From a virus, in IMG/VR virus record IMGVR_UViG_3300033551_000257, positions 1 to 41,776 of that record: DNA of 41,776 nucleotides. One strand, 5' to 3'. Position numbers and translations under genes: made by a program. Shown here piece after piece: positions 1-41,776 of this stretch (positions within the stretch are counted from its first letter, which is position 1; each line of letters starts with the position of its first letter). A model generated the notes under the pieces. That model had not been told where the DNA came from. It did not search any database and saw only the letters and a list, made by a program, of their open reading frames with translations.

Positions 1-237
1 CCCGATTGAGCGAGTGAGGTACGCGCGGAAGAAGCGCGGCCTCGGGCAAAAGGCGCTGAGTGAGTCCGCTGGTCTCTCTAACGCCTACGTGACGCATCTC
101 GAGCGCTCGCTGGACCCTGACCGGTCCGAGGGCACCGCGACCATCGAAAGCCCGTCCCTGGTCGTCCTGGAGCAGCTGGCGAATGCTTTGCGCGTGCCTG
201 CGGCGTGGCTGGTCCTCGGCGTCGAGCCTGAGCCCGA
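1..237. repeat. Terminal direct repeat, left copy (matches 41540-41776)
   Basis: Bases 1-237 reappear at 41540-41776 (offset 41,539) with a single difference: C at 110 versus T at 41649. The change is silent (CTG/TTG, Leu). The repeat falls in the middle of the Cro-like gene and has no end-like features. It is therefore most simply the overlap left when a circular or circularly permuted genome was assembled, not a true physical terminal repeat. It implies a unit genome of about 41,539 bp. Confidence 0.9.
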
Positions 238-277
238 CTGGGACGATCCGCCTGACACCGAGAGGGCGCACTCATGA
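1..277 (+). CDS. Cro-like XRE-family HTH regulator (3' part; gene starts at 41535)
   Basis: This is the body of a small DNA-binding protein. Its start codon lies at the other end of the window: ATG at 41535 reads through the circular join into codons beginning at base 2, giving 93 residues in all. The N-terminal half is a lambda-repressor/Cro-type helix-turn-helix, with the pattern RKKRGLGQKALSESAGLSN followed by YVTHLERS and a PSLVVLEQLANAL helix. It is the first gene of the right early operon, divergent from the repressor gene at 40989-41438, which is the position of cro. It probably represses the repressor promoter and tunes early transcription. Its stop overlaps the next start in ATGA at 274-277. 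A GTG at 14 could be a start if only this end were seen, but the upstream ATG sits directly behind a promoter and is preferred. Family and position are clear; the exact role is inferred. Confidence 0.85.
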   Translation, partial: PIERVRYARKKRGLGQKALSESAGLSNAYVTHLERSLDPDRSEGTATIESPSLVVLEQLANALRVPAAWLVLGVEPEPDWDDPPDTERAHS

Positions 278-402
278 GCACCTCCCATCTGCGCACCCGT
301 CTCGATTCTGGCAATGCTGAACGAATTGGAGGTGTCGGCGCATCCCTCCTCGTCCTCCTCGCCCCGCTGTTGACCGCGGCGGTGCTGAGGGTGTTCTGGT
401 GA
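274..402 (+). CDS. Small single-span membrane protein, 42 aa
   Basis: The ATG at 274 overlaps the stop of the Cro-like gene (ATGA), and the TGA at 400-402 overlaps the GTG start of the next gene, so the reading frame is stitched into the operon at both ends. The protein has a polar N-terminus of about 20 residues and then one hydrophobic stretch (GASLLVLLAPLLTAAVLRVFW), consistent with a single membrane helix at the C-terminus. Nothing identifies its function. Small early membrane proteins in temperate phages include superinfection-exclusion factors, but that is only a possibility here. Confidence rests on the coupling and the clear hydrophobic segment. Confidence 0.6.
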   Translation: MSTSHLRTRLDSGNAERIGGVGASLLVLLAPLLTAAVLRVFW

Positions 403-656
403 GCGGCCCTCGGTACCGTGGCGACCGTACCGACGTGTCGGTGCCTGCGCCGCGCGGTGACTTCTCCGCACTCGCGGTCCAGGAACTCAGCCTCGACGCG
501 GTCAAGCGCCGATACGTGCAGGCCGTGTTCTTCTGGAACCGCTCGATCAGCAAGACGGCCAAGGTGCTCGGCGTCGACCGGAACACGGTCTACGCGTACC
601 TCGGCGAGCCGGTCGACACGGGCTGTGAGCTGCGCAAGCTGGAGGCGGAACAGTGA
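399..656 (+). CDS. Helix-turn-helix DNA-binding protein, 85 aa
   Basis: A GTG start overlaps the preceding stop (GTGA). Residues about 40-70 form a Fis/Mor-like helix-turn-helix: FFWNRSISKTAKVLGV followed by DRNTVYAYL, the usual layout for an AT-independent HTH in phage regulators. The N-terminus is basic and proline-rich, and the C-terminus is charged. It sits between cro and int and could be a CII-like activator, a late regulator or an excisionase; the sequence does not decide between these. The frame ends in GTGA overlap with the next gene. Confidence 0.7.
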   Translation: MSGPRYRGDRTDVSVPAPRGDFSALAVQELSLDAVKRRYVQAVFFWNRSISKTAKVLGVDRNTVYAYLGEPVDTGCELRKLEAEQ

Positions 657-820
657 CCGAGCGAATCCGTGCGCTCCTGCAGGAGCTGAACCAGGCCCTG
701 GACGAGCTCGAGAAGCAGCAGAGCGCTCCCGCCAAGATCAAGCCGCCGCGCAAGACGAAAGCGCGAAATGTACAACGCGCAATCGTCGAGGCGCGGAGGG
801 CAGCAAGGAAGGCGCCATGA
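653..820 (+). CDS. Small basic coiled-coil protein, 55 aa
   Basis: The GTG at 653 overlaps the stop of the HTH gene and the TGA at 818-820 overlaps the next ATG, so it is coupled on both sides. The first 25 residues (ERIRALLQELNQALDELEK) look like an amphipathic helix or short coiled coil. The rest is strongly basic (many Lys/Arg) and likely contacts nucleic acid. No family is recognised. Its size, charge and place just upstream of int make an accessory recombination factor possible but unproven. Confidence 0.5.
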   Translation: MTERIRALLQELNQALDELEKQQSAPAKIKPPRKTKARNVQRAIVEARRAARKAP

Positions 821-1017
821 ACGAAGTAGAAAGCGACTGGGCAACGGAGGTGCGTTGCACCGAGGCGCGTATTGCTGAGCTGGAGGCCGAGGCGAAAGCC
901 TGGTTCAGGACTGCTGCGACACGGTCCGCAAACGATGTTCAGGCCTTCGAGCGCGACACTCTCAAGCCGTTGGCCGAAGCGCGACGAACCCTGAAGCGAC
1001 TGGCGGCGAAGAAGTGA
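817..1017 (+). CDS. Hypothetical helical protein, 66 aa
   Basis: The ATG at 817 overlaps the preceding stop, and the TGA at 1015-1017 overlaps the GTG of the integrase gene. The protein is predicted to be all helical, with heptad-like spacing in the stretch TEARIAELEAEAKAW and a basic C-terminus (ARRTLKRLAAKK). It is not recognised. As the gene immediately before int it could be an excisionase or recombination-directionality factor, but there is no winged-helix or MerR-like motif to support that. Confidence 0.5.
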   Translation: MNEVESDWATEVRCTEARIAELEAEAKAWFRTAATRSANDVQAFERDTLKPLAEARRTLKRLAAKK

Positions 1018-2237
1018 CCCGCCGCCCGAACGTCGAGGAACACCCGAAAGGGTCCGGCAAGTTCCGCGTACGGACGCGCGTCGCCGGCAAGCTCGAGACC
1101 ATCGTGTCCGGCGTCGCCCAGGCTCAGGCCGAGGCGGCTGCCGATGCCTTCGTGCTCTCCGCCGCGTCGGACGACATCCGCGACGGCGTGACGCTGAAGG
1201 CCTTCGGCCTGGGCTTCCTGACCCGTCGGGAGCTCTCTGGGGTGCGCGGCTACGCGACGGATAAGACGTACTGGAACAAGCACATCGCGGCAGCAGACCT
1301 CGGCGAGCTACCCGTGGCAATGCTCCGCCGGCGGGACGTCCTCGACTGGATGGACGGGCTCCGGCTCGGGTACCGGTCGAAGAAGAAGGCGCTGTCCCTG
1401 CTCCGCGTCGCTCTTCAGGAAGCCGTTGACCGGGAGCTGCTCGACGCCAACCCGGCCCGAGACGTTCGCGTGCACCGCGCCGCCGACCGCTCGGCCCTGG
1501 ACGACCTCGCTGGCATCCTGTCGCCCGCCGAGCAGCAGGCGCTGCTCAAGGCCGTCCCGAACGCCTACCGCCCGCTGGTGGTGTTCGCGCTCATGACCGG
1601 GCTCCGGCGCTCCGAGGTCTGGTGGCTGAAGTGGGAGGACGTGGGCGATCACCTGATCGTGGTCCGCCGGAGCGTGAAGGGGCTGCCGCCGAAGTCAGGG
1701 CACGGCCGGACCGTTCACCTGCTCGAGCCGGCGTGGCGTGCGCTAGAGCTCGCCCCGGGCCGCCGCGAGTTCATCTGGACCGGCAACCAGGGCAGGCGCA
1801 CCAAGACGCCGCGCAACTGGTCGAAGTGGGTCAAGGCCGCCGGCATCGAGCGTCGCGTCCGATGGCATGACCTGCGGCACACCTGCGCCACCGCATTGCT
1901 CGCTGGCTGGTGGGGTCGCAAGTGGAGCATCGACGAGGTCTGCCAGCACCTCGGGCACTCGTCGGTGACGGTGACGGAGCGCTACGCGCGCAAGCTGGCA
2001 GAGACCAACAAGCTCGCCGTACTCGGCACGACGTTCCCCGAAAGTTCCCCGCTCATGCTTGTAAGTGCTGGAGCCGACTCCGGGATTCGAACCCGGGACC
2101 TCCGCTTTACGAAAGCACTACCATCGGTAGCGAAGTCGCGTACTTCGCCTGACCGGCATTCCCCTCTGGGAACTTCGCACGGCGCGGCTGCCTGGGCGCT
2201 GGCCGAAGCTGCCCACCGGATGGGGGTGGTGGCATGA
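1014..2237 (+). CDS. int: Tyrosine-family integrase, 407 aa
   Basis: Site-specific recombinase that joins phage attP to a host attB and, with a partner, excises the prophage. The N-terminal part (to about residue 70) is the arm-binding region, residues 70-165 are the SAM-like core-binding domain, and the catalytic domain follows. Catalytic residues are visible: R198 in TGLRRSE, H285 and R288 in WHDLRHT, H315 in LGHSS and nucleophile Y324 in TERY. The GTG start overlaps the previous stop. The unusual part is the tail: residues about 352-368 (AGADSGIRTRDLRFTKA) are the translation of an antisense tRNA 3' half, so attP lies inside the gene. The last 40-odd codons should differ between phage and prophage. 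The catalytic tyrosine lies 28 residues before this point, so the recombinase core is unaffected. Its stop overlaps the VRR-NUC start. Confidence 0.95.
   Translation: MTRRPNVEEHPKGSGKFRVRTRVAGKLETIVSGVAQAQAEAAADAFVLSAASDDIRDGVTLKAFGLGFLTRRELSGVRGYATDKTYWNKHIAAADLGELPVAMLRRRDVLDWMDGLRLGYRSKKKALSLLRVALQEAVDRELLDANPARDVRVHRAADRSALDDLAGILSPAEQQALLKAVPNAYRPLVVFALMTGLRRSEVWWLKWEDVGDHLIVVRRSVKGLPPKSGHGRTVHLLEPAWRALELAPGRREFIWTGNQGRRTKTPRNWSKWVKAAGIERRVRWHDLRHTCATALLAGWWGRKWSIDEVCQHLGHSSVTVTERYARKLAETNKLAVLGTTFPESSPLMLVSAGADSGIRTRDLRFTKALPSVAKSRTSPDRHSPLGTSHGAAAWALAEAAHRMGVVA
2033..2051 (+). repeat. Candidate integrase arm sites: GTTCCCCG repeated 11 bp apart
   Basis: GTTCCCCG occurs at 2033-2040 and again at 2044-2051, one helical turn apart, just before the attP core. 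A related inverted copy (GTTCCCAG on the minus strand) lies at 2166-2173 on the other side. Direct arm repeats flanking a core are the usual layout of tyrosine-integrase attP sites. All of these lie within the integrase reading frame. Their role is inferred from position only. Confidence 0.4.
2069..2116 (-). other. attP: attP core: 3' half of a tRNA-Thr(CGU) gene
   Basis: Read on the minus strand, this stretch gives an anticodon loop TTCGTAA (anticodon CGU, Thr), variable loop AGGTC, T-arm CCGGG-TTCGAAT-CCCGG, acceptor strand AGTCGGC, discriminator T and CCA. The 5' half of a tRNA is not there: upstream bases do not give a proper D-arm, the top of the anticodon stem is mismatched, and two acceptor pairs are wrong. 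This is the pattern of a phage attP that restores the 3' end of a host tRNA gene after integration. It lies inside the integrase gene, antisense to it. Two perfect small inverted repeats follow at 2118-2130 and 2130-2148 and may serve protein binding. Confidence 0.85.
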
Positions 2238-2554
2238 CCAAGCGCCCCCGCACCAACGAGACGGCGCTGTCGCGCTCGATCCGGTCGGCCCTGGAGAAGC
2301 TCGGCTACTGGGTCGAACGCATCCAGTCCGGGCAGGTCAAGGTCGGCCAGAACTTCGTCCACTGCGCGAGCCCGGGGACGCCAGACCTGCTGGTCATCGC
2401 CGAGCGGCCCACCTGGCTCGAGGTCAAGACGCCGGGCGCTCGGCTCCGGCCGGCTCAGTCCGACTGGCACCGGCGCGCGGCGAACAAGGGCGTCCGGGTC
2501 GCGACGGTCCGGTCTGTGGCCGAGGCGCTGGAGGCGGTGAGGGGCAATGGCTGA
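2234..2554 (+). CDS. VRR-NUC domain nuclease, 106 aa
   Basis: A stand-alone VRR-NUC protein of the PD-(D/E)XK superfamily. It has the signature SPGTPDLLV (P50-D51) followed by WLEVKTPGARLRPAQ (E63, K65) and a late W in SDWHRRA. Such small phage nucleases are thought to cut branched or flapped DNA in replication or recombination, and the family core is complete at this length. The ATG overlaps the integrase stop (ATGA). The gene is the first one beyond attP, so in the prophage it should be separated from int and the right promoter. Confidence 0.88.
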   Translation: MTKRPRTNETALSRSIRSALEKLGYWVERIQSGQVKVGQNFVHCASPGTPDLLVIAERPTWLEVKTPGARLRPAQSDWHRRAANKGVRVATVRSVAEALEAVRGNG

Positions 2555-2759
2555 ATGTGAGCACAGAACCAACCGGGACACGTGCACCGCATGTATCCGG
2601 AGGTTGATACGCAGGATGGGCGCTGCCGGGCTTTGCTGCGTGCTTTGCGACAAGGTCGGCCACTCCGCGCGGTACTGCCCTCAAACCAGCGTGGGACGAG
2701 CCAGGATGCGGGCCGGCCTCATGCTCAAGGCCGCATCGAGACCGGAGGCTGCTGAATGA
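2547..2759 (+). CDS. Small CCHC zinc-knuckle protein, 70 aa
   Basis: The ATG at 2547 lies inside the end of the VRR-NUC gene, an overlap of 8 bases. The middle carries a textbook zinc knuckle, CVLCDKVGHSARYC, with spacing C-X2-C-X4-H-X4-C, the retroviral nucleocapsid type that binds single-stranded nucleic acid. A second cysteine set (CEHRTNRDTCTAC) precedes it and may bind another zinc. The basic C-terminus fits RNA or ssDNA binding. It sits between a nuclease and the replication initiator, so a role in handling ssDNA at replication is plausible. No named family is recognised. Confidence 0.72.
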   Translation: MAECEHRTNRDTCTACIRRLIRRMGAAGLCCVLCDKVGHSARYCPQTSVGRARMRAGLMLKAASRPEAAE

Positions 2760-3601
2760 CCCCGCACCATCCGGCCGCGGTAGCCATCGTTGCGCGCGTC
2801 GCTGCCATCTACGGCGTCTCACCTGAGCTGCTCTGGAAGGAACAGCGCCAGCCGACCCTGGCCGAGGCGCGACACGTAGCCTGGTGGAAGACTGTGGAAG
2901 ACACGGGGTGGACGCCGGGAGAGGCTGCAGTCGCGATGGGGGTAGACCGTGTATCACTGCTGCACGGACTGAAGAAGATACGTGGACACCTTGAAGGTGA
3001 GACCGGGACAGGCTTCCTACGAGGCGCGAAGGAGCTGTTGCGTATACCGTGGTTAGGTAGTTGGCAAACTGTAGACGAGGCGTTGGGTAAGATGATGGCG
3101 GAACAGGGGGCTAGCGGTAGCTCTGTTCCCCTTTCCCCCACACCCCCTATCCCTTCCAGTCTCGATAAGCTTTCAGTTTCTAAAGGGATTTCTGCTTCTC
3201 TTCTTAGCTCTGGATCAAGACCTGAAAGCAAGCGCGCGCGTGGGCCGAAACCGCGTCTTCGTCAGGTGCCGGAATCATGGTCACCGAACGATGCGCATCG
3301 GGACTTGGCGCGTCAACTGGGGGTCAACTTTGACCAGCAGCTGACGCAGTTCCGCGATCACGAATTCAAGGACCCGAAGAGCAACTTCGACGCAGCGTTC
3401 AGGACGTGGCTCCGGCGGGCCAACGAGTACGGCGCGCGCAACGGTACTCCGCCAGGACTTCAACAGCATCGCCAGGTGCAGGCCGAGGAGGCTCGCCTAC
3501 AGCCTATCCACGACTTCCTATGCGCCGGCGACCGGACCTGCCGAGCGCGGAAGCACGACCCAGGATGCCCTAGGGCGCCGCAGCCGGGAGCGAGGCCGTG
3601 A
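2756..3601 (+). CDS. Replication initiator with DnaA domain-IV-like DNA-binding domain, 281 aa
   Basis: Residues 35-76 resemble DnaA domain IV (ARHVAWW, then GWTPGEAAVAMGVDRVSLLH and GLKKI), the part of DnaA that reads DnaA boxes. Residues 117-165 are a Ser/Pro-rich linker. Residues 170-222 (VPESWSPNDAHRDLA to FDAAFRTWLRRA) match the C-terminal block found in lambda-O-like phage initiators and helicase-loader proteins. The tail has C256-X5-C262-X4-H267-X3-C271, a possible zinc site. It likely marks the phage origin and recruits host helicase. The start overlaps the zinc-knuckle stop (ATGA) and the stop overlaps the next GTG. The linker is coded by a pyrimidine-rich tract that may itself be the origin. 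Confidence 0.75.
   Translation: MTPHHPAAVAIVARVAAIYGVSPELLWKEQRQPTLAEARHVAWWKTVEDTGWTPGEAAVAMGVDRVSLLHGLKKIRGHLEGETGTGFLRGAKELLRIPWLGSWQTVDEALGKMMAEQGASGSSVPLSPTPPIPSSLDKLSVSKGISASLLSSGSRPESKRARGPKPRLRQVPESWSPNDAHRDLARQLGVNFDQQLTQFRDHEFKDPKSNFDAAFRTWLRRANEYGARNGTPPGLQQHRQVQAEEARLQPIHDFLCAGDRTCRARKHDPGCPRAPQPGARP
3104..3250 (+). other. Candidate origin inside the initiator gene
   Basis: The linker region of the initiator gene departs sharply from its surroundings. A strongly pyrimidine-biased run (3121-3165) follows an imperfect hairpin (AACAG...CTGTT arms enclosing GCTA-gcgg-TAGC, about 3101-3126), and then comes an AT-richer stretch (3165-3230). Origins within the initiator gene are known for lambdoid phages. 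No clear iterons are visible by eye, so the call is weak and based on composition and context. Confidence 0.35.
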
Positions 3602-3768
3602 GCGACGACAGGTGGACCGAGGAGCAGAAGGCGGCACACGAGGCGGCCAAGCGCATCCCGATCCGCAAGGCGCCTCCTGCGGTGCCCTGCCGCCAGTACG
3701 TCGACAAGCCGACCGTTACCGCCGAGGAGATCGAACGGTTCATGAAGAAGCTGGAGAAAAAGAAGTGA
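3598..3768 (+). CDS. Small charged hypothetical protein, 56 aa
   Basis: The GTG at 3598 overlaps the initiator stop (GTGA), and the TGA at 3766-3768 overlaps the GTG of the glycosyltransferase, so it bridges the replication and glycan modules. It is highly charged with a helical N-terminus (DRWTEEQKAAHEAAKR), a short central segment with one cysteine and a lysine-rich C-terminal helix. No family is recognised. Coupling on both sides is the main reason to believe it is translated. Confidence 0.55.
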   Translation: MSDDRWTEEQKAAHEAAKRIPIRKAPPAVPCRQYVDKPTVTAEEIERFMKKLEKKK

Positions 3769-6152
3769 AGCTGTCCTGTTGCCTTTTGGTCCGCGACGAC
3801 GCGAGCACCCTTCGCGCCTGCCTCGAGAGCATCCGGCCGCACGTGGACGAGCTGTGCGTGCTCGACACGGGCAGCGTGGACGAGTCGCCGGCGATCGCGA
3901 AGGACTACGCCGACCGCTGGTCACTGTTCACCAACTGCAACGACGCGCAGGGCCGCATCGAAGATTTCGCGGTGGCTCGGAACGCAAGCTTCGAACTGGC
4001 GACGGGCGACTGGGTCTGCTGGTTCGACGCGGACGACATCGTTCAGCAAGGCGAGAACCTGCGCAAGCTCGCTGCTGCCGCGCCGGACCGTTACTGCCGC
4101 TTCGTGATGCCGTACGAGTACGCGCACGACGACAGCGGCCGGGTAACGCTGCTGCAGTACCGCGAACGGCTGATGCGCCCACCGAGCCGGTTCGAGTGGT
4201 TCAGCCCGGTCCACGAGATTTGCATGCCGACCGGCCCGGACTGCGTCGACATCAAGGACGACTCGGTGCGGGTCATTCATCGGCAGCGCGAGTCGAAGAA
4301 GCAGCGCGAGCCGAACCGGAACTTGCGCATCCTGCAAAGCTACGTGAAGCGTGTCGGCGATGCGGACCCGCGCGCCCTGTACTACTACGGGCAGGAGCTG
4401 TTCCGGGCGAAGGACCTGGGCGGAGCGGCCCGAGCGTACAAGCGCGCCATCGAGCTCGACCGATGGGACGATCAGAAGTGCCGCGCGATGCTTGACTTGG
4501 GCTTCGTCTACGCCTCGGCCGGCTTCCACGAGGACGCGAACAAGTGGTTCACGGAAGCCATGTTCGTCCGCAACTGGCCCGAGCCGATGCTGGCACTCGG
4601 TCGCAGCTACTACCAGCTAGCCCGGCCCGAGGAGTTCGCGGTGACGCGGCAGCTCGACCCGGCACAGCTCAAGAACATCCGCATAGCTACGCAGTGGCTG
4701 TTCCGCGGCATCGAGACCGAGCCGCTACGGGACGCCCTGCTCTACACCGACCCGATGGAGCGAGCTCGAGCACTGGAGCTCCTGAGCGCCTGCACTGCCA
4801 TCCTGGGCGACCACGAGAAGACGCTGAAGGTCTGCCAGTGGGGCCTGGAGATTACGCCCGAGAACGCGACACTCCGGCACCACTACGAAGAGGCGAAGCG
4901 GGCGCTCAGGAAGGCTGAGGCGCACGCTGCTCTGGCTGCACTGCCGCCGCTCGGTGAACGCAAGGTCCGGATGCTGTCCGTACCGTCCGACCTCCGCGTC
5001 GAACCGCAGAAGCCCGAGCCGGGGAAGCTCGACTTGGTGTTCTACGTCGGCCATGGGGTCGAGCCGTGGACGCCTGAGACGTTCGAGAAGGGCGGCATGG
5101 GCGGCAGCGAAACGATGGCCTGGGAGCTCGCCAGGCGCCTCCGTAAGCTCGGGCACCGGGTCAGGCTGTACGGGCACTGCACCCCGGAGCAAGAGGGCCT
5201 ATACGAGGGCGTAGAGTGGCTAGACGCGGCCCGGTACCGGTCGGTCCGGTGCGACGTGCTCATCACGTCCAGACGGCCCGAGGCGGTCGACGACGAAGGG
5301 CTGAAGGCGTCGGCTCGAATCTTGTGGGTCCACGACGTCCACTGCGGCGATGCGCTGACCCCGAGGCGAGCAGCCCGACTGGACCGCATCCTGTGCCTGA
5401 GCAACTGGCACAAGGGCTTCTTCGAGCAGTGCTACCCGTGGCTGCCGGCCGAGAAGGTGCACGTCACGCGGAACGGCATCGACCTCAGCCGGTTCGACGG
5501 CACCGAGGAGCGTCACCCGCACCGAGCGGTCTACTCGTCGAGCCCGGACCGGGGCCTGCTGGCGGCGCTCCTGGCCTGGCCGACTGTGCGCGCCAGGGTC
5601 CCGGATGCAGAGCTACACGTGTTCTACGGCTTCAAGAACTGGCTGACGGTGGCCGAGGCGGTGGGGGACCACGCGCAGATCCAACACGCGCGGCACATCG
5701 CCAAGCTGCTCGAAGCGACTCCCGGCGTCGTGTTCCGGGACCGCATCGGGCAGAAGGAGCTGGCTCGCGAGTTCATGCGGGCCGGTGTCCTCGCGTATCC
5801 GACCTGGTTTTCGGAGACCTCGTGCGTCACCGCCATGGAGGCACAGGCTGCTGGTTTGCACGTGGTGACGAGCGACATCGCTGCGCTGTCGGAGACGGTG
5901 CACGTCGGCGCGCTGTTGGCATGGGACAGCCAGACCAGGGAGCCGACAGCAGGGTACATGGACCGGTTCGTTGATGAGGTGGTCGAGGACATGCGAGGCA
6001 GCTTCGAGGACGACCGGGCGGAAGCGATGCTCTGCGCCCGCGAGCACTTCTCCCTCGACTCCCTCGCCTCCGACTGGTCCGAGATGCTGCTCGAACTCGA
6101 GGCCGAACGGAAGCTCGAGCCGATGCCGCGTTTCGCCGAGGTGCGGCTGTGA
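3765..6152 (+). CDS. Bifunctional glycosyltransferase: GT2 - TPR - GT4 fusion, 795 aa
   Basis: Three regions in one chain. Residues 1-110 start a GT-A (family 2) domain: CCLLVRDDASTLRACLESI, VLDTGSVDES and the metal-binding DADD at 88-91. Residues about 200-390 are TPR-like helical pairs (ALYYYGQELFRAKDLGGAARAYKRAI and following). From about 420 a GT-B (family 4) domain runs to the end, with a GGSETMAWELARRL nucleotide-fold start, RNGIDLSRF linker, SSPDRGL motif and the E-X7-E signature SETSCVTAMEAQ. It should transfer two sugars or make and extend one linkage. The GTG at 3765 is chosen because it overlaps the preceding stop; upstream in-frame codons are not protein-like. The GT4 half resembles the separate enzyme at 8537-9718. 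The acceptor is unknown. Confidence 0.87.
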   Translation: MKLSCCLLVRDDASTLRACLESIRPHVDELCVLDTGSVDESPAIAKDYADRWSLFTNCNDAQGRIEDFAVARNASFELATGDWVCWFDADDIVQQGENLRKLAAAAPDRYCRFVMPYEYAHDDSGRVTLLQYRERLMRPPSRFEWFSPVHEICMPTGPDCVDIKDDSVRVIHRQRESKKQREPNRNLRILQSYVKRVGDADPRALYYYGQELFRAKDLGGAARAYKRAIELDRWDDQKCRAMLDLGFVYASAGFHEDANKWFTEAMFVRNWPEPMLALGRSYYQLARPEEFAVTRQLDPAQLKNIRIATQWLFRGIETEPLRDALLYTDPMERARALELLSACTAILGDHEKTLKVCQWGLEITPENATLRHHYEEAKRALRKAEAHAALAALPPLGERKVRMLSVPSDLRVEPQKPEPGKLDLVFYVGHGVEPWTPETFEKGGMGGSETMAWELARRLRKLGHRVRLYGHCTPEQEGLYEGVEWLDAARYRSVRCDVLITSRRPEAVDDEGLKASARILWVHDVHCGDALTPRRAARLDRILCLSNWHKGFFEQCYPWLPAEKVHVTRNGIDLSRFDGTEERHPHRAVYSSSPDRGLLAALLAWPTVRARVPDAELHVFYGFKNWLTVAEAVGDHAQIQHARHIAKLLEATPGVVFRDRIGQKELAREFMRAGVLAYPTWFSETSCVTAMEAQAAGLHVVTSDIAALSETVHVGALLAWDSQTREPTAGYMDRFVDEVVEDMRGSFEDDRAEAMLCAREHFSLDSLASDWSEMLLELEAERKLEPMPRFAEVRL

Positions 6153-6820
6153 TCAGGCTGAACATTGCGTCCGGCCCGAACGTCTTCCCCGACTGGATCA
6201 ACCTGGACCGGGACGACGTGGAAGAGACGTACCTGCGCCATCTGCGCCCGCTCACTCCGGCCGATGTCGTGACGTGGCCGGAAGAGCAGCGGCGGCTCGT
6301 TGAGTACATCGCGGCCGGCCGTATCACCTTCAAGCGGAAGGACCTGCGCGAGGGGTTCGCTGAGTACGCGGACGGGTCGGTCGATGCCATCTACTGCGGT
6401 CAGATGATTGAGCATCTCAACCCGCTACACGAGGTGCCGCAGTTCTTGGCGGAGTGTTACCGGATGCTGAAGCTAAGCGCGCGAATTCGGTTCACGACGC
6501 CGGACTTGGACAAGCTCCTGGACGCATACATCGACCACGAATGGAGCCACACCTGCATGAGCGACTTCAACCACGAGCAGCCGGACTACTACGCCAAGGC
6601 CTACGCCATGCCAGAGGACCAGCTCGCGTACATCATGTTCGGTGCCGGCGGCACAGCGGAGCACTACGAAGGGCACATGCACCTCTACACGAGCCGCTCT
6701 CTCGGGCAGCGACTACAGGCCGCCGGCTTCAAGCTGCTCGGCCCGAACAAGAGCGGCCCATTCAACGACTGCATCGACAAGGGCATGTCCCACTCGTTCG
6801 CTCTGGAGGCCGTCAAATGA
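6149..6820 (+). CDS. SAM-dependent methyltransferase (COG4627-like), 223 aa
   Basis: Class I methyltransferase fold of the short type often found in polysaccharide clusters. Its N-terminal glycine motif is LNIASGPNVFPDWINLD, then DGSVDAIYCGQMIEHL is the motif II/III region and ECYRMLKLSARIRFTTPDLDKL follows. Aromatic and histidine-rich stretches near 125-180 are typical of this family. It starts with GTG overlapping the glycosyltransferase stop and ends in ATGA overlap with the FkbM gene. It probably O-methylates a sugar or capping residue; the target is unknown. Confidence 0.82.
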   Translation: MIRLNIASGPNVFPDWINLDRDDVEETYLRHLRPLTPADVVTWPEEQRRLVEYIAAGRITFKRKDLREGFAEYADGSVDAIYCGQMIEHLNPLHEVPQFLAECYRMLKLSARIRFTTPDLDKLLDAYIDHEWSHTCMSDFNHEQPDYYAKAYAMPEDQLAYIMFGAGGTAEHYEGHMHLYTSRSLGQRLQAAGFKLLGPNKSGPFNDCIDKGMSHSFALEAVK

Positions 6821-7434
6821 TCCAACTCGTCGAAGGCACAATGCACCCCGCGTTTTCGCTGACCTGCCTGGAGGAGGAGCGTGACTTCAGGGAGCGGTAC
6901 TGGAAGGTCCGCGAAGGAGACGTCGTGGTCGATGCGGGCGCGTCGTACGGGGCCTACACGCTCACGGCGCTGGATGCCGGCGCGTCCTTCGTCTTTGCGT
7001 TCGAACCGGAGCCGAGCATCGCGGAAGACCTGCGGCGGAACCTTGCGGCGAACGGCTGGGAGGACCGGTGTGCAGTGGTCGACTCGGCGCTGTGGGACTG
7101 CCCGGCCGTGGTCGATATGAAGGACTACGCGCCGCACTGGCCAGCCCAGACCATCACGCGCGGCTACCCTGCGGCACGGCTGGACGACATGGTCGGTACG
7201 ATGTCCCGCCTCGACTGGTTCAAGCTGGACGTTGAGGGTGCCGAACTGCAAGCGCTGCGTGGCGCCGAGGACCTGCTGACCCGGCTCAAGCCGCGCGTCA
7301 TCGTCGAGTCGCACACGTTCCTTGACCCGGAGCTGACCGACAAGTGCCGCGCCATTCTGGCCGGCTACGGCTACAACACGTTCGAAGTGGTGCCGCGCGA
7401 CCCGTGCGAGATGCTGATTGCGAGGCCCCGATGA
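6817..7434 (+). CDS. FkbM-family methyltransferase, 205 aa
   Basis: It carries the FkbM signature: VVVDAGASYGAYTLTAL (SAM site, about residues 31-47), FAFEPEPSIAEDLRRNL and the FKLDVEGAELQALRGAE block near residue 130, ending with RVIVESH. Members O-methylate polyketides, glycans and other substrates. In a run of glycosyltransferases the likely substrate is a sugar hydroxyl. The ATG at 6817 overlaps the previous stop (ATGA). The length of about 205 residues is normal for a compact member. Confidence 0.87.
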   Translation: MIQLVEGTMHPAFSLTCLEEERDFRERYWKVREGDVVVDAGASYGAYTLTALDAGASFVFAFEPEPSIAEDLRRNLAANGWEDRCAVVDSALWDCPAVVDMKDYAPHWPAQTITRGYPAARLDDMVGTMSRLDWFKLDVEGAELQALRGAEDLLTRLKPRVIVESHTFLDPELTDKCRAILAGYGYNTFEVVPRDPCEMLIARPR

Positions 7435-8537
7435 GAATCGCTCTCATCGCCTCGCACGCATGGCCGCTCCCCTCTCCGGCCCGGACCGGTGACAGCCAGA
7501 TACTGCTCGACCTGTCCCGCTCGCTTGTGGAGATGGGGCATCAGGTCGACCTGTTTGCACCGGATGGCACCGTGGCGCCGGACGGTGTCGACCTGCGGAC
7601 GATGCCGTCCACTCCGAGCCGGTTCGAAGCGACGCCGAGCGCAAAGGACGCTGAGCTTTGTGCGCTGTGGCAGATGGCGCCGTGGTTTGAAGCTGCCGAC
7701 GTTATCCACGACTGCTCCGTTGAGAAGAGTTTCCACTCAGCATTCCCGCGCAGATCCCTCTGCACCATCTGGGGCGGCCCATGGCGCCACGCTCACCCGC
7801 CCCGCAACGTCGTGGCCCAGTCCCACGCTCAACGCGACCGTCTGCTCCGAGGCGCAACGGACTACGAAGGCACGGACACGCCGGAGATGGGCGGGCCGAA
7901 CGGGACGCCGCTGAAGGACTGCCGGGTGGTCTGGAACGGCATCGACACGGAGGCATACGAGCCGACCGGGAAGGGCAAGCAAGACTTCTTCTTGATGCTT
8001 GGCCGCTGGCATCCGGTCCGCGGCATAGAGCAGGGCATCGAGCTGGCCAAAGCGACCGGCATCAACCTGCTCATCGCCGGCACGGACCCAGTAGAGGACC
8101 ATCCGGCGCAGGCCGAGTACGCGCGCAGAATCTGCGAACTGGTCCGCGGCCACGACAACATCAGCGTTGAGTTCCTGCCGCCCGACCCGGAGCACCATCA
8201 GCGGAAGGTCGAGCTGTACAGCGACGCGAAGGCGCTCTTGTTCTTGCCGCAGTTCCAGGAGCCGTTCGGGCTGTCGCAGATTGAGGCGATGGCGTGCGGG
8301 ACGGCTGTGATCGCGCCGGACATTGGTAGCTGCAAGGAGGTCCTGGGCGTGGTCGGCGTGGAGGAGGGTATCAAGACTCTGACCGAGCAAGTGGATGGTT
8401 TCCCGCTGGAGGACTTCATCGCGGTGCAGGGCAGAATCTGTCGGCAGCGCGCCTGCGAGGAGTTCGACCGGATGACCATGGCGGAGAACTACCTCGGTCT
8501 CTACTACGATGTTCTGAACGGAAAGGGCTGGGGCTGA
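7431..8537 (+). CDS. Glycosyltransferase family 4 (GT-B), 368 aa
   Basis: GT-B enzyme with an N-terminal acceptor fold (MRIALIASHAWPLPSP, QILLDLSRSLVEMGHQVDLF) and a C-terminal donor fold: FFLMLGRWHPVRGIEQGI, LLIAGTDP, then the E-X7-E region EPFGLSQIEAMACGTAVIAP. VVWNGIDTEAY marks the linker. Such enzymes retain the configuration of a nucleotide-activated sugar during transfer. The ATG at 7431 is chosen because it overlaps the FkbM stop; the preceding in-frame codons are not protein-like. TGATG couples it to the next glycosyltransferase. Donor and acceptor are unknown. Confidence 0.88.
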   Translation: MRIALIASHAWPLPSPARTGDSQILLDLSRSLVEMGHQVDLFAPDGTVAPDGVDLRTMPSTPSRFEATPSAKDAELCALWQMAPWFEAADVIHDCSVEKSFHSAFPRRSLCTIWGGPWRHAHPPRNVVAQSHAQRDRLLRGATDYEGTDTPEMGGPNGTPLKDCRVVWNGIDTEAYEPTGKGKQDFFLMLGRWHPVRGIEQGIELAKATGINLLIAGTDPVEDHPAQAEYARRICELVRGHDNISVEFLPPDPEHHQRKVELYSDAKALLFLPQFQEPFGLSQIEAMACGTAVIAPDIGSCKEVLGVVGVEEGIKTLTEQVDGFPLEDFIAVQGRICRQRACEEFDRMTMAENYLGLYYDVLNGKGWG

Positions 8538-9718
8538 TGCGCATCTGCCTGCTTTTTGACCCCTGGATGCTGTCCTTCCGCGGCTCGCTCGACCTCGACG
8601 GCTACCGAGACGACCCGCGCGGTCTGAGCGGCAGCGAGATGGCGGCGGTGCGACTGCTGGAGGAACTGGCCGCGACGCATGAGCGTGTTGCGCTATTCAC
8701 CAAGACAGAGCGCACGGAGGCGTGGTGTACCAGCGACACGACGGCTTCGTACATCGCCCCATGGGATGCTCGCCGTGGCGGCCCGCACATCGACTGCGAC
8801 GAGTGGGACATCGCCATCAGCATCAACTGCCCCGACCCGCTCCGCGACGTACGGGCAAAGTTCAAGGTCTGCTACGCGCTGCTCAACGACTGGACCTTCG
8901 CAAAGGCCGGCTTCGAGCAGCACGTGGACCTGTTCGCCTCGCCCAGCGCGCCCCATCTCGAGCAGGTCATGACCAACCCGGCATGGCGCCGTGTCGAGGT
9001 GACGCCGGAGCATCCGAACGGAAAGGCGCAGTACGAGCCAGATGCGGCCAAGTGGTGCGTCGTGCCGCTGGGATGTGACCCGGAGCGGTACCAGGGCGCC
9101 GCGAAGGTACCGGGCAGGGTCGTCTACTGCTCGTCACCCGACCGCGGCCTGCACCATCTGCTGCAGGGGTGGCCCGCCATCAAACGTGCCGTTCCGCACG
9201 CTCACCTGCGCATCTTCTACCGGCTCGAGCCGTGGCTGCGCGGCTTCGACCAGACGCCGTTCTACCCTCCGATCGAACCGCTGCGAGCCAGGGCGCTCTA
9301 CGTCGAGGAGGCTCTACGGCGCATGTCCGGGCCGGAGTGGAACATAACGGTCTGCGATTCGGTTTCACGTGCAACGATCGAGCGCGAGATGGCCGAGGCG
9401 GAAGTGCTGGCCTACCCCTGCGACACGACGACATGGTCCGAGGGGTTCAGCTGCACGGTGCTCGAGGCGTGCGCGGCGAGGGCGTGCCCGGTCATCACGG
9501 ATTGTGATGCGCTGGGGAGCATCTACGGCGGGGCACGGTACGTCAAGCGCTCAACTGAAGACTGGCAGCGCTACTGGCGAGAGGGCGTCATCGAGTGCTT
9601 GCGATTCGAGAAGGAACGCAAGGCGGTCAACAAATGGGCCGAGGCCTTTGCAAAGGAGCACACATGGCGACACACAGCAGAACGACTCATGGAGGCCATC
9701 CGTGAAAGAATGGGCTGA
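8537..9718 (+). CDS. Glycosyltransferase family 4 (GT-B), 393 aa
   Basis: GT-B transferase with LSGSEMAAVRLLEELA at the N-terminal nucleotide-fold helix, VYCSSPDRGLHHLLQGWP at the start of the donor domain and WSEGFSCTVLEACAARACPV as the E-X7-E signature. SSPDRGL plus the following WP..VP.A.L.(I/V)FY pattern is shared with the C-terminal half of the fusion at 3765-6152, so the two are probably duplicates. It starts by TGATG with the preceding gene; its end is overlapped by an HNH gene start at 9702. Substrates are unknown. Confidence 0.87.
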   Translation: MRICLLFDPWMLSFRGSLDLDGYRDDPRGLSGSEMAAVRLLEELAATHERVALFTKTERTEAWCTSDTTASYIAPWDARRGGPHIDCDEWDIAISINCPDPLRDVRAKFKVCYALLNDWTFAKAGFEQHVDLFASPSAPHLEQVMTNPAWRRVEVTPEHPNGKAQYEPDAAKWCVVPLGCDPERYQGAAKVPGRVVYCSSPDRGLHHLLQGWPAIKRAVPHAHLRIFYRLEPWLRGFDQTPFYPPIEPLRARALYVEEALRRMSGPEWNITVCDSVSRATIEREMAEAEVLAYPCDTTTWSEGFSCTVLEACAARACPVITDCDALGSIYGGARYVKRSTEDWQRYWREGVIECLRFEKERKAVNKWAEAFAKEHTWRHTAERLMEAIRERMG

Positions 9719-10139
9719 AAGGTTCTGGGCAAAGGTCGACAAGCGCGGGCCCGACGAGTGCTGGCCGTGGGCAGCAGCGCTGAGCAACAGGGGATACGGT
9801 AAGTTCAGCATACCGAAGAACAGGTGGCTGCTGGCGCACCGCGTAGCGTGGCAGCTAACTCACGGGCTAATCCCGGAGGGGCAGATAGTGCGCCACAAGT
9901 GTGACAACCCTCTCTGCACCAACCCAGAGCACTTGGAGCTAGGTACGCACCAGGACAACTCTGACGACATGGCCAAGCGTCAGCGTCATGGGGCCAACGT
10001 GCGACTGAAGCCGGCAGTGGCGCGGGCAATCCGCGAGGCCGCAAAGACTGAGACAGGCCCGGCAGTGGCGCGCGCTTTCGGCGTTCACCCGGCGACCGTG
10101 TACCGGATTGCTAGTGGCAAGTACTGGAGGCATGCATGA
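9702..10139 (+). CDS. HNH endonuclease with C-terminal HTH, 145 aa
   Basis: Free-standing HNH homing-type endonuclease. FWAKVDKRGPDECWPW opens the fold, HRVAWQLTHGLIPEGQIV leads to the HNH site HKCDNPLCTNPEHLELGTH, and residues 105-140 form a helix-turn-helix (GPAVARAFGVHPATVYRI) for target binding. It starts at GTG 9702 inside the end of the glycosyltransferase and overlaps the cupin start (ATGA), so it is inserted neatly without breaking coupling. A second, related gene lies at 29015-29473 on the other strand. It is probably selfish and not part of the sugar pathway. Confidence 0.87.
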   Translation: MKEWAERFWAKVDKRGPDECWPWAAALSNRGYGKFSIPKNRWLLAHRVAWQLTHGLIPEGQIVRHKCDNPLCTNPEHLELGTHQDNSDDMAKRQRHGANVRLKPAVARAIREAAKTETGPAVARAFGVHPATVYRIASGKYWRHA

Positions 10140-10531
10140 ACAACAGCAGAGAAACTCATGGCGGAGATTCAATCACGCCTGGGCCAGACGTAAGCAACGC
10201 GGCTGGCACCATCCGGAACCTGAACGTCGCGGGCAACGTCTCGTACCTCGAGTGCAAGCCCGGTTCGCGCCGGTCGTCGCACTGGCACCGCTCGGACTGG
10301 CATTACCTGTACGTCATCTACGGCTACATGAACTACTACGAGCGGCCGGTGGGCAGCGACAGCAAGCCATCGTTCCGTCGCGTTGCGGCTGGCGAGATGG
10401 TGTTCACCGGGCCGAACGTCGAGCACTGGAGCGAGTTCCCGGTGATGACGGCCATGATCAGCGTCAGCCGGCTGCACCGGACGAACGAGCAGCATGAGGC
10501 CGACTTGGTCCGGGTGGGGTGGTTCGAATGA
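10136..10531 (+). CDS. Cupin-fold protein, likely sugar-modifying or sugar-binding, 131 aa
   Basis: A single-domain beta-barrel cupin. The first cupin motif is visible as HWHRSDWHYLYVIYGYMNYYE (metal-type histidines HWH and the later H), and the second as AAGEMVFTGPNVEHWSEFP with H in NVEHW. Neighbours (RmlB-like dehydratase, C-methyltransferase, glycosyltransferases) suggest an RmlC-like or isomerase-type step on a keto-sugar. A generic small-molecule-binding cupin cannot be excluded. It is coupled upstream and downstream by ATGA overlaps. Confidence 0.75.
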   Translation: MNNSRETHGGDSITPGPDVSNAAGTIRNLNVAGNVSYLECKPGSRRSSHWHRSDWHYLYVIYGYMNYYERPVGSDSKPSFRRVAAGEMVFTGPNVEHWSEFPVMTAMISVSRLHRTNEQHEADLVRVGWFE

Positions 10532-10707
10532 CGCCCGCTGCGGCAGCAGGATGGGCGGTAGCGTTCGTGATGACCTGCGCGTGGGCGTACGGGCTACATG
10601 CCCAGAACTACTGGAAGAAGGCGGCCGACACGTGGCGCAGTGCCGCTGTTCGCTGGGAGCGCGCCTCCAACAAATGGGAGCAGGTAGCTCGGGAGCTTGG
10701 AGGATGA
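10528..10707 (+). CDS. Small membrane-anchored helical protein, 59 aa
   Basis: The ATG at 10528 overlaps the cupin stop and the TGA overlaps the next ATG. Residues 1-25 form a hydrophobic N-terminal helix (AAAAGWAVAFVMTCAWAYGL), followed by a tryptophan-rich amphipathic helix (YWKKAADTWRSAAVRWERAS). It looks like an N-terminally anchored inner-membrane peptide. Its position inside the sugar cassette hints that it tethers enzymes to the membrane or acts on a lipid-linked glycan, but nothing in the sequence shows this. Confidence 0.6.
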   Translation: MTPAAAAGWAVAFVMTCAWAYGLHAQNYWKKAADTWRSAAVRWERASNKWEQVARELGG

Positions 10708-11906
10708 CCGACTTCCACATCCGCACCACATGCCGCTTGTGCCACTCGCCCGACCTCGAGCGGCTGCTGACGCTGAACGACACGCCGCTGGCGAATGAGC
10801 TGATGAAGTGGCCGGACGGTCTCGGCAATTTCCACCAAGACCGCTTCCCCCTCCATCTCGTCGGCTGCAAAGCGTGCGGCCACGTGCAGCTCCCCGTCGT
10901 GGTCGACCCGAAGCGGCTGTTCCCGCCGGACTACCCGTACCAGTCGGGGACGAGCCTAGCGTTTCACTCGCATCTCAAGGAGTTGGCATGGTCGCTGGTG
11001 GGCGAGGTTATCCCCCACTATCCGAAGAGGGGCCGCGTTCTCGACGTCGCGAGCAATGACGGGACATTCGTGTCCAAGCTCCGTGGCGCAGGGTTCAATG
11101 CGTACGGCGTCGACCCGTGCAGCCCCGAGGAGTTCGGCGTGCGGGCGTTCTTTACCGAGGAATGGGCAAGGGGCCAGGCCAGCAAGGTCGACTGCATCAC
11201 CGCCCTCAACGTTTTCGCCCACGTGGACGACCTCGACGACTTCACCCGCGGCGTAAGGACACTGCTCGAGCCGTGCGGGCTGTTCGTCGTCGAAGTCGGC
11301 TACCTGCCGGACGTCATCAAGCGCGACGCCTTCGACACCATCTACCACGAGCACGTCTCGTACCATCACCTGAGCCCGCTCGTCCGGTTCTTCCGCAAGC
11401 ACGGCATGACCATGGTCGACGCGCACCGCATCGACTCGCAGGGCGGCTCAGTGCGCATCTTCGTGCGGAACTGCAAGGACATGCACCGAGGCGGCGACGA
11501 TGGGCACAACGAGCCGAGCGCACGAATGCAAGACCTGCTCGACGAGGAGAGCCGCGCAGAACTCTGGGAAGGCGTGAGGCTGCTCGGCAACGTGCGAGCC
11601 GGTCAGGGTGTTCGAGGCTGGCGCGACTTCCTGAAGCTACGCGGTCCGTTCGTCTGCTACGGGGCGCCTGCCAAGCTCTGCACACTCATCCACGCGACGG
11701 ACCAGCCCGAGGCAATCGAGTACGTCGTGGACGACAACCCGAACAAGGTAGGCCGTTACGTGCCAGGAACGCGCATCCCCATCCTGCCCGTGTCGACGCT
11801 GTACGAGCGGAGGCCAAAGCGAGTGCTCATCACGGCGTGGAACTTCGCAGACGACATCAAGAAGCGGCACGCCGAGCTCGGCTGCGAATGGGTGGTGGGG
11901 CGATGA
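10704..11906 (+). CDS. Sugar C-methyltransferase (TylCIII/TcaB9-type), 400 aa
   Basis: Three-part layout of NDP-sugar C-methyltransferases. The N-terminal zinc site has C10-X2-C13 and C55-X2-C58 (CRLC, CKAC). The central SAM domain has VLDVASNDGTF at about 112-122 and the diagnostic YHEHVSYHH at 214-222. The C-terminal alpha/beta domain has YGAPAKLCTLIHA and VDDNPNKVGRYVPGT. Known members add a methyl to a carbon of a 4-keto-deoxysugar, giving branched sugars. The RmlB-like gene next door makes just that type of substrate. The ATG is coupled to the preceding stop, and the stop overlaps the dehydratase start. Confidence 0.88.
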   Translation: MTDFHIRTTCRLCHSPDLERLLTLNDTPLANELMKWPDGLGNFHQDRFPLHLVGCKACGHVQLPVVVDPKRLFPPDYPYQSGTSLAFHSHLKELAWSLVGEVIPHYPKRGRVLDVASNDGTFVSKLRGAGFNAYGVDPCSPEEFGVRAFFTEEWARGQASKVDCITALNVFAHVDDLDDFTRGVRTLLEPCGLFVVEVGYLPDVIKRDAFDTIYHEHVSYHHLSPLVRFFRKHGMTMVDAHRIDSQGGSVRIFVRNCKDMHRGGDDGHNEPSARMQDLLDEESRAELWEGVRLLGNVRAGQGVRGWRDFLKLRGPFVCYGAPAKLCTLIHATDQPEAIEYVVDDNPNKVGRYVPGTRIPILPVSTLYERRPKRVLITAWNFADDIKKRHAELGCEWVVGR

Positions 11907-12892
11907 CCAGCGTCCTCCTCACCGGCGGCGCCGGCTTCATCGGTAGCCACCTAGCCAGGTACATCCTGGAGCACACCGACTGGTCCGTCGTGGTCCTGGA
12001 CCGGCTCGACCCGGCCGGAGACCAGCGCAGGCTAGCCCCACTCGTCGAGCGCTTCCCGCGTCGCATGGGCATCGTCTGGCACGACCTACGCGCTGCCATC
12101 AACCCGGACCGGCTCAGGTCGTACGGTGACTTCCGCTACGTCGCGCACCTGGCGGCCGGCTCCCACGTCGACCGCTCCGTACGAGACCCGGTCGGCTTCG
12201 TGATGGACAACGTGCTCGGGACGGCGCATCTGCTCGAGTACGTCCGGCAGCACCAGCCGCACTGCGAGAAGGCGCTCTACTTCAGCACCGACGAGGTGTT
12301 CGGGCCGGCTGCAGAGGGCGAGGTGTTCGACGAGCTGGCGCGTTTCAACCCGGAGAACCCGTACGCCGCGAGCAAGGCCGGCGGGGAAGCCCTGTGCCCT
12401 GCCTACGCAGCCCAATACGGGATGCCGCTGGTAGTCTCGCACTGCTCGAACGCATACGGCCCGATGCAGGACCGAGAGAAGTTCATCCCACTCGCCGCCG
12501 AGAAGATTCGCACCGAGCAACTGGTCCAGATACATGCTCGAGCAGGCAAGCCATCGAGCCGACTCTACATCCACGTGGACGACGTGAGCCGAGCCGTCCT
12601 GACCATCTTGACCAAGGGCGGCGTCATCCACGACCCGAACAGCGGCCGGTACAACATCGTAGCCGCCGAGGAACTCAGCAACCTGCTCGTGGCCGAGATG
12701 ATTGCCGACGCCCTGGGCAAGCCGCTACGCGCCGAGCTGGTCGAGAACCCGCCGAACCGACCGAAGCCGGACATGCGCTACGCGCTCAGCGGTCAGCGGC
12801 TCGAAGCGCTCGGATGGGCCCCCGAAGTGCCGTTCGACGCTGGGCTACGCGATGCGCTCGGGCTGTACGAGATACAGCACCACCACGTCTAG
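11903..12892 (+). CDS. rmlB: NDP-hexose 4,6-dehydratase (RmlB-like extended SDR), 329 aa
   Basis: Extended short-chain dehydrogenase. NAD-binding GGAGFIG is at 8-14, then HLAAGSHVDRSVRDP, the catalytic FSTDEVFG block (Thr-Asp-Glu triad of dehydratases), NPYAASK (Tyr-X3-Lys) and HCSNAYGP. These are hallmarks of dTDP-glucose 4,6-dehydratase, which makes the 4-keto-6-deoxy intermediate of most deoxysugars. The ATG at 11903 overlaps the C-methyltransferase stop. It is the last gene of the sugar operon; no nucleotidyltransferase or ketoreductase is nearby, so the host must supply the activated sugar. The gene symbol reflects family similarity. Confidence 0.87.
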   Translation: MTSVLLTGGAGFIGSHLARYILEHTDWSVVVLDRLDPAGDQRRLAPLVERFPRRMGIVWHDLRAAINPDRLRSYGDFRYVAHLAAGSHVDRSVRDPVGFVMDNVLGTAHLLEYVRQHQPHCEKALYFSTDEVFGPAAEGEVFDELARFNPENPYAASKAGGEALCPAYAAQYGMPLVVSHCSNAYGPMQDREKFIPLAAEKIRTEQLVQIHARAGKPSSRLYIHVDDVSRAVLTILTKGGVIHDPNSGRYNIVAAEELSNLLVAEMIADALGKPLRAELVENPPNRPKPDMRYALSGQRLEALGWAPEVPFDAGLRDALGLYEIQHHHV

Positions 12893-12893
12893 G

Positions 12894-13228
12894 TCACTCG
12901 AAGACGCCGCGACAGCTGGCGGGCAGCGGCAGGCCCGTCACCGAGTCGAATTGCGCGCATGGCGTCGAGGCGAACTCGGACTCGCAGACGTCCGGGTTGC
13001 CCGTTACCTTGGTGATGCGGCTGCAGTCGAGCGCTTTGCCGGAAGCCTGAAACGCAGTTGGAGACGTAGGTGCTGCGGTCGGCCCTCGGCGATGTACCCT
13101 GTCTCGACCGCGCAGTTGGCGTTCGTCTGGCACACCGACTGGCCCAGTTCGGAGCATCGGGTGGACGGGTCTACCTCGTCGTCTCCGCCGCAACCTGTCA
13201 GGGCTGCGATGAGCAACCAGCGCCGCAT
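12894..13228 (-). pseudogene. Frameshifted lipoprotein gene (moron-like), would encode 110 aa
   Basis: The minus-strand ATG at 13228 opens a lipoprotein: MRRWLLIAALTGCGG, with a short signal peptide, lipobox LTGC and acidic GGDDE after the lipidated Cys. The frame runs to YIAEG and then loses sense. Sense resumes in a second frame as TYVSNCVSGFRQ and in a third as ALDCSRITKVTG through CRGVFE and the TGA at 12894. Removing one base in GGCCG and one in CAAAG restores an unbroken 110-codon frame with evenly spaced cysteines. It is either a decayed gene or two assembly indels. It is opposite to all neighbours and has its own promoter, as expected for a moron gene. Outer-membrane lipoproteins of prophages often block reinfection; that role is inferred. 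Confidence 0.72.
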
Positions 13229-13257
13229 CCCGCTCAGGTAACCACGCGCCCGACCCC

Positions 13258-13285
13258 ATTGCAAAGATTTCAACGGGGCTGTCAA
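13258..13285 (-). promoter_or_regulatory. Candidate sigma-70 promoter for the lipoprotein gene
   Basis: On the minus strand a perfect TTGACA (13285-13280) is followed after 16 bases by TGCAAT (13263-13258, 4 of 6 consensus bases). The lipoprotein ATG lies 29 bases downstream. A private promoter facing against the operon is typical of a moron inserted between phage modules. Confidence 0.5.
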
Positions 13286-13309
13286 TACGCAGCGCATCAA
13301 ACAGGGGAG

Positions 13310-13339
13310 TTGACGCCTGGCCCTCTGACCGGGTATTTC
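13310..13339 (+). promoter_or_regulatory. Candidate rightward late promoter
   Basis: TTGACG at 13310-13315 and TATTTC at 13334-13339 are separated by 18 bases and face the terminase genes. The -35 is strong and the -10 weak, so an activator would be expected. The promoter is followed at once by the repeated ATGACCCACC element. Together with the leftward promoter at 13258-13285 it makes this a divergent control region. Confidence 0.35.
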
Positions 13340-13370
13340 ATGACCCACCATGGGTAAGAAATGACCCACC
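13340..13370 (+). repeat. Direct repeat ATGACCCACC, two copies 21 bp apart
   Basis: ATGACCCACC lies at 13340-13349 and 13361-13370, exactly two helical turns apart, with an inverted half (ATGGGT) between them. It precedes the small terminase gene and an alternating CG tract (13386-13396). It could bind a late activator, or be part of a packaging (cos/pac) recognition site, which usually lies near the small terminase gene. Confidence 0.45.
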
Positions 13371-13407
13371 CCATTCAATTCACACGCGCGCGCGCACGAG
13401 ACCGGCG

Positions 13408-13884
13408 TTGAATGAGACCGACCGGCACATCGATCGGATACTCGACCTCATCAGCAAGGGCGAGTGGGGGCCGTCGAAGCTGCGCGAGTACTGCCGACAG
13501 CACGGCACGAACTACAACACTGCTTGCGGCTACTCGTCGCAGGCGTGGCGCATCCACAAGAAGCTCAGGGGCGACGATGGCGAGTACCGAGAGCGGCTGC
13601 TCGCTAATCTCGACTACGCAGCTCGGTGGGCGCGCGAGCTCGACGACGTCAACGCCTACATCAAGGCGCAGGACTCGCAATCGAAGCTGCTTGTCCAGCA
13701 GCCAACGCCCGACACCGAGCGTGTCGACACGAACGAACTGAGGCGGCTCATCGAGGCCGCAGAGGCGAACGAGCATGCTACCGAGCCAGCAGATCAAACA
13801 GGAGCAGGCCGAAGCGATCAAGATCGCGGAGGAGAGCGCGAAGCCAAGGGGCGCGTCGAAGGCTTCGAAAGCAGCGACGATTGA
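13408..13884 (+). CDS. terS: Probable terminase small subunit, 158 aa
   Basis: First gene of the packaging module. Residues about 5-55 (RHIDRILDLISKGEWGPSKLREYC and YNTACGYSSQAWRIHKKLRG) form a helical DNA-binding head. Residues 60-115 are helical (RLLANLDYAARWARELDDVNAYIKAQ, ending TNELRRLIEAAEA) as in oligomerisation domains of small terminases. It probably recognises the packaging site and feeds DNA to the large subunit. The TTG at 13408 is taken as start; no ATG or GTG in frame nearby is better. The last 36 codons overlap the next gene in another frame and are rich in charged residues. The family call is from position and architecture, not from a clear sequence match. Confidence 0.6.
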   Translation: MNETDRHIDRILDLISKGEWGPSKLREYCRQHGTNYNTACGYSSQAWRIHKKLRGDDGEYRERLLANLDYAARWARELDDVNAYIKAQDSQSKLLVQQPTPDTERVDTNELRRLIEAAEANEHATEPADQTGAGRSDQDRGGEREAKGRVEGFESSDD

Positions 13885-14146
13885 GCTACCCGACGGCCGC
13901 GCACCGGACCTGACTGGTGGTGTCGAGGTCGCACAGCTGCGGTTCCCTGCCAACGTGATGATGGCGAACAGCTCGAGCAGCCTCGGGGTGGGCGCTCACT
14001 ACTCGAACAGCATGAGCATCAGCGGGCCCATTACGCGCCTCGTGATGATGCCGGGCGGCTTCGTCTACGGCGCAGTCGCAACGGGCCAGGGCGTGCGCTG
14101 GATCATCGCGTTCGCCTCGGGAATGACCGCGGAGCTCGTGCCATGA
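13775..14146 (+). CDS. Hypothetical phage structural or packaging protein, 123 aa
   Basis: The ATG at 13775 lies 110 bases inside the small-terminase gene, in another frame. The N-terminal 35 residues are a charged helix (PSQQIKQEQAEAIKIAEESAKP); the remainder is beta-rich with Gly/Ser turns (VMMANSSSSLGVGAHYSN, MMPGGFVYGAVATG). The overlap is long for this genome. Either both frames are used, or the terminase ends earlier and the frames are joined by an indel. The stop overlaps the start of the GroES-like gene (ATGA). No family is recognised. Confidence 0.55.
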   Translation: MLPSQQIKQEQAEAIKIAEESAKPRGASKASKAATIELPDGRAPDLTGGVEVAQLRFPANVMMANSSSSLGVGAHYSNSMSISGPITRLVMMPGGFVYGAVATGQGVRWIIAFASGMTAELVP

Positions 14147-14523
14147 CGCTCCGCGCCTACGCCGACAACGTAGTGATTCAGCTTCTGCCCCGTGAGAGCG
14201 AGACCGCATCTGGCCTGACGCTCGTGCATAGCGGCAAGAGCGGCGCGCGAGAGCACAGGAGGGCCCGTGTCCTTGCGTCTGGCCCTGGCTATCGGCGCCC
14301 CGTCAAGGGCGGCTGCGGCGAGGTGTACGGCGGCGTGCTCGTGCCGAACGAGGTCAAGCCGGGCGATATCGTCCTGGTCGATGCGCTCGCCGGGCAGAAC
14401 TACGACATGGACCTGACCGTCCCGCGGCACAACAAGAGCGCGGAGTTTCAGGACCTGTTCGGCGATGCTGGCGAGTTCCGCATCGTGAGGGAGCAGGAGA
14501 TTCTGGCGGTGGTCGAGCCGTGA
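14143..14523 (+). CDS. GroES-like co-chaperonin (Cpn10 fold), 126 aa
   Basis: The layout matches GroES end to end. The start LRAYADNVVIQLLPRESETASG corresponds to the N-terminal strand and mobile loop, and a hydrophobic tripeptide L25-T26-L27 is at the same place as the I-V-L that GroES uses to touch GroEL. RARVLASGPGY is the first barrel strand, VKPGDIVLVD the second, and the end FRIVREQEILAVVE is the closing strand. An insertion near residues 50-95 makes it longer than the usual 95-100. It would cap host GroEL to help fold a phage protein, probably capsid. It lies between small and large terminase genes and is coupled to both neighbours by overlaps. Confidence 0.85.
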   Translation: MTLRAYADNVVIQLLPRESETASGLTLVHSGKSGAREHRRARVLASGPGYRRPVKGGCGEVYGGVLVPNEVKPGDIVLVDALAGQNYDMDLTVPRHNKSAEFQDLFGDAGEFRIVREQEILAVVEP

Positions 14524-15965
14524 CCTGTGTGGACGTACCTCGCAGCACTATGCGTGAGCTCCGTCGCAGGGCCGGCGCGAGCGCAGCGCACAGCCACGAG
14601 GATGCCCACCCGAAGCAGCGCGCGTTCATCATGGACGAGCGGCGCCGAGTGGCGTGCCTCGGTGGTCGACGCGGCGGCAAGTCGCATGCCCTTGCTCGCC
14701 GACTGCTGCGAGCCGGACAGAAGCATCCGGGCAGCACGAGCGTCTACATCACGCTGACCCGAGGCAAGGCGCGGCAAATCCTCTGGGACGACTGCCTCGC
14801 GGAGCTCAACGGACGGCAGGGGCTCGGCCTCCGCATCGTGCACCAGGACTCGCTGCTCTACATCTACCAGCCTAACGGGTCGCGCATCTGGCTGGTCGGC
14901 GTCGACGACAAGGCGCAGGTCGAGAAGATTCGAGGCGGCAAGTACGCCGAAGTGGTCATCGACGAGGCCATGGCGATGCCGGACTACCTGCGCGAGCTCG
15001 TGCTGGACTCGACCGAGCCGGCGCTGATGGACTTGCAGGGGGCGTGTGTGCTGGCCGGTACGCCCTGTGCGCAGATGGCCGGCTACTTCTTCGAGGTCAC
15101 GACCGGGGCGAATCCGCAAACCGTGCAGTGGCCGACGCACCACATGACGATGCGGGACAATCCGTATCTGGCGCACGCCGAAGAGTACCTGGCCAGCAAG
15201 CTCGCACAGGACTACGGCAACAACCCAGAGAACCCGTCGTTTCGCCGTGAGTACCTGGGCGAGTGGGTCGAGGACATCGGCGCGCTGGTCTACCCGTTCA
15301 CGTGGGAGCGCAACAGCTGGACGCCGAGCGGTGAGGGCCCGTACGGACTGCCGCCGGGCGAGTACAGCTACGGCCTGGCCATCGACCTTGGCTACGGCGA
15401 GAACAGCACCGCGTTTGTGTTCGGGGCGAAGCGGAAGGACGCGGGGCAGGTCTACATCCTACGTGCCTACACAGAGTCGCGCTGGAGGCCGACGCAGATT
15501 GCAGCGCACGTCAAGAACCTGAAGGAGAAGCTCCTGGCTGTGACGGGTGGCTCGAGCCTGCGCGTCATCATCGACGAGGGCGGCCTGGGCAAGGGCTACT
15601 CGGACCAGATGAACGAGCTCGGCGTGGGCAGCGAGGCGGCCGAGAAGAGTAACAAGCGCGCGTACCAGGACTACGTGCAGGGGCTCATCGAGTCGAGCAG
15701 CGTCAAGGTGCACTTCGGCGAGTGCCGGCCGCTCATCGACGAGGCACGGAAGCTCCAGTTCGATGCCGAGACGGGCAAGGAGGACGAGCGGTACCTGAAC
15801 CATGCCTGCGATGCGTTCCTGTACCTCACGCGCTCGTTCTTCCCGCTGTACCGGCCCGAGAAGATGCCGCCTGTGCCGGGCTCGGCCGAGGCGATTGCGC
15901 TCGAGATGAAGAAAGAGCGCCAGAGCAAGATTGACGAGCGCGAGAAGCGCCTGAGGAGGGACTGA
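14520..15965 (+). CDS. terL: Terminase large subunit, 481 aa
   Basis: ATP-driven DNA packaging motor and nuclease. Walker A GGRRGGKS is at 48-55 (Lys54), Walker B VVIDEA at 145-150, and a coupling region is near AGTPCAQ at 179-185. The RNase-H-like nuclease has acidic residues in AIDLGYG (D289), VIIDEGG (D352) and NHACDAFLY (D431). The length is standard. The GTG at 14520 overlaps the co-chaperonin stop; an ATG 10 codons in is an alternative start. It should assemble on the portal at 16450-18396. Confidence 0.95.
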   Translation: MTCVDVPRSTMRELRRRAGASAAHSHEDAHPKQRAFIMDERRRVACLGGRRGGKSHALARRLLRAGQKHPGSTSVYITLTRGKARQILWDDCLAELNGRQGLGLRIVHQDSLLYIYQPNGSRIWLVGVDDKAQVEKIRGGKYAEVVIDEAMAMPDYLRELVLDSTEPALMDLQGACVLAGTPCAQMAGYFFEVTTGANPQTVQWPTHHMTMRDNPYLAHAEEYLASKLAQDYGNNPENPSFRREYLGEWVEDIGALVYPFTWERNSWTPSGEGPYGLPPGEYSYGLAIDLGYGENSTAFVFGAKRKDAGQVYILRAYTESRWRPTQIAAHVKNLKEKLLAVTGGSSLRVIIDEGGLGKGYSDQMNELGVGSEAAEKSNKRAYQDYVQGLIESSSVKVHFGECRPLIDEARKLQFDAETGKEDERYLNHACDAFLYLTRSFFPLYRPEKMPPVPGSAEAIALEMKKERQSKIDEREKRLRRD

Positions 15966-16450
15966 TGCCTCTCTTTACGTCGTGGACTGATGGGCCAAAG
16001 CCGGGACTGTACGTGTTCCACACGAACGACGGCCGGTCCTTTACGTTTACGGGCAAGGCGGCAGCGGACCTGATGGCGTCGACGCCCAAGCTCGAGGCGA
16101 ACCCGTACGCGACGACCACACTGAGCGCAGATGAAGAGGCCGCCTTCCAGCAGTGGGCCAAGGCCAACAAGATCGGCGACGTCAACGACCCGCGCGCCTT
16201 CTACGATTACCGCGGCTACTGGAAAGAGAAGGCTGGCGAGCCCATCAAGTGGGGCGTCGACCACTTCCCAGACACCTACAAGCAGCCTGGCCACGAAACG
16301 TTTAGCGTCGAGTCGCAGTACGCGAATCCTACCGCTGGGTCATGGGAGGGCGAGACGTATATCCCAGCCGCTCCTGTGCCTGTGCTTGAGGCTAATCCGT
16401 ACGTTCTCGTAGAGCCAGCCACGGAAAAGAAGAAGGGCGGGAAGAAATAA
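15965..16450 (+). CDS. Conserved podovirus protein of unknown function, 161 aa
   Basis: It starts by TGATG on the large-terminase stop and ends by TAATG at the portal start. Residues 50-112 (DEEAAFQQWAKANKIGD to YWKEKAGEP and HFPDTYKQPGHETFSVESQY) look like a block I know from hypothetical proteins of other podoviruses. The N-terminus (FHTNDGRSFTFTGKAAADLMA) resembles the start of the internal virion protein at 29506. LEANPY occurs twice, once on each side of the central block, and the C-terminus is lysine-rich. It may be a minor virion or head-tail component. Confidence 0.6.
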   Translation: MPLFTSWTDGPKPGLYVFHTNDGRSFTFTGKAAADLMASTPKLEANPYATTTLSADEEAAFQQWAKANKIGDVNDPRAFYDYRGYWKEKAGEPIKWGVDHFPDTYKQPGHETFSVESQYANPTAGSWEGETYIPAAPVPVLEANPYVLVEPATEKKKGGKK

Positions 16451-18396
16451 TGGCCGCAATACTCGCCCCTGAGGCGCCCTGGTTCGAGCAGAACAACAAG
16501 GAGATGGGCGCAGCGGTCGAGCGCCTAGTGGAGGGCTACAAGAAGGAGCAGGCGGGACGGCGCGACCAGTACGTCAAGAACCTCGAGCTCTACGAGAACC
16601 GCGCGATGAAGGGCTACAGCGCGTACTCGTACAACTCGGACAGCGTGGCGGGCGCCCCGACCGAGCGAGACCGGCTCCGCTTGCTGCGCTCCGCTGTGTC
16701 CAGCGCCGTCGCGAACATCTACGCGCCGCAGAAGCCGAAGCCTCAGTTCCAGACCCTTGGGGCCACGTGGGCGACCAGGCGCAAAGCGTACCGGCTCGAC
16801 CGCATCTGTGAGGGCGTGCTCAACCAGCGCCAGGGCCGCTACATCAACGTTTGGGCGCTCATGGCCGACAAGTGCGTGGAGGCACCGCTACAGGGCTGTG
16901 CGGCCATCAAGGTCATGGCCGACCGCATCGAGAAGCGCATCACGCACAAGGCCATTCCGACGCCGGACATCTTCACCGACCCGGCCGAGGGCTGCGAGCC
17001 AAAGAGCTGGTTCCAGCGCGAGCCCATCGACGAGACCACTGCGCTCAAGCAGTGGCCCAAGGCGAAGAAGGCCATCCTCAACGCGAAGCCGTACGAGTGG
17101 AACGGGGAGAAGCCGACCACACAGCGCCTACGCGCAACGAAGGTCATCGAGATCAAGTACGCCTGGCGTATGCCGTTCGGTCCGGACGAGCCGGGCGTGT
17201 GGTGCGCGGTCATCAACGGCGAGTATGTGGACGGCGGCGAATGGGCCGCACCGATGCCGCCGTTCGTGTTCGTCATCTGGGAGCCGCACCGGGACGGTCC
17301 GTGGGGCGCCGGCATCGTCGACGAGGGCGGCACGCTTGCACTCGAGGCGGGCGACCTCGACCTACGCCTCAGCTACCGCGAGCGCATCGCGTCGTTCAAG
17401 ACCACATGGGTCCCTGAGGGCGCCGAGGTCAACCCGAACGACGTGGCCAGCAACGAGGCGCACAAGGTCGTCAAGTACAGTGGGCCTACCCCGCCGACCG
17501 AGTCCAACTCCGTGGCGTTCAACCCCATGGAGCTCGACTATCTCAAGGAGAAGAAGAGGGACTTCTGGGACGGCATCGGCATCAGCCAGGTCAGCGCTGC
17601 TGCGCGTCGCGAGCCTGGCATCGAGAGCGGCGTGGCTATCCGCACGCTGAACGACACGAAGGCCGGCCGACAGCTACCGAAGGGCCAGCGCTACGAGCAG
17701 GCCTACGTGGACCTCGCGCACCAGTACGTCTGGCGCTTCCGGGAGCTCGCCGAAGAGGACAAGGACTTCGCGGTCACATGGCAGGGCAAGACGATGATTC
17801 GCTCCTACAAGTGGGCGGACAACGACGTCGAGGACGATGCGTTCGACATCAACGTGGCCTCGTCCGCAGCGCTCCCGCACGACCCGGCTGGACGGCAAGA
17901 GACCATTCAGAACTGGTACGCGGCGGGGCTCATCAGCCAGGAGACCGCCAAGCAGCTGATGGGTCAGCCGGACATCGACGCTGAGCTGAACATCGAGAAC
18001 GCCGAGACCGAGTACATCGACATGCTCATCGAGCGGTACTTGGACGCGGACGAAGAGACCTGGAACATGTACGACTACGAGCCGCCGATGGGCTTCATCT
18101 TCAACAAGGTGGGCGCCATGAAGCGGTTCGCCTCGGCCTGGGCACGTGCTCGCATCGATGCCGCTGCTCTGCCGCCCAAGGAGAGGCCGCCCGCCGAGTT
18201 CAGCATCGGCCTGCTCGTGCGCTACATGCACGACCTCGATGCGCTGATGACGGGCGGAGTAGCCCCAGGCGCTCCTGCTCCTGGCACTCCGGGCGCTCCC
18301 CCGCCCAGCACCGACCAACTCCCCATGCGCGCTCCTGGCGTCGGCCCTGACATGCTGCCGCCCGGTCCCGTGCCTCCCCCGGTGATGGCAGCATGA
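16450..18396 (+). CDS. Portal protein, 648 aa
   Basis: Ring protein at the unique capsid vertex through which DNA passes. Position (terminase, then portal, then scaffold and capsid), length and an alpha/beta wing-stem layout fit podovirus portals of the P22/Bordetella-phage type. Examples are the N-terminal EMGAAVERLVEGYKKEQAGR, central ERIASFKTTWVPEGAEV and GIGISQVSAAARREPGIESG, where a long helix and tunnel loop would lie. The last 45 residues are a Pro/Gly/Ala-rich tail. The stop overlaps the scaffold start (ATGA). The assignment is confident from synteny and general form; no single catalytic motif exists in this family. Confidence 0.85.
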   Translation: MAAILAPEAPWFEQNNKEMGAAVERLVEGYKKEQAGRRDQYVKNLELYENRAMKGYSAYSYNSDSVAGAPTERDRLRLLRSAVSSAVANIYAPQKPKPQFQTLGATWATRRKAYRLDRICEGVLNQRQGRYINVWALMADKCVEAPLQGCAAIKVMADRIEKRITHKAIPTPDIFTDPAEGCEPKSWFQREPIDETTALKQWPKAKKAILNAKPYEWNGEKPTTQRLRATKVIEIKYAWRMPFGPDEPGVWCAVINGEYVDGGEWAAPMPPFVFVIWEPHRDGPWGAGIVDEGGTLALEAGDLDLRLSYRERIASFKTTWVPEGAEVNPNDVASNEAHKVVKYSGPTPPTESNSVAFNPMELDYLKEKKRDFWDGIGISQVSAAARREPGIESGVAIRTLNDTKAGRQLPKGQRYEQAYVDLAHQYVWRFRELAEEDKDFAVTWQGKTMIRSYKWADNDVEDDAFDINVASSAALPHDPAGRQETIQNWYAAGLISQETAKQLMGQPDIDAELNIENAETEYIDMLIERYLDADEETWNMYDYEPPMGFIFNKVGAMKRFASAWARARIDAAALPPKERPPAEFSIGLLVRYMHDLDALMTGGVAPGAPAPGTPGAPPPSTDQLPMRAPGVGPDMLPPGPVPPPVMAA

Positions 18397-19481
18397 GTGA
18401 CGAAGCAGCACCCGTAGCAGCCCCTACAGCGCCCGCAGCAGAGCCGGCAGCACCAGCCCAGCCCGAGCCCGCTCAAGCGCCCAAGGAGAGCTTTGCGGAC
18501 GCCTTCCGGCGCCACGAGGCGAAGCTCCAGGCTGAGGGGAAGATACAGCCGGAGACGCCCGAGGCAGCGCCGGCGCCACCGGAACCAGCCGCACCGAAGC
18601 CGAACGGCAAGAAGGTGGTCAGGCCCGCCGGCGACCCCAAGCTCGAGCAGCTGAACGCCCTGGCCAAAGAGCTCGGCATGGCGGTGGAGGCCGGCAAGGT
18701 CATGCCGTCCGAACGTGCCAAGTTCCGTCAGTACCAGCGCGAGCGCGAGGGCAAGCTGGGGCAGGCCGAGCAGGAGCGCCTGTCCAAGCTCGAGGCGCGC
18801 GAGAAGGAAGCCGAGGAAACCATCAAGTGGGCCTCGTCGCTGAAGAAGACCAAGGAGAACGGCGATTACCAGGGCCTGGCCAAGGAGCTCGGCTTCGAGA
18901 ACTGGGACAAGCTCCAGGAAGACGTCATCGCGCGCATCAGCGACCCGAACTACAAGCGCCTGCGAGAGCTCGAGGAGCGGGCCGCACGCGAAGAGGAAGA
19001 GAAGACGAAGGCCAAGGCCGAGCAGGAGCGTACCGCCGCACAGCAAAAGCAGGTCGAGCTACGCCAGGCCGTCTGGAAGAAGTTCGCCACGGAGATGCCG
19101 CAGAGCAAGGACCCATTGGTTTCGGCTATGGGCGACCATCCCATGTTCGTGAGCGCCGCTCTGCGCATCCAAGAGGAACAGTGGGACGGGACGGCCCTGC
19201 CCTACGAGCGCATCGCCGGCATGGCCGCTAAGGGCACACAACGGACCCTGCGCGAGGAGTGTAAGGACCTGTACGACAGGCTACACAAGGCTTTCGGCGG
19301 CCAAACCGCAGCGCCTCCACCGGTGAAGAAGCCCGTGGGCAAGAGCGCACCGGTACCTCCATCTCGCGGCGTCGAGGCAAGCGGCGCGAAGGTCATGAGC
19401 CGCGAGGAGCGCAACCTGTACGAACGGCGCCGGCTCGAGGAAGCGATCGACAAGGACCGCAAGGCCGCGCGCGAGGCATAG
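18393..19481 (+). CDS. Scaffolding protein, 362 aa
   Basis: Typical capsid scaffold composition. An Ala/Pro/Glu-rich disordered first 75 residues is followed by long charged helices with coiled-coil character (RAKFRQYQREREGKLGQAEQERLSKLEAREK; REEEEKTKAKAEQERTAAQQKQVELRQAV) and a basic C-terminal tail (YERRRLEEAIDKDRKAAREA) suited to contacting the capsid shell. It lies directly between portal and major capsid genes. It overlaps the portal stop by ATGA. It would be expected to leave or be cut during DNA packaging. Confidence 0.8.
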   Translation: MSDEAAPVAAPTAPAAEPAAPAQPEPAQAPKESFADAFRRHEAKLQAEGKIQPETPEAAPAPPEPAAPKPNGKKVVRPAGDPKLEQLNALAKELGMAVEAGKVMPSERAKFRQYQREREGKLGQAEQERLSKLEAREKEAEETIKWASSLKKTKENGDYQGLAKELGFENWDKLQEDVIARISDPNYKRLRELEERAAREEEEKTKAKAEQERTAAQQKQVELRQAVWKKFATEMPQSKDPLVSAMGDHPMFVSAALRIQEEQWDGTALPYERIAGMAAKGTQRTLREECKDLYDRLHKAFGGQTAAPPPVKKPVGKSAPVPPSRGVEASGAKVMSREERNLYERRRLEEAIDKDRKAAREA

Positions 19482-19616
19482 GCTTGACCTATGGGCCGGT
19501 CTGTGCTGTCATTGCTCAGTTCAAACGCCCGGGCGTAAACCCGTGAGAGCTGCCCGGGCAGCCAAAGCCAAACCCGAGAAACACCGCGTTGCGACGCACG
19601 TCGCGAGGGATTTCTC
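19482..19616 (+). promoter_or_regulatory. Capsid leader: promoter candidate, two palindromes, hairpin and strong RBS
   Basis: The only sizeable gap between co-directional structural genes. TTGACC (19484-19489) and TGTCAT (19507-19512) are 17 bases apart, a plausible promoter giving extra capsid mRNA. Then come two perfect palindromes, ACGCCCGGGCGT (19525-19536) and GCTGCCCGGGCAGC (19549-19562), and a small hairpin GCGACGCACGTCGC (19591-19604). GAGGGA (19605-19610) is a good ribosome site for the ATG at 19617. No T-tract follows the hairpins, so they look more like mRNA stabilisers or processing sites than terminators. Confidence 0.45.
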
Positions 19617-20873
19617 ATGGCTGGCTCTACACTCACCACGTTCGATGCGCTCATCAAGGAGCGATACGAAGACTCCTCCATCGTCGAGGAGCTGATTTAC
19701 CCCGAGAACCCGCTGCTCGGGATGCTGCGGAAGAACGGCGACACCGACATGGTCGGCGACGTCATGCCCGTACCGATCATGTACGGCAACCCGCAGGGCG
19801 TCGGCGGCAGCTTCACCGTTGCGCAGACCAACAACTCCGTCACCAAGGCCGCGAAGTTCAACATCGAGGCGGGCGACTACTTCGGCACTGTCCGCATCGG
19901 CGAGAAGGTGCTGATGGCGACGCGCACCAATCAGGGCGCGTTCCTCGAGAACAAGCGCGTCGAAATCGATGGCCTGTGGGAGACCGCGGGCGAGAACCTC
20001 AGCATCTACACCTGGGGCAACGGCGGCAACGCGCTCGGTCAGATCGCTGCGATCAGCGGCAACAACGTGACGCTCGTCGACACGGCGCAGATCGGAAACT
20101 TCGAACAGGACATGTACGTCGTGGCCTCGGCCAACGACGGCTCGGTCACGACCGACGCGCTCATCGACTCGGCCGACCAGACCATCGTAACGACGGTCAA
20201 CCGCAACACCGGCACCATCGTCATCGCCGTGGCTGACCTGTCCGGTCTGGCCGCGGGCAACTACCTGTTCCGCGAGGGCGACTTCTTCGGCGACACCGGC
20301 ACCGTCGTGATCAAGGGCATCCAGTCCTTCATCACTGCGACCGATGCGCCGGCGGCTCTCTGGGGCATCTCGGCGGCGACCCGTGCGACCGACCCGCAGC
20401 GCTTCGCAGGCTGCCGCGTGCCGGACGCCGAGCTCAGCGGCAAGACCTACGAGGAGCGAATCAAGACGCTCATCAGCCGCATGAAGGGTCGCTACAAGGC
20501 GAAGATGCCCACGGCGGGCTTCATGCATCCGGAGGACTTCGACGTTCTCCAGACGCTGATGGCCGCTCGTGGTCAGCGCGACCTCGGCAAGAGCGAGGCG
20601 CAGTTTGGCTATGCGAGCATCAGCGTTGCGGTGGCGGGCGGCAACCTGCCCATCTACTGCGACCGTCACTGCCCGAAGGGTCAGTTCTTCGCCTTCCGCA
20701 TGGAGGACTTCTGGATCTCCTCGATGGGCGAGCTGCTCTACCCGCAGTCGGGCGACTCGCTGCAGATCCTCCGCGTCTACAACAGCACGGACTACGAGTA
20801 CCGGTTGCTCTCTCACCCGTTGCTCGCCTGCCGTGCCCCCAAGAACAGCGGTCGAGTGCCGCTGACGAGCTAA
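19617..20873 (+). CDS. Major capsid protein, 418 aa
   Basis: Shell subunit, probably HK97 fold. The N-terminal arm and E-loop region has RYEDSSIVEELIYPENPLLGML and FNIEAGDYFGTVRIGEKVLMA; the spine helix area has TYEERIKTLISRMKG; the A-domain/P-domain end has AQFGYASISVAVAGGNLPIYCDRHCPKGQFFAF and EYRLLSHPLLACRAPKNSG. A beta-rich insertion of about 85 residues (GNNVTLVDTAQIGNFEQDMYV to YLFREGDFFG) looks like an inserted I-domain. It has its own leader with a strong ribosome site, as expected for the most abundant virion protein. Confidence 0.87.
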   Translation: MAGSTLTTFDALIKERYEDSSIVEELIYPENPLLGMLRKNGDTDMVGDVMPVPIMYGNPQGVGGSFTVAQTNNSVTKAAKFNIEAGDYFGTVRIGEKVLMATRTNQGAFLENKRVEIDGLWETAGENLSIYTWGNGGNALGQIAAISGNNVTLVDTAQIGNFEQDMYVVASANDGSVTTDALIDSADQTIVTTVNRNTGTIVIAVADLSGLAAGNYLFREGDFFGDTGTVVIKGIQSFITATDAPAALWGISAATRATDPQRFAGCRVPDAELSGKTYEERIKTLISRMKGRYKAKMPTAGFMHPEDFDVLQTLMAARGQRDLGKSEAQFGYASISVAVAGGNLPIYCDRHCPKGQFFAFRMEDFWISSMGELLYPQSGDSLQILRVYNSTDYEYRLLSHPLLACRAPKNSGRVPLTS

Positions 20874-20877
20874 CGCC

Positions 20878-21369
20878 ATGTCTGAAGACCGCGTACGAAG
20901 GGCAGTCCGAGCCAAGTTCGACCAGGCCGGCAGCTATCCGCTGCAGACCGCTGGAACGGTTGCTGTCGGCGGCTCGGCGCTGCCGGTCATCCGTGGTCAG
21001 CACGAGGTCCTGCTGGGTGGTTCGACGGGTATCGTCGCCACCCAGTTCGGCCTGCACAACCACGGCGTGACGGTCGGGCGACTCGGGACGGGCATCTACG
21101 GCATCGCCTTCCCGAACATGGCTCACGTACGGATCAACCCGTCCGTAGCCGTGCCGACCGGCTTCAAGTGCGACGTGTCGGTGGGAGGCATCACGGGACA
21201 GGGCCGCATCGTCGGGGCTACTGGCTTCGCGATGCTGCACATCTCGCAGCCCGTCGGCTCGACCGGCGTGCTGCTGCCCTGTGCGCCCGCTACCGGCACG
21301 GTCGTTACGCTCGACTTCGAGTTCTCCTCCAAGCACCAACACGACGGAAACACCCTGGTCCCGTACTGA
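20878..21369 (+). CDS. Head-associated beta-rich protein, 163 aa (possible decoration protein)
   Basis: It lies right after the capsid gene with a 4-base gap. The N-terminus is basic (EDRVRRAVRAKFDQAG); the rest is Gly/Val/Thr-rich beta structure (VAVGGSALPVIRGQHEVLLGGSTG, GIYGIAFPNMAHVRINPSVAV), ending with HQHDGNTLVPY. This small, hydrophobic, beta-sandwich look and location fit a capsid decoration or vertex protein. No family can be named with confidence. Confidence 0.6.
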   Translation: MSEDRVRRAVRAKFDQAGSYPLQTAGTVAVGGSALPVIRGQHEVLLGGSTGIVATQFGLHNHGVTVGRLGTGIYGIAFPNMAHVRINPSVAVPTGFKCDVSVGGITGQGRIVGATGFAMLHISQPVGSTGVLLPCAPATGTVVTLDFEFSSKHQHDGNTLVPY

Positions 21370-21641
21370 TGGACGACTACGAAGCAGAGCCTGAGGCGGA
21401 ATCTCTGGCGCTCGACGAGCCGGCTACGGCCGACGAGATGGCGCCGGAGACGGACGAGTCCCCGACGGACGAGTTCGACATGGAGGCCGACGCGGCGCTC
21501 AACACGGCATTGCCGATGAGCGAGCGCCGCGTTGCGCTGAAGAACGCCATCATGGCCTGCATGGGGACCGACTACGGAGCTGAGAAGGAGAAGGGCAAAG
21601 GCGGGGACGACATGTTCTCCGCGCTGCTGGGGAAGGGGTAA
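21369..21641 (+). CDS. Acidic hypothetical protein, 90 aa
   Basis: The ATG overlaps the previous stop (TGATG at 21367-21371). Residues 1-45 are extremely acidic and likely disordered (Glu/Asp/Ala). Residues 46-90 (ALPMSERRVALKNAIMACMG, then KGKGGDDMFSALLGKG) form a helix and a flexible end. Small acidic proteins between capsid and connector genes can be assembly factors or head-completion proteins; nothing here decides. It is followed after a 3-base gap by the head-tail adaptor. Confidence 0.6.
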   Translation: MDDYEAEPEAESLALDEPATADEMAPETDESPTDEFDMEADAALNTALPMSERRVALKNAIMACMGTDYGAEKEKGKGGDDMFSALLGKG

Positions 21642-21644
21642 CCC

Positions 21645-22376
21645 GTGGGGGCTACCCTCTTCCTCAGCCAAGTCCTCGCCGACATCCGAGACCAGGCGGA
21701 CATCAACGGGGCGACCGCGCGTCACAGCGCAACGCTTCTGGCCCGCCTCGCCAACCAGAGTCACCGGCACCTGCGCCGGCAGCTCTCGATCGATGGCGCT
21801 CAGCACTACCTGACGTCAACGAGTGGCACGCTCGGGACGGGGACGACCAGCCCCTACCCGTTCTACGTGCTCGACCTGACGCAGGTGGCGCCGAGCATCG
21901 TCCAGTGCTTCGGCGTGCACGTCACGGTACAGACCGAGGTGCTGCCACTGAGCCAAGTGCCGTTCACGTCCATCACGGACTACGGCGGCACGAGCTCGCG
22001 CGGTGTGCCGCAGGCGTGGGCAGCGCTGAACACCGCGAAGCTTGCCATCCTGCCCGCGGCTGGGACGGCCTACCCCTACGTGGTCTGGTATCTGCCGGTC
22101 GTTGCCGACCTCGTGAACGACAACGACGTCCTGGCTGTGGTCGAGGGCGGCGACGAGTTCATCGTCTGGGACTGTGTGGCGCGGCTCATCATGCGCGACC
22201 AGTACCCGCAGGCGTTCGCGATGGCCGTCCAGATGCGTGACGAGAAGTACCGCGAGGTGCTTTCGAGCGCAAAGAAGGTCACCGGGGCGGGCGGCATGTT
22301 CATCGGGCGGGACGTTCTCGCCGAACGGCTCGGAGGGCTTGGCAGCGCCCGACGCCGTGCTCTACCGCCCCCATGA
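21645..22376 (+). CDS. Head-tail connector/adaptor protein, 243 aa
   Basis: It starts at GTG. The N-terminal helix bundle (LSQVLADIRDQADINGATARHSATLLARLANQSHRHLRRQL) followed by a beta-domain (YPFYVLDLTQVAPSIVQCFGVHVTV, YPYVVWYLPVVADLVNDND) and a C-terminal helix (GDEFIVWDCVARLIMRDQYPQAFAMAVQMR) is the form of podovirus adaptors of the P22 gp4 class. These dock below the portal. Its position after the capsid cluster supports this. Confidence 0.68.
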   Translation: MGATLFLSQVLADIRDQADINGATARHSATLLARLANQSHRHLRRQLSIDGAQHYLTSTSGTLGTGTTSPYPFYVLDLTQVAPSIVQCFGVHVTVQTEVLPLSQVPFTSITDYGGTSSRGVPQAWAALNTAKLAILPAAGTAYPYVVWYLPVVADLVNDNDVLAVVEGGDEFIVWDCVARLIMRDQYPQAFAMAVQMRDEKYREVLSSAKKVTGAGGMFIGRDVLAERLGGLGSARRRALPPP

Positions 22377-22382
22377 GGCCGC

Positions 22383-22856
22383 ATGAGAATCGCAATCATT
22401 GGCGGGATGCGGTGCGGCAAATCGACTTTGGCCAGCAGGCTCGTCAAAGAGTACGGCGGAGATCTGTTCTCTACTGGCAAGCGCGCACTGCTCGCCACCG
22501 ACAACTTCAGAGACGCGCCCTGGGACGAGCTGCCGAGCGTCGTCATCGACAGGCTACGGCCGCTCGATAGCTGGATCCTCGAGGGCTGCCAGGCTGCGCG
22601 CGTTCTGCGTCGCTGGTACCGCGAGGCGCCCGATGAGGTGAAGCTCGACCGGGTCTACTACCTGAACCGCTCCTGGGTGCAGCGCAGGCCGGCGCAAGAG
22701 GCCGCAGCAAAGGGCCTCGCTACGGTCTGGCGCGACGTGTTCCCGGAGCTGCACCGTCGGGGCGTTCCGATTGTCTACGGCGTCGAAGAGGACCCGACGC
22801 TCCCCAGGGAGAACAACCCGCCGGGTGCAGTGGCGCATCGGAGGCGGGCGGGATGA
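22383..22856 (+). CDS. P-loop NTPase, kinase-like, 157 aa
   Basis: RIAIIGGMRCGKSTLASRL has a perfect Walker A (G7-X4-G12-K13-S14-T15). D52-A-P and the arginine-rich region further on (RVLRRWYREAPDEVKLDRVYYLNRSW) resemble the lid and Walker B area of small-molecule kinases such as AAA_33/zeta-type or deoxynucleotide kinases. The end is a basic tail. It is embedded between head-tail and tail-spike genes, where a kinase is unexpected. The ATG is 6 bases after the adaptor stop; its stop overlaps the spike start. The substrate is unknown. Confidence 0.7.
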   Translation: MRIAIIGGMRCGKSTLASRLVKEYGGDLFSTGKRALLATDNFRDAPWDELPSVVIDRLRPLDSWILEGCQAARVLRRWYREAPDEVKLDRVYYLNRSWVQRRPAQEAAAKGLATVWRDVFPELHRRGVPIVYGVEEDPTLPRENNPPGAVAHRRRAG

Positions 22857-24898
22857 GCAAGCTCTCTGCTATCCGCCGCGTCGACACGTCGAGCCCGCAG
22901 ACGCTGGACCGCGACATCATGCGGCTGGTTCAGATCGTCGATGAAGAGATCGACAATCTGCAGCCGGGGCAGGCCGGGCCGGCTGCGTTCGACCCGTACG
23001 ACTACGGCGCGGTCGGGACTGGCGTGGACGCGGCGCCGGGCATCCAGCGTGCCATCAACGCTGCTGGGGCTGTGTACGCTGCGACCGGCATCGTTCAGAC
23101 GGTGCGCTTCCGCCCGGGCCGCTACGGGATGGCGCCAGGCGCTGGTGTGGCCTGGGCCATGCCGCTGCAAGGCACTACTGCCCCGGTTCGGGTCTCGGTC
23201 TACCTCGCATCGGGCGTGACGCTGGATTGCACTGACGCCACGTTCTGCCCGCTCCCCGGCACGCCATCCACCGACCACTACGCCATGTTCGGCACGGCGC
23301 TCAACATGACGGTCGGCACGGTCGAGCGGGTCGCACTGATACAGCCCACGTTCGACTTCACGCCATCAGGGTTCAGCGTGAACGTCTACGGGGTGATTGC
23401 GGTGGGCGTGGACGACCTGCTCATCGACCGCCCGGTATTCACCTCAAGCTACAGCACGCGCGGTCGTGGCCTCAAGGTGTTGAACAGCCAGAACGTGCGC
23501 ATGCCGGGCATCGTCGCGAAGAACATCACACAGGTGCTGTTCGCTGGGTACGTCACCGGGCTCAAGTTCTCAGGCCATGTAGACGGCTTCGTGGAGGCTT
23601 TCGACATGGACGCCCCCTGCTACCTCGTAGACGCTGACGTAACGTGCGTGAACGGCGTGGGAGAGGCGCAGTGTCTGGACATCGCGAGCGTTCAAGACGG
23701 ACACTTCAAGCTCCGCTGCCAGAGCGTCGGCAACGCAGCGATCGTCTACCAGAAGCTCGACGGGCATCCGACATTTGCAGAGTGGTGCGTCAACTTCCCG
23801 TCCGGTGTCAACGCGACTGCGCCTGTCTTCAGCAAGCGCATCTTCCTCGATGTGGTCGGTAACGACATCCATTCGGACGACCTGCGCGCGATTCAGCTGA
23901 ACTTGGACCGGACGTCGAGCACGGCCTGGGACGGCATCGACGACCACATGCGTGACATCACCGTCCGGTGCCACCTGACGGATACGGATCTGTTCCTGGT
24001 CTACGAGGGCGAGAATCTGGACCTCGACATCAACATGCGCGACGTCACAACCGGGTCGGCGGCGCGCATCAACAACGCCGCGGTGATTCTTCGCTCGGCG
24101 CGACTCGGTGCGGCTCCGCTGGCAGAGAGCAAGCTCTCAGGGCGAGCACGAATCAATGTGGTGAACAGCACCCGCACGGGCGTTCGCGTGAGCTGCCCCA
24201 CGGACCTTGACATCGAGTGCTCCGTGAGCGGCTACAACTCGGCCGACGATGCAGGGTCTGGCGTCGCGTCCGGCGTCTGGCTTGAGGACCTGGCCCAGAA
24301 AAACGGCACGGTCACGCTCGGCCCCATGCGCGTCAGCAACGGCGACACGACCGTCACGCCGACTGACTTGCGGCTGACCTACAACGGCTCGTCCGGGACC
24401 ACGCACGTCAACGACCTAGGCGGCCATCGGCTGACCACGAGCGGCGCAACGGCGCTCAGCGTGGCGGTCGACGCTGGCAGCGTGAGCGCCGTGCATGGGG
24501 GCCTGGCCGGGCCTGACACGCTCGTTGCTTCCATCGACACGACGGCAGCGACTCCGGTCGATGTGTACCTGCGCAACTGCTCGAAGGACCGGCTACGGCT
24601 CGTCGAGGCGTACGTTACGAACGTCGCAGCGGTGCCGGCCGGCGGCGCCAACTTCACGTCGCTCAGCATGCGCCGGCTGCGCGCTGGCACCGTGAGCGGC
24701 GTCATCGGCACGGATACGAACTACGACGCCGGCGCCATCACGGCCGGCACGGCGACTCGACTCGATGTAGACGGCACCGATTCGGACGGCATCTTCGAGC
24801 CTGGCGATGTCCTGCTAATCCGCGGCACGAGGCAGGGGGCAGGGTCTGTCCTCTCGGACCTCTTCGTGAAGGCCGTATTCATGGAGTACTCCGTCTAA
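22853..24898 (+). CDS. Tail spike with pectate-lyase-type beta-helix, 681 aa
   Basis: Host-recognition spike. After about 40 residues of particle-binding head, DPYDYGAVGTGVDAAPGIQRAINAA matches the start of pectate_lyase_3-like right-handed beta-helices found in phage spikes. A long run of short beta repeats follows (for example GRGLKVLNSQNVRMPGIVAKNIT, QCLDIASVQDGHFKLRCQSVG). The C-terminal 150 residues may trimerise and bind. Such spikes usually bind and often cut surface polysaccharide. It begins by ATGA on the kinase stop and ends by TAATG at the next tail gene. Confidence 0.8.
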   Translation: MSKLSAIRRVDTSSPQTLDRDIMRLVQIVDEEIDNLQPGQAGPAAFDPYDYGAVGTGVDAAPGIQRAINAAGAVYAATGIVQTVRFRPGRYGMAPGAGVAWAMPLQGTTAPVRVSVYLASGVTLDCTDATFCPLPGTPSTDHYAMFGTALNMTVGTVERVALIQPTFDFTPSGFSVNVYGVIAVGVDDLLIDRPVFTSSYSTRGRGLKVLNSQNVRMPGIVAKNITQVLFAGYVTGLKFSGHVDGFVEAFDMDAPCYLVDADVTCVNGVGEAQCLDIASVQDGHFKLRCQSVGNAAIVYQKLDGHPTFAEWCVNFPSGVNATAPVFSKRIFLDVVGNDIHSDDLRAIQLNLDRTSSTAWDGIDDHMRDITVRCHLTDTDLFLVYEGENLDLDINMRDVTTGSAARINNAAVILRSARLGAAPLAESKLSGRARINVVNSTRTGVRVSCPTDLDIECSVSGYNSADDAGSGVASGVWLEDLAQKNGTVTLGPMRVSNGDTTVTPTDLRLTYNGSSGTTHVNDLGGHRLTTSGATALSVAVDAGSVSAVHGGLAGPDTLVASIDTTAATPVDVYLRNCSKDRLRLVEAYVTNVAAVPAGGANFTSLSMRRLRAGTVSGVIGTDTNYDAGAITAGTATRLDVDGTDSDGIFEPGDVLLIRGTRQGAGSVLSDLFVKAVFMEYSV

Positions 24899-27800
24899 TG
24901 GCGCACTCCGACAAGTACCAGGACGTGCTCATCAAGCCGGGGATGAACGAGAGCGTCGACCCGCGCCTAGCGCCGATGGGCACGCCGCGGAAGCTGGTGA
25001 ACGTCCGTACGAGGCGGGCTGCACGGTTCGAGAAGCGGCCGGGGACGGGCAGTATCGGTGCAAGCGGACTGCCCCCGGCGGCTACCGCTCGTTGGGTAGC
25101 AGAGATTGCGTCAGAGCCGGTGGTGTGCGCCGACGACGTCGCGTTTGGCAACCTCGTTGCCCCCAACATGTACCGCAAGAACTCCGCCGGCACATGGGAC
25201 CGGCTAGGCCGCCACGGGGTGAGCGTTCCGGAGCGGCGTTTCGGGGTTGCGCTGGCAGCGTCTGGGTCGTCGTCATTCGCCGCTGACGTGGGGCAGGAGC
25301 ATACCTGCGCAGTCGTCGGCGGGCTGCTCTACCTCGCCTATGCAGACGTCACGGCCGGCACAACGGTCACGATCTACCAAATCGATCCCGATGGCATCGT
25401 GCTCAGGCGGACGAGCCTATCTGACGCAGCTGAGCCGCGCCTCGTCTACGCGAACAGCGTTCTATACCTCGTCACCCGCGAGCCGGGCGGCAGCGGGACG
25501 GACATCGAGGTCAGGACCATCAGCTCGAACCTGACGCTCAGCTCAGAAACAACGCTCGGCTCGACGCTGGCTTCCGCGACGAGCCGTTTCGATGCTGCGC
25601 CGGTCGAGGGCGGAACAACCTGGGTGATCGCCTATCCAGAGTCGTCCATCGTGATGCGCATTCGGCGCATGAGTGGGACCACGTCGGCGGTGGACGACGC
25701 CGTGTCGACTCCAGCCGAGGCCACGTGCATCGGCATCACCGCATTCGAGGGCGAGCGGGTATGCGTTGCCTATGTGAGCGGCGGGACGTTGAAGGCGCTT
25801 GTGGCGACCACGTCGAGCCTGAGCAACAGCGGCGCGTTCAACGTGCGTGCAGCTGCCGGCGCTGAGACCTATGCGCATCAGTGCGGAGTGGTGCGCGTGG
25901 ATACAAACACGCATTTCATCATCGCTGGCGGCACCGATTCCGACACGGAGCCGCTGCTTAGCACGATCTTCACCGTAACCGCCAAGATCAGCACGTCGGC
26001 CGTCACGGTTGGGCCGATCAAACATTGGCACTACGGGACGACATCGAAACCGTGGACATACGGGGCGGCAGGGCAGCGGCGTGTGCTCGTCTGGGCGCAG
26101 AATGGGGCCGGGTACGCAGCCGGCCAGACCCAGCCTAAGAGCACTATTCTGGATGTTTCCGCGGTCTACGCATTCGCGGACGCCATCAGCTACGAGCACA
26201 GCGCTGGCTACGAGAGCGCTATCGGCCAGTCTCGCCACGTCCCCGAGGTGGCATCACTTGGGTCTGGTCGTCACGTTACGGTTATCCCATGGGACGACCC
26301 GGGGCCGCTATCCGGGATCGATGTGGTCGTTTGGTCGGATGCGTCGCCGTCTGAATCGATAGCGGCGGCTCACCGAGCGGCGCACGAGAGCGGCGGCGCC
26401 CTCTACATCTCCGGTGGTGCGCTGCAGGAGTGCGCTGAGGCCGCGGACCCGACCTACTCGGTGCAAATCCCAGAGAACGGGTTCCCGCACTACCCTGCCG
26501 TCACGCTCAACGTTGGCGTAGCCACTGGCGGCGCGCTCACGGCCGGGCAGGAGTACAACTATTGTGCGCTGTACCGCTGGCAAGATTCGGTCGGGCGCGT
26601 TCACAGGGGAGCACCTAGCGCAGTTAAGGCAGCGAGCCCGTCCCCGACTGGTATCTGGCTTACGACTCGCGTCCGCATCGCCACGCTCAGCGGTTCGGTC
26701 AAGGTCGGCGGCATGTCTGGCAACCCGGTGGCAGAGGTCTACCGTTCTTGGAACGGCGGGCCCTACTACTACGTGGGCAGCACCGGAGCGATCGACGCGG
26801 TGTCGGTCAACGATGTCTCGACGACGTACGACGACATCATTGCTGACACTACAGTCGCGTCGAACCACGTTCTTTACACGAGTCTGGACATCCTGCCGAC
26901 CGAGCCTCCGAGCGGGGCACGGCTCATGTGCCAGGGCGGCCAGCGCCTCTTCACGGTCGGCTGGCGCGAGAACACGGTCCAGTTTTCGAAGCTCTACGTG
27001 GCGACTGCACCGTGGGAGTTCGTCGACGACGATACGTTCCGCATCTCTGTTCCGAGCCGCATCACGGCTCTTGGCTGGATGGATGGCGCGCTCGTCATCT
27101 TCTGCGCCTCTGCCATCTACATCGTCACCGGCGACGGGCCGAACGATCAAGGCGTCGGAGCGTTCAGCGACCCGCGGCAGCTACCCGCAGCGGTGGGCGC
27201 CGATTCGCCGCATGTTGTCGAGGTCGCAGAAGGCCTCATGTACAAGGGCGGCGGCACCATCTGGCTGCTCCCGCGTGGCTTCGGCCCGCCCCAGCCGGAC
27301 GGCGACGCGATCCAGGAGACGCTTGGGCGCTTCCCGCACCTACGCGCGGCGTTCAAGGCGGCCAACGCTGACGACGACTGCACGCACTTCGTCCTGGCCA
27401 GTGCGGACCTGCCCGGGGCGTCTACCTACGTTGCCGTCCGGGACAACCGCTACGGCTCGTGGTCGCTCGACGACATAGACGGAGAGGTCGGGGCAGCGGC
27501 GGCAGTAGACGGCAAGTTCACCTGGCTCCTGCCGCAGTGGAGCGCAACTACCCACGTCCCGGCTCGCCAGTTCGGCGTGAGCCAGTACCAGGACTACAGC
27601 TCGCAGGGCGCTTCCACCTGGGTCGAGCAGCGCATCGAGTTCGGCGACTGGCGCCCGTTCGGGGTGCTCGGCCAGGGCAGGCTCGGTCGGGTGGGTGTGC
27701 TCGGCGCGTTCAACGGCGCCGCGAACGGGCCGCCACTCAACGCCGTGTTCACCATCGACGAGTCTGTCCAGGTCGTTCAGCAGATCGCAGTCAGCGGCTC

Positions 27801-27981
27801 TGGCAACGGCGCATTCTTCCGCGAGATTGTCCCGAAGCAGCAAGCGGGCACCGCGTTCCAACTCACCATCTACGACTCGCAGCCGAGCACGTTCGTCCCG
27901 AGTCACGTCATCAACGCCCTGGGCATCGAGGTCGACACCGAGCCTGGGCTACGCCGACCGAACGTCGGAGAGAGGGTCTAG
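24898..27981 (+). CDS. Large tail protein, 1027 aa (tail-stabilising/nozzle type)
   Basis: A long, almost wholly beta protein. Many short strands with Trp/Tyr/Gly turns (for example GLLYLAYADVTAGTTVTIYQIDPDG, WVIAYPESSIVMRIRRMSG, ITALGWMDGALVIFCASAIYIVTG) look like propeller blades. It begins with a conserved-looking GMNESVDPRLAPMGTPRKLVNVRTRRAARFEKRPGTG-type opening (first 60 residues), seen in P22-gp10-like or podovirus nozzle proteins. The size and place between spike and internal virion genes fit the tail hub. The exact family is not certain. Confidence 0.68.
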   Translation: MAHSDKYQDVLIKPGMNESVDPRLAPMGTPRKLVNVRTRRAARFEKRPGTGSIGASGLPPAATARWVAEIASEPVVCADDVAFGNLVAPNMYRKNSAGTWDRLGRHGVSVPERRFGVALAASGSSSFAADVGQEHTCAVVGGLLYLAYADVTAGTTVTIYQIDPDGIVLRRTSLSDAAEPRLVYANSVLYLVTREPGGSGTDIEVRTISSNLTLSSETTLGSTLASATSRFDAAPVEGGTTWVIAYPESSIVMRIRRMSGTTSAVDDAVSTPAEATCIGITAFEGERVCVAYVSGGTLKALVATTSSLSNSGAFNVRAAAGAETYAHQCGVVRVDTNTHFIIAGGTDSDTEPLLSTIFTVTAKISTSAVTVGPIKHWHYGTTSKPWTYGAAGQRRVLVWAQNGAGYAAGQTQPKSTILDVSAVYAFADAISYEHSAGYESAIGQSRHVPEVASLGSGRHVTVIPWDDPGPLSGIDVVVWSDASPSESIAAAHRAAHESGGALYISGGALQECAEAADPTYSVQIPENGFPHYPAVTLNVGVATGGALTAGQEYNYCALYRWQDSVGRVHRGAPSAVKAASPSPTGIWLTTRVRIATLSGSVKVGGMSGNPVAEVYRSWNGGPYYYVGSTGAIDAVSVNDVSTTYDDIIADTTVASNHVLYTSLDILPTEPPSGARLMCQGGQRLFTVGWRENTVQFSKLYVATAPWEFVDDDTFRISVPSRITALGWMDGALVIFCASAIYIVTGDGPNDQGVGAFSDPRQLPAAVGADSPHVVEVAEGLMYKGGGTIWLLPRGFGPPQPDGDAIQETLGRFPHLRAAFKAANADDDCTHFVLASADLPGASTYVAVRDNRYGSWSLDDIDGEVGAAAAVDGKFTWLLPQWSATTHVPARQFGVSQYQDYSSQGASTWVEQRIEFGDWRPFGVLGQGRLGRVGVLGAFNGAANGPPLNAVFTIDESVQVVQQIAVSGSGNGAFFREIVPKQQAGTAFQLTIYDSQPSTFVPSHVINALGIEVDTEPGLRRPNVGERV

Positions 27982-27983
27982 CC

Positions 27984-29009
27984 ATGTCGGGAGGAGGATT
28001 TAACGGTTCCAACCCGTACACTCAGCAGCAACAGCAAGCACAGGCCGCGCAGGTTTTGACGCCAGAGGAGCAGGCGGCGCGCGACGCGGCTATCGCTCAG
28101 GCGCAAACCAACGTCGCAAACTCCGGCGCGAACATGGGCTCGCTGTGGGGCAACCCAGGCGCCTACAACCGGTCCGCCGTGCGCTACGACCAGACCGCGG
28201 CGGAGCGTGTCGCGCAGCAGCAGGCGAACTACATGTACGGCGGGTACGCTGGCGGCGCTACCGATGCGGTCGCAGCGGCTCGCAACGCTGTGTCCCCGGC
28301 CGCCACGACGCTGCAGCAGATGGGCGGCGCCTACTACGGTCAGGCCGGCGTCGGTCAGGAGAACATGGGCACCGGGCTGGGCGGCCTGTACGGCACGGCC
28401 GATGCGCTGAACCAGTACGCCGCGCAGGGCCCGGGGCCGTCCCTGGCGCAGGCGCAGCTTGAAGCCAACACCGCGGCAGCGATGCGGCAGCAGCTCGCAA
28501 TTGCTGGCTCCGGTCGTGGCGCAGGCGGTGGCGCTGCAGCGTACCGGAACGCCGCGGCACAGCAGGCAATGATTCAGGGCGGAGCGAACGCGCAGGCCGC
28601 GATGCTCCAGGCCCAAGAGGCGCAGAACTGGCGACAGGCTCAGCTCCAAGCAATGGGCGCCGCGGGCGGCATGTACGGCCAGGGCGCAGGCATCGGCAGC
28701 GAGTACGCGACGAACATGAGCGGGCTCGCCAGCCAAGCGACGCAGGGCAGCGGTCAGATGGCGCTCAGCGGGGAGCAGCTCGCCAACCAGGTCAACATGG
28801 CTGCGCTGCAGGGCTCACAGGCGTACGAGCAGAACCTCACCGACATCTACGGCATCGACAGGGGCGTGCCGAAGGGCGTGGACGAGGGCAACCCGCTGAT
28901 GGCGGCAGCTTTTGGCGCAGCCGGAACCCTCGCCGGCGCATACTTCGGCGGCCCGGTCGGCGCAGCAGCGGGAGGCTCGCTCGGCACCGCCGTGGGGAAC
29001 GAACTCTGA
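27984..29009 (+). CDS. Internal virion (ejection) protein, Gln/Ala/Gly-rich, 341 aa
   Basis: It starts at ATG 27984, 2 bases after the tail-protein stop. Composition is striking: Gln, Ala, Gly and Met dominate (QQQQQAQAAQVLTPEEQ, AMRQQLAIAGSGRGAGGGAAAY). The C-terminus (AAFGAAGTLAGAYFGGPVGAAAGGSLG) is a glycine-zipper hydrophobic segment able to enter membrane. Podoviruses carry such proteins inside the capsid and eject them to form a DNA channel. Neighbouring 29506 and 31122 genes fit the other two of the usual trio. No strong family match. Confidence 0.65.
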   Translation: MSGGGFNGSNPYTQQQQQAQAAQVLTPEEQAARDAAIAQAQTNVANSGANMGSLWGNPGAYNRSAVRYDQTAAERVAQQQANYMYGGYAGGATDAVAAARNAVSPAATTLQQMGGAYYGQAGVGQENMGTGLGGLYGTADALNQYAAQGPGPSLAQAQLEANTAAAMRQQLAIAGSGRGAGGGAAAYRNAAAQQAMIQGGANAQAAMLQAQEAQNWRQAQLQAMGAAGGMYGQGAGIGSEYATNMSGLASQATQGSGQMALSGEQLANQVNMAALQGSQAYEQNLTDIYGIDRGVPKGVDEGNPLMAAAFGAAGTLAGAYFGGPVGAAAGGSLGTAVGNEL

Positions 29010-29014
29010 TGGCG

Positions 29015-29473
29015 CTACATCCAAGTCTTCTTACGGACGACAAGAGAGACGGCGCCTTGGCTGACGCCGTAGCGCTGCGCCAGGGTCTTCTGCGTCGGGC
29101 GCTCGCTCCACTCTTTGCGGATAGCGGCGGCAATCTCAGGCGTGAGCTTGCAGTTAGGGCGGGCGCCGCTCCGGTTCCCTGTGCCCTGTCTGCCTTTCCG
29201 CACCATGTCGTGGATGTTGTCCGCCTGGGTGCCGAGGAACAGATGGTCTGGGTTGCAGCAGGCCGGGTTGTCGCAGCGGTGCAACACACACACACCGTCC
29301 GGTATCGGGCCACGCGCAATTGTCCAAGAGACGCGGTGCGCCTTGGTCTTCCGACGGCCAATCATGATTTCGCCGTATCCCTGCCGGTGTCTACGGGCCG
29401 TCCACTCCCAGCATCCCGCCGCGTCCAGCCTGTCCACCTTCGCCCAGAATCTAGCGATCGTGCGCTCGTCCAT
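29015..29473 (-). CDS. HNH endonuclease with C-terminal HTH, 152 aa
   Basis: Opposite strand, wedged between two ejection-protein genes with a few bases to spare. RFWAKVDRLDAAGCWEWTARR opens it, HRVSWTIARGPIPDGVCV leads to HRCDNPACCNPDHLFLGTQ (HNH site), and TQKTLAQRYGVSQGAVSLVV is a helix-turn-helix. It matches the HNH gene at 9702-10139 along its length (FWAKVD, CDNP-C-NP-HL-LGT). Orientation against the transcript and lack of coupling mark it as an inserted homing gene. Its presence splits what was probably one operon. Confidence 0.87.
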   Translation of the reverse strand: MDERTIARFWAKVDRLDAAGCWEWTARRHRQGYGEIMIGRRKTKAHRVSWTIARGPIPDGVCVLHRCDNPACCNPDHLFLGTQADNIHDMVRKGRQGTGNRSGARPNCKLTPEIAAAIRKEWSERPTQKTLAQRYGVSQGAVSLVVRKKTWM

Positions 29474-29505
29474 GGCGCTAATAATCTAGCACAACGGAGG
29501 GCAGA

Positions 29506-31125
29506 TTGGCTTACGGGAACGTGACCAGTTACGAGCCTGTGGCGGTCGCAGGCACGTCAGCTGCGGACGCTTACAAGTTCACCGACAAGAGCGGGGCTAG
29601 CTGGACGCTCATGGGCAAACCGGCACTGGACCTGAAGGCCAGGCTCGACGCGGCGAATGCACTCCAGCCGCAGCCTGTCGCGGGTCCAGGCACGGGCGTT
29701 GTCGATCCGGCGCGGCTCAGTAAGCTGATGAACGAGCAGGCCGCAACGACGCAGGCGCAGGCAAAACTCGACACAGGCATGGCCGGCCCAGCGCTTGCGA
29801 CGAAGCCTTCCGAAGTGCGCCAAGGCACCACAGAGGGCTACACCCCAGGAGCGCCTCCGCGCTACGTCCAATTCGCTCAGGGCAAGGGCGGCTCAATCCT
29901 CGAACTGCGAGAGGGAGCAGACCCGAACAACCCACAGCCGGGTGACATTCGCGTCTATCAGCCCGGTTCGGCCGGCTCCAAGGGCGGTCTCACGCTCCGC
30001 GGCGAAACCCGCCAGGGCGTGCAGCCTGTCGACCCGGCGTTCCTAGAGGCACAGGACGACCTGCAGATCGATCGGCGGATGGAGCTGCAGAACCAGCAGG
30101 ACGCACAGCTCGCCCAGGCCGAACAGCTCCGACAGCACAAGGAGGAGATGGCGGTCATTGCCGCGAACGAGCAGGCGGAAGCGGCTCGACGGCAGCAGGA
30201 GATCGAGAAGCGCGTGGTTGACCTTCAGGGCCGCTACGACAAGGCCGAGAAGGAAGTAGCGACCACCAAGATCGACCCGAACGGCGGCTCCAACTTCCTG
30301 GAGGCGGTATTCGTGGGCCTGGGCACGGTCGGCTCAATCATCAACAAGACCCCCAACTACGCGCTCGAGATCGCGCAGCGCAGAATTGACCGCCACATCG
30401 CGGCACAAGAGCGCGCTCTGGACGTCAAGCGCGACACGAAGAACGACCTTTCGAGGATGCTCGAGGTCACCAAAGGAAACCGCGACCTAGCGCGGCAGGC
30501 GCTCGTCACGGCCTACACGAAGAAGGCGGCCGCGACATTCGAGGCGCGGGCAGCCAACACGGCCAACCAGGAGCTGAAGGCGACGATGGGCTTGGCCGCG
30601 CTGAACATGCAGGACGCCTACCTTGTGCGCCGGAAGGCCTGGGAAGATGCCGGCCGCGGCGAGGTGACGCAGAGCTTCGTCAACACGCCGGCTCAGGCAC
30701 CAACGCAGGGCGGCTACAGGCTCGCGACGCTGGAGGAGCAGCAGGGCTCCAAGGGCGCCCTCGCTCCGCAAAGCAAGCCGAAAACCGATGCAGAGGTGGC
30801 CGGTAGCGCCGACAAGCAGAAACGCCGAGCGGCAATCAGGGCGTCCATCGTTGCGCTCAAGAATTTTGCATCGGTCAGCGAGAAGGCAGGGACTGTCGTG
30901 CAAACCGGCAGCGGCGCATCGAAAGAGTCGCAGGCGCTCGGGGCAGCGGCCGGTGCGCTTGGGCCGATGGTCGCTCGTTCCGTCGAAGGCGATGCTGCGA
31001 CCAAGGACAGCATGGACAGGGCGATCAGCGGGCTCACCGCTGCGGACCCGGCCGCCCGCGAGGCGGCCCGCCAGGCCTACATCCAGCAACTCGAAACGCT
31101 AGACGCAGCAATCGAGGCCGAATGA
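29506..31125 (+). CDS. Internal virion (ejection) protein, helical, 539 aa
   Basis: It starts at TTG 29506 behind a strong GGAGG (29496-29500). The N-terminus (YKFTDKSGASWTLMGKPALDLKARL) resembles that of the 15965 gene product. Residues about 180-250 are a glutamine- and glutamate-rich coiled coil (RMELQNQQDAQLAQAEQLRQHKEEM). Further helices follow with a central hydrophobic patch (NFLEAVFVGLGTVGSIINK). It is coupled to the next gene by ATGA. The size and helical content suit the middle ejection protein of podoviruses (gp20-like); family not proven. Confidence 0.62.
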   Translation: MAYGNVTSYEPVAVAGTSAADAYKFTDKSGASWTLMGKPALDLKARLDAANALQPQPVAGPGTGVVDPARLSKLMNEQAATTQAQAKLDTGMAGPALATKPSEVRQGTTEGYTPGAPPRYVQFAQGKGGSILELREGADPNNPQPGDIRVYQPGSAGSKGGLTLRGETRQGVQPVDPAFLEAQDDLQIDRRMELQNQQDAQLAQAEQLRQHKEEMAVIAANEQAEAARRQQEIEKRVVDLQGRYDKAEKEVATTKIDPNGGSNFLEAVFVGLGTVGSIINKTPNYALEIAQRRIDRHIAAQERALDVKRDTKNDLSRMLEVTKGNRDLARQALVTAYTKKAAATFEARAANTANQELKATMGLAALNMQDAYLVRRKAWEDAGRGEVTQSFVNTPAQAPTQGGYRLATLEEQQGSKGALAPQSKPKTDAEVAGSADKQKRRAAIRASIVALKNFASVSEKAGTVVQTGSGASKESQALGAAAGALGPMVARSVEGDAATKDSMDRAISGLTAADPAAREAARQAYIQQLETLDAAIEAE

Positions 31126-33827
31126 CCCAGCCTGGCATCAACCCGCTCGCTATTGGCGGCGCAGCCATCAACCCTCTCGTATCGGGGCCGGTGGACTTGC
31201 GGCAGGCCCAGCAGCAAGCGGCTGGCGCCCAGACGCAACCGAGTGCCATCGAACAGATGATGGCTCAGGCCGATGCCGCAGAGGCAGAGGTCGTGGCCAA
31301 GCGGGCGCTCCAGAAAGAGCTCGAGGAACGGCACGGCGCGCTCGGTGTCGCCGGCACCCAATTCGCTCGCGGCGCGCTCGATGCGGTCATGGCCCCGGCG
31401 GCCCTGGGTGCGATGGCCATCGAAGGGGCTGGCGCTATCACCGGCGCGGAGTGGCTCGAGGAGTTCGGCCGCGACTTTGGCGGCGCCGCGTCCGGCAAGG
31501 AGCTGATGGCCAGCTACATGGCGCTCCAGGGCATGGACGCCGGCGACGCGAAAACGGCACTCAGCGACTACGAGCGCACCCAGCGGACCATCGACGAGCA
31601 GCAGGAGGCCTGGCCGCTGCTCTCCGCGGTGAGCCACGTCGGCGGCGCTGTTACGGTCGGCCTTGGTACGGGCATGTTGGCTGGCGGCCATGCGGGTCTA
31701 GGAACCATGGTCGGCGCTGGAGCGTTCGAAGGCGCCGGCGGCGGCGCTCAGCTCGCCTACGCCAAAAACGCATCGCTCCGGGACGTTGCGACCTCTGCCC
31801 TCATCGGCGCTGTGGTTGGCGGCGGCCTGACCTACGGTGTGGGCAAGGGCGCTCAGTACCTACACGGCCGGGCCGAGCACGCCGCAAAGCTGCGGGAGGC
31901 TTTCGGCGATGCGGACGACGTTGCTGCGCGCGCTGGCGTGACCGTAGAAGAGGCAGGCGGCAGGGAGGCGCAGTCGGTCATCGGCGAGCTGGAGAAGGCC
32001 AGGAAGGCCGCCCTGGACGCAGCAGAGAAGGCTTCTACGAACCCTGCCGTTCGGGAGCAGGCGCTGGCCGCTGCCAAGGCGGAGATGAGCGAGGCGCTGG
32101 CCAAGAAGGCCGGCAAGTTCGAGCCGGACGCTTGGCTCAGTCGCCCGCCGACCCCGCTCCAAAAGGTGCTCTACCGGTCGCACATCCTGGACAAGACCTC
32201 GGACGACGTGTCTCAGGCCGTAGCGAAGGTGGCCGAACGGCGCCCGGGGCTGGACGTAGCGCTCGACGTCAAGCGCATCGCCAAGCTCGTCAAGCAGTCC
32301 CAAAAGGACCTGTTCGGCGAGCCATCGGCAGGCATCGGCACCATTCAGAGCCGGGTCGGCCAACTCATGTCGCAGCTCCCCAAGTCGGTCGACGGCGACG
32401 CCCTGCGCTTCACGCTGCGGGACGCTTCGAGCCGGCTCATGAAGTCCGAGCTCCCCGAGGCGATGAAGGAGGCGCACGACCTCGTCCGGCTCCTGGGCAA
32501 GACCGCCTCGACCGCCGGCGACGATGCGACCCGGGCCTTTGCCGAGCGGGCCGCCCGGAGCCTGGCCGACGACATGACCGGTGAGGCGTTTGGGGACGCC
32601 GGTAAGCTGTACGCCCAGCTCATCGCCGACCCGAGCGACGCATTCACCGCCCTCGGTCAGCGCGAGCTCGCACGCGATGCGCTCCGGACCATGGCCGGCC
32701 GGGGCAAGCTGCCAGACGTCGTCCGAGCCGAGGCGAACGCCATCGCTGCCGCCAACGATGCCGCCGCGAAGCTCACCGGGCAGGCCGCGCCGAAGGGGCT
32801 CGCCGCTGAGCTACGCGCGGCAGAGAATCTCATGGCCAAGGCCGAGGAGGCCGTCACGCTCGACGGCGGTCCGACCGGGCGCGTGTTCGACTGGTTCAGC
32901 AACAAGGCATCCAGCAAGGTCAACGACTACATCGGCGGTCAGATTGGAACGGCTGTCGGCGGCATGATCGGCGGCTGGCCGGGCGCGATGGCCGGCAACC
33001 TCGTAGCCAACGCCGTGACGAAGCGCATCGGCCCCATGCTGAACGCGCTGAAGGCCATCGGCGGCAAGGAGCTGCCCCACGTTCCGCACCTGGCCAAGCA
33101 CTTCGGCATCGACGCAGCCAAGGACAAGACCCGCGTGCTCACCGTCGACAGCTACCTCAAGGGCAGCAGCGTCAAGCACGCCTCGCTCAGTGCCGAGGAG
33201 AAGCACAAGCAGAACGAGGTGCGCCGGGACGCCCTGGAGCAGTATGCGACGGCCGACGACCATCCGGAGCTGATGGAGGGCATCAAAGCGATCGACAACA
33301 TGGCACCCGGTCTGGGCGGGCCTGCGTCGCTCGACATGCAGGAGAAGTTCGCAACGCTCCGAGCCGACCTCATCAAGCCGCAGCCGAACATCCGCGGCAA
33401 GGCGTACGAGGTGCTGAGCTCCGAGGACCTGCGCAAGAACAACGCCATGTGGGAGGCCACGGTCGACCCGATGAGCGTCTACGACGACCTCGCGTCCGGC
33501 TCGCTCGACTACGACAAGCTCTCGTACGCCTGGAAGCAGTACCCGGGCCTACTCGTCGCGTCGCAGATGGCACTGGCCGACATCGTCCATTCGCATCTCG
33601 ACGACTCGCAGCGCGCGAACATCCCCGAGCACGTCCTGAGCCAACTCGACCTGGCGTTCCAGATGGAGGGCGGCCTTACGAAGTCGCTCGACCGCGGCAT
33701 GTCCAAGCGCATCGACCAGGCCAACCAGATGCTGGCGCAACAGACGCCGCAGAACAGACCACAGGGCACGCTCAAGCTGCCCGGAGCGAAGCCGACTCCT
33801 GTGATGCGCATCGGCGGCAACGTCTGA
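31122..33827 (+). CDS. Large internal virion (ejection) protein, 901 aa
   Basis: The biggest of the trio of likely ejection proteins. Long Ala/Glu/Lys helices, several Gly/Ala-rich hydrophobic segments near residues 75-240 (ARGALDAVMAPAALGAMAIEG, VGGAVTVGLGTGMLAGGHAG, ALIGAVVGGGLTYGVGKG) and another near 600-640 (IGGQIGTAVGGMIGGWPGAMAG) could form a membrane channel. No lytic transglycosylase motif is obvious. The start overlaps the preceding stop (ATGA). P22 gp16 and similar large proteins occupy this position. Confidence 0.65.
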   Translation: MTQPGINPLAIGGAAINPLVSGPVDLRQAQQQAAGAQTQPSAIEQMMAQADAAEAEVVAKRALQKELEERHGALGVAGTQFARGALDAVMAPAALGAMAIEGAGAITGAEWLEEFGRDFGGAASGKELMASYMALQGMDAGDAKTALSDYERTQRTIDEQQEAWPLLSAVSHVGGAVTVGLGTGMLAGGHAGLGTMVGAGAFEGAGGGAQLAYAKNASLRDVATSALIGAVVGGGLTYGVGKGAQYLHGRAEHAAKLREAFGDADDVAARAGVTVEEAGGREAQSVIGELEKARKAALDAAEKASTNPAVREQALAAAKAEMSEALAKKAGKFEPDAWLSRPPTPLQKVLYRSHILDKTSDDVSQAVAKVAERRPGLDVALDVKRIAKLVKQSQKDLFGEPSAGIGTIQSRVGQLMSQLPKSVDGDALRFTLRDASSRLMKSELPEAMKEAHDLVRLLGKTASTAGDDATRAFAERAARSLADDMTGEAFGDAGKLYAQLIADPSDAFTALGQRELARDALRTMAGRGKLPDVVRAEANAIAAANDAAAKLTGQAAPKGLAAELRAAENLMAKAEEAVTLDGGPTGRVFDWFSNKASSKVNDYIGGQIGTAVGGMIGGWPGAMAGNLVANAVTKRIGPMLNALKAIGGKELPHVPHLAKHFGIDAAKDKTRVLTVDSYLKGSSVKHASLSAEEKHKQNEVRRDALEQYATADDHPELMEGIKAIDNMAPGLGGPASLDMQEKFATLRADLIKPQPNIRGKAYEVLSSEDLRKNNAMWEATVDPMSVYDDLASGSLDYDKLSYAWKQYPGLLVASQMALADIVHSHLDDSQRANIPEHVLSQLDLAFQMEGGLTKSLDRGMSKRIDQANQMLAQQTPQNRPQGTLKLPGAKPTPVMRIGGNV

Positions 33828-33841
33828 ACAAGGAAAAGAAC

Positions 33842-34351
33842 ATGTCCATACGCGAGTTCGAAGCCCACAACGTTTTGTTGCCCCTTAAGAACGCCACCGG
33901 CATGCGGGCAATCGCCAACATCCCGGTCAGCAACGCTGGCACCGTGCAGAACATGGCCTCGCTGTTCGGCAAGTTCCAGGCCGGGCACTACATCACCCCG
34001 CAGGCAGACGGCGCGAAAATCTACGTCGCATGGGGCTCCAACGACGTGGGCGCGACGCTGATGCTCGGCCTGACCGGATTCGGCATTGACGCGAACTTTA
34101 CGGGGACTGGTCCGGGCGTCTGCTACCCGATCCCAGACGGCGTGATGCTGCCCGGCGTCCCGTACGGCGGCTTAGAATCCGGCATCCCCACCGGCCATGT
34201 CGGCGCCACGACGCTCGGCGCAACACTGGTCAGCGGCTACAACTACGTGCACGCCCGGGTCGCTTCCGGCGGCGTCGCAACGGCGTTCCTTCGGCTGTAC
34301 CGCTCCAGCCTCGCGCCGAACCAGACTCCGGGAGAGTTCACAGTCCCATGA
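33842..34351 (+). CDS. Beta-rich virion protein, 169 aa
   Basis: The ATG at 33842 has an AAGGA ribosome site (33830-33834). The protein is Gly/Ala/Val-rich with many strands (IREFEAHNVLLPLKNATGMRAIAN, GAKIYVAWGSNDVGATLMLGLTGF, VGATTLGATLVSGYNYVHARV). It looks like a receptor-binding or tail-surface domain, but no family is recognised. It ends by ATGA overlap with the lectin-like protein. Confidence 0.55.
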   Translation: MSIREFEAHNVLLPLKNATGMRAIANIPVSNAGTVQNMASLFGKFQAGHYITPQADGAKIYVAWGSNDVGATLMLGLTGFGIDANFTGTGPGVCYPIPDGVMLPGVPYGGLESGIPTGHVGATTLGATLVSGYNYVHARVASGGVATAFLRLYRSSLAPNQTPGEFTVP

Positions 34352-35136
34352 GACGCTTTGCGCTACCGAACGCGCGCGGGACGCCGCTGGCAGGCCCGCC
34401 CAGCCCCATCTGGCCGCCGACTAAGCTGCCCGGGTGCGCGGCTTGGTACGACATGCAAGAGACGTTCGGCGAGAGCGCCGGAGCCATTACGAGCGTCCGC
34501 AACATGGTCACCGCCAGCGACCTGATGGCGCAGGGCAACGCGACGAACCAGGCCGCGTACGAGGCGACCGGGCTCAACGGGCTGCCGTGCATGAAGTTCG
34601 ACGGCGCTGGCGACCACATGCTCTCGACCGAGGCGGCGCCCATGTCTGTTCTCGGCAACGTCGCAGCGGAACTGACGTTCATCTACGTCGCCGACATCGT
34701 CACGCCGAACCGGTCGTCAGCAGTGTTCGGCGCTGGCAACTCCGGCGTCTCTAACTCGCGGTTCTTCTCGATCGGAACGAGCACGGTCAACGGCGGACAG
34801 CACATCTACAACACGGAGGGCGACGCGAGCGGCATCAACAGGGCGGCGAGAACGGTCACAGCCGTAGCTGGCCCGCAGGTCGTGGCGTGGGTCTCTATTG
34901 GGGCCAACGTGTCCTGCTACGTCAACGGCAAACAACTCGGCATGACGTCCTTCACGCTGTTCAGCGAAGCCGTCACGGTGAACCGGTTTGCTCTTGGTTG
35001 CCGCCCTGACTCAGCCCCGGACACGTTCTACGATGGGCGCCTCGGCTGCCTCCTGCTGTTCGGCCGCGCACTGCCCAAGGCCGATATGCTCGGCCTGAGC
35101 ACCGCCATGATGGCGCGCTGGAGGGTCCGCACATGA
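34348..35136 (+). CDS. Concanavalin/LamG-like lectin-fold protein, 262 aa
   Basis: The sequence has the LamG-like jelly-roll pattern: LNGLPCMKFDGAGDHM, LTFIYVADIV, then TSTVNGGQHIYN, VVAWVSIGANVSCYVNGKQLG and NRFALGCRPDS, with FYDGRLGCLLLFGRALPKADM near the end. Proteins of this fold in phage tails bind glycans on the host surface. It is located after the ejection proteins and just before the lysis genes. It is overlapped at both ends with neighbours by ATGA. Confidence 0.7.
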   Translation: MRRFALPNARGTPLAGPPSPIWPPTKLPGCAAWYDMQETFGESAGAITSVRNMVTASDLMAQGNATNQAAYEATGLNGLPCMKFDGAGDHMLSTEAAPMSVLGNVAAELTFIYVADIVTPNRSSAVFGAGNSGVSNSRFFSIGTSTVNGGQHIYNTEGDASGINRAARTVTAVAGPQVVAWVSIGANVSCYVNGKQLGMTSFTLFSEAVTVNRFALGCRPDSAPDTFYDGRLGCLLLFGRALPKADMLGLSTAMMARWRVRT

Positions 35137-35213
35137 TCGGCCTCCTCCTCGAACGCCTGCTCGTCTCGCTGCTGCGGTGGAATGACCGCAGAAGGTACGG
35201 AGCGAAGCCATGA
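35133..35213 (+). CDS. Tiny hydrophobic-basic peptide gene, 26 aa
   Basis: The ATG at 35133 overlaps the lectin stop, and the TGA at 35211-35213 overlaps the endolysin ATG at 35210. The peptide MIGLLLERLLVSLLRW plus a basic tail is an amphipathic, hydrophobic helix. It is too small to classify; it could be a leader for coupling, a small holin-like effector or just a translational bridge. Confidence 0.4.
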   Translation: MIGLLLERLLVSLLRWNDRRRYGAKP

Positions 35214-35842
35214 TGCTCGAAGCCGAAAAGACCCCCGTCACCCCGACCGACGTTGCCCGAGCGCTTCGAGCGGCCTGGCTGCGGCTGCTCGAGGTCGTGC
35301 CGGCAGAGCAACAGCTTGCGGTACTGATGGCCCAGAGCGCGCTCGAGACGGGCCGGTGGAAGTCGTGCTGGAACTTCAACCTTGGCAACATCAAGGGCGG
35401 CGGGAAGTGGGGCGGCGATACCTGCCAGTTCCGCTGCAACGAGGTCATCAACGGGAAGGTCGAGTGGTTCGACCCGCCGCACCCTCAGACGACGTTTCGC
35501 GCCTACGCGCACCTGACTGACGCGGCCGCGGACTACCTCTGGTTGCTCCGTCGCCGGTTCGCCCAGGCCTGGGAATACGTGCTGCGCGGCGACCCGGTCG
35601 GCTTCTCGCAGGCCCTGAAGCGGCAGAAGTACTACACCGCGCCGGAGCCGCCCTACACGAAGGCCGTCAAGTCGCTGTTCAACGAGTACCTGCGACTGCT
35701 GATGAACGGGGACAGCTCGCCGCCACCGCCGCCGGACGAAGCGCCCGACACGGAGCCGGCCGGCCATGGGCTCGAAGCGCTGGCGCTCAGTATCGCTGCG
35801 TTCGATGCGGTCTCAGCGAGCAGGGAGGACAGGGAGCCATGA
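35210..35842 (+). CDS. Endolysin, glucosaminidase/lysozyme-like, 210 aa
   Basis: Lysozyme-superfamily core: LMAQSALETGRWKSCWNFNLGNIKG with general acid E46 followed by the FNLGNIKG loop typical of GH73-like glucosaminidases, then FRAYAHLTDAAADYLWLLRRRF and KRQKYYTAPEPPYTKAVKSL. This family cuts peptidoglycan sugar bonds. There is no signal peptide, so it needs a holin. The C-terminal 45 residues are a Pro/Asp linker and a short helix. It is coupled to the next small gene by ATGA. Confidence 0.82.
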   Translation: MMLEAEKTPVTPTDVARALRAAWLRLLEVVPAEQQLAVLMAQSALETGRWKSCWNFNLGNIKGGGKWGGDTCQFRCNEVINGKVEWFDPPHPQTTFRAYAHLTDAAADYLWLLRRRFAQAWEYVLRGDPVGFSQALKRQKYYTAPEPPYTKAVKSLFNEYLRLLMNGDSSPPPPPDEAPDTEPAGHGLEALALSIAAFDAVSASREDREP

Positions 35843-36054
35843 AAAAGGGCCTAGAGCATCTCGCCAACACAATCGCCGCCGGCTTCCGTTCGATGAAGAA
35901 CGAATTCAGGACGCAGCGGACCAGCATCGAGCAGCTCCAGACGGCCGTGGTCGAGTACCACCGGAGCAGCGAGGACCGAGACGCTCTGAAGGGTCAGCGC
36001 TTGGCCGACCTCGAAGAAGCGGTGCGAGAGCTCAGGCGGAAGGCTGCGCAGTGA
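35839..36054 (+). CDS. Small coiled-coil protein, 71 aa
   Basis: The ATG overlaps the endolysin stop; the TGA overlaps the next GTG. It has a hydrophobic-basic opening (GLEHLANTIAAGFRSMKNEF) followed by a heptad-rich helix (SIEQLQTAVVEYH, LADLEEAVRELRRKAAQ). As it lies in the lysis cassette it may be a spanin-like or lysis-regulator component, but it lacks a signal sequence or clear transmembrane segment. Confidence 0.6.
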   Translation: MKKGLEHLANTIAAGFRSMKNEFRTQRTSIEQLQTAVVEYHRSSEDRDALKGQRLADLEEAVRELRRKAAQ

Positions 36055-36410
36055 GCAAGCTGAACGGCCACGCGCCGCCCGACCCGCTCGACGAGCTGGA
36101 CGACGTCATTGCCGAGCTCGAGGGCAGCGAATGGGACGACGAGGAAATCACCGCCGAGCACTACATCCACGTCGAGAAGGGCGGCACCGTCATCGTGGAC
36201 CAGACCGGAAAGAACCGAGCCATGTCCAAGCAAGAAGCCGACGAAATCACCCTGACGGACCACGGGGCGCTGCCGAAGCAGCAGAGCGACCCGCCGCCGA
36301 GCAAGGTGTCACCGCTCTCCATCGCTTGGCTCATGGCCAAGAAGTTCCCGCCCTGGGGCGCCGTGCTCGTGGCGATTGCCTGTATCATCGCGTTCGTGCT
36401 GACGCGGTAG
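36051..36410 (+). CDS. C-terminally anchored membrane protein, 119 aa (holin or lysis accessory candidate)
   Basis: GTG at 36051 with GTGA overlap. A soluble acidic N-terminal part (DPLDELDDVIAELEGSEWDD) leads through a Ser/Pro linker to one strong C-terminal helix, WGAVLVAIACIIAFVL, ending in TR at the terminus. This tail-anchored layout occurs in lysis genes of several phages. A single-span type III holin or an inner-membrane spanin-like protein are both possible. It is the last rightward gene; a leftward gene ends 18 bases away. Confidence 0.55.
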   Translation: MSKLNGHAPPDPLDELDDVIAELEGSEWDDEEITAEHYIHVEKGGTVIVDQTGKNRAMSKQEADEITLTDHGALPKQQSDPPPSKVSPLSIAWLMAKKFPPWGAVLVAIACIIAFVLTR

Positions 36411-36428
36411 TCGAGTCAGGTAGTGTGA

Positions 36429-36632
36429 TCACGGGTCGTCGCACTCACAATGGCTGCTCCCGCACGTCTCGCAGTCTACGTGGTTGCGTTCGCAGTGGCG
36501 CACCTGGCGCTCCAGATTCGCGATCGTGCCCTCGAGATCGAGTAGCTTAAGGGCTACGTCCTCGCGCACACTGAACTGAGCGCTCAGCAGCCCGTGGCGG
36601 CGGTAGACTGCGAGCGCTTCCTGTCGCGTCAC
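36429..36632 (-). CDS. Small Cys-rich protein, 67 aa
   Basis: GTG at 36632 overlaps the stop of the upstream leftward gene (GTGA); an earlier in-frame GTG at 36716 would overlap that gene by 88 bases and is less likely. The C-terminus HCERNHVDCETCGSSHCEC looks like a zinc site. A heptad-like helix (LLDLEGTIANLERQV) precedes it. Last gene of the left operon, convergent with the lysis genes. Function unknown. Confidence 0.6.
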   Translation of the reverse strand: MTRQEALAVYRRHGLLSAQFSVREDVALKLLDLEGTIANLERQVRHCERNHVDCETCGSSHCECDDP

Positions 36633-36853
36633 AGCGCGCCCCAGTATAACGGCCGCGTCTGCATCGGGCACGGTAGCTTCGAGTCGCACAGCCCACCACA
36701 GCCGCAGACCATGCACGCGGGATCGCCGGGTCGGCAGTGGCCGAGCTTGCGCTTGTGCGCCTCACAGTGCGTCGTGGAGAGGTAGTCGCGGATTCGGCTC
36801 GAGCGCTTGCGGTCCTGGGATTTGCCGACGTAGGGCATGGGGTCTCCGTTCAT
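36629..36853 (-). CDS. Cys-rich hypothetical protein, 74 aa
   Basis: The ATG at 36853 overlaps the stop of the next gene upstream (ATGA). Basic start (PYVGKSQDRKRSSRIRDYL), then HCEAHKRKLGHC, CMVCGCGGLC and KLPCP, eight or so cysteines with His, strongly suggestive of zinc binding. No named family. It is coupled to the gene that follows by GTGA. Confidence 0.6.
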   Translation of the reverse strand: MNGDPMPYVGKSQDRKRSSRIRDYLSTTHCEAHKRKLGHCRPGDPACMVCGCGGLCDSKLPCPMQTRPLYWGAL

Positions 36854-37083
36854 TGCTGGTCGCACAGGCAGGGCACGTAACCGCAGGCCGAGCACTCGCC
36901 GCGCCCAAAGGCTGCTTCGGCAGCGCGCTCTGCCGACTCTCGCGACAGCGCTTGCTGCACCGCGCGCCCCACCCACGCCGAAAAGGGCATGCCGGCAGCT
37001 TTGGCTGCCTCGCGTGCGTAGTCGCGGAGCACGGGGTCAACCCACGCGCTCAGGATCACGGTGTTGCGGCGATGCTCGTTCAT
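36850..37083 (-). CDS. Ribbon-helix-helix-like regulator with Cys tail, 77 aa
   Basis: RRNTVILSAWVDPVLRDYAREAAKAAGMPFSAWVGRAVQQAL fits the CopG/Arc ribbon-helix-helix: a short strand, then two helices with the MPFSAWV turn. A C-terminal CSACGYVPCLC adds a probable zinc site, an uncommon addition for this fold. It could regulate the left operon or bind a host promoter. ATGA overlaps at both ends. Confidence 0.65.
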   Translation of the reverse strand: MNEHRRNTVILSAWVDPVLRDYAREAAKAAGMPFSAWVGRAVQQALSRESAERAAEAAFGRGECSACGYVPCLCDQQ

Positions 37084-37376
37084 CGCGGCTCCTGATCCGG
37101 TCTGCGGCGCAACGCTTCGCTTTCGGGGTCTGTCGCCGCTGCCTCGCGCTGCACGCGCCTATCCAACACCGCGGCCATGCCTGAGACGGACGGCTCGCAA
37201 ATGTTGTCCGGTCTCTGCCCGAGCAGAATGCAGCGCTTGCCGTCGTAGTGCACGCACCCTTCTTCGCGGCAGTACGGAACACCGGATTCCCAGCGCGGCA
37301 TCGCTCGGTGAGTCCCGGGTGTTACCGCGTCCAATTCTGCGACCAGCCGCCATCCTCGGTGTTTCATGTCAGTCAT
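37080..37376 (-). CDS. Small Cys-motif protein, 98 aa
   Basis: ATG at 37376, with another ATG 3 codons on. CREEGCVHYDGKRC...ICEP gives C-X4-C-X7-C-X10-C, a spacing I have seen in small phage proteins with likely metal sites. The C-terminus is charged and helical. Function unknown. The stop overlaps the next gene; the gap to the SLOG gene upstream is 3 bases. Confidence 0.6.
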   Translation of the reverse strand: MTDMKHRGWRLVAELDAVTPGTHRAMPRWESGVPYCREEGCVHYDGKRCILLGQRPDNICEPSVSGMAAVLDRRVQREAAATDPESEALRRRPDQEPR

Positions 37377-37379
37377 CGC

Positions 37380-37748
37380 TCAAAGCGTCGCCGGCACGAT
37401 GCGCACCGGTATGTCGTGTTTCGTTGCCTGCTTGATCATGTCGAGGGTGCCCGGTGACGAGCCATCCCAGAACGCGATGCAGAGGTCGGCCCCGGCCTGG
37501 GCCATCTGGAGGTTTCTGGCAGGCCCAGCGTAGCGCCCAGCAGTGCCCTGCCAGTCCGCGGGGTGACCCTCCTCGGAGTAGCCGCGCTCCCTGGCCCAGC
37601 GCGCCGCAAGCGCGTCAGCCCCGCGCGCGGCGCCGTGGACGATGACGAGGGTCTGCATCATGGCCTCGTGCTGCGCGACGCCGTCCAGCCACCTCTTCAG
37701 CAGGTCGTAGTTCTCGAAGGTTCGTGTTCCGCAAACGATGACTCTCAT
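37380..37748 (-). CDS. SLOG/DUF2493-like protein (YspA-related), 122 aa
   Basis: The protein reads RVIVCGTRTF, TLVIVHGAARGADALAARWA, AGPARNLQMAQAGADLCIAFWDG and SSPGTLDMIKQA, matching the Rossmann-like SLOG family (YspA/DUF2493), which binds nucleotides or related ligands. Members occur widely in phages near recombination genes and in signalling contexts; the role here is unknown. Complete at normal length. It has a GGAG ribosome site upstream. Confidence 0.82.
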   Translation of the reverse strand: MRVIVCGTRTFENYDLLKRWLDGVAQHEAMMQTLVIVHGAARGADALAARWARERGYSEEGHPADWQGTAGRYAGPARNLQMAQAGADLCIAFWDGSSPGTLDMIKQATKHDIPVRIVPATL

Positions 37749-37770
37749 GGGGAAACTCCAGTCAGATAGG

Positions 37771-38364
37771 CTAGGGGGTCTCCCTGGTCGTGCCGTGGAT
37801 GGGGCACTGAGGTGAAACGCGGTACGCGACTGCGCGGCAGAGCTTGCATTCGGCGGTTTCAGGCATCTCGGGCAGCATATTCATGGTGGCCTCGTCGTCC
37901 GGGTGGGCGCGGCTCAGGTGACCAAACGGGACCGGCTCGGTAGGGCTGAGCGCGGCACGTTTCTTTCTGCCTGCGCTGAGGATTGATGCTGCCTCACAGG
38001 CTCGACACGTTGTGCCGTACCGGTGAGCGTCGCCGTCGCAATCCCAGTTCTTGTAACAGTCCGATGCGAAGGCCCTGAGTTCGTCGGCTTCTGCCATCGC
38101 ATCGAGCGCTTCGGCCTCACGGTCGCGCACGCACTGGCGCAGTTTGGCCATGCGGTCGTCTACCTCCAACACCATCCTGAGCGCCTCGTCGCGCTCCGCC
38201 TCGGCCTTCTCGAGCTTTCCCAGGACGGCCTTCCAGTGGTTGAAGTATGCCTGTTTCTCGTGCTGGACGGCCTCGGCCTTGTCGGCGACCTCGCTCCAGT
38301 AGGCGGACGGCTCGACCTCGAGAGCGCGGTGGAGGCGGAGCATGTCTTCAGTGAGTTCAGTCAT
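37771..38364 (-). CDS. Hypothetical coiled-coil protein with Cys sites, 197 aa
   Basis: Residues 10-105 are long helices with coiled-coil character (KAEAVQHEKQAYFNHWKAV, KLEKAEAERDEALRMVLEVDDRMAKLRQCVRDREAEAL). Then NWDCDGDAHRYGTTCRACEA and, at the end, ECKLCRAVAYRVSPQCPIHG look like two zinc sites. It has a good GGAG upstream of ATG 38364. Not recognised; possibly a DNA-binding or recombination accessory factor. Confidence 0.6.
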   Translation of the reverse strand: MTELTEDMLRLHRALEVEPSAYWSEVADKAEAVQHEKQAYFNHWKAVLGKLEKAEAERDEALRMVLEVDDRMAKLRQCVRDREAEALDAMAEADELRAFASDCYKNWDCDGDAHRYGTTCRACEAASILSAGRKKRAALSPTEPVPFGHLSRAHPDDEATMNMLPEMPETAECKLCRAVAYRVSPQCPIHGTTRETP

Positions 38365-38390
38365 GGTGTTACTCCGTCAGTGGCCCGAAG

Positions 38391-39152
38391 CTAGGGGTTC
38401 TCCTCATCGTCGCCGAACGTCAGTTCGAGCTCCTCTTCAACGTCGAACGGAACGATGCTTTCGACGTAGCCGGGCCAGTAATCGTCCCGCTCGCAGCCGA
38501 TGTACCGCTCGAGCCAAATGCGACAAAGCCGACGGCCCTGGTCGATTGCTCTGTCAGTCAGCCGCATCACTGTGACGCAATGTGGCGGGGTCGACTCGAC
38601 TGCAACGACGTAGGCTTCCGTCGGCTTGCCTAGGCCGGATAGTCGCACACCATCTAGGTACCACGCAAGCTGCGCATGGTAGTGGCGCCACGTCGCATCG
38701 CGGGCGAACCGGTCCGGGTCGGCACATCGCGTCGTCTTCAGATCGGCAATGAACGTACCGGCGCGGGCATCGGGCGTACCGGAGCAGGGCACGCCTTGCT
38801 GCAGCCACTCGAGCCGCTGCTCAAGGGCCACGCCGTCGGCAGCGATGAGGTGGCGGGCTTCGCGGTTGCCCCACACCGCTTCGGCCATTGCTTCGGCCTG
38901 GGCATGCTCGCGGCGGTTCAGGATTGTCTTGCCGGCGTGCTCGTCCTGGAATTCCTGCCAGACCTTGCCGCTGCGCACCTTGCCGGTGAACACCGCTACG
39001 GGTTGGTCGAGCAGCAGAGCGTGCGCACCCGAACCGAGCCGCATCGCCAAGGTCTCCTCCATGCCATTGCTCATCGCGTGGAGACAGTGCGCAGGGGAGC
39101 GCGACATCCACTTCAGGGCGGAGAACCGGAGCATAGGTCGCGGCTCCGTCAT
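38391..39152 (-). CDS. PD-(D/E)XK exonuclease, RecE/Cas4-like, 253 aa
   Basis: Alkaline-exonuclease type core: LGSGAHALLL (H44), SGTPDAR (P127-D128), FIADLKTT (D137, K139) and YHAQLAWYLDG (Q161), the exonuclease VIII C-terminal or YqaJ-like arrangement. It would resect double-stranded ends to leave a 3' tail for annealing in phage recombination. Its direct downstream partner in the operon, overlapped by ATGA at 39149-39152, is a likely ssDNA-binding protein. Length and motifs look complete. Confidence 0.85.
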   Translation of the reverse strand: MTEPRPMLRFSALKWMSRSPAHCLHAMSNGMEETLAMRLGSGAHALLLDQPVAVFTGKVRSGKVWQEFQDEHAGKTILNRREHAQAEAMAEAVWGNREARHLIAADGVALEQRLEWLQQGVPCSGTPDARAGTFIADLKTTRCADPDRFARDATWRHYHAQLAWYLDGVRLSGLGKPTEAYVVAVESTPPHCVTVMRLTDRAIDQGRRLCRIWLERYIGCERDDYWPGYVESIVPFDVEEELELTFGDDEENP

Positions 39153-39559
39153 CCGTTCATCCCCGGTTCGTCTGGCAGGTTATCGGGCGGCTCGTCGGGC
39201 GGCGCTTCCGGCTCCGGGACGCTCTTGCCGTTGCTGCGCGGAATGCCCTGGCGCACCCGGATACAGTCCACGGTCTTGCCGCCGAAGTCCGTCGTGGTCG
39301 GGTAGATGGTGATGCGCTTCCCGATCCACTGGTCGGTGTTGTTGCCGTACATGGCGGCGATGGTCTTGCAGTTCGTCACGTTCAGCGCGAGCGGCTTGTC
39401 CTTGCCCTTGAAGTGACAGATGGGCTTTTTGCTGCTCTTGCCGCCGTCGCCCTTAATCTGGCCGCCCTGCACCTTGGCGATCTCGACCGTGACTTCGCGG
39501 CCGTTGAGCATGAAGGCGTACAGGTAGTCCTTGTCGAACATGGTGCGAAAGTCAGGCAT
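39149..39559 (-). CDS. Probable ssDNA-binding or annealing partner, 136 aa
   Basis: Start ATG at 39559 behind AGGAG; a GTG at 39649 in frame, directly after the upstream stop, would give 166 aa and cannot be excluded. The core (YLYAFMLNGREVTVEIAKVQGG, KKPICHFKGKDKPLALNVTNC, TDQWIGKRITIYPTTTDFGGKTVDCIRVR) is a beta-barrel-like family common beside phage exonucleases. A Pro/Glu tail ends the protein, as in many ssDNA-binding proteins. Function inferred from neighbours. Confidence 0.65.
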   Translation of the reverse strand: MPDFRTMFDKDYLYAFMLNGREVTVEIAKVQGGQIKGDGGKSSKKPICHFKGKDKPLALNVTNCKTIAAMYGNNTDQWIGKRITIYPTTTDFGGKTVDCIRVRQGIPRSNGKSVPEPEAPPDEPPDNLPDEPGMNG

Positions 39560-39649
39560 CTGACTCCTCTCCTTGATTTGGTTGATGTCTTTCCGGCGCC
39601 AAGCGATCCGGAGTAGCGACGCTTCGAGCAGCTGCTCGAGGTCGGACAC

Positions 39650-40042
39650 TCACCAGTTCTCCAGCGCCGACGTCCCGCAGCACTCCTCGGTGAACCACTC
39701 GCCGCCACCGTCGCAGTTGTCGGTGTAGACCATCAGATACTTCGGCTTCGTCTCGCCGCAGCCGCACGCGCACTCGGTCGGCGCCTGGCACTTCAGGCAC
39801 ACCTGACGGAACCGGTCCGCCTTCACCTCGAGCATGTCACCATGCCTGTCGCCGCACCGTTCACAGCAGGCCTGGCAGTCCCGGTCGCTGCACTCGGGGC
39901 AGACGTAGCCGCGCAGGTTCGCCAGCTGCTCGTTCGTGAGCGCGACGAGGCGACTCACATCCGCCCGGCGCAGGTCGTTCTCATGGTCGTACGGCCGTTC
40001 GGCGAAGGCTTGGATGAGGTCGTAGGGGATGTAGTGGGCCAT
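39650..40042 (-). CDS. Multi-zinc-ribbon-like protein, 130 aa
   Basis: ATG at 40042 with a strong AGGAGG eight bases ahead. At least fourteen cysteines: YVCPECSDRDCQACCERCGD, VCLKCQAPTECACGCGE, DNCDGGGEWFTEECCG. These look like three zinc-ribbon or treble-clef sites. The N-terminus (YIPYDLIQAFAERPYDHEN) is probably helical. The role is unknown; many small phage zinc proteins bind DNA or host proteins. TGATG overlap with the gene upstream. Confidence 0.7.
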   Translation of the reverse strand: MAHYIPYDLIQAFAERPYDHENDLRRADVSRLVALTNEQLANLRGYVCPECSDRDCQACCERCGDRHGDMLEVKADRFRQVCLKCQAPTECACGCGETKPKYLMVYTDNCDGGGEWFTEECCGTSALENW

Positions 40043-40227
40043 CAGCGGAACCTCCTGTAGCGAACGATGCGGAAGTCCCAGTACTTGTTGCCGCAGGCGG
40101 CTAGCTTCTCTCGTGCGGCAGACAGCGACTTGCTCGGCTGCAAATCGGACAGTCGCCACCCGCGCGGGATGCCGCTGTCGTTCAGCTTGTTCGGCCGCTC
40201 CTCGATGACGTACAGGTTCGCGCTCAT
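40042..40227 (-). CDS. Small hypothetical protein, 61 aa
   Basis: ATG at 40227 overlaps the stop of the gene before it (ATGA), and its TGA overlaps the ATG of the zinc-ribbon gene. Sequence: SANLYVIEERPNKLNDSGIPRGWRL, then KSLSAAREKLAACGN, ending in a basic YRRFR. No motif is recognised. The translation coupling and position in the left operon are the reasons for calling it. Confidence 0.55.
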   Translation of the reverse strand: MSANLYVIEERPNKLNDSGIPRGWRLSDLQPSKSLSAAREKLAACGNKYWDFRIVRYRRFR

Positions 40228-40463
40228 TCGGCAGCCTCCATCGCCGGCGCCGGAATCGTCGGCCTCTCCTCGTTGATGAAGCTCTCCTCCTGCTCCGCCC
40301 AGCACGCCGCGAGCCGATGCGCTTCGTCCCAGTCGGCGTGTTTGACGGTGTGCGTGATGTCCCACGACTTCTTCAGCGCCGTGATGTGCCAGGTGTTGAA
40401 CGCGGCTGACCAGTAGGGGACGAAGTGCCAGCCCTTCTTTACCAGCGCGGGAACAGCGCTCAT
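40224..40463 (-). CDS. Small hypothetical protein, 79 aa
   Basis: ATG at 40463, overlapping the stop of the first left-operon gene (ATGA). Tryptophan-rich centre (KKGWHFVPYWSAAFNTWHITALKKSW) then HADWDEAHRLAACWAEQEESF. Compact alpha/beta appearance. No family is recognised. It is coupled downstream by ATGA. Confidence 0.55.
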   Translation of the reverse strand: MSAVPALVKKGWHFVPYWSAAFNTWHITALKKSWDITHTVKHADWDEAHRLAACWAEQEESFINEERPTIPAPAMEAAE

Positions 40464-40636
40464 TTGTTCCCTCCCGCCGCCCTCGGCAGCAGTTCGAGCA
40501 GCTCGCGGCACTTGGCCAACGGACGAGCTTGCCGGTCGACGATGCGGCTCAACTCGTCGGCGTCGGCGCCTTCCGCTTCGATGGGCTGCTGCTCGTCGGT
40601 CTCCTCGAACGCGATGATCAGGAATCGGCGTGTCAT
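40460..40636 (-). CDS. First gene of the left operon, small protein, 58 aa
   Basis: ATG at 40636 with GGAGGAG five to seven bases ahead, the strongest ribosome site in this operon. The protein starts TRRFLIIAFEETDEQQ and ends in a helix with LAKCRELLELLPRAAGG. No family is recognised. It lies about 97 bases downstream of the left promoter and is the first gene it would drive, the position of lambda N, but there is no arginine-rich motif to suggest antitermination. Confidence 0.6.
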   Translation of the reverse strand: MTRRFLIIAFEETDEQQPIEAEGADADELSRIVDRQARPLAKCRELLELLPRAAGGNK

Positions 40637-40732
40637 TGTGCTCCTCCAGCCCCGCCGTCCCGAGCCGGACCGCAACGCGGCAGGGAGGGGAGTTGCCTGG
40701 CGCTGCGGGCCCGCTCGGAACGGTGAGCCAAC

Positions 40733-40768
40733 GGTTAGAGCTGTAACCTGAGTTAGCGCGCTAATCAA
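40733..40768 (-). promoter_or_regulatory. PL: Left early promoter with two operators
   Basis: On the minus strand TTGATT (40768-40763), a 17-base spacer and TACAGC (40745-40740) form a promoter for the left operon. Two 16-bp inverted repeats cover it: GGTTAG-AGCT-GTAACC at 40733-40748 over the -10 and start, and AGTTAG-CGCG-CTAATC at 40751-40766 over the -35 and spacer, 18 bp centre to centre. The same elements occur at the right promoter (41496-41531); the two 36-bp stretches agree at 28 positions. Repressor control of both is the natural reading. Confidence 0.75.
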
Positions 40769-40988
40769 GTCCCTTGATACAGAAATCGACCCGTCTCATT
40801 CTGGGCCCCTCACACACGCCTATTGCGCTGTTGCTGTTCGCCTCAGTAGGGTGGCCGGTCCAATGGTCGGGATCATTGAGCCGGGGCGGCTCGTTCTCTT
40901 CCGACGCATCGCGGGGCACCTAGTCCCCTGGCGCGTTATTGAAGGGGACGCGGCAAAGCTACAGGTGGCACTGGCGGCTGCTCGCGAT
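40769..40988. other. Region between left promoter and repressor end; no supported gene
   Basis: Two hundred and twenty bases with no supported gene. A plus-strand frame opens at GTG 40851 and begins with VGIIEPGRLVLFRRIAGHLVPWRVI, but it continues antisense through the repressor gene to 41252 and has no ribosome site, so it is not called. The stretch should hold the 3' end of the repressor mRNA. No clear T-tailed hairpin is seen. Confidence 0.4.
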
Positions 40989-41438
40989 CTAACGGTCGCG
41001 GCGGGGGAGGTCGGAGGATGGGCGAATGCGCTCCGCCTCGGCCTCGATCCGACGGAACCAATAGATCGCCGGGGGGTCGTCGTCCCGCTTTTCTCGCATC
41101 ACGGCTTGGATAGCGGCGGCGGGGAAGTCGAGCTTGCGCGCGGCATCAACGGCCCTGGCCCTCGCCGGGTAGATGTCGACCGGGAGAGCGGAGTCTTCCG
41201 CACTGGCGTTCCCGACGAGCTCGGCGAGGCTGATGCCGAGGGCTCCAGCTAGGGCCTCTGCAGTGCTCTGGCGGAAAGTGGCCTTGGAATCTCGCTCGGC
41301 TCGGCTAATGAAATTCGCCAACCACTGGGGTGACAGCCCGGCAGCGAGGGCCATCTCTTTTTCGCTGCTGTAGAGGCCGCTTTTGATGGCCTCCTGCACC
41401 AGGCGGCGGACTCGGTGAGCGAGAATTTCGCGCGGCAT
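40989..41438 (-). CDS. CI-like lysogeny repressor, 149 aa
   Basis: Leftward gene, divergent from the Cro-like gene. An N-terminal helix-turn-helix is visible at about residues 24-45 (SSEKEMALAAGLSPQWLANFI), then a helix with TAEALAGALGISLAEL. The C-terminal 70 residues are not an S24 peptidase (no Ser-Lys self-cleavage pattern), so it should not be cleaved the way lambda CI is. The ATG at 41438 is chosen because an operator lies at 41454-41469, upstream of it; a GTG at 41495 would give 168 aa with that operator inside the gene. No ribosome site precedes either start. It should bind the five operators listed here. Confidence 0.78.
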   Translation of the reverse strand: MPREILAHRVRRLVQEAIKSGLYSSEKEMALAAGLSPQWLANFISRAERDSKATFRQSTAEALAGALGISLAELVGNASAEDSALPVDIYPARARAVDAARKLDFPAAAIQAVMREKRDDDPPAIYWFRRIEAEAERIRPSSDLPRRDR

Positions 41439-41453
41439 TTCGTAAACGATGCC

Positions 41454-41469
41454 GCTTAGTTGGCTAACC
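41454..41469. promoter_or_regulatory. Operator near the repressor start
   Basis: GCTTAG-TTGG-CTAACC is a 16-bp inverted repeat with the same half-sites as the paired operators. Its centre is 44 bp from the middle operator of the right promoter. It lies just upstream of the chosen repressor start, where it could autoregulate repressor synthesis, like OR3 in lambda. Confidence 0.6.
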
Positions 41470-41495
41470 GTGAAAGGGGTGCCGGTGTTCAGCAC

Positions 41496-41531
41496 TTGAT
41501 TACGCCGCTAACCCCGGTTACAACCGTAACC
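41496..41531 (+). promoter_or_regulatory. PR: Right early promoter with two operators
   Basis: TTGATT (41496-41501), a 17-base spacer and TACAAC (41519-41524) point to the Cro-like gene. Operators GATTAC-GCCG-CTAACC (41498-41513) and GGTTAC-AACC-GTAACC (41516-41531, perfect 6-bp arms) cover it, 18 bp centre to centre. The start site should fall at about 41531-41535 and the Cro ATG is at 41535, so the transcript would have almost no leader. Layout is the mirror of the left promoter. Confidence 0.75.
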
Positions 41532-41534
41532 CGG

Positions 41535-41776
41535 ATGACCCCGATTGAGCGAGTGAGGTACGCGCGGAAGAAGCGCGGCCTCGGGCAAAAGGCGCTGAGT
41601 GAGTCCGCTGGTCTCTCTAACGCCTACGTGACGCATCTCGAGCGCTCGTTGGACCCTGACCGGTCCGAGGGCACCGCGACCATCGAAAGCCCGTCCCTGG
41701 TCGTCCTGGAGCAGCTGGCGAATGCTTTGCGCGTGCCTGCGGCGTGGCTGGTCCTCGGCGTCGAGCCTGAGCCCGA
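41535..41776 (+). CDS. Cro-like regulator, 5' part (continues at base 1 in the circle)
   Basis: The ATG at 41535 opens MTPIERVRYARKKRGLG and runs off the window end in frame; through the 237-base overlap it continues as the gene ending at 277, for 93 residues in all. This copy supplies the true start, which is missing from the other end. No ribosome site precedes the ATG, and the right promoter's predicted start lies within about 5 bases of it, so translation may be leaderless. Confidence 0.83.
   Translation, partial: MTPIERVRYARKKRGLGQKALSESAGLSNAYVTHLERSLDPDRSEGTATIESPSLVVLEQLANALRVPAAWLVLGVEPEP
41540..41776. repeat. Terminal direct repeat, right copy (matches 1-237)
   Basis: Second copy of the 237-base overlap; the only difference is T at 41649 for C at 110. 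The mismatch suggests either a mixed population or a sequencing error. Circular closure at this point preserves the reading frame of the Cro-like gene exactly, which supports the closure. Confidence 0.9.

Follow-up and report, generated by a model that had tools for sequence, protein, structure and literature searches.

Near the right-hand end of the window, as we call the whole 41,776-nucleotide stretch of viral DNA analyzed here, a leftward helix-turn-helix (HTH) gene is surrounded by copies of a 16-bp palindrome. What do these palindromes control, and which protein reads them? The sequence argues strongly for an immunity region, one that governs lysogeny in a temperate phage, in the form of a five-operator repressor switch laid out like those of λ and N15. 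A first-pass annotation had read the locus as a lysogeny switch, and our analysis supports that reading. The record is circular, in that its first 237 bases (1–237) are a repeat of its last 237 (41540–41776). A single C/T difference (position 110 versus 41649), synonymous in the Cro-like gene, separates the two copies. The repeat may thus reflect variants that overlapped in the assembly.

Putative operators and twin promoters

All five of the dyads that had been reported are present in the window. Two are on the left, at 40751–40766 (left operator 1, AGTTAGCGCGCTAATC, 19.3 bits) and 40733–40748 (left operator 2, GGTTAGAGCTGTAACC, 22.4 bits), and two are on the right, at 41498–41513 (right operator 1, GATTACGCCGCTAACC, 18.6 bits) and 41516–41531 (right operator 2, GGTTACAACCGTAACC, 19.3 bits). 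As had been described, the start-to-start step within each pair is 18 bp on both sides. The fifth (repressor-proximal operator, GCTTAGTTGGCTAACC, 41454–41469, 16.3 bits) does lie upstream of the repressor start, with the end of the dyad 16 bp from the ATG (41438). The proposed consensus, GGTTAS-N4-STAACC, fits the sites, except that the left site at 40751 deviates from it at two positions.

The five dyads exceed by far what chance would provide. Allowing up to two mismatches, GGTTASNNNNSTAACC has six matches in the window, as compared with 1.59 ± 1.36 in shuffled sequences. Five of these are the sites listed above, and the sixth (26480, two mismatches) is the sole one outside the region. The first-pass annotation had called for a scan of the full circle, and a matrix built from the five sites ranks them first to fifth, with scores of 22.4 to 16.3 bits, followed by a gap to a sixth-best match of 10.8 bits. 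Even with leave-one-out matrices every site ranks between second and sixth among 41,539 positions, in or beside the top group. Thus, far from being scattered in number through coding regions, which would have spoken against an operator role, further matches to the consensus, at up to two mismatches, amount to the single one at 26480.

Each operator pair overlaps promoter-like boxes that conform to the pattern put forward earlier, TTGATT-17-TACA(A/G)C. The left promoter, PL (40740–40768, minus strand), consists of TTGATT (40768–40763), a 17-bp spacer, and TACAGC (40745–40740), and its TTGATT-17 arrangement recurs in the related phage L009. The right promoter, PR (41496–41524, plus strand), consists of TTGATT (41496–41501), a 17-bp spacer, and TACAAC (41519–41524). 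The register is the same in both: the first operator starts with base 3 of the −35 hexamer, and the −10 hexamer lies within the second. The 36-bp modules that contain them, TTGATTAGCGCGCTAACTCAGGTTACAGCTCTAACC (left, minus strand) and TTGATTACGCCGCTAACCCCGGTTACAACCGTAACC (right, plus strand), are identical at exactly 28 of 36 positions, as had been claimed. In 500 rounds of dinucleotide shuffling applied to two 100-bp stretches, left and right, which were picked by hand, the match never rose above 25. Nor did any other pair of inverted 36-mers lying 350 to 1,000 bp apart anywhere in the circle exceed 25, and the PL/PR pair is therefore the best. The −10 boxes are weak relative to the σ70 consensus, and the two promoters went unreported by a σ70 scanner because these boxes are without a final T.

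The fifth operator sits in the spacer of a putative repressor promoter (41446–41474, minus strand), a weak match to consensus composed of TTCACG (41474–41469), 17 bp, and CATCGT (41451–41446). A transcript initiated there would begin one base before the repressor ATG. On the right, the ATG of the cro-like gene (41535) is only 10 nt past the −10 box of PR, a spacing that would leave its mRNA with about 4 nt of leader and no Shine–Dalgarno sequence. The leftward operon under PL opens with an ATG gene for a 58-aa product (40460–40636, minus strand), which is preceded by GGAGGAG and lies about 90 nt downstream of PL; the operon includes a gene for a RecE-like exonuclease.

Putative repressor and Cro-like protein

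The leftward gene (40989–41438, minus strand) encodes a 149-aa protein in which a C-terminal domain follows a divergent HTH. The rightward gene (41535–41776 continuing through 1–277, plus strand), which crosses the junction of the circle, encodes a 93-aa protein with a plain XRE HTH (HTH_3, E = 5.5e-9); it stands first in the rightward operon and is followed there by the integrase gene. The statement that the repressor lacks the usual self-cleaving domain held up: Pfam detects an HTH only and no S24 peptidase, and the C terminus is predicted to be all-helical. In an AlphaFold model of the protein (mean pLDDT 79), a disordered linker joins the five helices of the HTH part to three helices at the C terminus. 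Its best match in the PDB, over nearly the full length, is DdrO (E = 5e-3), although the match is moderate (TM 0.37–0.43, with a low-confidence linker and a three-row alignment). By its model, then, the repressor looks like a member of the stress-cleaved DdrO family, in which five HTH helices are likewise followed by three C-terminal helices and cleavage by IrrE falls in the loop that connects helices 7 and 8 (PMC8072749).

The relatives of the repressor point in the same direction as the DdrO-IrrE and ImmR-ImmA systems (PMC8072749), in that several of them precede genes for M78 metallopeptidases. A Peptidase_M78 (ImmA/IrrE-like) gene directly follows, in the same orientation, the gene for a repressor relative in L015 (where the M78 gene occupies L015:6545-7123), L107, L116, and L118, which are Myxococcota genomes and one virus contig. 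The match in L118 scores a little under the threshold of Pfam, and L131 could be added as a fifth case with our own profile only. (In the M78 proteins of L015 and L107, HExxE replaces HExxH.) The C-terminal motif of the repressor, YPNRARAV..AAR, is also present in regulators of Myxococcota. Unlike these neighborhoods, neither the window record nor L009 contains an M78 gene, and an M78 route to induction, with cleavage of the repressor as its hypothetical step, would hence need an enzyme of the host. Because the repressor has a predicted DdrO-like helical dimerization domain in place of a self-cleaving one, an outside agent of some kind is most likely required for repression to be lost.

Which of the two proteins maintains lysogeny? 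PL and PR share paired operators and would shut together, so it is the gene whose promoter has a single operator that could still be expressed in a lysogen. The argument favors, short of proof, the earlier assignment of the leftward protein as repressor and the rightward one as Cro-like. The roles could in principle be reversed, with the rightward 93-aa protein as maintenance repressor and the leftward 149-aa protein as its Cro-like antagonist, an arrangement that we consider unlikely. It would suit the facts that, of the two, the rightward protein conforms better to the XRE type, that several of its PHROG matches are named repressors, and that its gene is followed, in the same orientation and operon and at a distance of 0.7 kb, by the integrase gene, int (1014–2237). 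But because PR has the same paired operators as PL, the product of PR would be shut off along with the leftward lytic operon. Moreover, the extra, DdrO-like C-terminal domain that is typical of repressors sits on the leftward protein, and it is the relatives of the leftward protein that adjoin M78 antirepressor-type genes.

Conservation in related phages

Direct searches with the repressor and the Cro-like protein in IMG/VR and with the region in INPHARED revealed no close relative; an exact scan of IMG/VR for the promoter pattern gave no match, and the RecE-like protein, used as a query, retrieved no relative. Related phages were reached instead by searches anchored on the integrase. One of these, L009, has a homologous repressor (44% identity) and a homologous Cro. 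When the window matrix was applied to L009, the two best sites in the locus were GGTTAGTCGAGTAATC (3434), which is at the repressor start and is the equivalent of our fifth operator, and GATTAGGAAACTAATC (2710), which covers a left promoter with TTGATT and a 17-bp spacer. The right-hand pair over PR is degenerate and half conserved: the 18-bp step is kept, and each site retains one good arm. The PL/PR match in L009 is non-significant, being reached by 39 of 500 shuffles.

These findings bear on two further interpretations of the dyads. It is improbable that they serve only the Cro-like protein or a host regulator, with lysogeny being governed elsewhere in the genome. It is true that Cro and the repressor differ in the set of operators they bind in phiKO2 and PY54 (PMC4997575), but in the window the sites are confined to the surroundings of the repressor gene, and L009 keeps the same site along with both homologous proteins. 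Hardly any credence can be given to an origin of the repeats by chance or as leftovers of a duplication: an inverted duplication could have produced the two 36-bp modules, but the counts are far above those in shuffles, and duplication alone fails to explain the dyad symmetry within sites, the promoter register, and the conservation in L009.

The case for a repressor switch is extended by other phages with related integrases, in which the layout of outward promoters is the same and the dyad sequences are unrelated to the window operator. In L003/L005, L004, and L012 an HTH gene is flanked on the left by tandem dyads, spaced 16–17 bp, and on the right by dyads related to these; in L006 each flank has just one dyad, and the two match. 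Their PL/PR modules match at 25 (L003/L005), 24 (L004), 33 (L012), and 25 (L006) of 36 positions, scores that none of 500 shuffles reached. Thus, the geometry is conserved while the operator changes. The modules of L012 (3854–3889 and 4321–4356), identical at 33 of 36 positions, are closer to each other than are those of the window at 28. L015 was considered as a carrier of the window operator and rejected: the C terminus of its repressor is related, but the operator is absent, and two ATAA-type sites near the repressor gene are only suggestive.

The short distance between promoter and start codon is likewise shared, in that the first start codon is 5–8 nt past the −10 box in L003, L004, L012, and L015 and on the left side of L009. 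Judging from these spacings, the mRNAs for the Cro-like proteins are probably leaderless or nearly so, with starts 5–10 nt past the −10 box.

A further small gene (40863–41252, plus strand) lies between PL and the repressor gene, is convergent with the latter, and overlaps its 3′ half in antisense. It is conserved in L009: the non-overlapping part of its product aligns to the L009 counterpart with a score of 78, as against 12 or less for shuffled proteins, and the differences between the two genes (16, 14, and 31 by codon position) are concentrated at the third. L003 and L004 have weakly similar genes in the equivalent position, the locus in L012 and L006 is too short to hold such a gene, and a family search with the window product gave no match. 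There is no operator near its start, and the gene may therefore be expressed in the lysogen. Its position recalls that of rexAB in λ, its orientation being opposite. The first-pass annotation was silent on this conserved gene, as it was on the near-leaderless starts and on the resemblance of the repressor to DdrO/ImmR.

A clue to the site of integration is found within int itself, where the minus strand at about 2070–2115 reads as the 3′ half of a tRNA gene with a CGT anticodon loop, Thr-like. An element 88% identical to this tRNA half is present in the L003 contig. Given a tRNA 3′ half within the integrase frame, attP is probably located inside int, as in phage Mx8; a tRNA-based search for attB in a few myxobacterial genomes found none. 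The host is probably a member of the Myxococcota, as judged from two features alone, the integrase relatives and the repressor C-terminal domain found in Myxococcota genomes. Elsewhere in the window, a long series of glycosyltransferase-, nucleotide-sugar epimerase-, and methyltransferase-like genes runs from 3612 to 12892, between the integrase and terminase genes, which is large for a 41.5-kb phage. Directly 5′ of the gene for the terminase large subunit, 14143–14523 matches a GroES-like co-chaperonin (PHROG 3188, E = 6e-8).

The proposed switch and its precedents

We propose that a dimer of the leftward HTH repressor (41438–40989) would bind the five palindromes, two over the −35 and −10 boxes of PL, two over those of PR in the same register, and one in the repressor's own promoter. 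In a lysogen, PL and PR would be shut together and the repressor would limit its own synthesis, whereas loss of the repressor would open PL and PR together. The Cro-like protein, made from an almost leader-free mRNA, probably competes for some of the operators. The agent of induction could be a host metallopeptidase of the ImmA/IrrE type, another protease, or an antirepressor.

The closest known arrangement is immB of N15 and phiKO2, with five 16-bp operators, three between the repressor gene and cro and two far to the left, bound by a prophage repressor (PMC4997575). As in the window, cro is divergent and the repressor is without the serine and lysine residues of self-cleavage. The likeness, as compared here, is one of layout. 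The operator sequence there is T-A-N10-T-A, the prophages are linear plasmids whose left operators control a replication gene, whereas our phage has an integrase, and the window has an extra convergent gene between PL and the repressor gene. The locus had been said to offer a directly readable regulatory code for a phage of this kind. The operators are indeed legible; with N15 and phiKO2 as precedent (PMC4997575), the locus is less unusual than this implied.

With λ (OL/OR) the window shares a repressor gene that lies between outward promoters with one common set of dyad operators, a Cro-like gene first on the right, and recombination genes on the left. It differs in having two operators per promoter rather than three, an integrase gene on the right-hand side, and a repressor without a self-cleaving domain. 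Myxococcus phage Mx8 (NC_003085, PMC6070905) has attP inside its integrase gene, where that of our phage probably lies too, and a myxobacterial host is likely for both. As a relative it was rejected: its Imm and integrase have no phmmer match to window proteins, and its imm region is without a twin-promoter repeat.

Thus, the five-operator layout is an already known, N15-like one, found here in what are probably phages of myxobacteria. It is conceivable, though we hold it only tentatively, that these phages represent a soil lineage, probably of Myxococcota, defined by near-leaderless twin promoters with paired operators and a DdrO/ImmR-type repressor whose inactivation requires a metallopeptidase acting in trans, supplied by the host if the phage lacks one, several members having a small convergent gene outside the operators, with the geometry fixed and the operator and HTH variable. 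If so, turnover of operator and HTH at fixed geometry would have created a natural set of mutually blind switches. The related phages do show a promoter–operator geometry that is kept while the operator sequence turns over, and the locus offers an operator code that can be read and tested, in phages probably of Myxococcota, a group for which few lysogeny switches have been described. It also raises, as a testable question, whether induction in these phages may be SOS-independent and proceed by a route of the DdrO/IrrE type.
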